Assembly (NCBI RefSeq): GCF_030867145.1
Contig: NC_134440.1
Coordinates: forward strand, 124,001-188,000
DNA: 64,000 bases
Reading direction: 5' to 3'
From: Opisthocomus hoazin
Lineage: Eukaryota; Chordata; Aves; Opisthocomiformes; Opisthocomidae
Made by a program: the position numbers and the translations under genes. The notes under the pieces were generated by a model. That model had not been told where the DNA came from, ran no database searches, and was given only the letters and a program-made list of their open reading frames with translations. Below, one piece after another: positions 1-64,000 of the stretch (position 1 is its first letter; each line of letters starts with the position of its first letter).

Positions 1-1034
1 AGCTTCTGCATGACGCTGGCTGCCAGCAGGCTGACCAGCACCTGCACCCCCATCACCGCCTGCGCCGGGGACACCCGCAGCGCTGGACCCCGGCACCTGA
101 CCTCCCAGAGCCGGGGACAAAGCGGGGATCCCCCCCACCCCCCACCCCAGCCTGCAGCGCCAGGGCTGTCTGCCTCCCCCAGCCCCTCACCCTGCTGTGG
201 GACACCCCGGGCATGCACCCCCCCCAGGCAGGCACCCCTGAGCGTGCACCCCTGGGGTGTGCAGCCCCCCAGACAGGCACCCTCCAGACGTGCAACCCCC
301 CAGCACAGCCTGGGTTTGCACCCCCCGGGCAGGCAGCCCCGAGCATGCAACCCCCGGCCATGCAGTCCCCCGAACAGGCACCCTCCAGCACAGCCTGGGC
401 TTGCACCCCCCAGGTCTGCACCCCCCCTGCTTCCCCAGACATGCACCTCCCCGAACAGGCACCCCCCAGCACAGCCTGGGAGCGCACCCCCTGGGCAGGC
501 ACCCCCGAGCGTGCACCCCCCGGTCATGCAGCCCCCCGAACAGGCTCTCTCTGGACGTGCAACCCCCCAGCACAGCCTGGGGATGCACCCCCCAGGTCTG
601 CGCCCCCCCAGCCAAGGCATGCACCCCAAGAATGCACCCCTGGGGTGTGCAGCCCCCCAAACAGGCACCCTCCGGATGTGCAACCCCCCAGCACAGCCTG
701 GGCTTGCACCCCCCAGGTCTGCGCCCCCCCTGCTTCCCCAGACATGCAACCCCAGGCAGGCACCTCCGAGCATGCACCCCCCCGGCCATGCAGCCCCCCG
801 AACAGGCACCCCCCAGCACAGCCTGGGGGTGCACCCCCCGGGTCTGCACACCCCCCCCCCCCCCCCCCCCGGCATGCACACCCCCAGCCCCCCCTCTCCC
901 CTGCATCTACCCCCCGGGCACGCACCCCGAGCCTGCACCCCCCCGGGACAGCCCGTGCACGCACCCTCCCAGACAGCCTGGCTGTGCACCCCCCGGGCAG
1001 ACCCCCGCCATCGCCCCCGTCCCCCGCTCACCAT
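1..1034 (-). CDS. TMEM161A: TMEM161A, 5' end (start codon exon plus partial exon 2)
   Basis: Multipass membrane protein of the TMEM161 family; only the N-terminus is inside the window. On the minus strand a first exon ends exactly at the start codon (ATG at 1034-1032), followed at once by a GTGAGC donor. The next exon begins after a CAG acceptor at 62-60 and covers 59-1, running off the window edge. Joined, it starts MAVMGVQVLVSLLAASVMQK, which I align to the human TMEM161A start (MAVLGVQ..LLTA..LMHRL): a short hydrophobic first membrane segment. The ATG-then-splice arrangement explains why no long open frame is visible. Intron 1 (60-1031) is mostly a GC-rich minisatellite. The gene points away from mir-9 and MEF2B, all on the same strand, as TMEM161B, mir-9-2 and MEF2C do in mammals. 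The identification rests on about 20 residues plus both splice sites and synteny. Confidence 0.9.
   Translation of the reverse strand, partial: MVSGGRGRWRGSARGVHSQAVWEGACTGCPGGVQARGACPGGRCRGEGGLGVCMPGGGGGGVCRPGGCTPRLCWGVPVRGAAWPGGCMLGGACLGLHVWGSRGGADLGGASPGCAGGLHIRRVPVWGAAHPRGAFLGCMPWLGGRRPGGCIPRLCWGVARPERACSGGCMTGGCTLGGACPGGALPGCAGGCLFGEVHVWGSRGGADLGGASPGCAGGCLFGGLHGRGLHARGCLPGGCKPRLCWGVARLEGACLGGCTPQGCTLRGACLGGVHARGVPQQGEGLGEADSPGAAGWGGGWGGSPLCPRLWEVRCRGPALRVSPAQAVMGVQVLVSLLAASVMQK
230..1000. repeat. Complex minisatellite in TMEM161A intron 1
   Basis: C-rich degenerate tandem repeat built from phrases such as CAGCACAGCCTGGG, which recurs at about 301, 386, 467, 569, 688 and 813 (spacing 81-125 bases), with intervening CCGAACAGGCACC and CATGCANCCCCC phrases. 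All six frames are partly open because stop codons are rare in such sequence; these frames are not genes. It contains a run of about 19 C near 850-870. Confidence 0.8.
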
Positions 1035-1089
1035 GCTGGGGTCAGCGCAAAAGCGGCTGCAGGAAGCCTGCCCGCCGCTGCCTCCCCGC

Positions 1090-1210
1090 TCTGGCCAATC
1101 CGCCGCCGTTCTCCCTCTGATTGGCAGCTGATCGACCAATGAGAAGGCGGCGCGCACACCCCCGCGGCGCCCGGTTCCGCCGGCGCTGCCTCCTGGGAGC
1201 TGTGGTCCCG
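1090..1210 (-). promoter_or_regulatory. TMEM161A: TMEM161A CpG promoter with three CCAAT boxes and a ZNF143-like site
   Basis: Immediately upstream of the TMEM161A start-codon exon. CCAAT boxes lie at 1095-1099 (plus), 1120-1124 (ATTGG, minus) and 1136-1140 (plus), spaced about 16-25 bases, typical of NF-Y promoters. At 1188-1206 the minus strand reads ACCACAGCTCCCAGGAGGC, close to the ZNF143/THAP11 motif (ACTACAATTCCCAGMAKGC). There is no TATA box. The layout suggests a housekeeping CpG promoter. The transcription start is not determined; some of these boxes may fall inside the 5' UTR. Confidence 0.6.
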
Positions 1211-1299
1211 GCGCGGCCCCAGGTTCCGGGTTCGAGCCCCGGCTGCGCTGTGCGGGACAGGGGCACAGCCCCAGCAGCGGCCGCGGGGACGTATGTAAA

Positions 1300-4200
1300 T
1301 TAAATCATATACACGTGTGTGCCTACACCCCTTATATGCATATGTACGCATGTCTGGGTGTGTATTTGCACCTGAAGTGCCCCTTTGGGCTGAGGCTCTG
1401 CGATACCCCTCCCCGCACACAGTCCCTGGGCGCTGTATTTCAGTGGCAAAGGAGAGCACAGGGGTTTGGGAGGCAGCAGCTCGATCCCCGGTGACCTCTC
1501 CATCCTCCTCCACCCTGGACCCAGGGCTGGCTGAGCTAGGACCTCGTCCTCCAGAGCAACGATTCCACAGGGCAGGCTGTAACCATCCCGCCTGCCGTGT
1601 CCTTTTGGCCACGTCTTCCTTGCAAGATAAACGGGCTCCTTTCCGTCATTTATCTCCCCATTGCTTCCCAGCTGCATCCTCCTGGGAGCACTGGAGGAGC
1701 TGGAGGTGGAGGAGGCCAGGACAAAGCCCCGCTGGGTGCAGCTTGGCCCAGCTGACAGTGGGGAAGGGGCTTCAGAGCCCACCATGGTGCCAGCACCCGC
1801 ATCACGGCCGGGGTCTGGAGGCATTTCAGCTGTGCTGGGGGTCATTGAGGGCTGTGACAACCCTGCCCTGCAAGGAGCCTCCGCTCGCACTGACTAGGGG
1901 CTCTGAGGGTGCTGGTGGGTGCCCCTGGTCCAGGCAGGGTGGCCCCGAGGGGTTACCATGGATATCGATCTCCCGGGCGACGGGATGCGCTTCCCGCTAG
2001 ATGTCGCTTCTGCCCGCGCCCCAAGCATCCCCCGCCGGTTGGGGTACCCAGGCTTGGGGGGGGACCCCCCCCCACCTGTGCACCCATGGGTGGCCAGGCC
2101 GCGCGGCCCCCGGTGTGCCCCCCATGCCGGCCTTGGCCGGGAGCCGAGCAGCCTCTCCGCCGACACCGGGGAGAACTCAGGGGCTGCAATCCCCCAAAAT
2201 CCCCCCAAAGCAGCCCGGTCCTGGCTGCCAGGTGCCCCCGGCTGCGAGCCGAGCCCGGGGCTGGGGGTGCAGCCTGCTCCGTCGCCTTTGCTGCCTGGGC
2301 ACAGCCCGTGTCCTGACCCCCCAGACCCCCCAGCCCCTGCAGCGGGGTGCAGAGCTGGCCGCGGGGTCTGCGCAAACCGGTGACTGTCCCTCTCTGGAAC
2401 AAATGCAGGGCCCCAGGATCCTCGCAGCCCCCATGGCGTCGGCTTTCAGCTCCGCCGAGACACAAAAAAAGGAGGGAAAAGTGGAAGATGGATGCTCGGA
2501 GCACCCCCAGCCCGGCCGCCCTCCCCCGGGACACAAAAGCCCCTTTGAGGACAGATTTTACAGTGGTCCTGCCCGAATTAGCATCAGCAAAGCGAGCCGG
2601 GGCGTTGTTGGTGCTGCTGTAAAGTCATCGAATTAATGGGGCTCCCCGGTCCCACGCCTGGTGAGGGGGTGCCAGATCCACACCATCCCCATATGCACTG
2701 GGGGGGGAGTTTTCCTCGAGGGGCTGGGGCTTGGCAGCCATGTGGCACCCACCGAGCCGGAGCCAAGCCCCGGACAACCGAGCTCCCGCTGCTCCTGCAG
2801 CTGAGGAACCCCACGGGCATCGTGGTCGTGGACCGGCTCGGGGACTTTCCACCCCTGGACGATGCTGGGGGCAACTGGCGGGCTGGGAGCCGCTCTGCGA
2901 CCATTCCCCCCGCAGAAGTTTCCCATTTTGCACAAAGCCGGCGGCGGCTGGCATTGTCCGGGCTGCATCGCATTACCCAGGGCTCCCGGAGAAATCACTT
3001 GTATTTCATGCTCCATTGAGCAGCTGCCTGTATATATTTTCTGTGTTGCACTTTTAGCATGACAAAAGGAGAGGGCCTGTGAACTCCTTGCTCTTCAGAC
3101 CTCTCCGACACGTCCCCTGAGCGGAGCCCCCCTCGGTTAGCATAACAAGTTGCCACGCTCCCTCCGACGTGCTCCGGCTCCCTCCCGGCCCTTTCCCCGC
3201 CGTAATTTAATGTATAGCTCAATATTTGGGCATCTGCGTGGCTGGCGGCGGCGGGCGGGCGGGCGAGCGCGTGCTCGGGGGGTTGCGAGGCAGGGGGTTT
3301 GGTGAGGACGTCCTTCCGACGCATCCACAGGGAAGCCGGCCCAGCCACACATCACCCACACTGTGTTTAACTGGTCACACTGGTGAGACCCCACAGCCGT
3401 CCCTGGGGAGGGGACTGAGCCGCAGCAGCCCCGGGTTGAGCCGGCACTGGCTCCACGGCTCCGGCACCCTGATGCCGAGAGAGCAACCGGAGTCCCCAGC
3501 CTCTGCGGTGATGCTGTGCGTCGTCCCCTGCCTGCTCCTGGAGCTGAAGGTCCCCAGGCTCTGTTTTAGCCTTGATATTGGACTTAAAGACAGAAAAATG
3601 GGGGCTGCAGGGCTGGAGTGAGTCTCAGGACCAGTGGCAACCAGTCAGTGCGCTGGGAGCTGGCGGTGTTGGTTGGGTGTTTGTCCCTTCTGGGTCCCCG
3701 TTTGCACAACCTGTCCCACCCGTCCCCCCTCAGGGCCCCCCCCCAGGGAACCCCATGGACCAGCAAAGTGGGGCCAGACCCCCCCCAGGTCTGGGGTGGA
3801 AATGAGGAGAGGAAGAGGGAGTGAGGGGGAGGTGAGATGTGCCCGTCCCCATGCCAGCCAAGCCCACAGCTGGGCTGCTCCTGCCCCCTCCCCAGCTCAA
3901 ATGGGATGGGACATCATCCCCTCCGCGTCTGGGACCCCCTCGGGGCACCCCTCACCTCCTACCGTGGGGAAGGAGAGGGCTGGCAAGATAAAAGCTCGAC
4001 CCGCTGGGAGGGGAACCCCCCCTGGGCACCGGGTCTCAAGGGGATTTGGGGCGTCTTGCCATAAAAAGGGGCAAAATCCTGCTCAGACCCCAGCGGCACG
4101 AGGGACATCAGGCTGCGACACGGCAGGGGGGCTTTGAACACCTTTAATGCACCCGGGTTGTTTCCGTTTCACCTCGGTGAGCTGCAGACCTCGTCCTCCC

Positions 4201-7200
4201 GACACCTCGGGCTTGGTGGCGGTGGCTCTGTGTCCCTCCGGCTTCCCGGGGTGTCATCTCACGGTCCGTGCACCCCGTCTGGCACCGAGGTGTGGGGGGG
4301 ACCCCCGGGTGGGACCCCCCCCGGGCATGTCTGGCTTCAGCTGTGGGGCAGCTTGTACTGGGAAGGAGGAAGCAAGCCCTTACCCTGGGGATGCGCGTCC
4401 GCACGGCTCCTGCCCATGCTGCAAACTGAGCCTTGGCTTCTCTCCAGCCTCTCTTGGTCACCTGGATCCCACAGCGTCCGCTCATGTCACCTGTTAATGG
4501 GAGAAACTGGTGTGAGCCCAGTCGCAGCCTGCTGAGAACCAGGGCCACATCCCCGCGGGATGGCCAGGAGCTGATGGTGTCTGAATAATTTCTTCCGTCC
4601 CTACAACCGCAGTGGCTTGGGGACGTTTCTGCTGGGGTCTGGCAGCGGGGACAGGCAGGGGTTTGGGGTCAGCATGTATGGAATTGGCTGGTGACCCCCT
4701 GGGACATCTTGAAAGAGGGCAGGTGACAGCAGGAGCGGGAAAAACCACATCCCCGCCAGTGTCTGATGGGGAGAAGAGCTCCCACCCGGGCTGGAGAGGG
4801 GGTCGCATCCTGCAAAACCCGTGTGAGTCCTTCCAGACGACGCTCCCAAAGCAGTGAGAGCTCTGGGGGGGGCCTGGGAGCTGCTGTGGGGTTCACGGGG
4901 TCCGCACCCCCCACCCCATTCCCGCTGGATGCTCCAAAAGATCCTCACCGCGTGCCGTGCGTTGCACCAGGTCTTTTGCGAAGAGGCGGACGCCGTCCCC
5001 GGGGCGCGCGCTGGCACCTCGTCACTCACATCCTCACTGCTGCCTGTGGGGGGTCCTGATTCCCCCGCTGTGGGGTATGGTCAGCGAAGCCCCCGGAGAG
5101 CTGCCGGGCAGCTGCCTGCGGATGAACACACGTGGCGTTAGCTGCTGCCTGCGCCGGGGCTGCCATGCCACGTCGCAGCGCATGCACCCCGCTCCCAATT
5201 CCAGGCTCCTCCTGCGTTTCCCCCACGGCTGCATCCCCCCCCCCCAGCCTTCCCCTTACTCAGCTTTGCAGGGCCTGAGCCCTAATTCCCTCGTTAATTG
5301 GCCGGTCGGGGCATCCTTGTGTTCCCCCTTCCCCTTCAGCCCTCGGCGTTGCTTTAGGGGTGCCCAAGCTGCACTGCCACACGCTGCACGGCCTCAGTCC
5401 CCGAGAAGCGCCCGCTCCGCTGCCTCCCCCAGCCCCGACCCCCCGCCAGGGCTCTGCAGGGTGCGGGTCCATCCCCCTCCGTGGTCCTGGTGGGGTGGTG
5501 GGTCAGGGTAGGGACCCTCCTGCCCCCAGCCCCTCGGCTCCCGACTACGCCAGCGCCCGCAGGGGTGCACACGGGGCCATGCATCGCCCACCCATGGGTG
5601 CCCACGCGGGGCTGGGGAAGGCATGAGAGCGTGGTGGGATCGCCTGATGCTCCAGCAGGAATATGGCACGTGGAAAAAGCCCCTCCTCGATGCTTTGGTG
5701 CTCAGGTTTTGGTAGAGCCCGGCTGGGCTCTCCCGGTGGGGTGCTGCAACGGGGTGCAGGGAGGGTGCTCGCTGCCGGGGGTCCCCTCGAAGGCCAGGCT
5801 CCCTGCGAACCCAACCTTTCCCACCACAATCCCACGTCAAACCCCCTTCCCGGATCTCCCTCGCCCACGCTGACGATGCCGCGTCTGCGCCCCAGCCCAG
5901 AGGAGCCGTGCCCGGGGGACGCAGACCCCCCGAACCCCCTCTCCGGGGTCGGCTACATTGATGCCTCGCAGGATCCCCACGTATGGGGGCTGCCCACGCT
6001 TGCCGGGAGCTCGGGGTTCGCAGCTCTGCCTCCCCGTAGCCGAGGGGGTCCCCGTGTGCCCCCCACCTCCCCTCTCTCATGGCAGGGACGGCCGGGGCCG
6101 GGCTGGTGTCCTTGTTAAATGCAACGGGAACGAGGAGCGCTTGATCCCGCTGCCGCACGCAGCAGGGAATTAACTAATAAACCAAGGTGTGCTTTGGGCA
6201 GGAAACCCACTACTTCTTATTTATAGAAAAGCTCAGCTAATTTCTCTTTTCCCTGATGAACTGACCAAGCCCAGCTGCTTACGGGGCACAAAGCAACCTG
6301 TTGGGATGTTCCCCCAGACCTCCGCCGAGGCACAGCGAGAGCCACCAGCGTCTTCTCCCTGCTCCGACCCGGGGGCAAGACACCAGTGACCCCCGCGGAG
6401 CCCCGGGGCAATCTGCGTGCCCAGACCTGGGGCTGTGGCACGGCTCAGCACCGCTGGGCCAACTGCCCGGGGGGGGGAATGAACCCCAGGAGATGTGGCT
6501 GTGATGGGGGAATTGGGGTGCTGCGGGGGTCCGCGCTCCCTCCTCCCCTGGCTGCCCTGCCCTCACCAGGCTGGGAACAGCTTGAGTGTCCAGGCAGGGA
6601 ATTCATTTAAATAAATTTCCATAGGGATTAATTTCACCCCTTCCCCAGCAGCGTGGTGGAGGCGAGTGCGTGTGTTCACGAGAAAAGCTGAGCCTGCTTT
6701 GGGGGAGCTGGAGGGAGGAGGAGGATGGGGGGCACCTTCCTCTCCCCGCAGCCCCTTCCACCCTCGCCGCCCTTCATCCCTTCGTCTCCGGGAAGGTTTC
6801 GACCCCATCCTCACCCACCCACGCGCCTGGCCCGGCGGGTGGTCGGTGCCAGAGGTGCTGGTCCCAAGCAGCAGGGAGCATCCAGGGCAAACCCTCCAGC
6901 ACCCCAAAATATCAAAATTTTCCAAACAGAGCTGCAGCGAGCCGAGAGCCGGCGTCGGGTGGCCCAAAATACCATCAGGGAGAGAAATTTGAGCTGCGCA
7001 AGCCGGTGGGGAAGAAAATCCATGGGATCTGCCGTGACCGAAAGCCCTCAGATGCTCCCCGTGCACTGGGAGCCCGGTCCTGGCCGCGTCCCAGCGTGGG
7101 GTTCGCCCTCCGGCTGCCTGACCCGGGTCCTTCCACGCCAAAAACCTGCGTTTTGCTTTTCGGCGCTCGCCAAGCAGCACGCCAGGACCCCAGGCACAGC

Positions 7201-8394
7201 ACCATGTGGGGAGACACTCTTGGAGAGGAGGAGTTGGAGCCTTCACCCCAATTGAAGAACCGCAGGAGCATCGAAATGACAGACGCGGGGTTTTTTCCAT
7301 TCTGCTTAGGATTTGGGATTCAAAGCGCACGAATGATTCAAATAACCGGGGTAAATAAATCAGGGCTGGTGAACACTTGGAAACAAGCAGGGTGACAGCT
7401 ATTTTTGGCTGTCAAATTTGGGAGTTTTCAAGGCTCCTTCAGGGCACAAACTGCTGCAGGAATTTGTTTCTGCTGTAGCAAAAGAAAAGCGCGGTGAGGA
7501 AGGAGGGGTTTCCTTCCTCCTTCTGGGGAGATGGAGATGGGCAAACCCAGCAAGGCCAGGTCTGCCAGGGGTCTCGCACCCACAGAAATGCTGGTTTGGG
7601 GCTCTGGGGTGGAAAATGGGGACCTTGGGTGATTCCTGGAGGGAGTGTCCCCACAGAGGGTCCATCCCGGGAACCTGCCATTGCTCCCAAGGGGAGTTAT
7701 TTCCACTGAGGCTGGAGATAGCAGAATCCTTTAAAAATAAAAGAATTATTTTCTTTGAATATACCAAGCGGAGCACATAACTTCTCTGGGATTTTTTGGA
7801 AACTGAAAAACACCCTTTACATTCGGATTTTTTCTAAGGAATCCCGATTTTTAAGAGACTCCCGTGCCCCTTTGGGCAAGCGAGGCTGCGGGCAGGGCAG
7901 CTCTCACCGTGCGGTGCCAGCCCCCACCCCAGCTCGGGCTCTGAAGCACCTACCCCACATTCAGGTTGGTGCCGCAGCGCCCGCCGGCACCCAGCACTGC
8001 CCCAGTGCCCTGCGCCTCAATCACTCGAGTTCCTCAAGGCTTGGAGACCTGGGAAAGCAGGGAAGGGGGAAACCCGCAGCCCCACAGCTGCTGGGCTCCT
8101 TAGAGCAGACTGGGGAGCCTGGGGTGCCCCGCAGCCGGGCACGGCTCTGCCTGGAAACCCCTCGAGCTCCAGAGCTGGGCTTGCAGGGGATGGAGACTGG
8201 CTTTTTGGGGTGCACAGCGTGCCCCAAGCCCCTGTTATTTGCAAGAAGAGGCTCTGCATGCTGCACATCTCCTCTTCCCAGGTAAAGCACCCTTGCTTAG
8301 TGTCCCCAGCCTGGCCTGGAGCCCAGAACAGGCACCCATGATCCATCCCCGGGTGGGGAGCTCCCATGGGTGCTGGGGACCTGGCCCATGGGGC
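1300..8394. other. Intergenic, no gene seen
   Basis: Unique mixed-GC sequence. Open frames on both strands are short and lack recognisable domains or credible splice context. The only motif I would mark is a perfect MEF2 site (YTAWWWWTAR) at 7731-7740 inside a small AT-rich patch (7725-7860). Confidence 0.5.
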
Positions 8395-8540
8395 AGTGCC
8401 CAAATAAAATGAGCTGAATTATAGTGTAAAGCAAAGCTCGGCATCAGCGTGGAGGTTCTCTGCTCTTTGCCATGGAAACAAGCGTTGCTAAGGGCTTGCT
8501 TAATAGGGAGTAAAATATTCTAAAAATCTAAGTTTATGTG
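8395..8540. promoter_or_regulatory. AT-rich island with tandem RFX X-box motifs
   Basis: AT-rich island in GC-rich surroundings. 8466-8479 reads TTTGCCATGGAAAC, 13 of 14 bases matching the palindromic RFX X-box GTTGCCATGGAAAC. A second half-like site GTTGCTAAGG follows at 8484-8493. Possible RFX-bound enhancer; no conservation data available here. Confidence 0.35.
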
Positions 8541-11500
8541 GTAGCAGGATTGAACCCCCAGTCCTGGGAGGTGGATGGGGCCGGCGGGGGCTGCCCTCGC
8601 AGCAGCACCAATGCACAGCCAAAAGCTCCAGCTCTCCATCCGTATGGAAACACCCCTGGCATGGGAATAACCGGGCACAGGGCAGGGGTGCTGGGTGATT
8701 TGGGGTGGGCATGGGCTCCCCAGCAGCGTTGGCACGGTCCTGGGGGTGCTCCAGTACAGAGCTGGGGATGCCAAGTCTGCAACCTTATAAACATTTATGT
8801 TATTAAACAGATTCACAAGAGGGTCCCCAAGGGATAAAGACGCCAGTGCTGCCCTCTTGGAGCGGGTGTGATGCCAGGCCCTTACATGGTGCCTCAGTTT
8901 CCCCTCCTGCATGACCGAGGTGGCTGCTGCTTCTCCCAGCACCCTCCGTGGGTACGCTCAGCCGGCGATACCCGGTTAACTTTATTAATTTTATGGGCAT
9001 GAGGAAAGGGGCTTGGAGGGGGGGGAATAATATGGGCAGGGACCACCTCTGACCTTGACCCCCGTCCCGGCTCCCTGCGGCAGCTGGGCCGTCGCGCCTC
9101 CACCGACAGCTCAATGGGCGCTTTGTCTGCGCCCGCTGGCCCCACGCAGCCCCGTCGCCCCCAATAATATTTATGGAGTCGGTGGTCACCTTCTCCCCTG
9201 CTCCCTGCATCTCAATGACAGCCGGGCTGGCGAGATCCCGGGAATTGGGGAATTTATAGTCCGGAGAGCTGCTGCTCTGTAGCCCGGTGGGGTGCGGAGG
9301 GTCCGATCCTGCCCCTCGGACAGCTCGTGCACGTGAAAAACATCCTGGCTTTGTTTCAGGTGCTGTTCACAGCCCTCAAGCTTTTTTTTTTTGCCCCCCT
9401 TCAAAAAAGCCCATTTAAAAGCAAACAGGTGGGCGAATTTTCTCGCTTTTCCCAAGCCTTGTGAAGCCGCTCAGCTCCCAAATCAGCTTTGGGGCGGGGA
9501 AACGGCGGGGAAAACACACCGCTGATTTATTTTACCGTGTTTCTGCTCACTGCCCGATTCCTAAATCAATTAAAACTACCAAAAGCACCTCCCCAAAGCT
9601 CTAGCAAAGAATATTTAAAGATCCTTCTGCTGGAGATGCTGCGGATGGGTGCAGCCCCCGCACCCTGGGGTGTGGGGGGATTCGGGGTCTGCCCTGAGCC
9701 CACCGAAGTCCCCGGGAAGCTCCCTCAGCATCTCGGGCTCCAAAAGCAGATGATTTGAGCAGAGGTGTTTACTCAGGAGGGGATCAACCAGGGCAACCTT
9801 CCCATTTGGGGAAGAAAGAGGAGGATCGGTGAAGGCACGTGGCACAGCCATGACTTTGGTTTGCTGAGATTCGGAAAATCCTGGTAAAGGGTAACTTCTC
9901 CTTGATGGGTGACTCGGGGTGAGAAGGGGCTGGGGGTGAATCCAAGTTCCTGCAGAGTTCTTCCAAACTCTACCGAAAACAGAGCTGAAGCCGTGGATCT
10001 CTGTGGGTGGGAAGCCGGGTCAATGCGGGCTGGTTTGCTTGTTCCCAGATGCTCCAGCTGCACAGAAACTGGTCACTTCTGGTCACTTCAGTTGGATGCT
10101 GCCACCGCTGTTCCCACACGGACAGGAGTGAGAGCCTCTCGGCGTGGACCAAATGCTGAGTGATGGGGAATTGGCAGGGCTCACGTCTTTCCCTGCTTCG
10201 TGGGGGAAAAACCAGGCCAGAAAGCATCCAGAAACCCCCCCCGATGACTCACCGGACACCCAGGGACCGACACCGATGGCTCTTCCAACAGCCGGGCCAG
10301 ATCCTCAGGAACGCCAAATCCCCGCCGCGATGTGGAGTTGCTCCCACGCACCGTCCCCAAAGGCTCATGCTTTCCTGTCCCACAGAAAATGGATTTTGAG
10401 CCCGTTTCACTGGATCTTGGGAGATGTTCCAGGAGTAAATTTGTGCTGGCCATGGGATAAAATTGGTCCTTTCCCAGCTTTGCTGTCATCTTCTGATAAA
10501 TCCTCCGGTTCGGAGCAACCAGCCCCTGGCTGATCCCAGTGCCGAGTGGAGCAATCCTCCAGTGCCAGCAGGTGTTTCTGTGCTGGTTTGGTGCTCTTTC
10601 TGTTACTCGAGCTGGGAGGTAACATGCAGAAAGGTGCCGGGGTGCCGGGTACGTCCACAAACCTCACTGCTTGGAAAATCCTCCTTTTGGCCTGTTTGAC
10701 CCCAGAGCTGGGGGTACTGCTGCGCTTCAAGCGGGGTTTCCCTGGGGCTGGAGGGGCTGGCCCGTCCTGGCCCCCAAACACCACACGGTGAGGAGGAAGA
10801 GGGATGCAGGGGAAAGCAGAGCTGTGATTTCCACGCACGCTGAGCTCCTTCACAGCAAATCCATCAGGGGAACAGCTACGACCTCGGAACCCCATCCCCA
10901 TCGCACCAGGGCACCGCGGGGAAACACCAGCATCCCCCAGCACCATCCCCTGACCCGGCTTGCGCTGGGGCAGCTCCCAGCCTAATTAAAAGAGGAAACC
11001 AATTTATTTTCCTCCTCCTCTGTTGGATACGGGTTGGAAGGGGCCGTGGAGCGATCTGCCAGCGCTCAATGCCGAGCCGTGTCCGCAGAGCCCGGAGCCG
11101 CTGCTTCCCGAGGCTGCGGTGCAAGGGCTTGGTCCTCGCCACGCCGCAGAGCATCTCCCGCCGGCCCTGCAGGCGTGCGGCCTCTTCCCATTCCCCTTCC
11201 CTGGGGCTCGGTCAGGGAAACGCTTCGTGACACCGGCCCTCGAGCGCCGGCGGCTGGAGATGAATCCGGAGCATCACCTCCTGCCACCACCCTCGCTCCC
11301 AGCCCGCGGAGCGGACGCGTGGAAGATAACACGCATCTGCAAAGAGCGGGGCCAGAAGAGGAGGACAGGAAAGGAAGAGTCCTGGGAGGCGAAAATAAAC
11401 GGATTTTTGTGAAGCTGGAGTGCCAGAGCTGCTTTACGCAAAGGGTTTGTGACAGTCTTCACGCAGGGCAAGCGCAGCCGGGTGCGGACGGGGCTGGGGG

Positions 11501-11859
11501 AGGATGGTTTTGGGAGACGCCGTGGGTTTAGTCCGGGTGGGAAATGGGGGTTTCGCTGCAAGAAGGGGGTGCAGGGAGGTGGTTGGGGCTCAGAGGGCAG
11601 CTCACGGGGGGGATCCCTGAGCAACGGCTGCCACCACGCCACAAAGCAGCTTGCAAAGGGCTGGACCCAGCGGGATGGCGTCTGGCCGTGGCCCCTCAAC
11701 GGCCTTGTGCCCCCTCCCCGAAGGCGGCTCCAGGAGCGCCGAGGCCGGCGCAGCCCCCCCGGGAGCAAGCCACCGGCAGGCGGGTGGGCGACGGAGGGTG
11801 GCTGTAACAAGCATCGCTGCCGGCTTGCTGAGCTAGGCATAATTGTTGCAAAACCGCTG
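8541..11859. other. Intergenic, nothing recognised
   Basis: No exon-like open frame, RNA gene or repeat family was recognised. It includes a T9-10 run near 9381 and several short AT patches (8985-9005, 9520-9620). Confidence 0.4.
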
Positions 11860-12010
11860 CGCACATGCTGAGCTTCATAATTATCGGGCTTGTCTGCCAG
11901 GCTCCCCCTTCCCCCAGCACAACGGCACACTTGATTATGATTATGGTGGCTAATTTCGTCTGGTGCATCTTAGGCATATGGGCCCCCACCTGCTCTGAAT
12001 ATGCAAACGC
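11860..12010. promoter_or_regulatory. AT-rich putative conserved element
   Basis: AT-rich stretch with ATAATTAT, paired GATTATGATTATGG, GCTAATTTCG and an ATGCAAA POU-type half-site (around 12000). This is the composition typical of vertebrate developmental enhancers. Inference only. Confidence 0.3.
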
Positions 12011-12140
12011 TGCTGATTTGCTCCTCGGCGGCCGGGGCCCATGGGCAGGCGGGGAGGGGGAACCTGCCCAGCACAGCAAACAAAGAAATCCCACGCGGCG
12101 GTGGGGGCACAAAGAGCCGCCAGCACCGGAGCTGCCCACG

Positions 12141-12190
12141 CCACGCCATGCCACAGCATGCCACGCCATGCCACAGCATGCCACGCCACG
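12141..12190. repeat. Short tandem repeat, 20-bp unit
   Basis: Alternating 10-mers CCACGCCATG and CCACAGCATG give about 2.5 copies of a 20-bp unit. The His/Trp/Ala-rich open frames on the minus strand here are products of the repeat. Confidence 0.8.
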
Positions 12191-12574
12191 GTGGTGCCTG
12201 CGCTGGGCGATGCCTCCGGATTTCTCTCCGATGGGCGAGATGGAGCATCAGAGAGCAGCGAAAGCCTGTGGTGTGGCGTGCACGTCTACCGACGCGTGTA
12301 TGTATACCGTGGCACGCACGCACGCGCCCGCACCCCATCAACATCCTACGGACAACGCCCAGCGTTCGCCTGCTCCAGCCCGGCTTCCCCGCCCTGCCGT
12401 GGGACGCATCCGCATCCCGCAGCCTTGCGGAACCTTCCCTGCCCACCACAGCGCGTCGTTGCGCGAACCGCAGGAGTGGGGCTGGGCTGGCGCGTCGGTG
12501 AGGCTCATCAAAGCGTCCCCGCGATGGGGAAGGGCAGCGGAGGTGGCCTCGCGTCTGCCTCTCCGGGACCGCTG

Positions 12575-12900
12575 TCAGGGGGGCTTTGCCATGCTAATGG
12601 ATAATTAGATAGGCAGACAGACTGACAAGGATCCAGATGGATGGATAGATGCCACGAGGATCTGGTGACAGATAAATAGGCAGATGCTAATGGGCAACGC
12701 AAACAACAGCTCAGGCTCCTGCTAATTCCCACTGTAATTTTTAAGCTCTCCCTGTCCTCCCCCCCCCTTTTCCCCCCTCTCTCCCTCCAACACAGAGCTC
12801 TCACCAGCGCATCCATCACTTATATTTATATTCATTTTTTTGCACAGAAGTAGCATAAATGGTTGGTAAGGGCTCCGAGGAATAACGAGCAGCAGTGAGC
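12575..12900. promoter_or_regulatory. AT-rich putative element
   Basis: Contains GCTAATGGATAATTAGATAGG, GATAGATG, CAGATAAATAGG, TAATTCCC and TATATTTATATTCATTTT blocks, interrupted by a C9 run. Candidate non-coding element; no gene seen. Adjacent 12195-12574 holds nothing recognisable. Confidence 0.25.
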
Positions 12901-15309
12901 TGAGGTGGACATCGTGCAGGGGGCTCAGGGAGGTGAAACCCCTGGGGTTGCCCTGGGCTCTGGCCGGGCTCGGCTGTCGGGGCATCTCCACCCCTCCTTC
13001 CCTGGCGCTGCCGCCACCTCCCCAACACTGATTTATTTTTCAATTAAAAAAAGTTTGTCCCTTTTCTTCCACCACAGGGATGGGGAAAAAAATTGTGAAT
13101 GGAGGGGAGGAGGCCAAGGTGGATTTGAGCCCGAGAGCCGTGGCCGAGCAGGCAGCGGAGACAAAAGAAAGCATCTTGGCTTGTTTTCCCTTCCCGCGGG
13201 AAATCCATGTGGCGGTTGCGGAGGGAAGGCGGGGAACGTGGGCAGGGGAGATGAATCCTGCTGGAAGGCTTTCGGCGGCACCCGCACCGCGCAGGAGATG
13301 TATAGCCTTGCGCTTTGCAGCCACCCGCCTGCCACGGGTGCTGCTCACCTGCCCCGCCTGGCCGGGCTCGTTAGCCGGGCACCCTGGCTAATGAGACATG
13401 GGGATGCTCAGGCGGTTGTAGACCTTTGGGTCTTGCTGGCGTGGCAGGGACCGCACTGGCACCGTGTCCACCGCCCTGCCCTGGCCTCGGAGGGGCTGAG
13501 CCTTGATGCCAGCCGGAGCCTCGAGCATCCTCCCGTGGGTACCAGCTCCGTGTCCGCCACGCTCTGCCTCCCGCTCGTGCTGCCGGGGGTCCTCTCCGTC
13601 TTCTCTGCCCATCTCCCACTTTATCACCTCTCCCTCATTTGTCTCGCAGCCCATCAGCCCCGCCGTTATCTGCTCTTTCTTCCACTCTGCCCCTTTTCCC
13701 CTCCATGTTGTTTATTATTTTTCTATAGTTCTCTCACTGGTTTCTTTCCTCCCCTGCTCTATAGATTTCCCTCCTCTTCCTCACTTTCTCTCTTCTCCTG
13801 CTCCTTTTCCCTCTCTCCAGTGTATTTTGTCTCCCCTCTGCCATCCCAGGAGGGGTCGGCAGGACGGTGGCAGAGGGGACAAGTGCCCTGGGGCAGGCAT
13901 CCTCATGAAGCCAGGTCCCTGGGCTGCCGGCACGGTCGGGTCGCGTGGTCCTGTTTCAGGCAGAGCTGTGAAACACAGCCCAGGAGATGCCCCCGGTGCC
14001 TCCTGCGTCTCGGGAGAGAGCTGGAGCCTGGCCCAGGCTGCGGCAGAGCCCGTGGACTGGTCCCCAAAGGCACCCGGAGCATCGCTGCCATGCGCCCCGC
14101 GACAGGAGCCGGAGGAGGAAAACACCTTTTCTCCCTTATTTCACCCAAAGTCAGGATGAGGGAGAGGTTGGGGACAGGAAGGTGCCCACACCGCAGGCAC
14201 AGCAGCAACGGGGAGCAGTGTTCGCAGCGGCTGCGGGGTGGCCGGATCCAGCACCCGCTATGTGGGGCAGAGCCGGCTCTGGGAGGGAGCGCGGGGGTCC
14301 CGGCATCGCCCCCACCCGCCGCCGAGCTGCCGGCTGGGGTTCAGCTCTGGGAGCCTCTCACCAGCACCATTGCTATGCATACACCGCATCACCACAGATA
14401 CATGTACACCCCCCCGTACATGTGTGTATGTATAATATATATGTATAATCTCGGCCTTTTTCTTGTTTCAGGGGGCAGCATCTTGCTGATACAATTAAAA
14501 GTTTTACCAGAAATGACCCTACTGCAAATATTCCAGTTTTTAAAGAAGCCGATTTGAGTTCTCTGCAGCTTGCTGAGAAAGCGCCCGGGGGCTTTTCTGA
14601 CGAGTTCCCGCAGGTATTCCCGATTTCCTTCGTTTGCTTTATGAGGTAAGTGGGAAAAAAAGAGAAATATTTTCCTTATAAATATAGATATATGTATAAA
14701 AATATTCCAGCGATTTTTTTTTTTTCCCCGGGCAGATTCCTCTTTCCAGGAGTTTTCTGGTCTCTGCAGCATCACCCAGCTCGGGTGGAGAACGACCCAG
14801 CAGCTAAGGGTCAGGGTGACTGGACGGATGCTATTAAGAAATGTGGGAATGGTGAAAGCTTTAACTCCCAGTTAAAAAAATATTCCTTTTCTGGCCATAG
14901 ATGTTGAAAGCACCTTCAATTCTCAATTTTTTTCCTTTCAGTCAAAAAATACCCTGGGAGAAATCCCAAAAGCAACTTCACCCATCGCTGTGCGTCAGCC
15001 AAGGGCCGCACCTGGGTGACACCAGGGCCACCGCGCCCCGTGGCCATCGGAAAAAAACGACGATATTGGGAACGTGAGGACCGGAGAGGCTCACCATTTT
15101 GGACCGGTCTCTCGCTGTGGCCATCGCCTGCCAAAATCCCGCCTTTCCTTCTGGGTAGCCACCCTCAGCCCTCTGCCAGTACCCGGGGTTTTTTTTTTGC
15201 AGGGGGGATAAACGGGTGCAGACGGGGTACGGACACGGCCGTTGACCGAGACAGACGGACGGCACCCCCAGGACAGACAGAATTTGACACGGGAAAGGGG
15301 GTGGCGATG
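12901..15309. other. Intergenic with polypyrimidine tract and AT patches
   Basis: No gene supported. A 550-codon open frame (12905-14557, plus) has no recognisable domain and crosses a long T/C-rich tract (about 13590-13850), so I treat it as chance. 14385-14470 is a TA-rich patch that includes the short inverted pair ACATGTAC / GTACATGT. Confidence 0.45.
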
Positions 15310-15500
15310 GCATTGCCTAGACGCGGCATTTAATTAAGATGCAGGAGCGGTACTTTGGGTGCAAAAAGCGGAGGGGGAAGGGTTAAGGGGCGGTGGGGGA
15401 GAGGGGTGAGAAGAAAGCCCGAAGAAAAGAAGGGACCTCAGAGCACCCGGCGGGGCTTGATGGCTTAATTACCATATTCAAATCTAATTAATTCCCCTTT
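15310..15500. promoter_or_regulatory. AT-rich island with TAATTA repeats
   Basis: Contains ATTTAATTAAGATGCAGG at about 15330 and, at 15463-15510, CTTAATTACCATATTCAAAT, CTAATTAATTCC and TTTGCATAAAAAGG. Several homeodomain cores and an octamer-like site sit within 50 bases. Candidate enhancer by composition. Confidence 0.35.
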
Positions 15501-15976
15501 GCATAAAAAGGCCACGGCGGGCGTGGGACCAGCCTTGCAGATGGCGTCTCATGCTCAGCACCATTTTGGGGCCGCCGGCCATCTTAGAGCGAGGAGGAGG
15601 AGGAGGACGGCTTCGCCCGCGGCGCTGAGCATCTGCTCGGGGCACTCGTCGCGCGCGGGGCTGTGCCGGGTGCCGGCACCAACGAGCCTCATCGACCATC
15701 ATTGATATTGCTTTGAGGAAGAAGAGGCTAATTAAAAGCAGGAGGGGAGAAGGAACGAAGCAAAACTGGGTGGGGACGGGGATTTGTAGCGATGGGGCAT
15801 CATGATTTGGGGAGTTCAGTGTGCTCCTCGCCCGTGGTTGGGGGTCCCCGCTCCATCCCTGCACCTCGGGGTCTCCAGATGGGACGGCACCGGTCTCTGT
15901 GTGCATGGAGATCGATGGGCGATGTGGGGATTAATGTTCACGGAGGTGTTTGCTGGAGGGGGTGGGTGATGGGGAT

Positions 15977-16029
15977 CGAGACACGGCAGTGGTCCCGGGG
16001 AGACCCGGGACCACTGCCGCCGCGTCTCG
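15977..16029. repeat. Inverted repeat (hairpin), 16-bp stem
   Basis: Arms 15984-15999 and 16004-16019 are perfect reverse complements around a GAGA loop. After a small internal loop a further 6-bp stem forms (CGAGAC 15977-15982 with GTCTCG 16024-16029). No known small RNA family was recognised. Confidence 0.7.
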
Positions 16030-18018
16030 CTCCCCTAAAAAGCAGCACCGACACTGCATCCCAGACCCATCTCTGGAGGGTGATCCAGTGGGGATGCACC
16101 CCACATCCCACTTGGAATGCCAGCCAGAATGAAAAACCGCAAGAAAACCCAGCCTCAACAAGCAGATACCCCCCACCTCCTCCTGCACAGGCGTTGTTTT
16201 GGGGGAAAATGGGGGAATTAATATTCCTCATCTCCCCGTTGCGGGTCTGGGGTCGAAGTAAATCCCCACCGGAAAACCAGAGCCAAGAGCATGGGCGGCC
16301 GACGGGCACCACGGCAGCGCCCGCGCAGGCTGCCAGGCTCACCCTGGGAAAGGTGAAAGGTATTTTTTCTAATGTTTCGGACAGCTTCGCCGTCACGTGA
16401 AAAACTCGGATGAGCAAGGACCGCGGGGGATGTGGGTTTTTTTTCTCCCTTGACTGACTCCCAAGGATGCGATGCTGCCACTGCGGGGCTGCGCCTCTCC
16501 CCACCCCCTTCCCCAGCGCTGCGGGGGGGCTGGGATGAACACGTAACCCCAAAACAGGCTCCCGGATGGAGCGGGAAGTCACTTGTGTGGTTAAATCCAA
16601 TGTCTACGAGGAGGAAAAATGGGATTTGGGGGGTTTGGATGGGACAGAGCAGGAGGAGCTGTGGATGGCAAGGGTGGCTGCACACCCGGCTGGGGGGAAG
16701 GCAGGAGGCGAGGGGGGAAGATCCCCCCTCATGCTGTTCAGTCATAGAGAAGGATGTCTTTGATTCATAGAGGAAAGATTTTTAATGTACACTGACAAGG
16801 AAATAGGAGGAAAATCAATAATTTGGCAACCAAACGCTGTTACCAATAGCCCAGTCTTCCACAGGCTTTGGGGGAGCAATCTAAATGTTTTCAAAGAGGA
16901 ATATAAATAAAATGGGGATAAAAGCTGGGGGTTTTTTCCCCTAAAACAATGAGAAAAAAAATCAGGGTGGCACCTCGCAACCCAGCAATCACAGCCGCCC
17001 ACAGACCCGACAGCCAGAGGCAGCGCAGCCGAGCGTGGAGCCATCGTGGGTGCCCCGCTCCACGGCGCTGCTCCCTGGTCCCCCCAAATTCCCAGCTGGA
17101 GAGAGCCCGGGGGGGGAGGCTCTGCAAGGAAAACCCGATGTCAGCCATCAAGAAATGCAAGAAAAGCCCAAACTTACCCCGTCCGGGAGAGGCGAGGGGG
17201 ACTCGAGCATCTGTTGGGGAGCGATGCTCCCCTCCCTAGCCTGGCTCCGCAGGTGCTGTGGTCGCCGCGGAGCAATGCGACGAAACCAGCTGGTCCTTGA
17301 CAGCCACGTACAACTTTGCCGCTGCAAACCCGTGCTGGGAGCTGCCTCCTCCCGGCCCGGCGGCTCCCATGGGGCCGGAAAGCCCAGTCCACGGTGCTCC
17401 ATGGGGCTCCTCCATCCTCTGGTTTCCAGGGTGCTGCGGGGCGCGTGGTCTCCTTCGCCCCGGCCGCTGTGCCCCATCCCCGTCCCTGGCGATGGATGCT
17501 GCCGGACCGCGGTGAGCAGAGCAAGGTGGGGATTTCCCCTCTGTAAAAAAATAAAATGAGCAACACCATCACCTCCAGAACCACACCGCTCGCCTCCAAA
17601 ACCATGCCGGTCTCACTCTGCTCGTCACCGAGCCACGCTAACCAGCCCAGCCGCCGCGCTGGGCAGACGCACATGGCCAAGACGATGCTCGAAGAGGATC
17701 CAAAGGTTTCTCCCGCCACCACCGGAGCCTGGCGAAGGGCCTCGGGGTCTCTGCACCCGCCTCTATGTATAAGCCCTGCTCTGGGTACCCGCATGGGTCC
17801 CAACTTAGGGATGGGTTTCTGTCTGTCCTTGCCATCAGGGTCTACAGAGAGGGTTGAGCAGCTTCGTCACCCCATGGGTTACACACCGGACTGCATCCCG
17901 CATCCCAGTTTGCAGGCAAGGAGAGGACCCAAACCTTCCCGGGAGCTGGTGGGGAGGGAAGCCCTTCTGTGTCGGATGACAGGGGCAAACCCCCTCCGGA
18001 GGTGCCCTTGGTCATCTC
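16030..18018. other. Intergenic, nothing recognised
   Basis: Unique sequence with no credible exon pair, RNA gene or named repeat. An AT-richer patch occurs at 16745-16960. Confidence 0.35.
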
Positions 18019-18107
18019 CCCCATGGCAGGGGAGCTGGAACTAGACGATGTTTAAGGTCCCTTCCACCCCAAACCACTCAGATTCTACGATTCTGTGATT
18101 CTACGAT
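18019..18107 (+). mobile_element. CR1 LINE 3' fragment
   Basis: Plus-strand CR1 3' end: ATGGCAGGGGAGCTGGAACTAGA, TTTAAGGTCCCTTCCA, then terminal ATTCTRYGA-type octamer repeats ending at 18107. About 90 bp, 5'-truncated, as is normal for CR1. Confidence 0.85.
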
Positions 18108-20924
18108 CTCCCCTGGCCCCCAGCACCCGCTGCCGGTGCAGGGATGCCTTGATCTGCCCCAGATCAGCTTTTTAATCCCCCAAAAACTTGCTGGCCCCAG
18201 CACCCATGTTCACCTCGCACATCCATCCCCAGGGCGAGGGGGCACCCATCAGCCCGCTCGCTTTGCTTCTGAAAACTCAACCCTTCCAACACCCCTGAGC
18301 GCTCCCTAGGGTGTCCGATGGGAAGAGAGGATCCCAGAAGGACGGGAGCCAGGGTGTGTTGGCAGTGCTGCCCCAGACGGGCGGCGGGAGCCGACCCGAG
18401 GCGGGGGACACCAAGGGACTCCCAAGGGGACGGGGGGCTCAGACACAATGCTGCCATTGAGGGGCCCGCGCCGTGGGTCCCAGCCCTTCCTGCCCAGACA
18501 CAATAGGGGCGGCCCCGCACGCCACTTGTGCACATTGTGCGGTGGCGGTTCCCCCCCCCCGGCCCCTCCTTTCTGTCCCCCATCGGATAATGGATCCGCT
18601 TTGTGTGCTTGGCTGGACAAGGACTTTGCGGCGGAGAAAGAGCCGGTGTTTGTCTGTCAGAAGAGATCGGCCAAGAAAGGGATGGGGAGGAGCAGTGGCT
18701 GGAGCAGGGCAGCGTCCCTCGCCGCAGCATTGGCCTTGCACGGCCGTGCTGGGGCAAAAAGTCCGTGCTGGGGACGGGGGGACGTGCAGCCCGGTGACCG
18801 CGGTGCTGCCGGACCTGTCGCTCAGCCCCATCCCTGGTTCTGGTGAACATCCAGGACCATCCCACCAAACGCCAGCTCCCCTCCCCGAGCCCAACACAAA
18901 TCCGCGGTGGCAGAGGGTCTGGGTCCCCCTGCCCAGCTCCGGCCCCCCCAGACCCTCCGGGTCCCCCCGCAGCCGCCTTTCTGGGGATGGGATCAGCAAA
19001 ACCTACAGGAGATTAATTCTCCGGCCGCTTCGCTCTTGCTCTACCGGCTTGTGGGAAGGCGGACAGGATAATCCCTGGCTTCAGGGTAGCCAGAGCCGCA
19101 AAAAGCAGGATTAAGAAGAACCGGGCTTTAATTTTGGCAGCCCTGCACAGGTCCCTTTTCCTGCAGTATCCCCAATTCCAGCACTTTGGACAATTAAGGG
19201 GAGCTCTGCAGCCCAGCTGCTCCAGGAGGGAAAGCCAGCCCTGGACTCTCTGGCTGGGAAAACTGCCGGGTTTCAGCCCAGCCAAGCAGCCAGTGCTGCA
19301 CGCGCAGGTACACCCGTGTGCCCACCGGTACACGCCGACACCACACGTGTGCCACGTGGCCCCGCACGCTCTGCGAGAGCAAGCGCAGAGCCCCTCTGGG
19401 CAGTAAACCCTGCACAAAGCGGGGCTGAGAATCGGGATTGTTTCCTGGTAAAGCAATCTGGGAAACTGCTCACATTTATCCTGTGGGCTGGGGCAGGTTT
19501 TTAGGTGCTGAAATTCTGGATTTTGAAATCAGGTCCCTGCAAATGCCGATATTTAATGAAAACATGGAATTTTGTTTCCCAAAATTTTAGCCTGATCATT
19601 GATTTCTCGATGTGCTATTGGGTCTGTGCTCACTGCCAGGCTCTCGGGGACATCTGCCAGCCCAGACCCTTCCCAAGGGGGCCAAAGCGGGGACGTGACT
19701 TCAGGAAAAAACCAAACCCCATTGTACCAGCAGTGGGTTCATCCCACCCGGGCTCCATCAGCACCGTGGCGTTGCCAGCCCAGGCTCAGCATCCTGGCAC
19801 TCCCACCCCCACCTGTTTTTAGGTGACAACAACCGTGGTGCTGGCGGTGGCATCTCAGCAGCCCATCTCCCTTCCCCAGTATATTTTGCTGCTGGTGTCT
19901 GGGGTCCAGGTGCCCACATAGGGTGAGCAACTCCAGCAGCATCACCCCAAAGGACCACAAACCCATGTCCTGGGTGCTGTGGGGCTGAGCTGGGCTCCTC
20001 GGGGAACACGGCTGGGCCGAGGGGATGATTAGGGTGGCCTGCTGAGTAATTATCTCATTGGGCAGTAATACCCTTTCAGCGGGAGCGGGGTGGGGAAGTA
20101 TTGTTCGGGCTTAGGGATTACATCAACCCGGCTGGAGCAGACAATGTGCTCCCCCTGGGAAGAAGCAGCTCAGCCCCAGGGGGAGAGGAGGGAGGCAGGG
20201 GCTGAAGCTGTCTCAATTAGCGAATGTCCCAATGAGGAAGAGGGTGGTGGGGGCTCTGGTGAGGAGTTTAGCGGGGAAGGAAAGCATCCTTAACCCTTTG
20301 TGCTCCTCCTGCCAGGCGACTCGGTCCTTCGCCTCTGCAGGGATAAGGAGATGCCAGGAGGGCTGGATGCGTCCCCTCCTCCCCGAGATGCCGGGGAAAG
20401 CAAAGCACAGCCAGTTTTCTCCTTTTTCTGCCTTGTTTTTTCCTTTTTGACATACCAGTGCCAGCCCCTTCCAGCCTCCCCGCACACCAGCAGCACATCG
20501 GCCACTTCGTCCTTGTCTTGGGGATGGGCAGCAAATGAGGACAGTGGCCTTGGCCACCGGAGGGGCCAGCCAGGTGGCCAGCAGTGCACGTCCCCATACC
20601 CAACCCCAAAAATCAGTGCCGAGGAGGGGGGGAATGACAACCCCACGCACCTCCACCCAGCGACCCGCAGCATTCGGCGCACGGCGGGTCCTTGGCGTCG
20701 CCCTGAAACGCCGGCTCCGGCCCCACGCCCACCCAGCACGGCCGCCCTGCTCTGGCTGCCGTGGGGCTGGGGTTAGTTTTGGCTGGGTTCATGGTAAATC
20801 AGGCGTGAGGCCGGCGGGCCGGCGGCAGCCACCACGCCAGGTTACTGGCGGAGCAAGGGGCCGGCTCCACCTGGCCCTCGCCATCCGCGGGGCGATTAAA
20901 CACGGGGCTCCCAGCTGCCATACA
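18108..20924. other. Intergenic, nothing recognised
   Basis: No gene, RNA or repeat family identified. Open frames on both strands overlap each other and have low-complexity Pro/Gly/Arg-rich translations. Confidence 0.35.
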
Positions 20925-20990
20925 TTTTTAAATAAATGAATAATACATAGTGGGTTGATAAATAAATAACGGCCATACATTTGAACTTAG
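20925..20990. promoter_or_regulatory. Small AT-rich island
   Basis: ATTTTTAAATAAATGAATAA and GATAAATAAATAACGG blocks in GC-rich flanks. Possible non-coding element; weak. Confidence 0.2.
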
Positions 20991-21759
20991 CCTCTGAGAA
21001 AATCCTTTTAGTTCAAAAGGACCGGGGCGCTTGGAAAGGGGAGCCCATGCATTTTGAATGGGCTGCCATCAAGTGTCAGGGCTTGGCAAGGGAGACGAGG
21101 GGGGAGGGATAAAACCGGCTCCGACACAAGCTGGGGGGACAGGGACCACGGTCCTTGGGCACCGCCAAGGGCGGCTTTGATGGGAGCTGGCAGCGATGAC
21201 ATTCAGGGCTGCGGATGCCGCGGTGCTGGGCACCGAGAGCCCGGTGTGCCCCGAATCCCTGGGAAGGAGGAGGATGAGGATGGAGGGTGCCATGGCAGGA
21301 GGCGAAGGGCAGCCCCCGAGAAAGGTGAGCGGCACATGAAAGGTCCGGTCCCGCTAACCCCGACTGTGCCAAGGAGGAGCCCCTGTTTAGCAGAGCAAAG
21401 GCAGCGTTTACTTAGCAGTGGCCCAATAAAGAGGTGGGTGGCCCTGGAAGGCGGCCCAGACAAATACAAGGGGATTAGACAAGTGAGAGGTGTGAGCCGA
21501 GGGGCGAAGGGGAGGAGGATGCTCAGGGAAAGCCGTTAGCGGGGCCATAATGAAGGGCCCTGGATGAGGAGGGGGCAGCGAGGCAGAGGAGGGTGGGAGC
21601 TGGGTGGGGGGAACCGTGCAGTCACATTTTGGGGGGGGGGAAATCCAGAGATACCCCATGTCAGAGGAGCTGGGGTGGGGCTGGGATCGGTGCTGAGGCT
21701 GCCCCAAGGCTCTGCACGGGGCGGCTGATGGCACACGCCTGCCCTAACATGCGTCCCTG

Positions 21760-21913
21760 CCACGCACACATGTGTTCTGGCCATGCACAGCCATGACATG
21801 TGTGTGCCAGCCATGCACAGCCATGCACACACGTGTCCCAGTCACGCACACACATGTCCTAGCCATGCACAGCCATGCACACACGTGTCCCAGCCACGCA
21901 CACACGCGTCCCA
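21760..21913. repeat. CA-rich minisatellite
   Basis: About two to three degenerate copies of a roughly 50-bp unit containing AGCCATGCACAGCCATGCAC and ACACGTGTCCCAG. Cys/His-rich open frames here are repeat products. Confidence 0.75.
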
Positions 21914-22520
21914 GGACAGGGTCCTGCCGGGACTCGCTCCCTCACCCTTTGCAAAGCCCGAGAGCTGCAAAGGCAACTTTAATTCTTTGTGCAAACTGCT
22001 CCCGCTCGCTTGCATCGCTAAGTGGGTATTGATTTATTAGGCTGTAATTTAAGGCAGAACGTTTTAAAATGAACTCACACACCAAGCCCAGGCATGAGAA
22101 TAAACAAGACCTGATTTATTTGCTGCCTGTTTCTCAGCAGATGCCTGGCTGGGCCGGCGGGGCCCTGGGCGAGGGGGGACGGGGAGCTACCGCGGCCAGA
22201 GCCTGGCATGGGAAGACCAGGAGGGGATCCCCCCCCCTCTGCCTCTGTATCTCCAACCCCCTATGAAGGCTGCAGAGCAGCCCCACACGCACGCATCCTG
22301 CCCCCCCCCAGCAGCCCCAGGCAACAACCCCCAGACCCCCCTGATGCTGGGGTGCCTGGGACGGGGACGGTGACAGCGAGGGCAGGGGCAGAGCTGCCCG
22401 GACCCAGGCTCACTGCCCCGTGGGACAGCAGAGCCCGGCTGGCACCGGGACAGGCAGGAGGGCTTGGTCCTGCCATCGCCCGTGTCCCGCACCAGTCACT
22501 GCTGGGGCATCACACCGGGT

Positions 22521-22667
22521 TGTGGAGTCTCCTTCTCTGGAGATATTCAAGACCCGCCTGGACAAGGTCCTCTACAGCCTGCTGTAGGTGACCCTGCTTC
22601 GGCAGGGGGTTGGACTGGGTGACCCACAGAGGTCCCTTCCAACCCTGACCATTCTGTGATTCTGTGA
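22521..22667 (+). mobile_element. CR1 LINE 3' fragment
   Basis: Plus-strand CR1 3' end, from TGTGGAGTCTCCTTCTCTGG through GACAAGGTCCTCTACAGCCT and GACCCACAGAGGTCCCTTCC to terminal ATTCTGTG repeats. Same subfamily as the copy at 25232-25690. Confidence 0.9.
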
Positions 22668-25231
22668 CCGCTGAGACCACACTGGGACTGGCAAGACCCC
22701 ACCGGAGCCACTGGCGTCACTCCCTGTCCGGGCTCTGGAAGCCGCAGGCTGAAGCGCTTGGACCAACCCTTTAACATGGCCCCACCAGCAAAGCACCACA
22801 ACTTCATCCTCCTGACAAACCGCCAGCCCTCCGCCGGCATCAATCAGCCACGCTCCCATGAACGCACAGAGACAGGGTTGGAGGGGGGGGGGGGTGTCAT
22901 TCCACCCCTCCCCAAGCTCAGCATCCCCGCCATCCGCCTCCACCAGCTGAGTCCTGGGTGTCAAACCCCTGCCAGGTCCCATCTGCGGGACCCGGCCGTC
23001 GCCGCGCATTCCTGCGAGCCAGCCCCGGCGCGGCAGCTGCCGGACAGAACCCATCGCCGCCGCCGTCGCGCAGGCACCTCATGTTGACCTTGCCGGTCAG
23101 GTGTTGGGGAGGAGGAGAGGGGGGAATAAAATATAAAAAAACCCACCCCCTCGGTGCTGCCAGCCGTCGCCGGGGCACGGGGAGGGTTTAATGCAGCGGG
23201 GACCATAATGGGGCCGGCTGGGGGAGCGAGGGCGAGGAGAAATTAGTGTCAGTGTGTGTGTGCCTTAAACAAACCTGCGCCGGGGTGACGTGAATGAGGG
23301 CACAGCCTGTGTATATATTAGTGATGGGATCTGACCTTGCTGGGAGGGCTCCTTCCCTCGCTCCGCTCCTCTGGGCGTGGGAAAAAGGCCTGGGCTCTTT
23401 TCACAGCTGTTCTCGCTGCTGCACTGAGCTAATGGAGGGGCTGCCCGGCTCCCTCCTCCCCCCCGCCGCCTTTTCAGTCCTTCAGCAAAAAACCCCCCTT
23501 TCACAGTCCCTTAAAAACACACCTCATTGTTCGCGCCCGTCTTGCATTGAAATGCCGCTCGCACCCCGTCTCCCGGAGCAGCCGGCCCCGACTCCGGCTC
23601 GGCTGCGCGTGCACACACGTGTGCAAGCCCCGGCATGTGGGGCAGCGTGCGGGGGGTGCCCAGCCGTGGGCTGATGCGTTGCAGCTGGCGCGGGGTTTCA
23701 TCCCCAAAGCTCGCTCTGAAAGGGGTGGCTGGCGGAGGAGGGGGGGGACAGAAACGTGGAGCCGGGGTTAAAGCCCCCAGCCCGGACCCCTCTGTCTCTC
23801 CCTTTTACCCGCAGGCTTCGATTTTGATGTAAGAAATGAGCCAAAAGGTACCAGCGCCCTTCCCTGATTTGCAAACGTGGAGGCTCGGCGAGCAGAGGGG
23901 ACACGTGGCCGGTGGCCGTACCCCTGTCCGCGACCCACCCATGGGGACCCCAAACCCCCCGGCAGCAGCCTGGTCTCCCCCATGGCCTCGGCTGTGCCCG
24001 GGTTTCACAACCAGCGCTTGATGCTCCGGGAGCAAACTCGGCGTTAAATCCCCGCCTGGCACACGAGGGATGGGATTCCCGGGGATGGGGCGGCTCGGTC
24101 ACCTCACACCTTCCCTTCCCCTAACGCAGAGCCCATGGGTTGCCCAAAAATCCTCTCCAAGCTCGGTGGAAATCCAAGATTTATAGAAAACAATAAACAG
24201 CCACGCAAGGTTCAGCCCTCGCCTGGTTTCCCGGGGAATTAGGGCAGAGAAAGTCTGGGCTCAGCCTCCCAGGGAGCCTCAGGGACGGCAGAGCCGGGGG
24301 TCCCACTCACTGCGCAGCTGCCGTGGGGGGGGGGCTGCTCCTCGAAGCCGGGGGCAGCAGCACGGGCGCAGCCCCCCCCCCCCCCCCAACCCCACCATCT
24401 TCCCTTGTTTGCCAGGGCCCAGCCCCAGCACAGCACCGGCATCGTGCTTTTCATTAAAAATAAATAAATACATTTCTGGTGGCGGCAGAGGAAGGCATGA
24501 AAACATCATCCCCAAAGGCTCGAAAACCAGGAGGCAAAGGCAGCCAAACCCACAGTCGTTATTTTTGAAGCACTGGGATTTTTTTAAGCTAATTTCCCGC
24601 TGTCCTCGGGGCGGGGGTTGGGGGACATCACCCGCTGGTGTCCGCAGCTGATCGGACAGACGGACAGGACAGCATCCTCAGGGCCCGCTCGTGCCTCCCC
24701 GCGTGCTTTTCCCGCTGACCTTTCCCCGCTGCTCTGATAGATACTTTCTGACAAAAGCGGGGACTTCGCACACCTTCCGTCCTTGCTCTGTGCCCGACGC
24801 GGGGACATCGCCACTAGCAAGTCCCTGTCACCGGCTATTAGGGGGACGAGGTCTCCGCCGCCACCGCGCTCTTTCCGCATGAGCACCATCGCCGGTGCCA
24901 GGCAGGGGGGACCCCCTGGCCCCCCGGTACGTAGCGCATGCACCCCGCGTTTCGCCGTTTATAAATGCAAATCTGTTTAACGGCCGCGCACGGGTTTGTT
25001 GTCGGCGAGGATGAGCCCCAGCTCTTGGGACTCAACGTACGTACGTGACGATGCACGTGCGTGCCTGACCTACATTCGGGGCCGCGGTGCTTTCCCCCGG
25101 GTGGGCGATGCCCACGCGTGCCCACAGCGAGGGAGCTCGGCCAGCCCTTGCCCACCAAAGCTCCGTCCGACCCCGAGGGGCTTTCCCTGCGTGCGGGGAA
25201 GGGGAAAGGCTGCGGCGAACGCTGCGCGGTT
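22668..25231. other. Intergenic, nothing recognised
   Basis: No gene or named repeat. It includes a G13-14 run near 22885, a C17-18 run near 24372 and a perfect MEF2 site at 24454-24463 within an AAAATAAATAAATA patch. Confidence 0.4.
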
Positions 25232-25690
25232 ACAGAATCACAGAATCCCAGCATGGTGGGGGTTGGCAGGGACCTCTGTGGGTCACCCAGCCCAACCCCC
25301 TGCCCAAGCAGCGTCACCTACAGTAGGCTGTAGAGGACCTTGTCCAGGCGGGGCTGGAATATCTCCAGAGAAGGAGACTCCACAGCCTCCCTGGGCAGCC
25401 TGGGCCAGGGCTCCGGCACCCTCAGAGGGAAGAAGTTCTTCCTCGGGTTCAGCTGGAGCTTCCTCTGCTTCAGTTTGTGCCTGTTGCCCCTTGTCCTGTC
25501 GCTGGGCACCACTGAACAGAGTCTGGCCCCATCCTCCTGACCCCCACCCTGCAGATATTTAAAGGCATTTCTAAGGTCCCCTCTCAGCCTTCTCTTCTCC
25601 AGGTTGAACAAGCCCAGCTCCCTCAGCCTCTCCTCGTAGGAGAGATGCTCCAGTCCCCTCCTCATCCTCGTAGCCCTGCGCTGGCTGGAG
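25232..25690 (-). mobile_element. CR1 LINE 3' fragment, longest copy
   Basis: Minus-strand CR1 copy of about 460 bp. Its 3' end (ATTCTGTGATTCTGT repeats on the minus strand) is at 25232; the 5' truncation is near 25690. The minus strand carries CR1 3' landmarks in order: CTCTCCTACGAGGAGAGGCT, AACCTGGAGAAGAGAAGGCT, GACAAGGGGCAACAGGCACA, GAAGAACTTCTTCCC, GACAAGGTCCTCTACAGCCT and GACCCACAGAGGTCCCTGCC. A partly open minus frame here is element sequence, not a host gene. Confidence 0.93.
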
Positions 25691-26339
25691 CATCCTGACG
25701 AACCGCTCGCCGAGGAGCCCAGGCGAAGGGTTTGGCTCGGGCAGGAGCGACAAACGCAGCCACCGAGGTCACGTCCTCGGCACCCTGAGCATCGCCGACA
25801 CGCAGCGGGGTCCCCCCGCATCCCACACCTGCACCCTACCCCGGTCCCCGTGCCCTGGCGAGCACCCGCCCAGCTCCTCTTGCTTTCAAATATTGCCATT
25901 TTCCCGGCTGGTTTTGACTTCTCCACCCAGCGCAGCCACGGAGTTTCCATAGAAACATGAAGATATTAAAATGTAAATAATAATTTCTCCATTAAAAAAA
26001 AAGAGAGAGAGAGAAAGCAAGGCTGCAGCTCATCGCTTGGGGCTGGGAACAGACCCAAACGTCCTGTGCACCCAGCCCCACACGTGGGGTCTCATCTCCC
26101 CCCTCCAGGGCTGGGTCCCATGGGTGGGGGTCCCACATACCGCCCTGACTGGGAGCACCGCACCCCTCCGGCACCGAAGGAGGGCTGAGCTCTCCCACAC
26201 CGCTCCCTCCACCGCCGGCACCTGATTTATCCGGGTCGGAGACTTCAGCCTGACATCTATAAAAATGAGCAGCTAAAGAGCCGGCCGGGCCATCCTCTGC
26301 CAGCTTTGGGTAAATAAACGGGAGCTTCACCGCCGCAGT
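25691..26339. other. Intergenic, nothing recognised
   Basis: Unique sequence with a short AT patch (25945-26015) ending in a GA-rich run. No gene supported. Confidence 0.35.
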
Positions 26340-26520
26340 GACACGTACCTGATGGGAAGGAATTGTTATTTACTGTTGCCTGTTCAATGGTTATTTTTAA
26401 ATGGCCTAAAGTTAAACACATCAGTGTTTTTCATTTTCTCCTGCTTGGGGATATGTTTTTGTCCAGGGCTCTTAGCCTTGCTGTCTATTTAAGTGATACT
26501 TTTTATCATAAATGACTTTT
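26340..26520. promoter_or_regulatory. AT-rich island with a perfect MEF2 site
   Basis: AT-rich stretch with GTTATTTACTG, a perfect MEF2 site TTATTTTTAA at 26391-26400, AAAGTTAAACACATC and TTATCATAAATGAC. A second perfect MEF2 site TTATTTTTAG lies at 26788-26797. Candidate enhancer, possibly MEF2-responsive. Confidence 0.35.
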
Positions 26521-27889
26521 TTTTCCCCCTCTCTGCTATCAAGTTGGAAAATCACCAGCTTGCAGTGGGAGAAGGGAGCGGCACCGGGGCCGGGGGGGTG
26601 GCATTGGGACCCCCTCGCCCAGGAACAGGGCGGTTTGGGTGTAACGGCCGAGGCTGGGGGCTGCGACCTTCGGGCACAAGTGCGTGATGCCAGCGGCCAG
26701 GACAGCTGCGAACGCGGCTCCCGCCACCCCTTCCGATTAAAACCTGAGCATCGCGCTGCCAGCGGTGAGAGGCAAGCTTGGGCGGGGTTATTTTTAGGGC
26801 TCCGGCAGGCGAGGTGCCGGCCCCGCCATTTCACGTTTCTCAGCTGAGCTTTGCAGTCGTGGGGTGGAGGTGGAGCTGCCTCCCGGGCTCCTCTCAGCAC
26901 CCCAAACCCCGGCACCCCCCCAGATCCCTCCGTCCCAGCCCCTGCGCCAGCCACGGCACAAAGGGCTCCTTCCGTCCCCCCACCGAGCCCAGGGCTGGAT
27001 CCTGCCCGCCCGAGCTGGCACAGCCGGCACAGGGCAGCGGCACCAGCCCGGCACCCCGACAGCCAAGCTAGCCATGAGCTCTCTGTTCCCACCCCCACGG
27101 CTGGCACGGGGTTTTGGGGATCGCCCCATTGCCCCCAGCTCGCCCTGCTGTGCCAGCACCGGGATGCTCAGCCGGGTTCCTCTCCCGGTGCCAGGGACCA
27201 GGACCAGAGACGTCCGGGGCCGGCCGGGCTCAGCCCCGACGCACCGGCAGCACGCCAAGGCTGGCAGTCACCCCCCTGCCCCAAAGTAGCCGGACCGAGC
27301 GCCCTGGCAGCGCCCGGGATTATCCTCGGCGTAACATCCCCCGGGAACAAGATTGCAGCTTAGGGCCTAATGGAAAAGAGGAAAGAGATGGGATTAAAAG
27401 GAAAATAATGACTATTTTTTTAGTGAGGCCGGGGAAATGAGACGGGGATTAGCGTCCCCTCTACCAGCAACCCCCAATCCTGCTGGGCAGTCCCCGAAAC
27501 ATCTGGGGCGGCCGGAGACGCCCACGATCAGCATCGCTCCCGAGGGTGACATCGGGGCTGGTGGCATCAAGCCCGGAGGGGCGAGCCCAGCTGTCCCAAG
27601 CACGAGGCCGAATTGCTGGGGCCGGATCCAGCCCCCCCAGCACCCGCCACATCCCTCTGCCACCACCTCTGCCTGCACCTGGACGGCACAAAACGAAGGC
27701 GATTTTGCAAATATTTGCCAGCGCGGTGATTTTCCTCTCCCTGCAGATTTGCTGGGAGAAATTATAAAATATTCTGCAAGGAATAAAACACTGAAAATTA
27801 AAACTTCGCTTGCAAAGGCACAAGCCCGAGAATAAACCTGAAAGGCTCCTTTCTCTCGCCTCCGGTTGCACACACCGCAAGGCGCAATT
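26521..27889. other. Intergenic, nothing further recognised
   Basis: Apart from the MEF2 site at 26788-26797, no gene, RNA or repeat family is seen. Confidence 0.35.
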
Positions 27890-28030
27890 GGCTGCTTCCC
27901 TGTAATAGATTCAGTTGCTATGATACCAAGTTTGCTTTTAACGAACCCCAGAAAATTAATGGCATTCAGCAGATAAGTCCTTAAAGTGGAACCTATTTTA
28001 AGAAATTCTTGCTGAATGGTTTACATGTAG
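27890..28030. promoter_or_regulatory. AT-rich putative conserved element
   Basis: Balanced AT-rich non-repetitive stretch (GTAATAGATTCAGTTGCTAT, AAAATTAATGGCATTCAGCA, TTTTAAGAAATTCTTGCTG) about 2.4 kb downstream of mir-9 on the minus strand. Candidate conserved element or lncRNA exon; not tested. Confidence 0.3.
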
Positions 28031-29854
28031 TCAGGAGGGAGGAGACGGTTTCCCGAGCGCAGCAGAGCCTGCGCCGGTTCCCGCTGTGCTCCCGGCCGGG
28101 ATGTTGGGGTGCATGGTGGCACCATTTGGGGTACTCTTCAGCTTGGGACTGCGAGTGGCGAGGGCAGGGTTGCTGCCCAGCATCAGCTCCCCGCGCTGCG
28201 CACCGTGCATCCCTCCCGCTGCTGCACGGCTGCCGCTTCGCTTCCTCCCGGCTGTCCCCACGCGGCCTCGCCGCTGCCGAAACGCTTCTCCCACCCGCCA
28301 GCGGCTTCCTCTGCCGACGCTACGGAGGCGCGGGCAGGTCAGGGTGGGCAGCCCCTGCCCAAACCCTGCCCAAACCCATACACAAAGCTACAGGATTCGC
28401 GGCTGGTCCAGATCTTGGAGACCCTGAGATGGTCGAAGGGATGGCATGGAAACCCTGCTCCGACAAAAACCTGCCGTCCCTTGGAGGAGCTCAGAGCGAA
28501 CAAGCAAGGAGCCAGGGAAGGTTTTCCCCTTCCATCCAGCCCCGCAAGCGGAGCACAGAGGGGCATCGGCTATCGGACGGGGCACATTTCCCCGGGGACC
28601 CGCGTCTCCACCAAGCAGACGAACTGGTGCCGCCGGACGCCGCGGCAGCCCCGCGTTTTGCTGCAGCAAAAGCTCTCGCCCAGCTCGGCGCTGCCACGGC
28701 TGAAGAACCCGCGCTCCTCCCTGTCCCCAGGCCGCAGGTGGGGTGGCCCCATGGGGACCATCTCCTCTTTATCCCACAACATATTATGGGGTGTACGGGG
28801 GCTGTGTCTACTTTATTCTACATCCTATATAGGGCCCACTTCGTTCCCACCCAGAAAAAGGCCCAAATTGGGTGAGCCCAGAGTGTTTGAGCAGGCTGGG
28901 GGTGCAGGATCAGTGCCAGGGATCACAGAGATCCGGGACAAGGAACCTGCTCCCCCCACCTGAACACAGCAAGACCTGTGGAGAGGGAGGAAGGTGCCCC
29001 CCTGCCTCTCACACCCCAAATTCCTCCTCTGCTGCCGACTCCAGCAACACCGGGTGAAGGAGCAGGCACAACCCTGCGCAGAAGCCAGGGTGTGCAGGGC
29101 AGGGAGAGGCTGACGGAGCAAGAGATTGAGACACTGAGCTTTCAGTATCTGGAGCTGATGCTCTTCCCTTTCTCATTTCTCAGCACCAACCCAGCCAGGG
29201 AACTGATGCATCGAAGAATTGAGCAGTGTGGCGGGGGTGGATGAGTCCCGGTGCCACCATCCCGCTCAGGGTGCTGAGCCCCTCGCACTGTGCCTGCACC
29301 CCATGGGAGAGCGGCTGGTGGTCCGGCACGGGCAGGGCCTGATCCTGCAGTGGTTTAAGCACCTGGGTCCATCTGCGGAGCCTCCCGGCTGACCACCACC
29401 ACCCGCTCCAAGCTGCGTCCCGAAACACGCGCCTGAACACACTGCTCCCCGCTTCCCTGAGCTCCCAGGAATTACTGGGGAGCGCTCAGCCTTCAGGGTC
29501 CCCACTCACAGCCTCTCCCCTCTCCCAGCATCAGCGTTCTGGGCTGGATCCTCTGCCTGCGCGGCCCCTGGGCAGCCGGGGCTCAGCCCCCCATCCCTTG
29601 CACCGCCAGTCTCCCCGGGCGCCGCGGGGACCGAGAGGAGCCGGAGGAAGCGGGAGGGAAGGAGAGAGCTGGCTGCACACAACACCCCGATCCACCGGCA
29701 GCGAAGCAGGAGTCCGGGGGGGGACCGGGAGAGACCGGGGAGGGGGAGGCTGAGACCGGAGGAGCATAGGCACCCTCGGAGTGATGCTCCCAAATCCCCC
29801 TCTCCGAAGAACAAAGCTGCAGTCTCTCTGCAGATGCCGAATAACCGACGAGCG
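28031..29854. other. Region downstream of mir-9, no protein gene seen
   Basis: Open frames here overlap on both strands without domain content. On the minus strand this lies 3' of the mir-9 hairpin, so part of it may belong to the host transcript; I cannot define exons. Confidence 0.35.
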
Positions 29855-30115
29855 ACGATGATTTATTTCTCTTCCCCAGTAGACGAAGTAGCCTCGGAAA
29901 CGGGTTTGCGCTAAATTACAATTTGCATGCGGTAATATATTTAAGCAACTTTCCTTCTACTTCGTTATAAACAGGGTTTCTCGAGGGGTTATTTCTGAGC
30001 TGGCCCCATTTAATTTATCTCCGGCACACCCGGCGCAAGCAAGCTTAATTGTCGACGTGGAAATTAAAACCACAGTGGAAAAAAAAAAAATAAAATAAAT
30101 AAAATGAAGGTACTG
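29855..30115. promoter_or_regulatory. AT-rich island flanking mir-9
   Basis: About 260 bases of AT-rich, non-repetitive sequence (ATGATTTATTTCTCTTCC, CTAAATTACAATTTGCATGC with an ATTTGCAT octamer, GGTAATATATTTAAGCAAC, CATTTAATTTATCTCC, AAGCTTAATTGTCGACG) followed by an A12 run. It lies 250 bases downstream of the miRNA hairpin on the minus strand. Best candidate in the window for a conserved element within the mir-9 transcription unit. Confidence 0.4.
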
Positions 30116-30365
30116 GTTTGTAGGTAGCCCAAGGAACCCCAGGTTGGAATCCAAATAATCACCCAGGCGTAGGCACTCGCTCTGGGCCTCCATAAAAATG
30201 ATGGAAGAGAAAACCCCACCGATATTTCCACTCCACAGCCGCGCCTGGCTTTCAGCCGCTCTCCCCCTTGCCAAGGTGCTGGGGCCAGTGCCCTGGGGAG
30301 GCCGGTGGCCACCGAGCCCCTCTCCTGCCGGGAGGGCAGGGCTCTTCCCCCGGAGAACAGCGAGC

Positions 30366-30441
30366 GGGTTTTTACATTCGGTTCTCTAGCTTTATGATAT
30401 CACATACACTCATACAGCTAGATAACCAAAGAGAAAAACCC
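30366..30441 (-). ncRNA. mir-9: mir-9 microRNA precursor
   Basis: On the minus strand the sequence folds as a classic pre-mir-9 hairpin. The 5p arm (30432-30410) is identical over all 23 bases to miR-9-5p, with seed CUUUGGU and core UAUCUAGCUGUAUGA. The loop is 14 bases (30409-30396). The 3p arm (30395-30374) matches miR-9-3p except at positions 12 (U to G) and 20 (A to U). The basal stem continues with GGGUUUUU (30441-30434) paired to AAAAACCC on the opposite arm (plus-strand GGGTTTTT at 30366-30373), giving a precursor of about 76 nt. miR-9 is a neural microRNA acting in progenitor proliferation and neurogenesis; known targets include REST, TLX and HES1 transcripts. It sits between TMEM161A and MEF2B, all on the minus strand, mirroring TMEM161B / mir-9-2 / MEF2C. 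The copy looks functional because the mature arm and pairing are intact. Confidence 0.97.
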
Positions 30442-31576
30442 ACCCATGTCTTTACAAAACGGGCCTTGACCGTGCCGCGCGCCCTGGGGTTGTCGTGCCC
30501 CGACGTCGGAGCCCCCCGGGACAGCCGCCATCTGCGTCCCCTCGCCGCCAAAACTGAAGAAACCCCCTCGGTTTCGGTAGGAGAGCGGGAATCTGCCCCG
30601 GCACCTTGGGATGCGACGCACAACGCCGGCGCTCCCCAAAACCCACCCGAACGCTGTGACCCGATGTCCGCACCCCAAAGGGGACCCGCGCCCTAAAGCG
30701 GGCTCAGCCCCACGCAGCCCCCCGTGGCCTGGGAGCCACGGCAGGGCAGAATGCTCCCTCAGGATCCCTCCCCACCGCCCACGGCCCAGGGACCTGCCTC
30801 CTTTCCAGCCCCAAATTCATCCCCAGACCCACCCCGGAGCCCGCTCCCACTTTATAATTGCTGGAAATTACTGGCACGGATCTGCTGAGTCATGAGAGCG
30901 GTTGGGGAAGGGACGGGCCCAGCCGAAAAGGGCCCCCCCGGGGGTTTCCACCGCGCCCCGGCTCTGCTCTGCTCTCCTCTTCCTCCTCTTCCTCCCGTAC
31001 CCGCTCCCTGCAGCCGGGCCCGCATCCCCGGGACAGACCCCGCGTATCCTGGGGCTCCGGGCCGCGAATCCCTTTGCCCACGGGGACCCCGAACCCCAGG
31101 TGGGTCGCGGCGCGGGGTGCACCCGGGGGCTCCGGCCATGCGGCTGCTCGGAGGGGAGCTCGGCAGAGCGGTTGTCCCCGGCTCAGTGGAGGACGGGGGG
31201 GACGGGGGGAAGACGGGATGGGTCCTGGGGAAGGGTCCCGGGGAGGGAAGGGTCCCGGGGGAGGGGTACCTGCTCACCCCGCTGGGTCCGGTGGCTGCCG
31301 CGGTCGCCGTCGGCTCCGGTCGCCGCATCCTTCCAGGCTGGCGGGGTGGGGCGGGAAGGCTCGACCCGGGCCGGAGGCTGGATCCCCTCGCCCGGTGCCG
31401 GTGCGGGTCCCGCTCCCGCTGCCCCGGTGCCTGCGGGACCTGCCTCTAAAGTTGAGGCAGAGCCGGCGGCAGAGGGCTGGCGGGAGGGCGGGGGAGGGCG
31501 GGGGGAGGGACGGGCGGCCGGCGGGGACAAAGCCCGAGCGGCGGGGCCTGGGACAGCCCGGGCGTGGGGCCGGGGC

Positions 31577-31620
31577 AGGGGTCACACCCCCCCCCCCCCC
31601 CCCATCTCGGGGGGGGGAGC
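31577..31620. repeat. C-run / G-run pair
   Basis: A run of about 18 C is followed, after ATCTC, by a G9 run, so the two can pair into a hairpin or form quadruplex and i-motif structures. Confidence 0.7.
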
Positions 31621-32969
31621 GCCATTCGCCACAGCCGCCGCGGTCCCCGGGGGCTGGCCCGTCTGCTCGCCCCGGGCCCCCCCGCCCCAGACCCAGCCTC
31701 CCGCAGCAGCCAGGCCCGCCCCGTCGGGGAGGCGGCGGTGCCCCGGGGGGTAACCCCGCTCGAGCAGGGCTGTGGCGGAGCCGCACTACCCCCCCCGGCA
31801 AAGCCTGGGGTTAAACCCGACGTGCCGAGCGGGGAAGCGGCGGGGGCGACCGGACCCTCCCGTCGATGCCGCGCTCACAGGCCCCGCTGGCAAAGGGGAA
31901 TCGCGGCTCCTCAGGAGTAAAACCAGGCTCGACTCCTCCGCCCCGTCCCGGGCGGTAACAGGGGTCCCCCCGACGGGTCCGACATCGGCTCTGCCCCCCT
32001 GACCGGGGAGGGACCCCCCCCGGGCCCGGGACAAAGCGGGGGCCGCGGCTCGGAGGGGCGGCGGGGCAGAGCCCGGGCGAGGGGCCGAGGTCCCGGCTCC
32101 ACGTCCCCCCCGTGCGGCCGCCAGGGGCCGGTCCCGGCCGGGTCCCGCCCCGGTGCAGGGGACCCCGCTCCGCTCTCCCGGGGACGGCGGGGCAGCCCCG
32201 GCCAGTGGCGGGGGGGCAGCGGCCTTTCCCCGGCACCCCCGGCCGCCTCACGCAGGGAGACCACCGGCGGGGCGCAGCTGCGACTCCCGTGGTGCTCGCA
32301 CCCACCCAGGGGTGCCCCGGCCGGGGGCACGGTGCCCCCCCCACCCCACCCCCCCCGGTGCACACCCCGGAGCGCTCACACCCCTGCACGCACACCGACG
32401 GTCACGCTCGTCCCGACGCAGGCGCGGCCCCGCACACCCCCCGGTGCACACCCACGCACACACCCACGCGGGACACCCTGGCCTTCTCCGTGGCCCCCCC
32501 TCCCCCAGCCTTACCCCCCCGGCCCGGAGGGCTCCCGGGGCCGCCTCGTCGCCCCTCGCTCCGGGGGTGAACCGGCGGAAAACGGAACCCAACGGCCCCG
32601 GGCAGCCCCGGGCGGGCTCCGCTTCCAGCGGGGACCGGGAGCGGCGGGGCCCGTGCTGCTCTCACAGCGTGCGGGTGTTTCGGGGAGGAGGCACGGAGCC
32701 GTCCCGACCCCCCCTCCCCACACCCACGCTTCTACAGCTAAAATCTACCCGACCTCCGTGCTCGGAGGGGCCCGGAGCGGAGCGCGGCGGCTCCTGCGGA
32801 GATGCCAACCCGCAAACACCGGAGGGATTCCCCGGGAGCAGCGGGGCTTTGTGCCCCGCACCGAGAACCGCGCCCCCCGGCATGGCGGAAGCCCTGGGCG
32901 GGAGCCCCGTCGGCGGGCGCGGAGGGGGGGGGGGGGGGTGTCGCTCCCGCCCGCACCGGGCCCGGCCCC

Positions 32970-32990
32970 GCCGCTCTCCGTGGTGCTGAA
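32970..32990 (-). promoter_or_regulatory. RE1/NRSE (REST-binding) site
   Basis: The minus strand begins TTCAGCACCACGGAGAG, matching every position of the 17-base NRSE consensus NTYAGMRCCNNRGMSAG. Over 21 bases it matches the canonical RE1 at 19 positions. It lies 2.5 kb upstream of the mir-9 hairpin on the hairpin strand, inside the CpG domain. REST represses neuronal genes, and miR-9 family loci are known REST-circuit members, so the site fits the locus. Confidence 0.75.
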
Positions 32991-33055
32991 CCGCCGCAGC
33001 GCACCGGGGCCGGCCGGGATCGCGTCTCCTCCGCCCTCCTCCCTCCGAGCCGCCA

Positions 33056-33100
33056 CTAATTAATTATTAAGACCTCTATTAATTATTATCGTTATCATTC
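33056..33100. promoter_or_regulatory. Homeodomain-type direct repeat beside the RE1 site
   Basis: The 11-mer ATTAATTATTA occurs at 33059-33069 and again at 33078-33088, 19 bases apart, within a 45-bp AT island in otherwise GC-rich CpG sequence, 70-120 bases from the RE1 site. TAATTA is the core of many homeodomain sites. Confidence 0.45.
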
Positions 33101-36100
33101 CTGCCTTTCCCGCCGCTCCGGTGCACCGCAAACCGTTCCGAGCGGGAAGGCGGTACCGGCGAGGCAGCCGGTTGCCGCGTTAACGGATCGTCCACTCGCA
33201 AGCCGCCCGGTGCCTGCCGCCCGCACTCCCCTCCTCGGGTCCGCACCAAATCCCTCTCCCGCCCGGCCCCGGCGCGGTCGGCCCCGCTGCCGTCCGCACC
33301 GCCCGGGGCACCGCCGGTCCCGGCCCCGTTCCGCCGCCCCGGTGGGTTCCGCGGACACGCGTGGGGCTGCCGCCCTTCTCGTTTCGGGGATGCCGAACCG
33401 CTCCTTCCCCGGGCGGGCCCGGCCGCCGTACTTCGCCGAAGGGTAAAATAACCCCGACAACGACCGCGGCCCCGAAGCTCCGCCGAGGGAACGAACGGGA
33501 CCGGCGGGACTTCGCCGCCGCCCCGGGAGCACCCCCGGGCCCGGGCCCGGCTCGGGGAAGGGTCGCTTCGGGCACCGGCGGGGCCCCGGGCGCAGCATCG
33601 GCTCCGGCCCCGCTCCCCTGCCGCTCGCGGGCCCGGTAACGGCAGTGCAGGGCCCGGGCGGGCCGCAGCGGCCCGGTTCGCCCACGCCTGTCGCCAGTCC
33701 CCGCTCTCCACGGCTCCCCGCGCCCGAGGGGTCGCGGGGGGTGGGAGTGGGGGGCTCGGCAGCTCCGAACCAGGAAGGGTGGCCGCCCCACGCGTGTCCG
33801 CGGCGGCGGATCCAAGGGGGCCCGCCCGGCCCGTTCCTCCCCGGCACTTACCGGGTCGTCGCCCGCCGGTACCCCGCTCCCCGGCGGCTGCGGGGACTGG
33901 CCCCGGCGCCCCTCGTCCCCCGTTATTCCCCCTCTCCCACACCCCCGCGTGAATCAAATACCTTCACTACAGCAGCCATGTTGGGCTCCGGTGCGAGCAC
34001 GGCGCTCGCCGCAGGAGCCGCGGCCGCCACGGCGGGAGGCAGAGCGGGCGGGCTCGGCTCCGGGCGGCGCGAGGACCCCCACATCCCACCCGAGAACCGG
34101 AGCCCGGGCAGCGGGGGGAGCCGCCGGCCCCCCTCCTCCCACGGCACCGAGGGATGCCGCGGTGAGCCGCTCCCCGCCAGCCCGGCAACTTCCCACCGTT
34201 ATCGGTAACGCCGCCAACTGCTGGTCCCGCACCTGCCCCGCATCCCTCCGGTAAAACAGGTCGCATCCCGGGGCTGCCTTTGGAAAAGAGGAGGGGGAGG
34301 GGCACGGTTACCTCCGCCTGGCCCGGTGTGCCGATCCCCCGTGGAGCCGCTCGGCCGAGCCCACCTGGGGAGGGAAATAGAAAGAAGAGGCGTCAGGAGG
34401 AGCCGCCGCCATCGCTCCAACTTGGAGCAACTTTCCCGGCGAGGCTGGCAGCGCGGGAGGGGGTGTGGGCGGCGTTGGAGCCCCTGCCCGGTCACCCGGG
34501 ACCAGTCCCACCGGCGGGCAGGGAGGGGGATACCCCAAAATCCGTCCCTTCCACCCGTGGAGCGGGGACACCCACCCGGAGCCCCGGCCCTGCCCGGGAG
34601 GGGCCAAGACGGGACACGGCCTCTGCTGCCGGGGAAATACAGGAGACCCCTCGGAGGGGCAGCCCCACACCCTCTGTCTGTCTGTCTGCCTTTACCGGGC
34701 GGCCCAGCTCCCCCGCGCCGCGGGCACCGGAGCATCGCACCGGGCACCGGAGCCTCTCGCCCGCCCGGCCCGGAGCCCCTCGAAAGCCGATTTTTCAGCT
34801 GTGTTATTTTTTGTTTCTTTATTTTTTCCCCCTCCCACCGAGAATTTTTTTTTTCCCCCTTTTTCTTTTCCCGCCCCATTCCCCCCCCCCTCCCCCCCCC
34901 CCCCCCAGTTTGATCCCAGCGCTGTCGCTGGGAATTCTTTGCATTTAAAACGCAACGACTCGTTCCCCCGCGCATCGCTTCGCAGCTCGGGTCAAGCAGC
35001 ACCGCCAGCGGGGGGGACCGATCCGGGGAAAAGCGGTCCCCAAACCCCCCGGCAAAATCCACCCGAATTCCTGCCTGGCTGGAAATATCGATGCGGCCGA
35101 AAACGAAAGAATTAACAGATTTTACTGATTTTTCTTTCTGCAGCCGCTGTCACCCAAAGGTGTTCTGGCAACAAAGAGCGGGAGAGGATTTGACACCCGT
35201 ATTTTGGCCCGTTCCCGTGCAGAAATCTTCCCCCAAAGCCCCGAAATCTTTGCAGAGATTGATCTCTAAAAAAAACAACCATCCCCTGCCTTGCGAAGCG
35301 CTTCGAAAGAAAACCTGGGTTTCTATTTGTTCCCCGCCGTCGCTGCTAAGCCCGTCGGGGGTCACACACGCGGCACCCGCCGAAACTAACGGCGAAGAGG
35401 GGGGACTGGGAATCCAACCACCGCCTCCCCGGTAAAAACTGGGGGGCAAACGGTTTCCCCCCCGCGCACGGAGGAAATTTCCCCGCTCGGGAAACAACGG
35501 TGTGGAAATCCCGGCCGTGCCCGCTGGCTCCGGCACGGCAAACAACGCCCGTTACTTTTTTAGGGGGGGAGAAAAAACAATAAAACAAGATAATTTTTTT
35601 TTAATTTCTCCAGAAATGGCGAATTCGTCCCCGGCCTTTTGCATGGCGAAGAATTTTTCTTTTTTCCCTGCTGTGTTTTTTCTTTGCGGCCGGGATACAG
35701 CCCGGCACCGACACGGGGCTGCGAAGGAGCGGTGGGGGGGACGCCCACAAAACCCACCTCCCCAGCCCCAGCAACCCCCAAATCCCCGCATCCCTATTCC
35801 CCTATTTTTTTCCCCCCAAACCTCCCCCACCAAATAGCTCCACACCCCAAACTCGGCTCCGGCAGCCCCTTACCTCGGGCGCCGGGCAGGGCAGGGCGGG
35901 CGGTCCGACCGGCCCGGGGCTCTAAACCCCGGGGGTGGCTTTTGTGAGTTTGGCGGAGTTTTCCCGGGCTGTCCCTTTTGTGTCCCATTGCCATCTAGAG
36001 GCCTTGATTAATTAATTTCACACGGCGGAGCTCGGGAGAGAAAATTTTCCACAAAAAAAAAACAAGTGGCCGAGGAGATGTGAAACCCCAAAGAAAAGGA

Positions 36101-37701
36101 GTCAACATCAAGTTCAACAGCATGCGGGGGGAAAAGGCCGATTTCCATCACAATCGAGTCTGAGCGGGGGCCGGGCGGGGGGGGGCCGGGTGTGGGGAGG
36201 GGGGGGGGGGCGGCGGCCCCCGCGCCCCCCTCCGCGCGTTCCCAGGCTCGGAACAATCGCGCTCTGTTTGCCTCGCACTTGCCGGCGTTTGGGGCACGGA
36301 GGCTGCCTTGGGATAACAGGGATAATGAGGGGGGGGGGCTGGGGGGGGGGTTGGGGGGAGTGATGGAGGGTTGGGAGATGCGGGGCGGGGGGGGAGCGGA
36401 GGAGCGAGCACCCGGGGACTGGCCGATACCGACCTGTTGAGCCCCGGTCGGGAGCACTCGGTGGAGTTGGCGGAGGGAGTCGGGATGGGCGAGAGGGGAA
36501 CGGCGGGGGCTCGGCAGGGCGGGGGGGTCCCCAAAGCCGGGAGGGGACGGAGCCGGCCCCGGGGGGGGGGGGGGGTAGAAGCACTGGGGGGGACACACGA
36601 CACACTGACTTTTCCCCAAGTTTTGTGACACAGACCCCCCCCCCCCCAAAGCGTTTTCCCACAGCCCCGGGGGAACGGGGGGTCCCTGCCCCGGGGAGCG
36701 GGTGGTGCCTGCCCCGGGGGGAGGGTGGGGGGGGGGCGGGGGCGGGGGGGCCCGGGGGTGGCCGAGGCGGTGGTGGACGTGTCCTGCAACCCAAGCAGCT
36801 CGGCCTCCGCCGGGCATTGTCCCCACGGAGCCGTGGCCATTGTTCCCGGCGCTGCGGGAAGCCGGAGGGAGGGCAGCTTTCCACGCCTCGGCCCCCCCCC
36901 CCCAACCCCCCCCCACACCCCAACACTCACACCGGGCGGCCGGACCCGCAGCCCCTAATCCGGGTATGGGGAGGGGGGGAGGTAAAGGCAAAAAAAACCC
37001 ACCCCGTCCATCCCTCCCCCCCCCAAAAAAAAAGGTCCGGGTGGGGGAGTCGTGGGGTCCCCCCTCGCAGACTTCCTCCAAGTTGGGAGGAGCGGGGGGG
37101 GGGGGAGCGGGGCGGCTGCCAGTGCCCGCACAGCGCGGCCCCTCCGGCGGCAGCTCCTCGCATCTCCCCGCATCTCCCCCGGCCCGGGGAGTTCAGTGCG
37201 GGGCAGGGAGAGGGGAAAAACAGCGACAAAAAGAAAAATAAAAAGGGGGGGGGAGTTGGGGGGGGGGGGGCTGTTAATTACCTCCCTCCGCACATCTGCA
37301 TCCGTTAATGACTTAGCGACAGCGGGAGCCGCCGGGACAGCGGCAGCCTCCGGGGCGGGGGGGCCGCGGAGCCCGGTGCCATCCAGCCGAGGCGAGGTGG
37401 CGGGGGGGGGGGGGGGCTGCAGGAGCAGCTGGAAGAGGAGCCCCCCACCCCCCCGCCGCCATCACGTCGCCTTTTACGTGGGTTAAACAGATAACGTCTG
37501 CCCGGGGCTTCAACGCCGGGACCCCCCCCACCGGCCCGGGCAGCCCCGACCCGAGGCCGCCGGGCCCTCGGGGAGGGGGGGGGGGCCGGATTCTTCCCCA
37601 ACATCCATTTTCTCCCTTTTGGAAATGGAGATGGGAGAGAGGAGGGAAAAATGCCTTTTTTTTTTTTTTTTTAACCCCCCCCCCGCCTTGCTTTCTCCAT
37701 A

Positions 37702-37735
37702 TTTTACTACGTAAGGCATGACGTCCTCGACGTCA
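37702..37735 (-). promoter_or_regulatory. Paired CRE half-sites with TA-rich element, candidate core promoter
   Basis: TGACGTCCTCGACGTCA (37719-37735) carries two overlapping CREB/ATF-type GACGTC cores in a near-palindrome. On the minus strand the sites are followed by a TACGTA-containing stretch and TAAAATA at 37708-37702, in the right order for a minus-strand promoter directed toward mir-9. No transcript evidence. Confidence 0.35.
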
Positions 37736-37774
37736 GGAGCGGGAGTAGCCCTGCGCTGGGGAATGCACCGGGCT

Positions 37775-37822
<48 letters not shown>
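37775..37822. repeat. 48-base G homopolymer
   Basis: An uninterrupted G48 run, followed by T and G6. It has extreme quadruplex potential. Its exact length is unlikely to be reliable in most sequencing chemistries. Confidence 0.9.
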
Positions 37823-37823
<1 letters not shown>

Positions 37824-37857
37824 GGGGGGCAGATGGGGGCGGCTCTGGCAGCAGAAC

Positions 37858-37867
37858 CTAAAAATAA
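37858..37867 (+). promoter_or_regulatory. MEF2 binding-site match
   Basis: CTAAAAATAA matches YTAWWWWTAR exactly, 36 bases from the G48 run in the CpG domain. Candidate for feedback from MEF2 factors on the mir-9/MEF2B locus. Confidence 0.4.
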
Positions 37868-40324
37868 CAGGGATTTGATGATTTAAAAAATAAAATTAAA
37901 AAAAAAAAAAAAAGATCCCGGTGACCCCGCGGACGCGGCCCGCACGGGCAGCAGGGGGAGGGCCGGAGCTGGATCCCCCCCCCAACACCCCGGGGGGGAC
38001 CGGGGGACCCTCAGGGCTCGGGGCACCCGACGGGGCTCGGGGCTGGACCCGGAGAGGGAGGTGGGGGGGATCCTCCCTCCCTCCCCCCCCCGGCTGGGGC
38101 AGGGTCACCCCCCGGCCAGTGGAGGGTTATTCCTTAAAAATACAGCAGAAATCGGCCCATTTTTAACTAAAACAAAATTTCCCTTCGCTGGACACGGCCG
38201 TTGACACCTCCAAGCTCCGAAGGGGACGGGAACCGAGCCCCCCCCGCACCGGCGCACCGGGATTTTCTGAGCGCGTTAAAACCCGGTGGCTGCAAAGGCG
38301 GCTCCGCGCAGCGCCCGGTGGGGGGGGGGGGTTGCGCCCCAAATCCGGCCCCGGGAGGGTGATGGGGGGGACGGACAGACGGACACAACCCCCCACAGAC
38401 ACCGAGCCCCCGGAGCGGTCGGGGTGCGCGTCCCCCCACCGCGGAGCCGGGACCGGGCAGGGTCCAGCCCCGGGGCCCCCCCCGCCCCGCCCCAGCCGTG
38501 CCCCCCCCCCGTACGGGCAGCCCCCGGCCCCGCTCTCTCCCCTGCTGAGCTCCGCTGATGCATTTTCCCCTCAACGAATATTCTCCCGGCGGGGTTGGGG
38601 GGGCTCCGGGGTGCCCTGCCCGCTGCCCGTCCCGTCCAACCGGGGCTTGCCGGGGGCCCGGCGGGCCCCCCCGGCACCGGAGCAGCAAGATGTCAAGCCT
38701 TGGGGTCGGGCACCCCCATATCGTACGTACCACGGGCCTCGGAATAACCCTCCGCGGCGGCGGGTTGCGATCCCCGCCCCCGGTGGGACCCCCGAGCTGC
38801 CCGGCCCCGCCGTCGGGGCCTCCCCCGGCAAAGGGCCCTCAGAGCCGGGCCCGGCTCCTCCGGTCCCGCGGTACCGGTACTCCCCCACGCCCCCAGACGG
38901 CGGGAGTTTGGGATGGGGGTGGGGGGGCGGCGTATTTTGGCTCTCTGAGAAGGTTTTGATCAAAAATTCATCCCGAGGCGCGCGGCGCAGCGCATGAATA
39001 TTTCAGGGTTTTTACGAAACAACAAAGTGGGGTGTTTGCGGGGGGTGAGGGGGGGCTGCAGCCCCCCGCGGTGCTCGACTCGGCGCTGCTTCGCTGCGCC
39101 CGCAGCCCGGGGCTCGTTCCCGCACCGTTATCAGGCGTGAAACGGCACCGGGTAACGCGGAGCCGGGGACCGGGCGGCCCGGCCCGTCGGGGACACGCAG
39201 CGCCCAGCCCCGGGGCCACCGCGACAGCCCGGACCGCCCCCCCCGGCCCTGCCCGCCCTTCCGAGGCTGCTCCCCGGTCACGCGTGGCCGTGGAGTCCCG
39301 AGGGGCCGCACCTCCCCCGGCCCCCCGCAGCCCAGGATGGGCCCGGCGCTGTCCCGGGCGGGGTCCAGAGCCGCCTGGGTGAGGGAAGCTGGGGGTCCCC
39401 GTCCCCACTCGGGACACCCCCCTGGGTTCCGCGACCCCGAGGAATAGGGACCACCAGCCCACACCCCTCCGGGCTGGGGTCCGACGACGAGAGGCTGCTC
39501 CCCCCAGCTCTGGGGGGGGGGTGGACGGTCCCCCCAAAACCAACCTGTCCACATTGTCCTTGGCAAGGGAGCGCCGTAAGCTCTGCAGCCCCCCCAAATC
39601 AGGGAGCAGAGCCCCGACAGCACCTGTGTACACCCCCCACCCCCCCCCCCGGCAGAGGTACCGGCATCGGGTGGGAGACAAAGCCCCACCAGCTCCACAG
39701 CCCCAACGCCACAGCCCAGCGCCCTCCCGGAGCAGCGCAGCCCCCCGCCATGCTGGGCCTGCAGGTAACTGGGCTTTACTGGGGCAGCTCCCTGGCCAGC
39801 TGGGAAGGGGATGTGGAGCCACAGAGGTGGGGAGATGGCCCAGAGCCCCCCATCACAGACCAGGACCCCGCAGGATAGATGGGTGGGGAACACAGAGCGA
39901 ACGTGGGTGCTCTGTCTCTTCCCAGCATCATCTCGAGCACCGTACCCCCCAACAAAGCTGGGGGTCTCTGGGTTCCACCTTTGGGTCCAGCACCATGGGG
40001 CATCCCACCTTCTCCGCCATGCTGGGGCGACGCATGGCAGGTAGGCAGGGGCCTGAGGGGCCTCCCTGCAAGACCAAAGCGGGGCTGGGGGTATGCCAGG
40101 GTACCCCCCACCCTGGTTTAGGACCTGTCGCGATGGAGCGTTACTGGACCTGCAGGCAGCCAGGGGGGATGCGCAGCTCCGGTGGGCTCCCGGGTCTCCC
40201 GCCGCTGCCCTGGGGTCCCGCCGGTCGCTCCCGTGTCCCCGCGGTGGGATTTGGGGACCGTCCCCCGCAGCCCCGGCCCCTCCCCGGGGCTCACCTCGCC
40301 CTGACATATCCTTGAGCTCCTTCC

Positions 40325-40460
40325 ATGCCAGCGGGTTGCTATAGCAAATCTAAATCTTACAAACAAAACGAGGAGAAAAGCCTTATTAGCATATATTCAA
40401 ATGAGCCATGCAATAATGCAAACCATAAATCATGCAGCCGTTGCTATTCAATCAGTGTCT
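40325..40460. promoter_or_regulatory. AT-rich putative enhancer between the CpG domain and MEF2B
   Basis: Sharp AT-rich island: TTGCTATAGCAAATCTAAAT, TTATTAGCATATATTCAAAT, CATGCAATAATGCAAACC and ATAAATCATGCAG. It is dense in POU-like (ATGCAAA, TATTCAAAT) and homeodomain-like cores, and is non-repetitive. It looks like a conserved neural-type element by composition only. Flanks 39451-40324 and 40461-41440 hold no gene that I can support. Confidence 0.4.
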
Positions 40461-41057
40461 CTCACCCCAGCCCCCACACTTTCCCCGGGGTGTCTCGCCT
40501 CCTCTCTCCATGCAGAAGCCCCCTCCCAGCCCCAAGGGTGGCCCAGGAGGGGACCCGCCAGCCAGGGGGGGGACCTGGGCCGAGGCCGGAGCCAGCCTGG
40601 GGGCTGCCAGGGCTCCCCCAGCCCCTCATCCCGGCTGGTATTTGTGTCACTCGCTGGGCTCCATTAAACGGGACAAACTCTTCCCAGGATTAATCTCCCG
40701 CCCATGTTCTAATCTCAGGGCTCGGCCACCCGTAATCCCCCCACCGTGGGAAGGGGTCTGGCTCAGCGCTGGTGAGCGGCTGGTGCAGAGGGGCCCCCAC
40801 CCCTGCCTGATCCCCACCTGTGGGTGCTGGGGGGATCTCCCCCCAAACCAGAGGACAATGGACACTGCCAAACCCTGGTCCCCCCCCCTCCTTGCTCACC
40901 TTGCAGCAGCATGACGATGGCAATGGCCGTGACCATGGCCGTACCCAGCACACTGCAGGCCCCAGGGGATGCTCCCCCACCCCAAGGAGCAGCAGAACCC
41001 CCAGCCCCCTCCCAGCTCTGAGCTTTAAGAGATGCAGCTCAGCTGGGCCGGTCCCAC

Positions 41058-41098
41058 CCCCCCACTTAACCCCCCACTTAACCCCCCACTTGCCCCCA
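41058..41098. repeat. Three copies of a roughly 13-bp repeat
   Basis: CCCCCACTTAA repeats three times in tandem, the last copy diverged to CACTTGCC. Confidence 0.75.
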
Positions 41099-41461
41099 CC
41101 GATGCCGATCTTAAGGGCGCAGAAGGGTTTTCTTTTCCTCCTCCTGCCCTCTCCCAGTGCCAGGCTGCGGCGCTGAGACCTTGTGAGCGGCTTTTTGGGG
41201 TCTTGCAGGGAGCCGAGGGGGTGGCAGCAGCCCGGCTGGGTCCCAGGGAGCTGGGGGTGACCTGGCTGTCACCTGCATCGCCAGGTCGGTGACCCCAGAG
41301 AGGTGGCTCTGAGCTTGGGGGATGAGGGGGATAGAAGGGGGTCAGGGCATGGTCTGCTTCTCCCCTTGGGGACATTAATGACCTGCCACCTCGTTAGCCA
41401 CCCCGACTCACGCTACCCGACCCCAAGAAGCTCACGCCACACACCCCGACACCCCCAGTTC

Positions 41462-41467
41462 TTTATT
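41462..41467 (-). other. MEF2B: Candidate MEF2B polyadenylation signal
   Basis: AATAAA on the minus strand, about 650 bases past the MEF2B stop codon (42116-42114). It would give a 3' UTR of about 670 bases that includes the 39-bp inverted repeat. A nearby downstream CA and GT-rich stretch is compatible with cleavage near 41445. Confidence 0.55.
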
Positions 41468-41796
41468 TTTGCGAAGATAATAAATAGAAAAGGACCCCCA
41501 GGGCCGGGGGAGCAGCACCCACTGCCCCCCGGCTGCCTCCCTCTCGCTGCGGGACCCCCTCCCCAGGCAGCCCACGCGCCCCACTTTGGGTGCAGGATTG
41601 GACCAAGGGGTGTGCAGGGTTGGACTCGCTGCTGGTGCTCTCAGTCCTGCTGCCACCCCGTGGCACTTCTCCGGCATTCCCACTCCGTTGGGGACACGCT
41701 GGCGGAAGGACAGACGGATGGACATGTACAGTGTCCGGCACCGGACAGTGGGCCGAGGCAGTGCTCCTCGTCCATGGGGTCCTGGCCCCCATAGTC

Positions 41797-41875
41797 CCCC
41801 CCTCCACGTAGCTCTGCCCCCCAGCCCCCTGCGACTGTCGCAGGGGGCTGGGGGGCAGAGCTACGTGGAGGGGGG
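41797..41875. repeat. Perfect 39-bp inverted repeat in the MEF2B 3' UTR
   Basis: Arms 41797-41835 and 41837-41875 are exact reverse complements around a single central base (T at 41836). I checked all 39 pairs. As DNA it can extrude a cruciform; as RNA, in the inferred MEF2B 3' UTR, it would form an unbroken, mostly GC stem with almost no loop. Such exact symmetry suggests a recent templated foldback event or a sequencing/assembly foldback artefact. Confidence 0.92.
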
Positions 41876-42113
41876 ACCGGCGGCATGTGGGGGGCACCGG
41901 GGTGGGGAGGGGGTTTGCGAAGAGCTGCAGCCCCAAGGTGGGGAATTGGGACCCTGTGGGAAGCCCTGCGGCACCACCGACCCCCCCTGGAAGCATTGCA
42001 AAGGGCACGGGGGGGGGCTTGCCTGGGGTCCAAGGATGGAGGCGAAGATGGGAGGGGGCTGCTCCCCCAAGCTCAGCACCCCACCCACCCACCCCTGCAC
42101 CCCGTCAGGCTCG

Positions 42114-45100
42114 CTATCTCTGCCAAGCGTCCATGGCCTGCGCTCGCTGTGCGGGGATGGGACCCCGCTGCTCCTCTGCCAGCGGCCGGGGGGGTCCCAG
42201 GGGGTAGGGGTACCCCTTGGCGTAGTCGTCCCGTGGTTGGAGGTCTCCCGGGCCTCGGGAGGCTTCGCTCAGGGAGCCCAGGCTGGCCAAGGGGGGCTGG
42301 GGGGTGCCCGAGGGGCAGCCCAGCCCTGGGGAGACCCGTTCCGACTTGATGCTGATGGCTTGGTGCTGCGGGGAGGTGCCGGGAGCCGGGGCTGGCTCTT
42401 CGGTGGGGACGATCCGGCTGCTGACCCTGGGGTGAGAGAGGAGGAGGAGGAGTGAGGCCAGGTCTCCCTGCATCCCCTCCGAGGTGCACAGGGTGAGGAG
42501 AGACCAAGCTCACCCCGCCTCTGCTCTCTAGAGGGGCTGAGACCCCCCAAACTCATCTCACATATCAGCTCAGACCCAGCCAGGCACAGGGCAGCTACCC
42601 ACCCAGCTGCTGGGAGCCTGGTGTGTGACTGGGGGGGACACGGGGACCAGGCCGCCTGGGGAAATCTGGTTGGAAATAGGGGGGGGGGGGGGGTGTCCTG
42701 GGGTGACCCCGTGTGCTTCGGTTTTGGGGTGAAGTCGGACAGACCCCAGCACAGCAGGTGGGGGGGCTGCGCCTCGGGTGCCGGCAGCACCCATGGCTGG
42801 GAGGTGGCACCCATGGGTGCAGCAGCTCCCCACGAACCCCAATCCATGCCCACCACCCCGTCCCCCACCCTCTGACCATCCCCATCCTCACCCCAGTGCT
42901 GCCATGTCCCGGGGGTGCTGCCACGCCGGGGGGCCGGGCTGCAGGAAGCCGGGGGGCTGCGGGGTCTCGCCAGCCCCGAACTCTGCCGAGCAGGAGGCCG
43001 AGAGTGAGCAGGAGCCGGGGGGGGGGCTGCAGCTGGGGGGGGTCCGTGCTGTCCCGGGGCCGAGGGGCCAGGACTTACCCGCTTGGGCCGGGGCGAGGAA
43101 GGGGAAGCCGGCGAGGCCGTGGCTCGGGACGCCGGAGCTGCCCGGGGCGAGCACTGGGCTCAGGGTCTGCAGAGCGGGGTACAGCGGCCGCTGCGGGAAA
43201 TCAGGGTGCCCCCCGGTCAGGCTTCAACTGCTGACTCCCCCCTTGGGGACCCATGATGCAGCATCTCCCCCTGCCCCTTCCTGTGCCCCCCAGCAAAGCC
43301 CTGCTGTGGGGCTGAGGAAGAGGAGGTGGGAGCGGATCGGAGCAGCTTCTCGCCGAATTTAGGGAAGGGACGTCTGCGTGGCCCCGGGGACCCCGGGCAT
43401 GGTGACTTGCTGGGAAATGCCTGGCTGCATCGAGCTGGGGGGGATGACACCCCCCTCACCGCCTGCCCTGCTGCCCCCCTCCGTGGTGTCACTGCTGGGG
43501 ACGGGGTGTCCAAGGCCACCGAGCATCCTGCTGGCACTGACCCACAGCAGAACCCCACAGCTGGGGGGGCCCAATGCCCTCCCTGGGCACCAGGGACACG
43601 CAGAGCCAGCCCACCCTGAGGGGGTTACAGATTTGGGGGTCTTTGTCTGGCACACAGGGGACACATCCCAGCGATGGGGCCATATTTGGGCTGGTCCCCC
43701 CACAGTAGCACTGTCCCCACGTCCCAGCCCAGACGCTGCTGAGCTGGTGTCACTCACCGCCGCGCTGCCACCGCTCCGGCTGCTCGCCACGCTGCCGTGG
43801 GCTTCGCCACGCCGGCCCTCGGCCCCCAGGTACAGCGGCGGGGGGGTCTTGGTGGCCAGGGCTCGGTTCAGGCTGCCGGCGGGGAAGAGGGGGTAGCCGA
43901 TACCTGGACGGACAGAGGGACGGGGGGATGCATGGAGTGACCCTGAGGGATGCGGGGTGCCGGGGGCTCCGATCCTCGGGGGGATCCGCGTGGCTGCGGC
44001 CGCTGGTCCCGGTGCCCTCGTCGCCGCGGGCGGCCGCATGTGCGTGCGCGGTGCCGTGCTCCGGCAAACCCACTTCCTGCGCGAGGACGTCGGCACACCT
44101 GGGCCACGGCCATGGTGTGCGAAGGCGGTGGCTGGATCCGGCCCGGGGGGCCAGCAGGCAGCAGACCTCCCCGGCCGGACCCCCGCTGCGGGGAGCACCC
44201 TCAGCCCGGCTCCCCACAGAGCGTCCGGGACGTCCAGTGTGCCTGGGGCCACCACGCCATCCCCATCCCGGGAGATGGGGATGCCGCACGCCCGCAGCCT
44301 GCACCAGGAATCTCACCCAGCTGCCCCTCTGCCACCACCCACCCACCCGGGGGGGGTTTCCGCTGATCAAGCCCCAGCATCATTTTTTGCAGCCGCTTTT
44401 CCACTGCGTGGTCCCGGAGGCACCCATGTTCCCACCACCACCCCAGGCCGGTGCAGGACGAGCCCCTCGCACCAGCTCCGAGCTGTGCCGCCGAGGAGCG
44501 AGCCGTGGGCGCGGGGTGCCTGAGGTGCCGCGGCCAGCCGGGTGCCGGGTGCCGGGAAGGCGCAGGATGCAGCTGGAGGGAGGCAGGGGACGGTTTTTCC
44601 ACAGCTGCAGAGGTGCTACCTGCCCACGCACTCACCCCGGCCCTGCTCCCGGCGAGCCCCCGGGACACGCAGCGAGAGGAGCTTTGCATGCGGTCGGGGA
44701 AATCCCTGCAGGGCCAGCGAGGACGCAGTGCCCATCGCAGGGACCCCGCAGCCGGCTCCCCGCAGCCCCCTGGGCGACGGGTCCGAGCCTACCTGGGGGC
44801 AGCAGTCCCGGCGAGCGTCCCGGTGGCTTCGGCGCTGCCGGCTTGAAGGTGGGCGAGCGGCCGTGGCCCTGAGGCGAGCCGCTGGTGCTGCCCAGGGACG
44901 CGTCGGTGGCTGGCGGGGAGCTGCCATAGGCTGCGTCGGGCAGCGGCGCCGAGCTCTGCGGGGCCAAGCGGAGGTGAGGGATGGGGAGGGGACAGGGACC
45001 CTCGGGGACCTTCCTTCGCCCCCCGTGCCACGGGACGGCAGCGACTCACGTAAAACCTGGGCCGTGCCACCGAGAGGTCCATCCCCTCGCTCAGCCTTCG

Positions 45101-45696
45101 TGCCTTCTCCCCAGGATCTGGCCCCTCGTCCAGCTCCAGCTCGTGGCTCTCCAGCCCCAGCCCCTTGCGCTTCAGCGTCTGCGGGGAGCAGGGCGGGTGA
45201 GCGGGGTCCCGTGTGTCCCCCCGAGGTCCCCCCCGGCCACCCCCCGCCGCTACCTCGAGGATGTCGGAGTTGGTGCGGCTCTCATGGGGCTCGCTGTACT
45301 CCGTGTACTTGAGCAGCACCCTGTCCATGTCGGTGCTGGCGTACTGGAAGAGGCGGTTGGTGCTGTTGAAGATGATGAGGGCGATCTCGCAGTCGCACAG
45401 GACGCTCAGCTCGTACGCCTTCTTCATCAGCCCGAATTTCCGCTTGGTGAAGGTCACCTGCGGAGCGGGGAAGGGGACGGGATGCTGCACCCAGGACCCC
45501 TGGATACAGCCCCAAACCTCCTCCTGGGTCCCCCAGCTCCCCTCCGGATCCGACACCCGTGGGGTAGGTGGGAGCGGAGCAGCTTTGCCTCCCTTCTCGG
45601 CCTTGTGGCTCCCTGTCCCCCTCGTCCCCGCGCGGCTCCTACCTGCCGGTTCCGTTGATCCAGTATTCGGCTGATCTGTATTTTTTTCCGGCCCAT
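42114..45696 (-). CDS. MEF2B: MEF2B, MADS-box transcription factor, complete coding region
   Basis: Nuclear MEF2-family activator. Coding exons (minus): 45696-45643, 45457-45254, 45178-45050, 44955-44793, 43903-43758, 43190-43079, 42982-42892, 42426-42114. All introns are GT-AG with matching phases (0,0,0,1,0,1,2), giving 403 residues and a TAG stop. The MADS box (1-57) starts [18 protein letters not shown] and the MEF2 domain ends near residue 86 ([10 protein letters not shown]). [24 protein letters not shown] distinguishes MEF2B-like from plain MADS proteins. C-terminal MEF2B marks are [16 protein letters not shown] and [16 protein letters not shown] at 326-333 fits the phospho-dependent sumoylation motif. 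Human MEF2B is slightly shorter (about 365). The coding exon carries 26 bases of 5' UTR after an acceptor (exon starts 45722), so a non-coding first exon must lie upstream. Identification is firm; exon 7 rests on phase and splice sites. Confidence 0.96.
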
Positions 45697-45899
45697 TTTT
45701 GCCTCCTACACTTGAGGGGGGGCTGGAAGAGAGCGAGAAGTCCCTGAGCGCCCACAGCCTGGGGCCGGCAGGAGCAAGCATCCGGCCCGGCACCGCACAC
45801 GCCTCCTCGCCCCTCCGGCCGCCAAAAATAAGTTTGGCTGAAAAAAAAGTTTTTGGAGGAAGTTTCAGCATTTTTTTTTTTCCAGTGGTAACATGAAAA

Positions 45900-46200
45900 A
45901 AAAATTGGGAAATTCTGCTGGGGCAGAGGGGGAAAAAATCCCCTTAGCTCTGCCCAGGCAGTTCCACCGTGCCGGCTCCATCGCCCCCAGCCCACACCGG
46001 CCCCGGGGATGCGAGCACCTGCGGGTCCCTCGCCGGGAGCGCGGGGTCAGCCTCCGCACCCCCGAGCGCCCGCCCGGAGCCGCAGGTGCCGCTGCGACCC
46101 TGCCCCGCGCACTGATGCTGTTCGGTCTGGCGGGGAGGGCGGTTATAAGGGAGGCCGGGCGGGCTGCGGGGAGGGTCCGTAAAACAACAAAAGGGCTGTT
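45900..46200 (-). promoter_or_regulatory. MEF2B: Candidate MEF2B first-exon/promoter CpG island
   Basis: GC-rich, CpG-containing sequence 200-500 bases upstream of the MEF2B start-codon exon. The minus strand has CCTTATAACC at 46150-46141, a possible TATA-like element for a start near 46115. No donor site stands out, so the non-coding first exon cannot be fixed. T-runs follow at 46210-46255. 46260-47679 shows no gene. Confidence 0.35.
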
Positions 46201-47679
46201 TTTAGGTTCAAGGTTTTTTTTTTTTGGTTTTTTTTGTGTTTTTTTTTTTTCTAACGCGAACAGACTAAATTTGACCTCCGCCATTCGCAGGTCAGGAAGT
46301 GGCTGCACGAGGAGACAGCAAAGCGAAACCACCCACCTCTTCGGGCCACGTGAGCTGGCGGTGGGAAGGGCGAGGGGTCGAGGGACCCCACGTCCCACGC
46401 TTGTTGCAGGGTGGCAGCGCCCATCGCAGCCCGGCACGGGGCTGTGACAACCCCCGTGACATCCCCCTGCCACTGCAGGGACCCAGTTCTGGCTCCTCTT
46501 GTTACCCCCCATCACCGCTCACCCCAAAACCCCTCTGGGATGCCCCGGTGCCACCGCAGCCCTGTGCAGAGCCATGGGTGGCATCAAGATGCTCCCAATG
46601 GGACCCTCGCACCCAGCCTCTCTGCCCTAATTTGGGTGCAGACTTGGCCTATCTCGGTCCCCACCGTCCCCAGGCCACGGCCACGGGGCAAGAGCCGAGC
46701 TGGGAAGCCGGCGGGGCTGGGAGCCCAACGCCGCGGCTCCCCGGGGACGGCAGGCACCCTGGGAGCCCCCCGAGCCCAGCAGCAGCCCCCCCATCGCAGG
46801 GGGGCACCCCGGGGGTGCAGGCTTGGGACCTGCCAGCCCTTTGGTCCCCCGATGCCCCAGTTTGTCCCGCTTCCCCCTCTCAAGCACGTTGCCATTTACC
46901 ATCTTGCTCAGCTGCTATATTTAGCTGATCAAAACTAATTTTAATTTATGGAAGGAAATCGCACTGCCGTTCCCACGGCCCCGCTGCCACCCTGTGTCCC
47001 GGGGCCCACGCACGACCCCAAGGTGCGGGGGGGTGTCGCGACCACCCCGGCCCCCCTCGGCAAAACCCAGCGATTCCCTGGTGAAAAAGACTTTTTCCCA
47101 ACGATTTCTGCCGCCTGCGCAGGGCAAGGGCTGCTCCTGCCCTCCCGGCGCTGACACCTGCATCGGCCCAGGGCGCTCCCAGGTTTATGGTCTGGAGGGG
47201 TCAGGTCTCGTCTGCCCCCCCCATCCCATGGTCTTTAATTGGGGTGCAGAAACAGGAGCTGCTCCCCGGGGGCTCCGGCACGCGGCTGGGTTTGGGTCAG
47301 GGGATGCTTGCCCGGCTGCCAGTCCCCGCGTCCCGGCACAGCCTCATCTCGGGCGGGTTTGTAGAGGCTGCAGGGTGCTGGGGACAGAAGGACGTGTCCC
47401 CTTGTCTGCAGCAAGGACATGAAATGCTGCCAAGGGCCCCCCGATGCCCTGCTCCAGCACCCTGGTTTGTAGCTGCCTGGAAAGCCCAGGGGCAGATGGA
47501 CCTTACATGGGGACTAGAGCCTGCCCCGGTGCCTGGCTGTGTCCCCCGCTCTGTGCCACGCCAGGGCAGGGGACAGGGGACAGGGGACAGCAGCCACCCC
47601 CGGTACCAGCACAGCTCTGAGCCCCCAAGGCAGCCACATCTGCCTGGCTGTCCAGGCAGGGTGCTCCAGGAGCGGGGCC

Positions 47680-48582
47680 CAGGGGTGCCAGCAGCCACGG
47701 GGTGATGCTGTGGGGATCCTGGAGGGTAAAGGCACCCATGGGGTAATGCTGTGGGGGTCCCAGGGGGTACCAGCACCCACCAGGTGATGCTGTGGGGGTC
47801 CTGGAGGGTAAAGGCACCTATGGGGTGATGCTGCGGGGTTCCCAGGGGGTTACTGGCACCCATGAGGTGATGCTGTGGGGGTCCTGGGGGATACCAACAC
47901 CCACAAGGTGATGCTGTGGGGGTCCTGGAGGGCAAAGGCACCCATGGGGTGATGCTGCAGGGGTCTTGGTGGGTACTGACACCCATGAGGTGATGCTGTA
48001 GGTGTCCCGGGGGGTACCAGCACCCATGCAGTGATGCTGCGGGGTCCTGGGGTGTACCGGCACCCCTGGGGTGATGCTGTGGGGGTCTTGGTGGGTACCG
48101 GCACCCATGAGGTGATGCTGTAGGGGTCCTGGGGGGTACCGGCACCCATGTGGTGATAATGTGGGGGTCTTCGTGGGTACTGACACCCACGAGGTGATGC
48201 TGCGGGGGTCCTGGGGTGTACTGGCACCCATGAGGTGATGCTGTGGGGGTCCTGGGGGTTACTGGCACCCATGAGATGACGCTGTGGAGGTCCCAGGGGG
48301 TACCAGCACCCACAAGGTGATGCTGTGGGGGTCCTGGAGGGCAAAGGCTCCCATGGGGTGATGCTGCGGGAGTCTTGGTGGGTACTGACACCCATGAGGT
48401 GACGCTGTAGGGGTCCCGGGGGGTACCGGCACCCATGTGGTGATAATACGGATGTCCTGGGGGGTACTGGCACCCATGGGGTGATGCTGTGGGGGTCTTC
48501 GTGGGTACCGACACTCATGAGGTGATGCTGTGGGGGTCCCAGGGGGTACCAGTACCCCTGGGGTGATGCTGCAGGGGCCCCA
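47680..48582. repeat. 41-bp minisatellite array, orientation A
   Basis: About 22 tandem copies of a 41-bp unit; on the plus strand each copy contains GGTGATGCTGTGGGGGTCCT followed by GGNGGGTA and GGCACCCA. Copies differ by a few bases each. 41 is not a multiple of 3, so the long minus-strand open frame cycles through three frames of the unit (SITPWVP, GCQYPP, PRTPTASPHG) and is not a gene. There are no spacers, so it is not a CRISPR array. Confidence 0.93.
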
Positions 48583-49749
48583 GCCCAGAATAGCAGGCGC
48601 GGTGGGAGGCAAGAGGAAGCAGCAGCTGCAGCACCGTCGGGCCAGGGGAGCTGGGGACCCGCCATGGCCGGGCTCACGGCTCACTCGCCGTGGGCTGGGC
48701 ACGGAGTGGCTCGTCCCCGCGCCGGAGAAACCGTCTGAGGCCTCGTGCAACACGCGGGGCGGTTTCATCAGCCGCCTCCCCACGCAGCTCATTACGGCTC
48801 CGCTCCTCCTGGGACATCGCCTCGGCCGCTCGGCCACCGCGGCCATGTGGGACCCGTGGGGACACGCACAGCCCCGGCCGGGCCACCGCTGCCACCAGCA
48901 CCGTGCCACGTGCCGGGGTCTCGCCGGACGGGTGCAGGGTTGGGTCTGGCCGCGGGGCAGGGGAGCGATGCTCTCCAGGAGCGGGGTACACGGCGTTTTG
49001 GCTTGCTGCCTCCACGGGTCCCCGTGCCTCGGCCACCGCAGTGCGGCAGGGGACGGGCGCTCGGTCCCCCCCGGGCAGGCATTAAGGGCTGGGAGGGGAG
49101 GGGGGGGACTTTCACTGCAGATTTTAATTGCAGTGCCGGGCGATAAGGCGATAAGCAGCATTACGGCTGCAAGGCGATTATCGCAGCCGATGGTGACGGG
49201 CACAACGGGGCGGCTCGGCACCTCCATCCCGCATCCTCCAGCCTCGGGGACAGCATCGAGCGAGCAGCCTGGCTCCTGTAGGGAGAGGGCGAGGGCTGGG
49301 GACCCCCGAGCAGTAGTGAGCCGGGGTTGGGGTGCCCCACAACCTCTAATTGCGTTAATCTCCACCGGGTCCCACCTCGCGCAAACCCCTCGTTAGCATG
49401 GCTGCGACGGGGACCCGCGACATGGTCCGGCTGCAGCATCCTCCAGCATCGTTATTACCAACGAGGCCACCAAAACCCGGCGCCAACCAAGCTTTGCAGC
49501 CCTCCAAAGCTTTCAGCGAGGAGATGCTTTCCCCTCCCTGCGCTGGGCAGAGGCCCTTGCGCTGCCTGGCATCGCGCCGGCCTCCGCTCCCTCCCACATG
49601 CGCTTATCTTTAGCCCTGGCTCTCTGCTCGCTCGCACGCACTGGGCTCGCCTCCACGCCCAGGCACAGCCCCTCGTCCCCACCGTCCCTTCGCCAGCGCG
49701 GTCTCAACCCGACCCCCCGGGCTGCAACGAGCTTTATAATTAACTCCCC
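48583..49749. other. Unique spacer between the inverted minisatellite arrays
   Basis: About 1.17 kb of GC-rich unique sequence without a supported gene. 49141-49185 carries three GATA-type sites close together: GATAAGG (49142), GATAAGC (49150) and, reversed, TTATCGC (49178). Confidence 0.4.
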
Positions 49750-50382
49750 GGACCCCCACAGCATCACCCTATGGGTGCTGGTACCCTCCAGGACCCCCAC
49801 AGCATCACCTTGTGGGTGCTGGTACCCCCTGGGAACCCCACAGCATCACCCCATGGGTGCTTTTACCCTCCAGGATCCCCACAGCATCACCTTGTCAGTG
49901 CTGGTACCCCCTGGGACCCCCACAGCATCACCCCATGGGTGCTTTTACCCCCCGGGACCCCCACAGCATCACCCCAAAGGTGCTTTTACCCTCCAGGACC
50001 CCCACAGCATCACCTTGTGGGTGCTAGTAACCCCTGGGAACCCCACAGCATCACCCCATGGGTGCTTTTACCCTCCAGGACCCCCACAGCATCACCTTGT
50101 GGGTGCTGGTACCCCCTGGGAACCCCACAGCATCACCTGGTGGGTGCTGGCACCCCCCGGGACCCCCACAGCATCACCCCATGGGTGCCTTTACCCTCCA
50201 GGACCCCCACAGCATCACCTGGTGGGTGCTGGTACCCCCCGGGACCCCCACAGCATCACCCCATGGGTGCCTTTACCCTCCAGGACCCCCACAGCATCAC
50301 CTGGTGGGTGCTGGTACCCCCCGGGACCCCCACAGCATCACCCCATGGGTGCCTTTACCCTCTAGGACCCCCACAGCATCAC
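49750..50382. repeat. 41-bp minisatellite array, orientation B (inverted)
   Basis: About 15 copies of the reverse complement of the unit in 47680-48582; the plus strand here reads ACCCCCACAGCATCACC with GTGCCTTTACCCTCCAGG or GTGCTGGTACCCCC. Toward the right end the copies alternate in a near-identical 82-bp two-unit pattern (from about 50159 onward), indicating recent homogenisation. Confidence 0.93.
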
Positions 50383-50608
50383 ATCTTTAGGGGTCATTGG
50401 CATCACGCCAGAGCGTGTAAACTTCCTATCCCGGCTCCTAATTAGCACGCTGAGATGAAGCGAACCCCTGGAGAGCGACATGTTTTGCCGTGTGCCGCAG
50501 CCGGGGGGGGGTCCCGGCGCTGCCTTTGACACCTTTACATCCTTCTCCATCCCCGAACGATCCCCGAAATGTTAAATCCACTAAATTTATCCCAAAGTCA
50601 AAGCATGG

Positions 50609-50671
50609 GGGTTATTAGGGGAGCGAAAAGGCGAAAGCCGCTCCGGGGTCCTAGCGCTCCCCTAATAACCC
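50609..50671. repeat. 17-bp perfect inverted repeat
   Basis: Arms GGGTTATTAGGGGAGCG (50609-50625) and its exact reverse complement (50655-50671) with a 29-base spacer. AAAGTCAAAG precedes it and AAGGTCA follows it, both nuclear-receptor-like half-sites. Confidence 0.85.
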
Positions 50672-52980
50672 AAGGTCAGGGACTCTGAGCTCCCCAGTGT
50701 TTTACCCCCCCCACCTCTCCCATCCCCATGGGACAAAGCAGCAGCAATGTAGAAACTCAGGGAAAAAAGATAATTTTCCCAATTTCTGGCGATCTTGCTG
50801 CAAATCTGAAAGCTGGGGGTGGCTGGGTAGAAATGGGAGGTGGGGGGGAAGAGCAAGGCCAGCAAGCACCCGCTGTTGGCATTCGCCGCCTTCCAAAAAG
50901 CGTTTTGTTGGAGAAAAATATTGATTAAAGTGGGAGAAAGAGTTTCCATCCCGTCTTTTAAAGGAAGAGGCAGCGAGCTTGGCGGGGAGGAGGAAAATCC
51001 AAGCCAGGAGTGGAGAAATCCCCGGGGTGGGGTGGCGGGGGGCGAGCCCAGGCCAGATGCTGCATCGCTGGGTCCAGGAGGACAACGGGCTTGAAACAGA
51101 GCTTGAAGGACCACCCACCACGGATACGGGACCACCGTGGGCCGCATCCATCCCTGGCTGGTGCTGCTCTGCTCCCAGCTGAGGACATGGCCCCGGCTCT
51201 CACCGGTCCCCGGGGAACGGCAGCGCTAGGGCCTCACGGTGTGAGCAGCATCCCGAGCCCAGCGCAGGGAAAAGTCAAAGTTTACCAGGGTTTCTGCCGG
51301 GGGTTGACAGGCCCTTCGGCTTTTTATAGGTTGTTTAAACAACTAACCAGTATAAACCAGAGCGGGGAAGGCAGGAGGAGCCTGCTGGGAAGCAGGGTAA
51401 AGGAGAGCCCGGAGGGGACAGGGGGTCTTGGGGACCGCCGGGGCACTGAGAGCATATCAGGGTGCTGAAGACGAGGGGTTTGCCTAACCGCCTCCCCCCG
51501 TCTGATGAGCATCACCCCAGCACCCAGCAAAGTCCCTGGGGGCAATTATAATTCATCTATCTGCCCCCATCGCAGCACGGGGCGCGGCCATGGCATTGCC
51601 CTGCGTCCCTCCAGAGCCAAATCCAGGCTGTGGATGGGTTTGGGGGGGACCCGGCCGCCGTCCGGACCCGGCTCCGTCCCACTCAGGGTGACGCAGACCG
51701 AAAGTCTCCCCAGTGCCCAGCACTGCCGAGGGGCGATGGGTGGAGGCTTTTCGGTTCCCAAATGACTGGGTGGAAGGAGGGAGGATTGAAACGTCCCTGA
51801 AAAACGAGGCAGATCCTGGCCTTGGGAAGGCAGACAGACGCACGGACCCCCGCCGGGGCCCAGCCCACCTTTTCTGCTCGGCGTTGGCAACACCGCTGGC
51901 AGCATCCGAGGGGACAAACATGCTGTTCCCGCGGGACCGGGCCGCCCCATGCTGCAGCTGGGCATCGGTACGGGAAATGATGCTCGTTGCTGCTCGAGGG
52001 TTCGCCAGAGGCGGCCAGAAGGTGCTGAGGGCTGGCCTGAGCCCATCGCCGCGGCGCTGGGGCTGCGTGGCTAACAGACCTGCTCTGCTCCTGACAGTTC
52101 TGCTGTGAGAGGATGGAAATCCAAGGGTCTTAAATACACTAATTCCCCTCTGCTCTTTCTGGGCACCCCAGGGCAGCGCGGCACGCCAGGCCCTCCAGCC
52201 CCCTCGCTGCCGGGGTGCTTCTCCCGGGGCTCAGCAGGGACCCCCGTTCCCTTGCACGGGCGCAGTCTCCCACGCCCGCTTTCCTTCCCCGCTGCTGCGC
52301 CAGCCGGCTCGCGGCACCGGGTGTCATCAGTGCCCCGGGCTCGGGGGCGAGCAGGAACGTTTGACACCCTAACCCAAACCTGGGGCCTGCGCCTACATCC
52401 CAAATCCCCCTCCGCCGAGCTACGCAGGTCTCCCCACATGTGACGTGTCCAGCTGGCAGCCAGCGAGATGGAAAAGGGCCAGGATCCGGCTCTGCAGCCA
52501 AGTCGCCCACGCTCCCTTCCCAACAGGTACCCGACGCCCCAAGGGATGCGCGCGGATCGAGGGGGCACAGCCCCTCGCCTCCCTGCCGCAGGTCCCGGCC
52601 TTTCGGCTCACCTGCCAGCTGCTGCGTTAATCCATTACCTGCGCAACCCCGTCTCCAGAGCCCGCAGCTCTGGGAAACTTTCTCTCATTAAAAGAGTGAA
52701 GCCCCGGGGACGAGGACTCGCTGGCAATCGGCTGCAGCGGGCAGGAGGAGCCGGCACAGGATCCACCTCGCTCTCCGCGTGGGGATGGGCGACAGAGGGA
52801 GAACCACGTGCGCTGGGACGCACTGGAGATGCCACACACTGGCGAGAGCTGTGGACGGGTCACATCCCCACCAGGGGCACGGTAAGGAACGCGTGCTACG
52901 AATGTCCAAGTGAAGCCACGGTGACACCGGGCCCTGGCGCGGTATCGGGGCGTCCCGGTGCTGCATCACTGGCGGCGTCA
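50672..52980. other. Intergenic, nothing recognised
   Basis: No supported gene, RNA or repeat. In mammals BORCS8 lies upstream of MEF2B; I looked for its conserved sequence here and did not see it. Confidence 0.35.
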
Positions 52981-52999
52981 CGATTCACGTCGAGCCGGC

Positions 53000-54000
53000 A
53001 GTGCGGTGCCTCAGTTTCCCCTCCGCTCAACGGGCTCAGCCCCAGCGCCCAGAGGGCTCGGCGGGCCCGGGGGGGTCGGGGGGGGGGCCCGGGGCAGGGC
53101 GGCTGCCGTCCAGGCTGCGCTTTTGGGTTAAACCCGGGCGTTCCTCCCGGCGCAGACATGAGTAAAAATAACCGCCCCGAGCACGGCGCAAACCGCAGGC
53201 TTTTTATAGCCCGCCATCCCTAGACGGTGGGGCGGGGGACGGGGCTCCGCCGTGCCCAGGGCAGCCCGCGGGGCGCCGGCCCCGCCGCACCGGCACCTCC
53301 CCGGGACCGGCCCCGCTCCCGCAGCCCCTGAGCCCCGACGGGGCGGCCGGTTGGACGCGTGCGGCCGCCCGCCGCCGAGAGGAGCCCCGTCGGGAGTGAC
53401 GGGCGGGTCTGGGGGGGTGCGCGGCCGCCGCTGTCCCCGTTACCCCGTAGCGGCGACACCGGAGCGGGGCCGCGTCCCGGTGCGCCCGGGACCCCCCTCC
53501 CCTCTCTCCCCGCCCCGGGACTCGCACCTGGTCGCCGGCTCTTCCTTCTCGGCAACTCCCCACCGGCTCGGCCCGCGGTGCCCGGCGGTGCAGCGGAGCA
53601 GGCCCGGTCCCGGTGCGGCCCCGCCGCCGTCGGGTCCCGGTCCCGGTCCCGGTTCCTGTCCCCGGCGCAGCGCCCTGCCCGCCGCCTGCCCGAGCCGCGC
53701 CGGCCACATTTGCATAGCCCCGCCCTCCCCGCCGTGAGATTTGCATAGGGCTGGCCGGACTCGCTCGCTATTGGCAGTCGCCGCAGGGCTGGTTTGCATA
53801 GCCCCACCTCTGCCGGGAAGAGGGGCGGGGCGGGGGGAGCTGGGGGGACCAGGAGGGGGCTGGAGGGACCGGGGGGGCCTGGGAGGGACGTGGGGGGGGG
53901 GCTGGGGGGACCCGGGGGCCTGGGATGGGCGATTTGGCCCGGGAGGACGCGGGTGTGTGGGAATTTGGGGGCTAGGATAGGGCTGCAGTTTGGGGGGTCC
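53000..54000. promoter_or_regulatory. Orphan CpG island with three octamer motifs
   Basis: CpG-dense island without a recognised gene. ATTTGCATA occurs at 53708-53716 and 53739-53747, and GTTTGCATA at 53792-53800, all in the same orientation, with an inverted CCAAT box (53770-53774) and GC boxes (around 53717 and 53822). The arrangement resembles an octamer/NF-Y promoter. Tandem CGGTCCC-type repeats sit at 53630-53660. It could be an upstream promoter of TMEM221 or of an unrecognised non-coding transcript. Confidence 0.45.
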
Positions 54001-55639
54001 CGGGGGATGCTGTGCCTGCTCCGGGGGGCTCAGGCTGGGGCTGAGCGGAGGAGTCCTGAGCGCAGGTTTAGGGCCAGGCTCCGGGTTCGGCCCATGCCGG
54101 ACCCCTGGGACCCCCGCTTTGATTTCAGGGACCCCCACCCAGCACCGCTGGCCCCCTCAGCCACAGGGTTGGGGGGTGCCAGTCCCCGCGTCCCCAGGGT
54201 CACCGAGGGCGAACCCACAGTGAAAAAACCCCTCATGAGCTTGAAACCCTGCCACGGATTTGCAGCTCCGAAAGGAAACATCCAACGCGCTCCCTCCCAT
54301 TTTTATCCTTTATAAATGAGGTGACCTGCTTGGGGGGGGCTGCCCCGTGCTCCTGCCCCCCACCCGACCCCGAGGAAGGAGCCTCAGCCCTGGGGAAAGG
54401 ACGGACACCAGCCGGGATGGCCGTGGATGCTTCTGCCTTTGGTGTCCCCGTGTTGCGAGCGAGGCCACCCTGCAGCGAGCGGCCCTGGAAGCCTGCGCGG
54501 GGGGCCACCAAACCACGGTGACATAACCCGAGGGAGGCTGCGAGGAAGCACTGGGGACGCCGAGCGAAACCTCCGCAGGCGGCTCGCACGCTGCCGGCAA
54601 CCCACTCCAACAAAATGCAACCCAACGCCCACTCTCTGCGATCCCCAACACCGCTGTGTCCCCCCCAGCTGGCACCGAGAGCGGGGACAGGCCCCGGGGT
54701 CACCTGGGACAATCCAGCGCTGTGGTATCCTGGCACCGTCCCCACTTGCAGCCCCGGGGAAGGTGGCAGAAACCCACCCTGCACCGGAGCATCGCGAGCG
54801 GGGACCAGAGGATGCAGGTGGGTGCGGATCCTGGGGCTTGGAGCCCACGAAGATGGTCCGGAGCGGATTTTGCAGAGCAGAGGGAGGCAGATGCTGCTCC
54901 GTCATGCGGTGACGGACCCACGGACAGCCTAGGTCTGACGGAAGGGAGTAGCACAGCGGAGCTGGGACTCAATGTTTCGGCTGGAGGGCAGAGAGTGGCC
55001 GGGACGAGAAGGTGCTTTTCCCTGCGGGGAGCAGAACCTGAGCTCAGGGGATGCTGACGGGCCCTGGCTCTGTGTCTGGGTCCAAACCTGGCCCCAGAAT
55101 CACCCCTGGAGAAGACACCGCCCAATTCACACCCCGACTCATCTCCTGTCCTTGTGTGACCTCTGCCTCGGCGGGGACAAAGCCACGGTGCAGCCGCAGG
55201 GATGACCGGGACCACCACGCTCTGCCCCGAGCCCACGATCTGCCCGGCATCCCCCGGGTGGGTGCTGGGTGCCATGGGGCGGGTGGCTGTGCCGGGAGTC
55301 CCGCTCCCTCCAGCTGTGGCGGGGAGGCAAAGGGCTGTCCGGGAGCTGCTCGGCACAGGGTTCCCGTGGGGAGCACCCATGTTTACAGCAGCGAGGGGGA
55401 ACTGATGCAATTCCCAAGCTCCCGTTACACGAGCGGAGCCGCCCAGGCAGCGGGTGGGAAGGGGGTTAGCAGGGGCTCCCTGGAAATCAGCTCCCAGGCC
55501 AGCCCCATGGCTAGGACACGTCCTTCCAACATGGCCATGCCGGGGGTCCCGGCCCGGCCTCAGGGGATTCGGGGAGAGGGGCTGGGGAGACGAGGATTCT
55601 CCGGACAAGGCTTTCAATGCAGGCTGTGCTGGCAGAAAG
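54001..55639. other. Intergenic, nothing recognised
   Basis: Ordinary GC-rich unique sequence; open frames lack domain content. Confidence 0.35.
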
Positions 55640-55750
55640 GACATGACATCTTTCTTAGAGCTGTTTTTAAAGCTTATGATTTATAGAGGGCTTCAGGGTG
55701 CAATTAACAGACTGTTAATTAGCCCTGCTCATAATCTTAATTGATCCTGA
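55640..55750. promoter_or_regulatory. AT-rich putative element
   Basis: TTTTTAAAGCTTATGATTTA, GTGCAATTAACAGACTGTTAATTAGCC (a near-palindromic TTAAC/GTTAA pair) and CATAATCTTAATTGATCC in GC-rich flanks. GTTAAT..ATTAAC-like symmetry suggests an HNF1-type or homeodomain site. From 55751 to 56880 nothing else is recognised. Confidence 0.3.
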
Positions 55751-56882
55751 AGAGGAGGTGGGAGGGAGAGGAGAAGCATGAGAGCGTCGGCAGAGTGGCG
55801 TCCCGGCAGCCGTGGGGTCCGAAGTGACATGTCCAGACGCCCCGTCCTGCTTCGGGCCGGGGTCTGGGGACACGCAGGGTGGCCCTTTCCCTGCCTGGGC
55901 CGCAGGACCTCCCTGCCCCGTCCCCCTCGGGCTGCCCAGGGGCTTGGCCTGGCTCAGAGCCGCTTCCAGCCACAGCACCTGAACCCCACTTTGGGTGCAG
56001 GGGCTGCCTGGACCCCCCGGCTCAGGGGGTGCCCAGGCTGGGCTCTGCCTGGCTGCTCCCCGCAAGCTGCGGGGTGGCAGCTTGAAAGCTTTGAGCTCCC
56101 TCTTGAGGCCCTTCCTGCCCCAAAATCTTGGGGTTTTGGGGAGCCCGAGCCACTGGGTGCCCCGGGCTGAGCCCCGCAGTGCTCTGCACCCCGAGTGACC
56201 CAGCCCGTAGGACACGGCTGGGCCCTGTCGCTCTCCCAGTCATGGGGAAGGGACAGAGGCACCGTCACCGGGAGCTGCTTCGGGGACTTCGGGCCGAGTT
56301 CCAGTGACACGGCCCCGGGGACTGACATACCCCCCAGCCAAAAAGGCGAGCGGGGTCTGGAAACGAGCCGGGAGCCAAACCGGCGCTTGCTGCCAAGGCC
56401 AACACACCAGGTTTCAAAATAGCCCGTGTCCCACGCGGCTCCGGCCGGAGCAGAGGGTGCCAGCGGGAACCACCCACGCGGGCCAGGAAGGCCGGCGGTG
56501 CCAGACAGAAAGGTCACCCCATCCAGATCCCACAGCCGGGCTCAGGCACGGGCCCAGGGCTGATGACACCAGGCTGGAGGAGTCGGTGTCGCAGCCGGTC
56601 CCCCGGCCTGCCGCTGGCAGGGTGCTGGGGATAGGCACGGAAAGGCCCAAACCCGACGGCCCCTCATCTCATATGCAGGGGAAATTTCTGCGCTGGGGGG
56701 GCCGAGGGGCTGAGTGGGGAGACCCTGCCTCAGTTTCCCCACTGCTCCCAAGGCGCAGGGTCTTTCCCAAGGTAACAGGCGAGCTGTAGACTGAATTTTC
56801 CTGAACAAACCCTCCCCGATTCCCAGGGGGGACCCGCTGGCGGAGCAGATCCCGGGGGAAAAGGCGCTTCTGCTTCCCAGGA

Positions 56883-56892
56883 TATTTATAAG
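56883..56892 (+). promoter_or_regulatory. TMEM221: TATA-like element upstream of TMEM221
   Basis: TATTTATAAG at the left edge of the CpG island that leads into TMEM221, about 710 bases before its start codon. A start near 56915 would give a long GC-rich 5' UTR. The CpG island could equally initiate closer to the ATG. Confidence 0.3.
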
Positions 56893-57409
56893 ACGCGGGA
56901 AGCTGGTGCAGGGCAGGGCAGCGTCCCGCGGGTCCTTTCTCAGCCGTGCGGGACTGGGAACATTTCGGCTCCCGAGGGAAGCAGGATTAGGCCACCCCGG
57001 TGTCCCCCCCCCGCCACCCTCACCCCCGCTCGCCCCACGCCGAGGCCGCGGTGACGCTGCCGGGGCTGATCCCGGGAACTTTCCCAGCAGAGGGAAAGCC
57101 GGGACCGGCGCTGGGAACGGGGGGAGCCGAGGGGAGCGACGGGAGGCACCGCTCGTCCGTCGGCCCGTCCGTCCGTCCATCCTGGCTCCTCGGACCCCCC
57201 CGGTCCCGCTCCCTCCATCCCCCCGGGGCGGGGGCAGAGGCTCCGGGGAGCCCCGTCGGAGCGGGGATGCGGGGCGGAGCCGCTGCCCGGCGGGGGGGGT
57301 TCCCCGTCCCGGGGGAGCCGCCCGGTTGCAGCCCCCGAGGGGCCGTCCCGGGGGGCAGGACCGGCGGGGCGGGGAGGGAGCCGGGCGCCCGGCGGGGTCG
57401 CAGCTCCGC

Positions 57410-57602
57410 CGCCCGGTGCCGGTTCCCCTTCCCGGTTCCCGGTGCCGGTTCCCGATCCCGTTGCCGGTTCCCGGTCCGAGATCCAGCAGCGGGAGCACCG
57501 AGGTGGGAAAGCCCCCGCAACTTTGGGGTCTATCGGCCCGCTGCCTCCCGCCCCACCGGTTCCCGGTGCCCCCGTCCCCCGGTTCCCGGTGCCGGCCCCG
57601 CC

Positions 57603-57610
<8 letters not shown>
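57410..57610. repeat. GC-rich tandem motif before the TMEM221 start codon
   Basis: Repeated CGGTTCCCGGTGC-type phrases (57415-57480 and 57555-57600), a short degenerate minisatellite inside the CpG island and probable 5' UTR. Confidence 0.65.
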
Positions 57611-62327
<4,717 letters not shown>

Positions 62328-62683
62328 GTGGAAGTGGGACCTTTTGGCTCCATCTCGTCCCAGGGGAGCTGCAGGCACCAGGGCCACGATTTGCATCTCT
62401 GTTTAGAGCTTAATATAGGTCACGTCTCACCGGAGCAGAGGGCGGCTGCTTTTCCACCCTCTGCCCTCCCAGCCGGGGCCCTGCACAGCCACTGCCCGAT
62501 GCTCTTCGCTTCTTCTGCTGAGAAAAAGCCACCTCTGCTCAAAGCCAAAAGCCCTCAGTCGCCTGCCCTGAGCGCCCAGCCCCACTGCTGGCACTTGCCA
62601 CCCCATGAGCACGGACTGCGTCGGCAGGGCAGCAGCCAGCAGTGACCCCCACAGCTGCCCCACCTGCGGCGAAGTTGGCCTCA

Positions 62684-62915
62684 AGTCACGTCAGGGGAGG
62701 TTTAGGTTGGATATTAGGAAAAATTTCTTTACTGAGAGAGTGGCCAGGCGTTGGACCAGGGTGCCCAGGGAGGTGGTGGAGTCCCCATCCCTGGAGGGGT
62801 TCAGAAAGCATGTAGACATTGCACTTCAGGACATGGTTTAGCAGGCGTGGTGGTGTTGGGTTGACAGTTGACTTGATGATCTTCGAGGTCTTTTCCAACC
62901 TTAATGATTCTATGA
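62684..62915 (+). mobile_element. CR1 LINE 3' fragment downstream of the TMEM221 stop
   Basis: Plus-strand CR1 3' end: GGTTGGATATTAGGAAAAAT, GTGCCCAGGGAGGTGGTGGA, CATCCCTGGAGGGGTTCA, then CTTTTCCAACCTTAATGATTC and TATGA. Its 3' end differs from the other copies, so it is another CR1 subfamily. It lies in the TMEM221 3' UTR or in a terminal intron. Confidence 0.9.
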
Positions 62916-63063
62916 AGGAAGCGGAACACGTGGGTGAGCAGCAGCGAGTGGACCTTGCCCACAAGCAGACCTACCCTTTCTCCAGCAGATCCCACATGAT
63001 TTCTCAGGCTGTCCGTACCTCCCTGCCCTTCCCCTGCCTCCTTCCTTCCTCCTCCATCCCCAG

Positions 63064-63151
63064 GAGCCAGCGCTACACCGAGATGATCCACACAACCGAC
63101 CCAGCAGGGCTTCCCCGCAGCCAGGCAGGTGCAAGGAACCGAGGGAGGTGA
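63064..63151 (+). CDS. TMEM221: Possible fourth TMEM221 coding exon
   Basis: A long polypyrimidine tract (CCTTCCTTCCTCCTCCATCC) and CAG acceptor end at 63063. A GTGAGT donor at 62324-62329 overlaps the annotated TGA. Splicing 62323 to 63064 keeps the frame and replaces the last residues with VSQRYTEMIHTTDPAGLP and a further 11 residues to TGA at 63149-63151. It would remove the CR1 copy as intron. It may be an alternative end or fortuitous. The remainder to 64000 shows no gene; an AGTAAA at 63632 is a weak poly(A) signal candidate. Confidence 0.35.
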
Positions 63152-64000
63152 TGGAGGAGCAACAAGCGAGATGGAGCCAGGGGAGCCTGCGAGCTGCAGA
63201 GGGTGGGTGTAGGGTGGCGGAGAGCCTGCTGCTTGGTCCTCCGAGCAGAACACAGCTTACTAAGCAGGGACACTTTGAACAGTTCTCAGGGGTTGTGCCT
63301 GCGCAGCCCCAGTGCCCTGGCTCTGCTCAGCGGTGGAGGGACCTCTCTGGGGATTGCCTGGGTGCCACCAGAAGAGTGCCGATGGTCGAGGCTGAGGTCC
63401 GGGAAGGGATTCACACTGCTGCTGCCAGTCCTCTGCGGTGTGCAGGACAGAGGGCACCGGTGCTACAGGCAGCAGCTGTCGCCGTGAAACACAAGCAGGG
63501 TTAGCTCGCTCCGTCCCGGCACTGGCGAACACCGCGCTGGTTACTCGCAGCCCCACGCTCTGCCCACCCTGCCCAGGCGCAGAGCAGCAGCATGCGTGGT
63601 TCTTGCCCCATTCCTTCTCATCCAGCAACCAGTAAAGCACTTCGGGGAGTGAAGGGAGGCGACCGATTCAAACAGATTCCCTCTCACCTCCCGTGCTATT
63701 ACCCTGAACAACAGCTGCTACCCTGAGCACAGTACAATTCCTTTGGAAACCGAGTCTAGCACTGCTTTGATCCCTGGTAAATTCTTGGGCATCCTTGGTA
63801 AATTCTTCAGCAGAACAGAACTGTTGGTTCCAGGAGAGATTAACATTGAAGTTGCATCCTTTTTAAAGTGACCTCCAAAGCTGTGCGTACAGCTCTGCTT
63901 CCCACTGCTTGACAGGGGATGAAGAAAGCCTTTTTTTTTTTTTAAGAACGGGACAGTTTCTTCTTTCACTTGAAAGGCTCCAACTCTGCACGTCTTTGTT
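63152..64000. other. Right edge, no further gene seen
   Basis: Unique sequence with T11-12 near 63930. No exon of a neighbouring gene was recognised. Confidence 0.35.

Follow-up and report, generated by a model that had tools for sequence, protein, structure and literature searches.

A mir-9 gene flanked by TMEM161A and MEF2B in Opisthocomus hoazin, a probable bird orthologue of vertebrate mir-9-4/miR-9b

Main finding

The stretch of Opisthocomus hoazin DNA analysed here (the window; 64,000 nucleotides, G000:C27:124001-188000) contained a complete mir-9 hairpin on the minus strand, located between TMEM161A and MEF2B. It is very probable (roughly 0.9) that this hairpin is the bird orthologue of vertebrate mir-9-4/miR-9b, the copy that the early vertebrate genome duplications placed on the MEF2B/TMEM161A paralogon. 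Its mode of action is most likely that of the other mir-9 genes. Its sequence is best read as that of an extra source of miR-9-5p, which would be accompanied by a distinguishable 3p strand. The locus is a mapped case of a known class and not a new kind of locus.

Structure and sequence of the hairpin

The hairpin and its two arms were placed as follows.

30366..30441, minus strand: pre-mir-9 hairpin, probably of the mir-9-4/miR-9b class (RF00237, 75.8 bits over the full model, 1-78; fold z −7.8)
30410..30432, minus strand: miR-9-5p, identical to canonical miR-9 (exact 23-mer, 23/23 bases)
30374..30395, minus strand: miR-9-3p variant that has the bases of lumpfish miR-9b-3p at positions 12 (G) and 20 (U)

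The entire 64-kb window was scanned with Rfam on both strands at the gathering thresholds. Within it, mir-9 (RF00237) was the sole family above the curated thresholds, with two matches, both at 30366-30441. The minus strand scored 75.8 bits (E 4.1e-13) against a cut-off of 58.6 bits, and the plus strand, which reads this near-symmetric hairpin in reverse complement, scored 59.7 bits. An intact mir-9 hairpin had been predicted from the sequence, and its coordinates, strand and letters were as claimed. Folding, which the original prediction had proposed as a check, gave a minimum free energy of −41.9 kcal/mol for the hairpin with its flanks, compared with a mean of −18.85 for shuffled sequences (z −7.8), and none of the 200 shuffles folded as low. 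The locus showed three features expected of an RF00237 member: a score above the cut-off, a stable fold whose stem contains both arms, and miR-9-5p with its seed.

The predicted identity of the 5p arm with miR-9-5p was exact (UCUUUGGUUAUCUAGCUGUAUGA). The two substitutions predicted for the 3p arm (AUAAAGCUAGAGAACCGAAUGU) were both seen relative to the canonical strand, U to G at position 12 and A to U at position 20; the canonical strand was found unaltered in the other two mir-9 copies of this genome. The seeds of both arms were unaltered. Due to a mismatch opposite the altered 3p position 12, the miR-9 duplex was weaker in the window copy (−18.4 kcal/mol) than in the other copies (−22.9 kcal/mol). 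A UG at −14/−13 was present in the window copy only, among the mir-9 copies of the genome, and therefore counts for little. Open reading frames across the hairpin were judged ordinary for GC-rich DNA.

A weaker duplex would be expected if the locus were a silent relic, a mir-9 copy retained by chance after its transcription had ended. Against this, the 5p arm was perfect over 23 bases, the 3p arm equalled a strand that is expressed in one fish and the lower stem was retained and still paired. Together, these three features point to long purifying selection, and we regard a silent relic as highly improbable.

Gene neighbourhood

The genes on either side of the hairpin and a CpG-rich stretch at the hairpin were delimited as follows.

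1..53, minus strand: first coding exon of TMEM161A, leaving the window at its left end (start codon at 53)
42114..45696, minus strand: MEF2B, eight coding exons encoding 403 aa (introns with GT donors and AG acceptors; polyadenylation signal, placed by eye, at about 41462-41467)
30251..36500, no strand assigned: CpG-rich stretch whose left end holds the hairpin (GC 0.70, CpG observed/expected 0.84)

TMEM161A was located with a human protein query. With tblastn, this query had no significant match in the 64-kb window alone, which suggested that TMEM161A was not a neighbour. That suggestion was ruled out after 60 kb to the left were added: the gene was found directly left of the window on the minus strand, its later exons within 3.7 kb of the window edge and no coding exon but the first within the window.

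The exon ends of MEF2B were placed by hand. For the fifth acceptor, five positions were tried, two of which kept the frame open, and 43903 (after CCAG) was chosen. In a comparison of the MADS stretch with solved structures, MEF2B was the best match (141.2 bits, versus 139.3 bits for MEF2C). The predicted protein was nearest to bird MEF2B among the relatives listed, with 94% identity to that of Phalacrocorax aristotelis; the best 120 of 7,946 passing relatives comprised 118 with bird names, one with a turtle name and one without a name.

The hairpin, TMEM161A and MEF2B were all on the minus strand. The hairpin was 11 kb downstream of MEF2B, and 30 kb separated it from the start codon of TMEM161A. 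The original prediction had placed the hairpin between these two genes, and the start codon of TMEM161A at 53 and the coding exons of MEF2B at 45696-42114 bore this out. The region was also GC-rich as predicted (GC 0.62-0.77 over 28001-36000, taken in four steps of 2 kb). Half of the window's 500-base steps had a CpG ratio >0.6, so the CpG-rich stretch at 30251-36500 was conspicuous by its length more than by its ratio. We consider it a candidate promoter, from which a primary transcript of the minus strand could start.

A BORCS8 query had no convincing match in the window, and the exons of this gene were located 1.6-7.6 kb past the right end, on the minus strand. A TMEM221-like exon was found between MEF2B and BORCS8, which departs from the mammalian gene order.

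A misassembled scaffold had been named beforehand as an outcome that would overturn the prediction, and no sign of one was seen: the copy was located 154 kb into a contig of 10.36 Mb, flanked by TMEM161A and an intact MEF2B. That an assembly error placed the hairpin beside MEF2B would be in keeping with the GC-rich region and its tandem repeats, and with the position of the TMEM221-like exon relative to the mammalian order. Yet the sequence of the locus was its own, unlike that of the other two copies, the window was free of N, and TMEM161A, MEF2B and BORCS8 followed in one order on one strand of this long contig. Such an error is thus extremely unlikely.

Copies of mir-9 in the genome

A search of the genome (1.48 Gb, 415 contigs) with RF00237 returned six matches, all full-length, which corresponded to at least three loci, each matched on both strands; this count is a lower bound because 64 of 202,739 candidates were scored. 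The exact 23-mer of miR-9-5p was present at three sites genome-wide, the same three loci, and a control with the reversed pattern had none (chance expectation about 4e-5 at equal base frequencies). The exact search would not find copies whose 5p arm is altered or that lie outside the assembled sequence.

The three copies were compared with the human mir-9-1, mir-9-2 and mir-9-3 hairpins by pairwise identity. The copy on contig C40 (C40:42799168-42799243) was 98% identical to human mir-9-2 and, judged by its sequence, is mir-9-2. The copy on contig C10 was 83% identical to mir-9-3, 81% to mir-9-1 and 79% to mir-9-2, a narrow margin. The identities of the window copy were 74%, 78% and 69% to mir-9-1, mir-9-2 and mir-9-3, respectively. 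By these comparisons the window copy would be excluded as mir-9-2, and its exclusion as mir-9-1 or mir-9-3 would be on weak margins. The 3p substitutions were found in the window copy only, of the three, so the 3p arm distinguishes this locus from the other two, as predicted. Over about 110 bases on each side of the copies, no clear similarity was found outside the hairpin.

A genome search with the MADS exon of the window gave five matches from six scored candidates (the window and contigs C10, C41, C167 and C191). By their sequences, we take the C10 exon to be MEF2A and the C41 and C167 exons to be MEF2C. The MEF2A-type exon on C10 was 4.7 Mb from the mir-9 copy on that contig. The MEF2C-type exon on C41 (C41:1287865-1288074) and the mir-9-2-like copy on C40 were on separate contigs; consequently, the mouse-like arrangement of mir-9-2 and MEF2C was not seen in this bird. 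MEF2C tail exons were not found in the 3-kb L001 locus or in the 60 kb examined to its right (C40:42810001-42870000, beginning 9 kb farther on). The matches on C167, a contig of 30.7 kb with a MEF2C-type exon, and on C191 were of equal score. These placements may stem from difficulties in assembling sex chromosomes or haplotigs.

Vertebrate mir-9-1 is the MEF2D-linked copy. The window gene could accordingly be a mir-9-1 that moved beside MEF2B, or a recent extra duplicate, rather than a fourth duplication copy. In keeping with this, no separate mir-9-1 was found among the three exact 5p sites, and none of the four MEF2 exons read (window, C41, C10 and C167) was of the MEF2D type. However, the window copy was less similar to human mir-9-1 (74%) than to mir-9-2 (78%), its 3p substitutions are shared with the miR-9b of one fish and its site is between TMEM161A and MEF2B; the lack of clear likeness beyond the hairpin argues against a recent duplicate. 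We therefore consider a moved mir-9-1 or a recent duplicate very unlikely, and prefer orthology with mir-9-4/miR-9b. With no fourth exact 5p site and no MEF2D-type exon among those read, the MEF2D region may be absent from the assembly or may have been lost.

Relation to known mir-9 genes

According to a review (Coolen 2013), mir-9 genes multiplied in vertebrates in parallel with the genome duplications, and the class miR-9-4/miR-9b was lost in eutherians. The predicted absence of this copy from mammals agrees with that account as far as eutherians are concerned. The original prediction had also presented the locus as a surprise, a view that did not hold: the copy fits the published class, and both of its 3p substitutions are present in lumpfish miR-9b-3p. 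As a member of a known vertebrate class, the window copy is a useful annotation.

The lumpfish strand clu-miR-9b-3p (TAAAGCTAGAGAACCGAATGTA) was reported from small-RNA sequencing, and all 22 of its bases are contained in the 3p arm of the window copy; this is a match to a mature strand of one fish species and not to a mapped locus. RT-qPCR gave significantly higher levels of lumpfish miR-9b-3p in brain; by sequencing, its rise in brain did not reach significance. In sea bass, miR-9-4-3p is given as a separate product that was raised in ovary and was not noted in brain. The flounder precursor pol-mir-9 has the position-12 change in common with the window 3p arm, and not that at position 20. 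Within the literature searched, long strings of the variant 3p sequence occurred in lumpfish only, and shorter strings also in flounder, there as miR-9. With canonical 5p and the lumpfish miR-9b-3p sequence over 22 bases, the window copy resembles the mir-9-4/miR-9b class. It differs in being seen in a bird, with mapped neighbours. The assignment to the class combines the miR-9b-type 3p strand, which is shared with one fish species, and the position on the MEF2B paralogon, which was seen in this genome only.

In mouse, the noncoding locus Visc lies between Mef2c and Tmem161b, and one of the exons of Visc-1 contains the mir-9-2 precursor (PMC4585502). Because mouse mir-9-2 has this position, the arrangement TMEM161A-mir-9-MEF2B looks like the genome-duplication counterpart of the mir-9-2 locus. 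The order of TMEM161 family gene, mir-9 and MEF2 family gene is the same in both, and the window copy differs in its loop, its two 3p substitutions and its paralogon. The flanking genes of the two loci are paralogous members of the same families, a sign of whole-genome duplication, and the window copy would have originated in this way. The locus thus adds one more mir-9 adjoining a MEF2 gene, as genome duplication predicts. The position of mir-9 between TMEM161A and MEF2B is known from one genome.

MirGeneDB names a Mir-9-P4, a name that was not found in the literature searched. The same literature was not found to name mir-9-4 alongside MEF2B or TMEM161A, nor to describe the bird locus; most subscription journals and all microRNA databases were outside this search. 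In a 2018 chick study, two bird mir-9 genes were counted from miRBase 21, and gga-mir-9-1 was described as close to zebrafish mir-9-4. Chicken mir-9 in that study has the same mature 5p strand as the window copy. The count of two suggests that bird annotation may be incomplete, and the window gene may be gga-mir-9-1 or may be unannotated.

Proposed function

As the orthologue of mir-9-4/miR-9b, the window copy would be transcribed from the minus strand, its primary transcript perhaps starting in the upstream CpG-rich stretch. Cuts by Drosha and then Dicer would yield canonical miR-9-5p as the main strand and the variant 3p strand, with its seed unchanged, as a minor product. The gene could in this manner raise the amount of miR-9 available to neural progenitors and neurons. 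The known role of miR-9 is unaltered by this copy. It is possible, though we think it rather doubtful, that the locus is an active, separately regulated bird source of miR-9 missed by annotations, and that the variant 3p strand is a distinct regulator which predates the fish-tetrapod split and was lost in eutherians.

With this locus, a mir-9 class whose loss has been reported for eutherians has a mapped position in a bird. Since the variant 3p strand separates reads of this gene from those of the two other copies, copy-specific use of miR-9 in the bird brain is testable with small-RNA data.

Other features of the window

A minus-strand reading frame at 25321-25653 was without a Pfam match; it resembled the terminal part of a CR1-type LINE protein, of a kind that birds commonly carry. 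Two long arrays of 41-base tandem repeats were present at 47682-48571 and 49746-50382, and their consensus units, compared by eye, looked like mutual reverse complements. A plus-strand reading frame at 61779-62291 matched the Pfam family Jiraiya (PF15038) with 45 bits over residues 9-60, and we assume that it is probably TMEM221.
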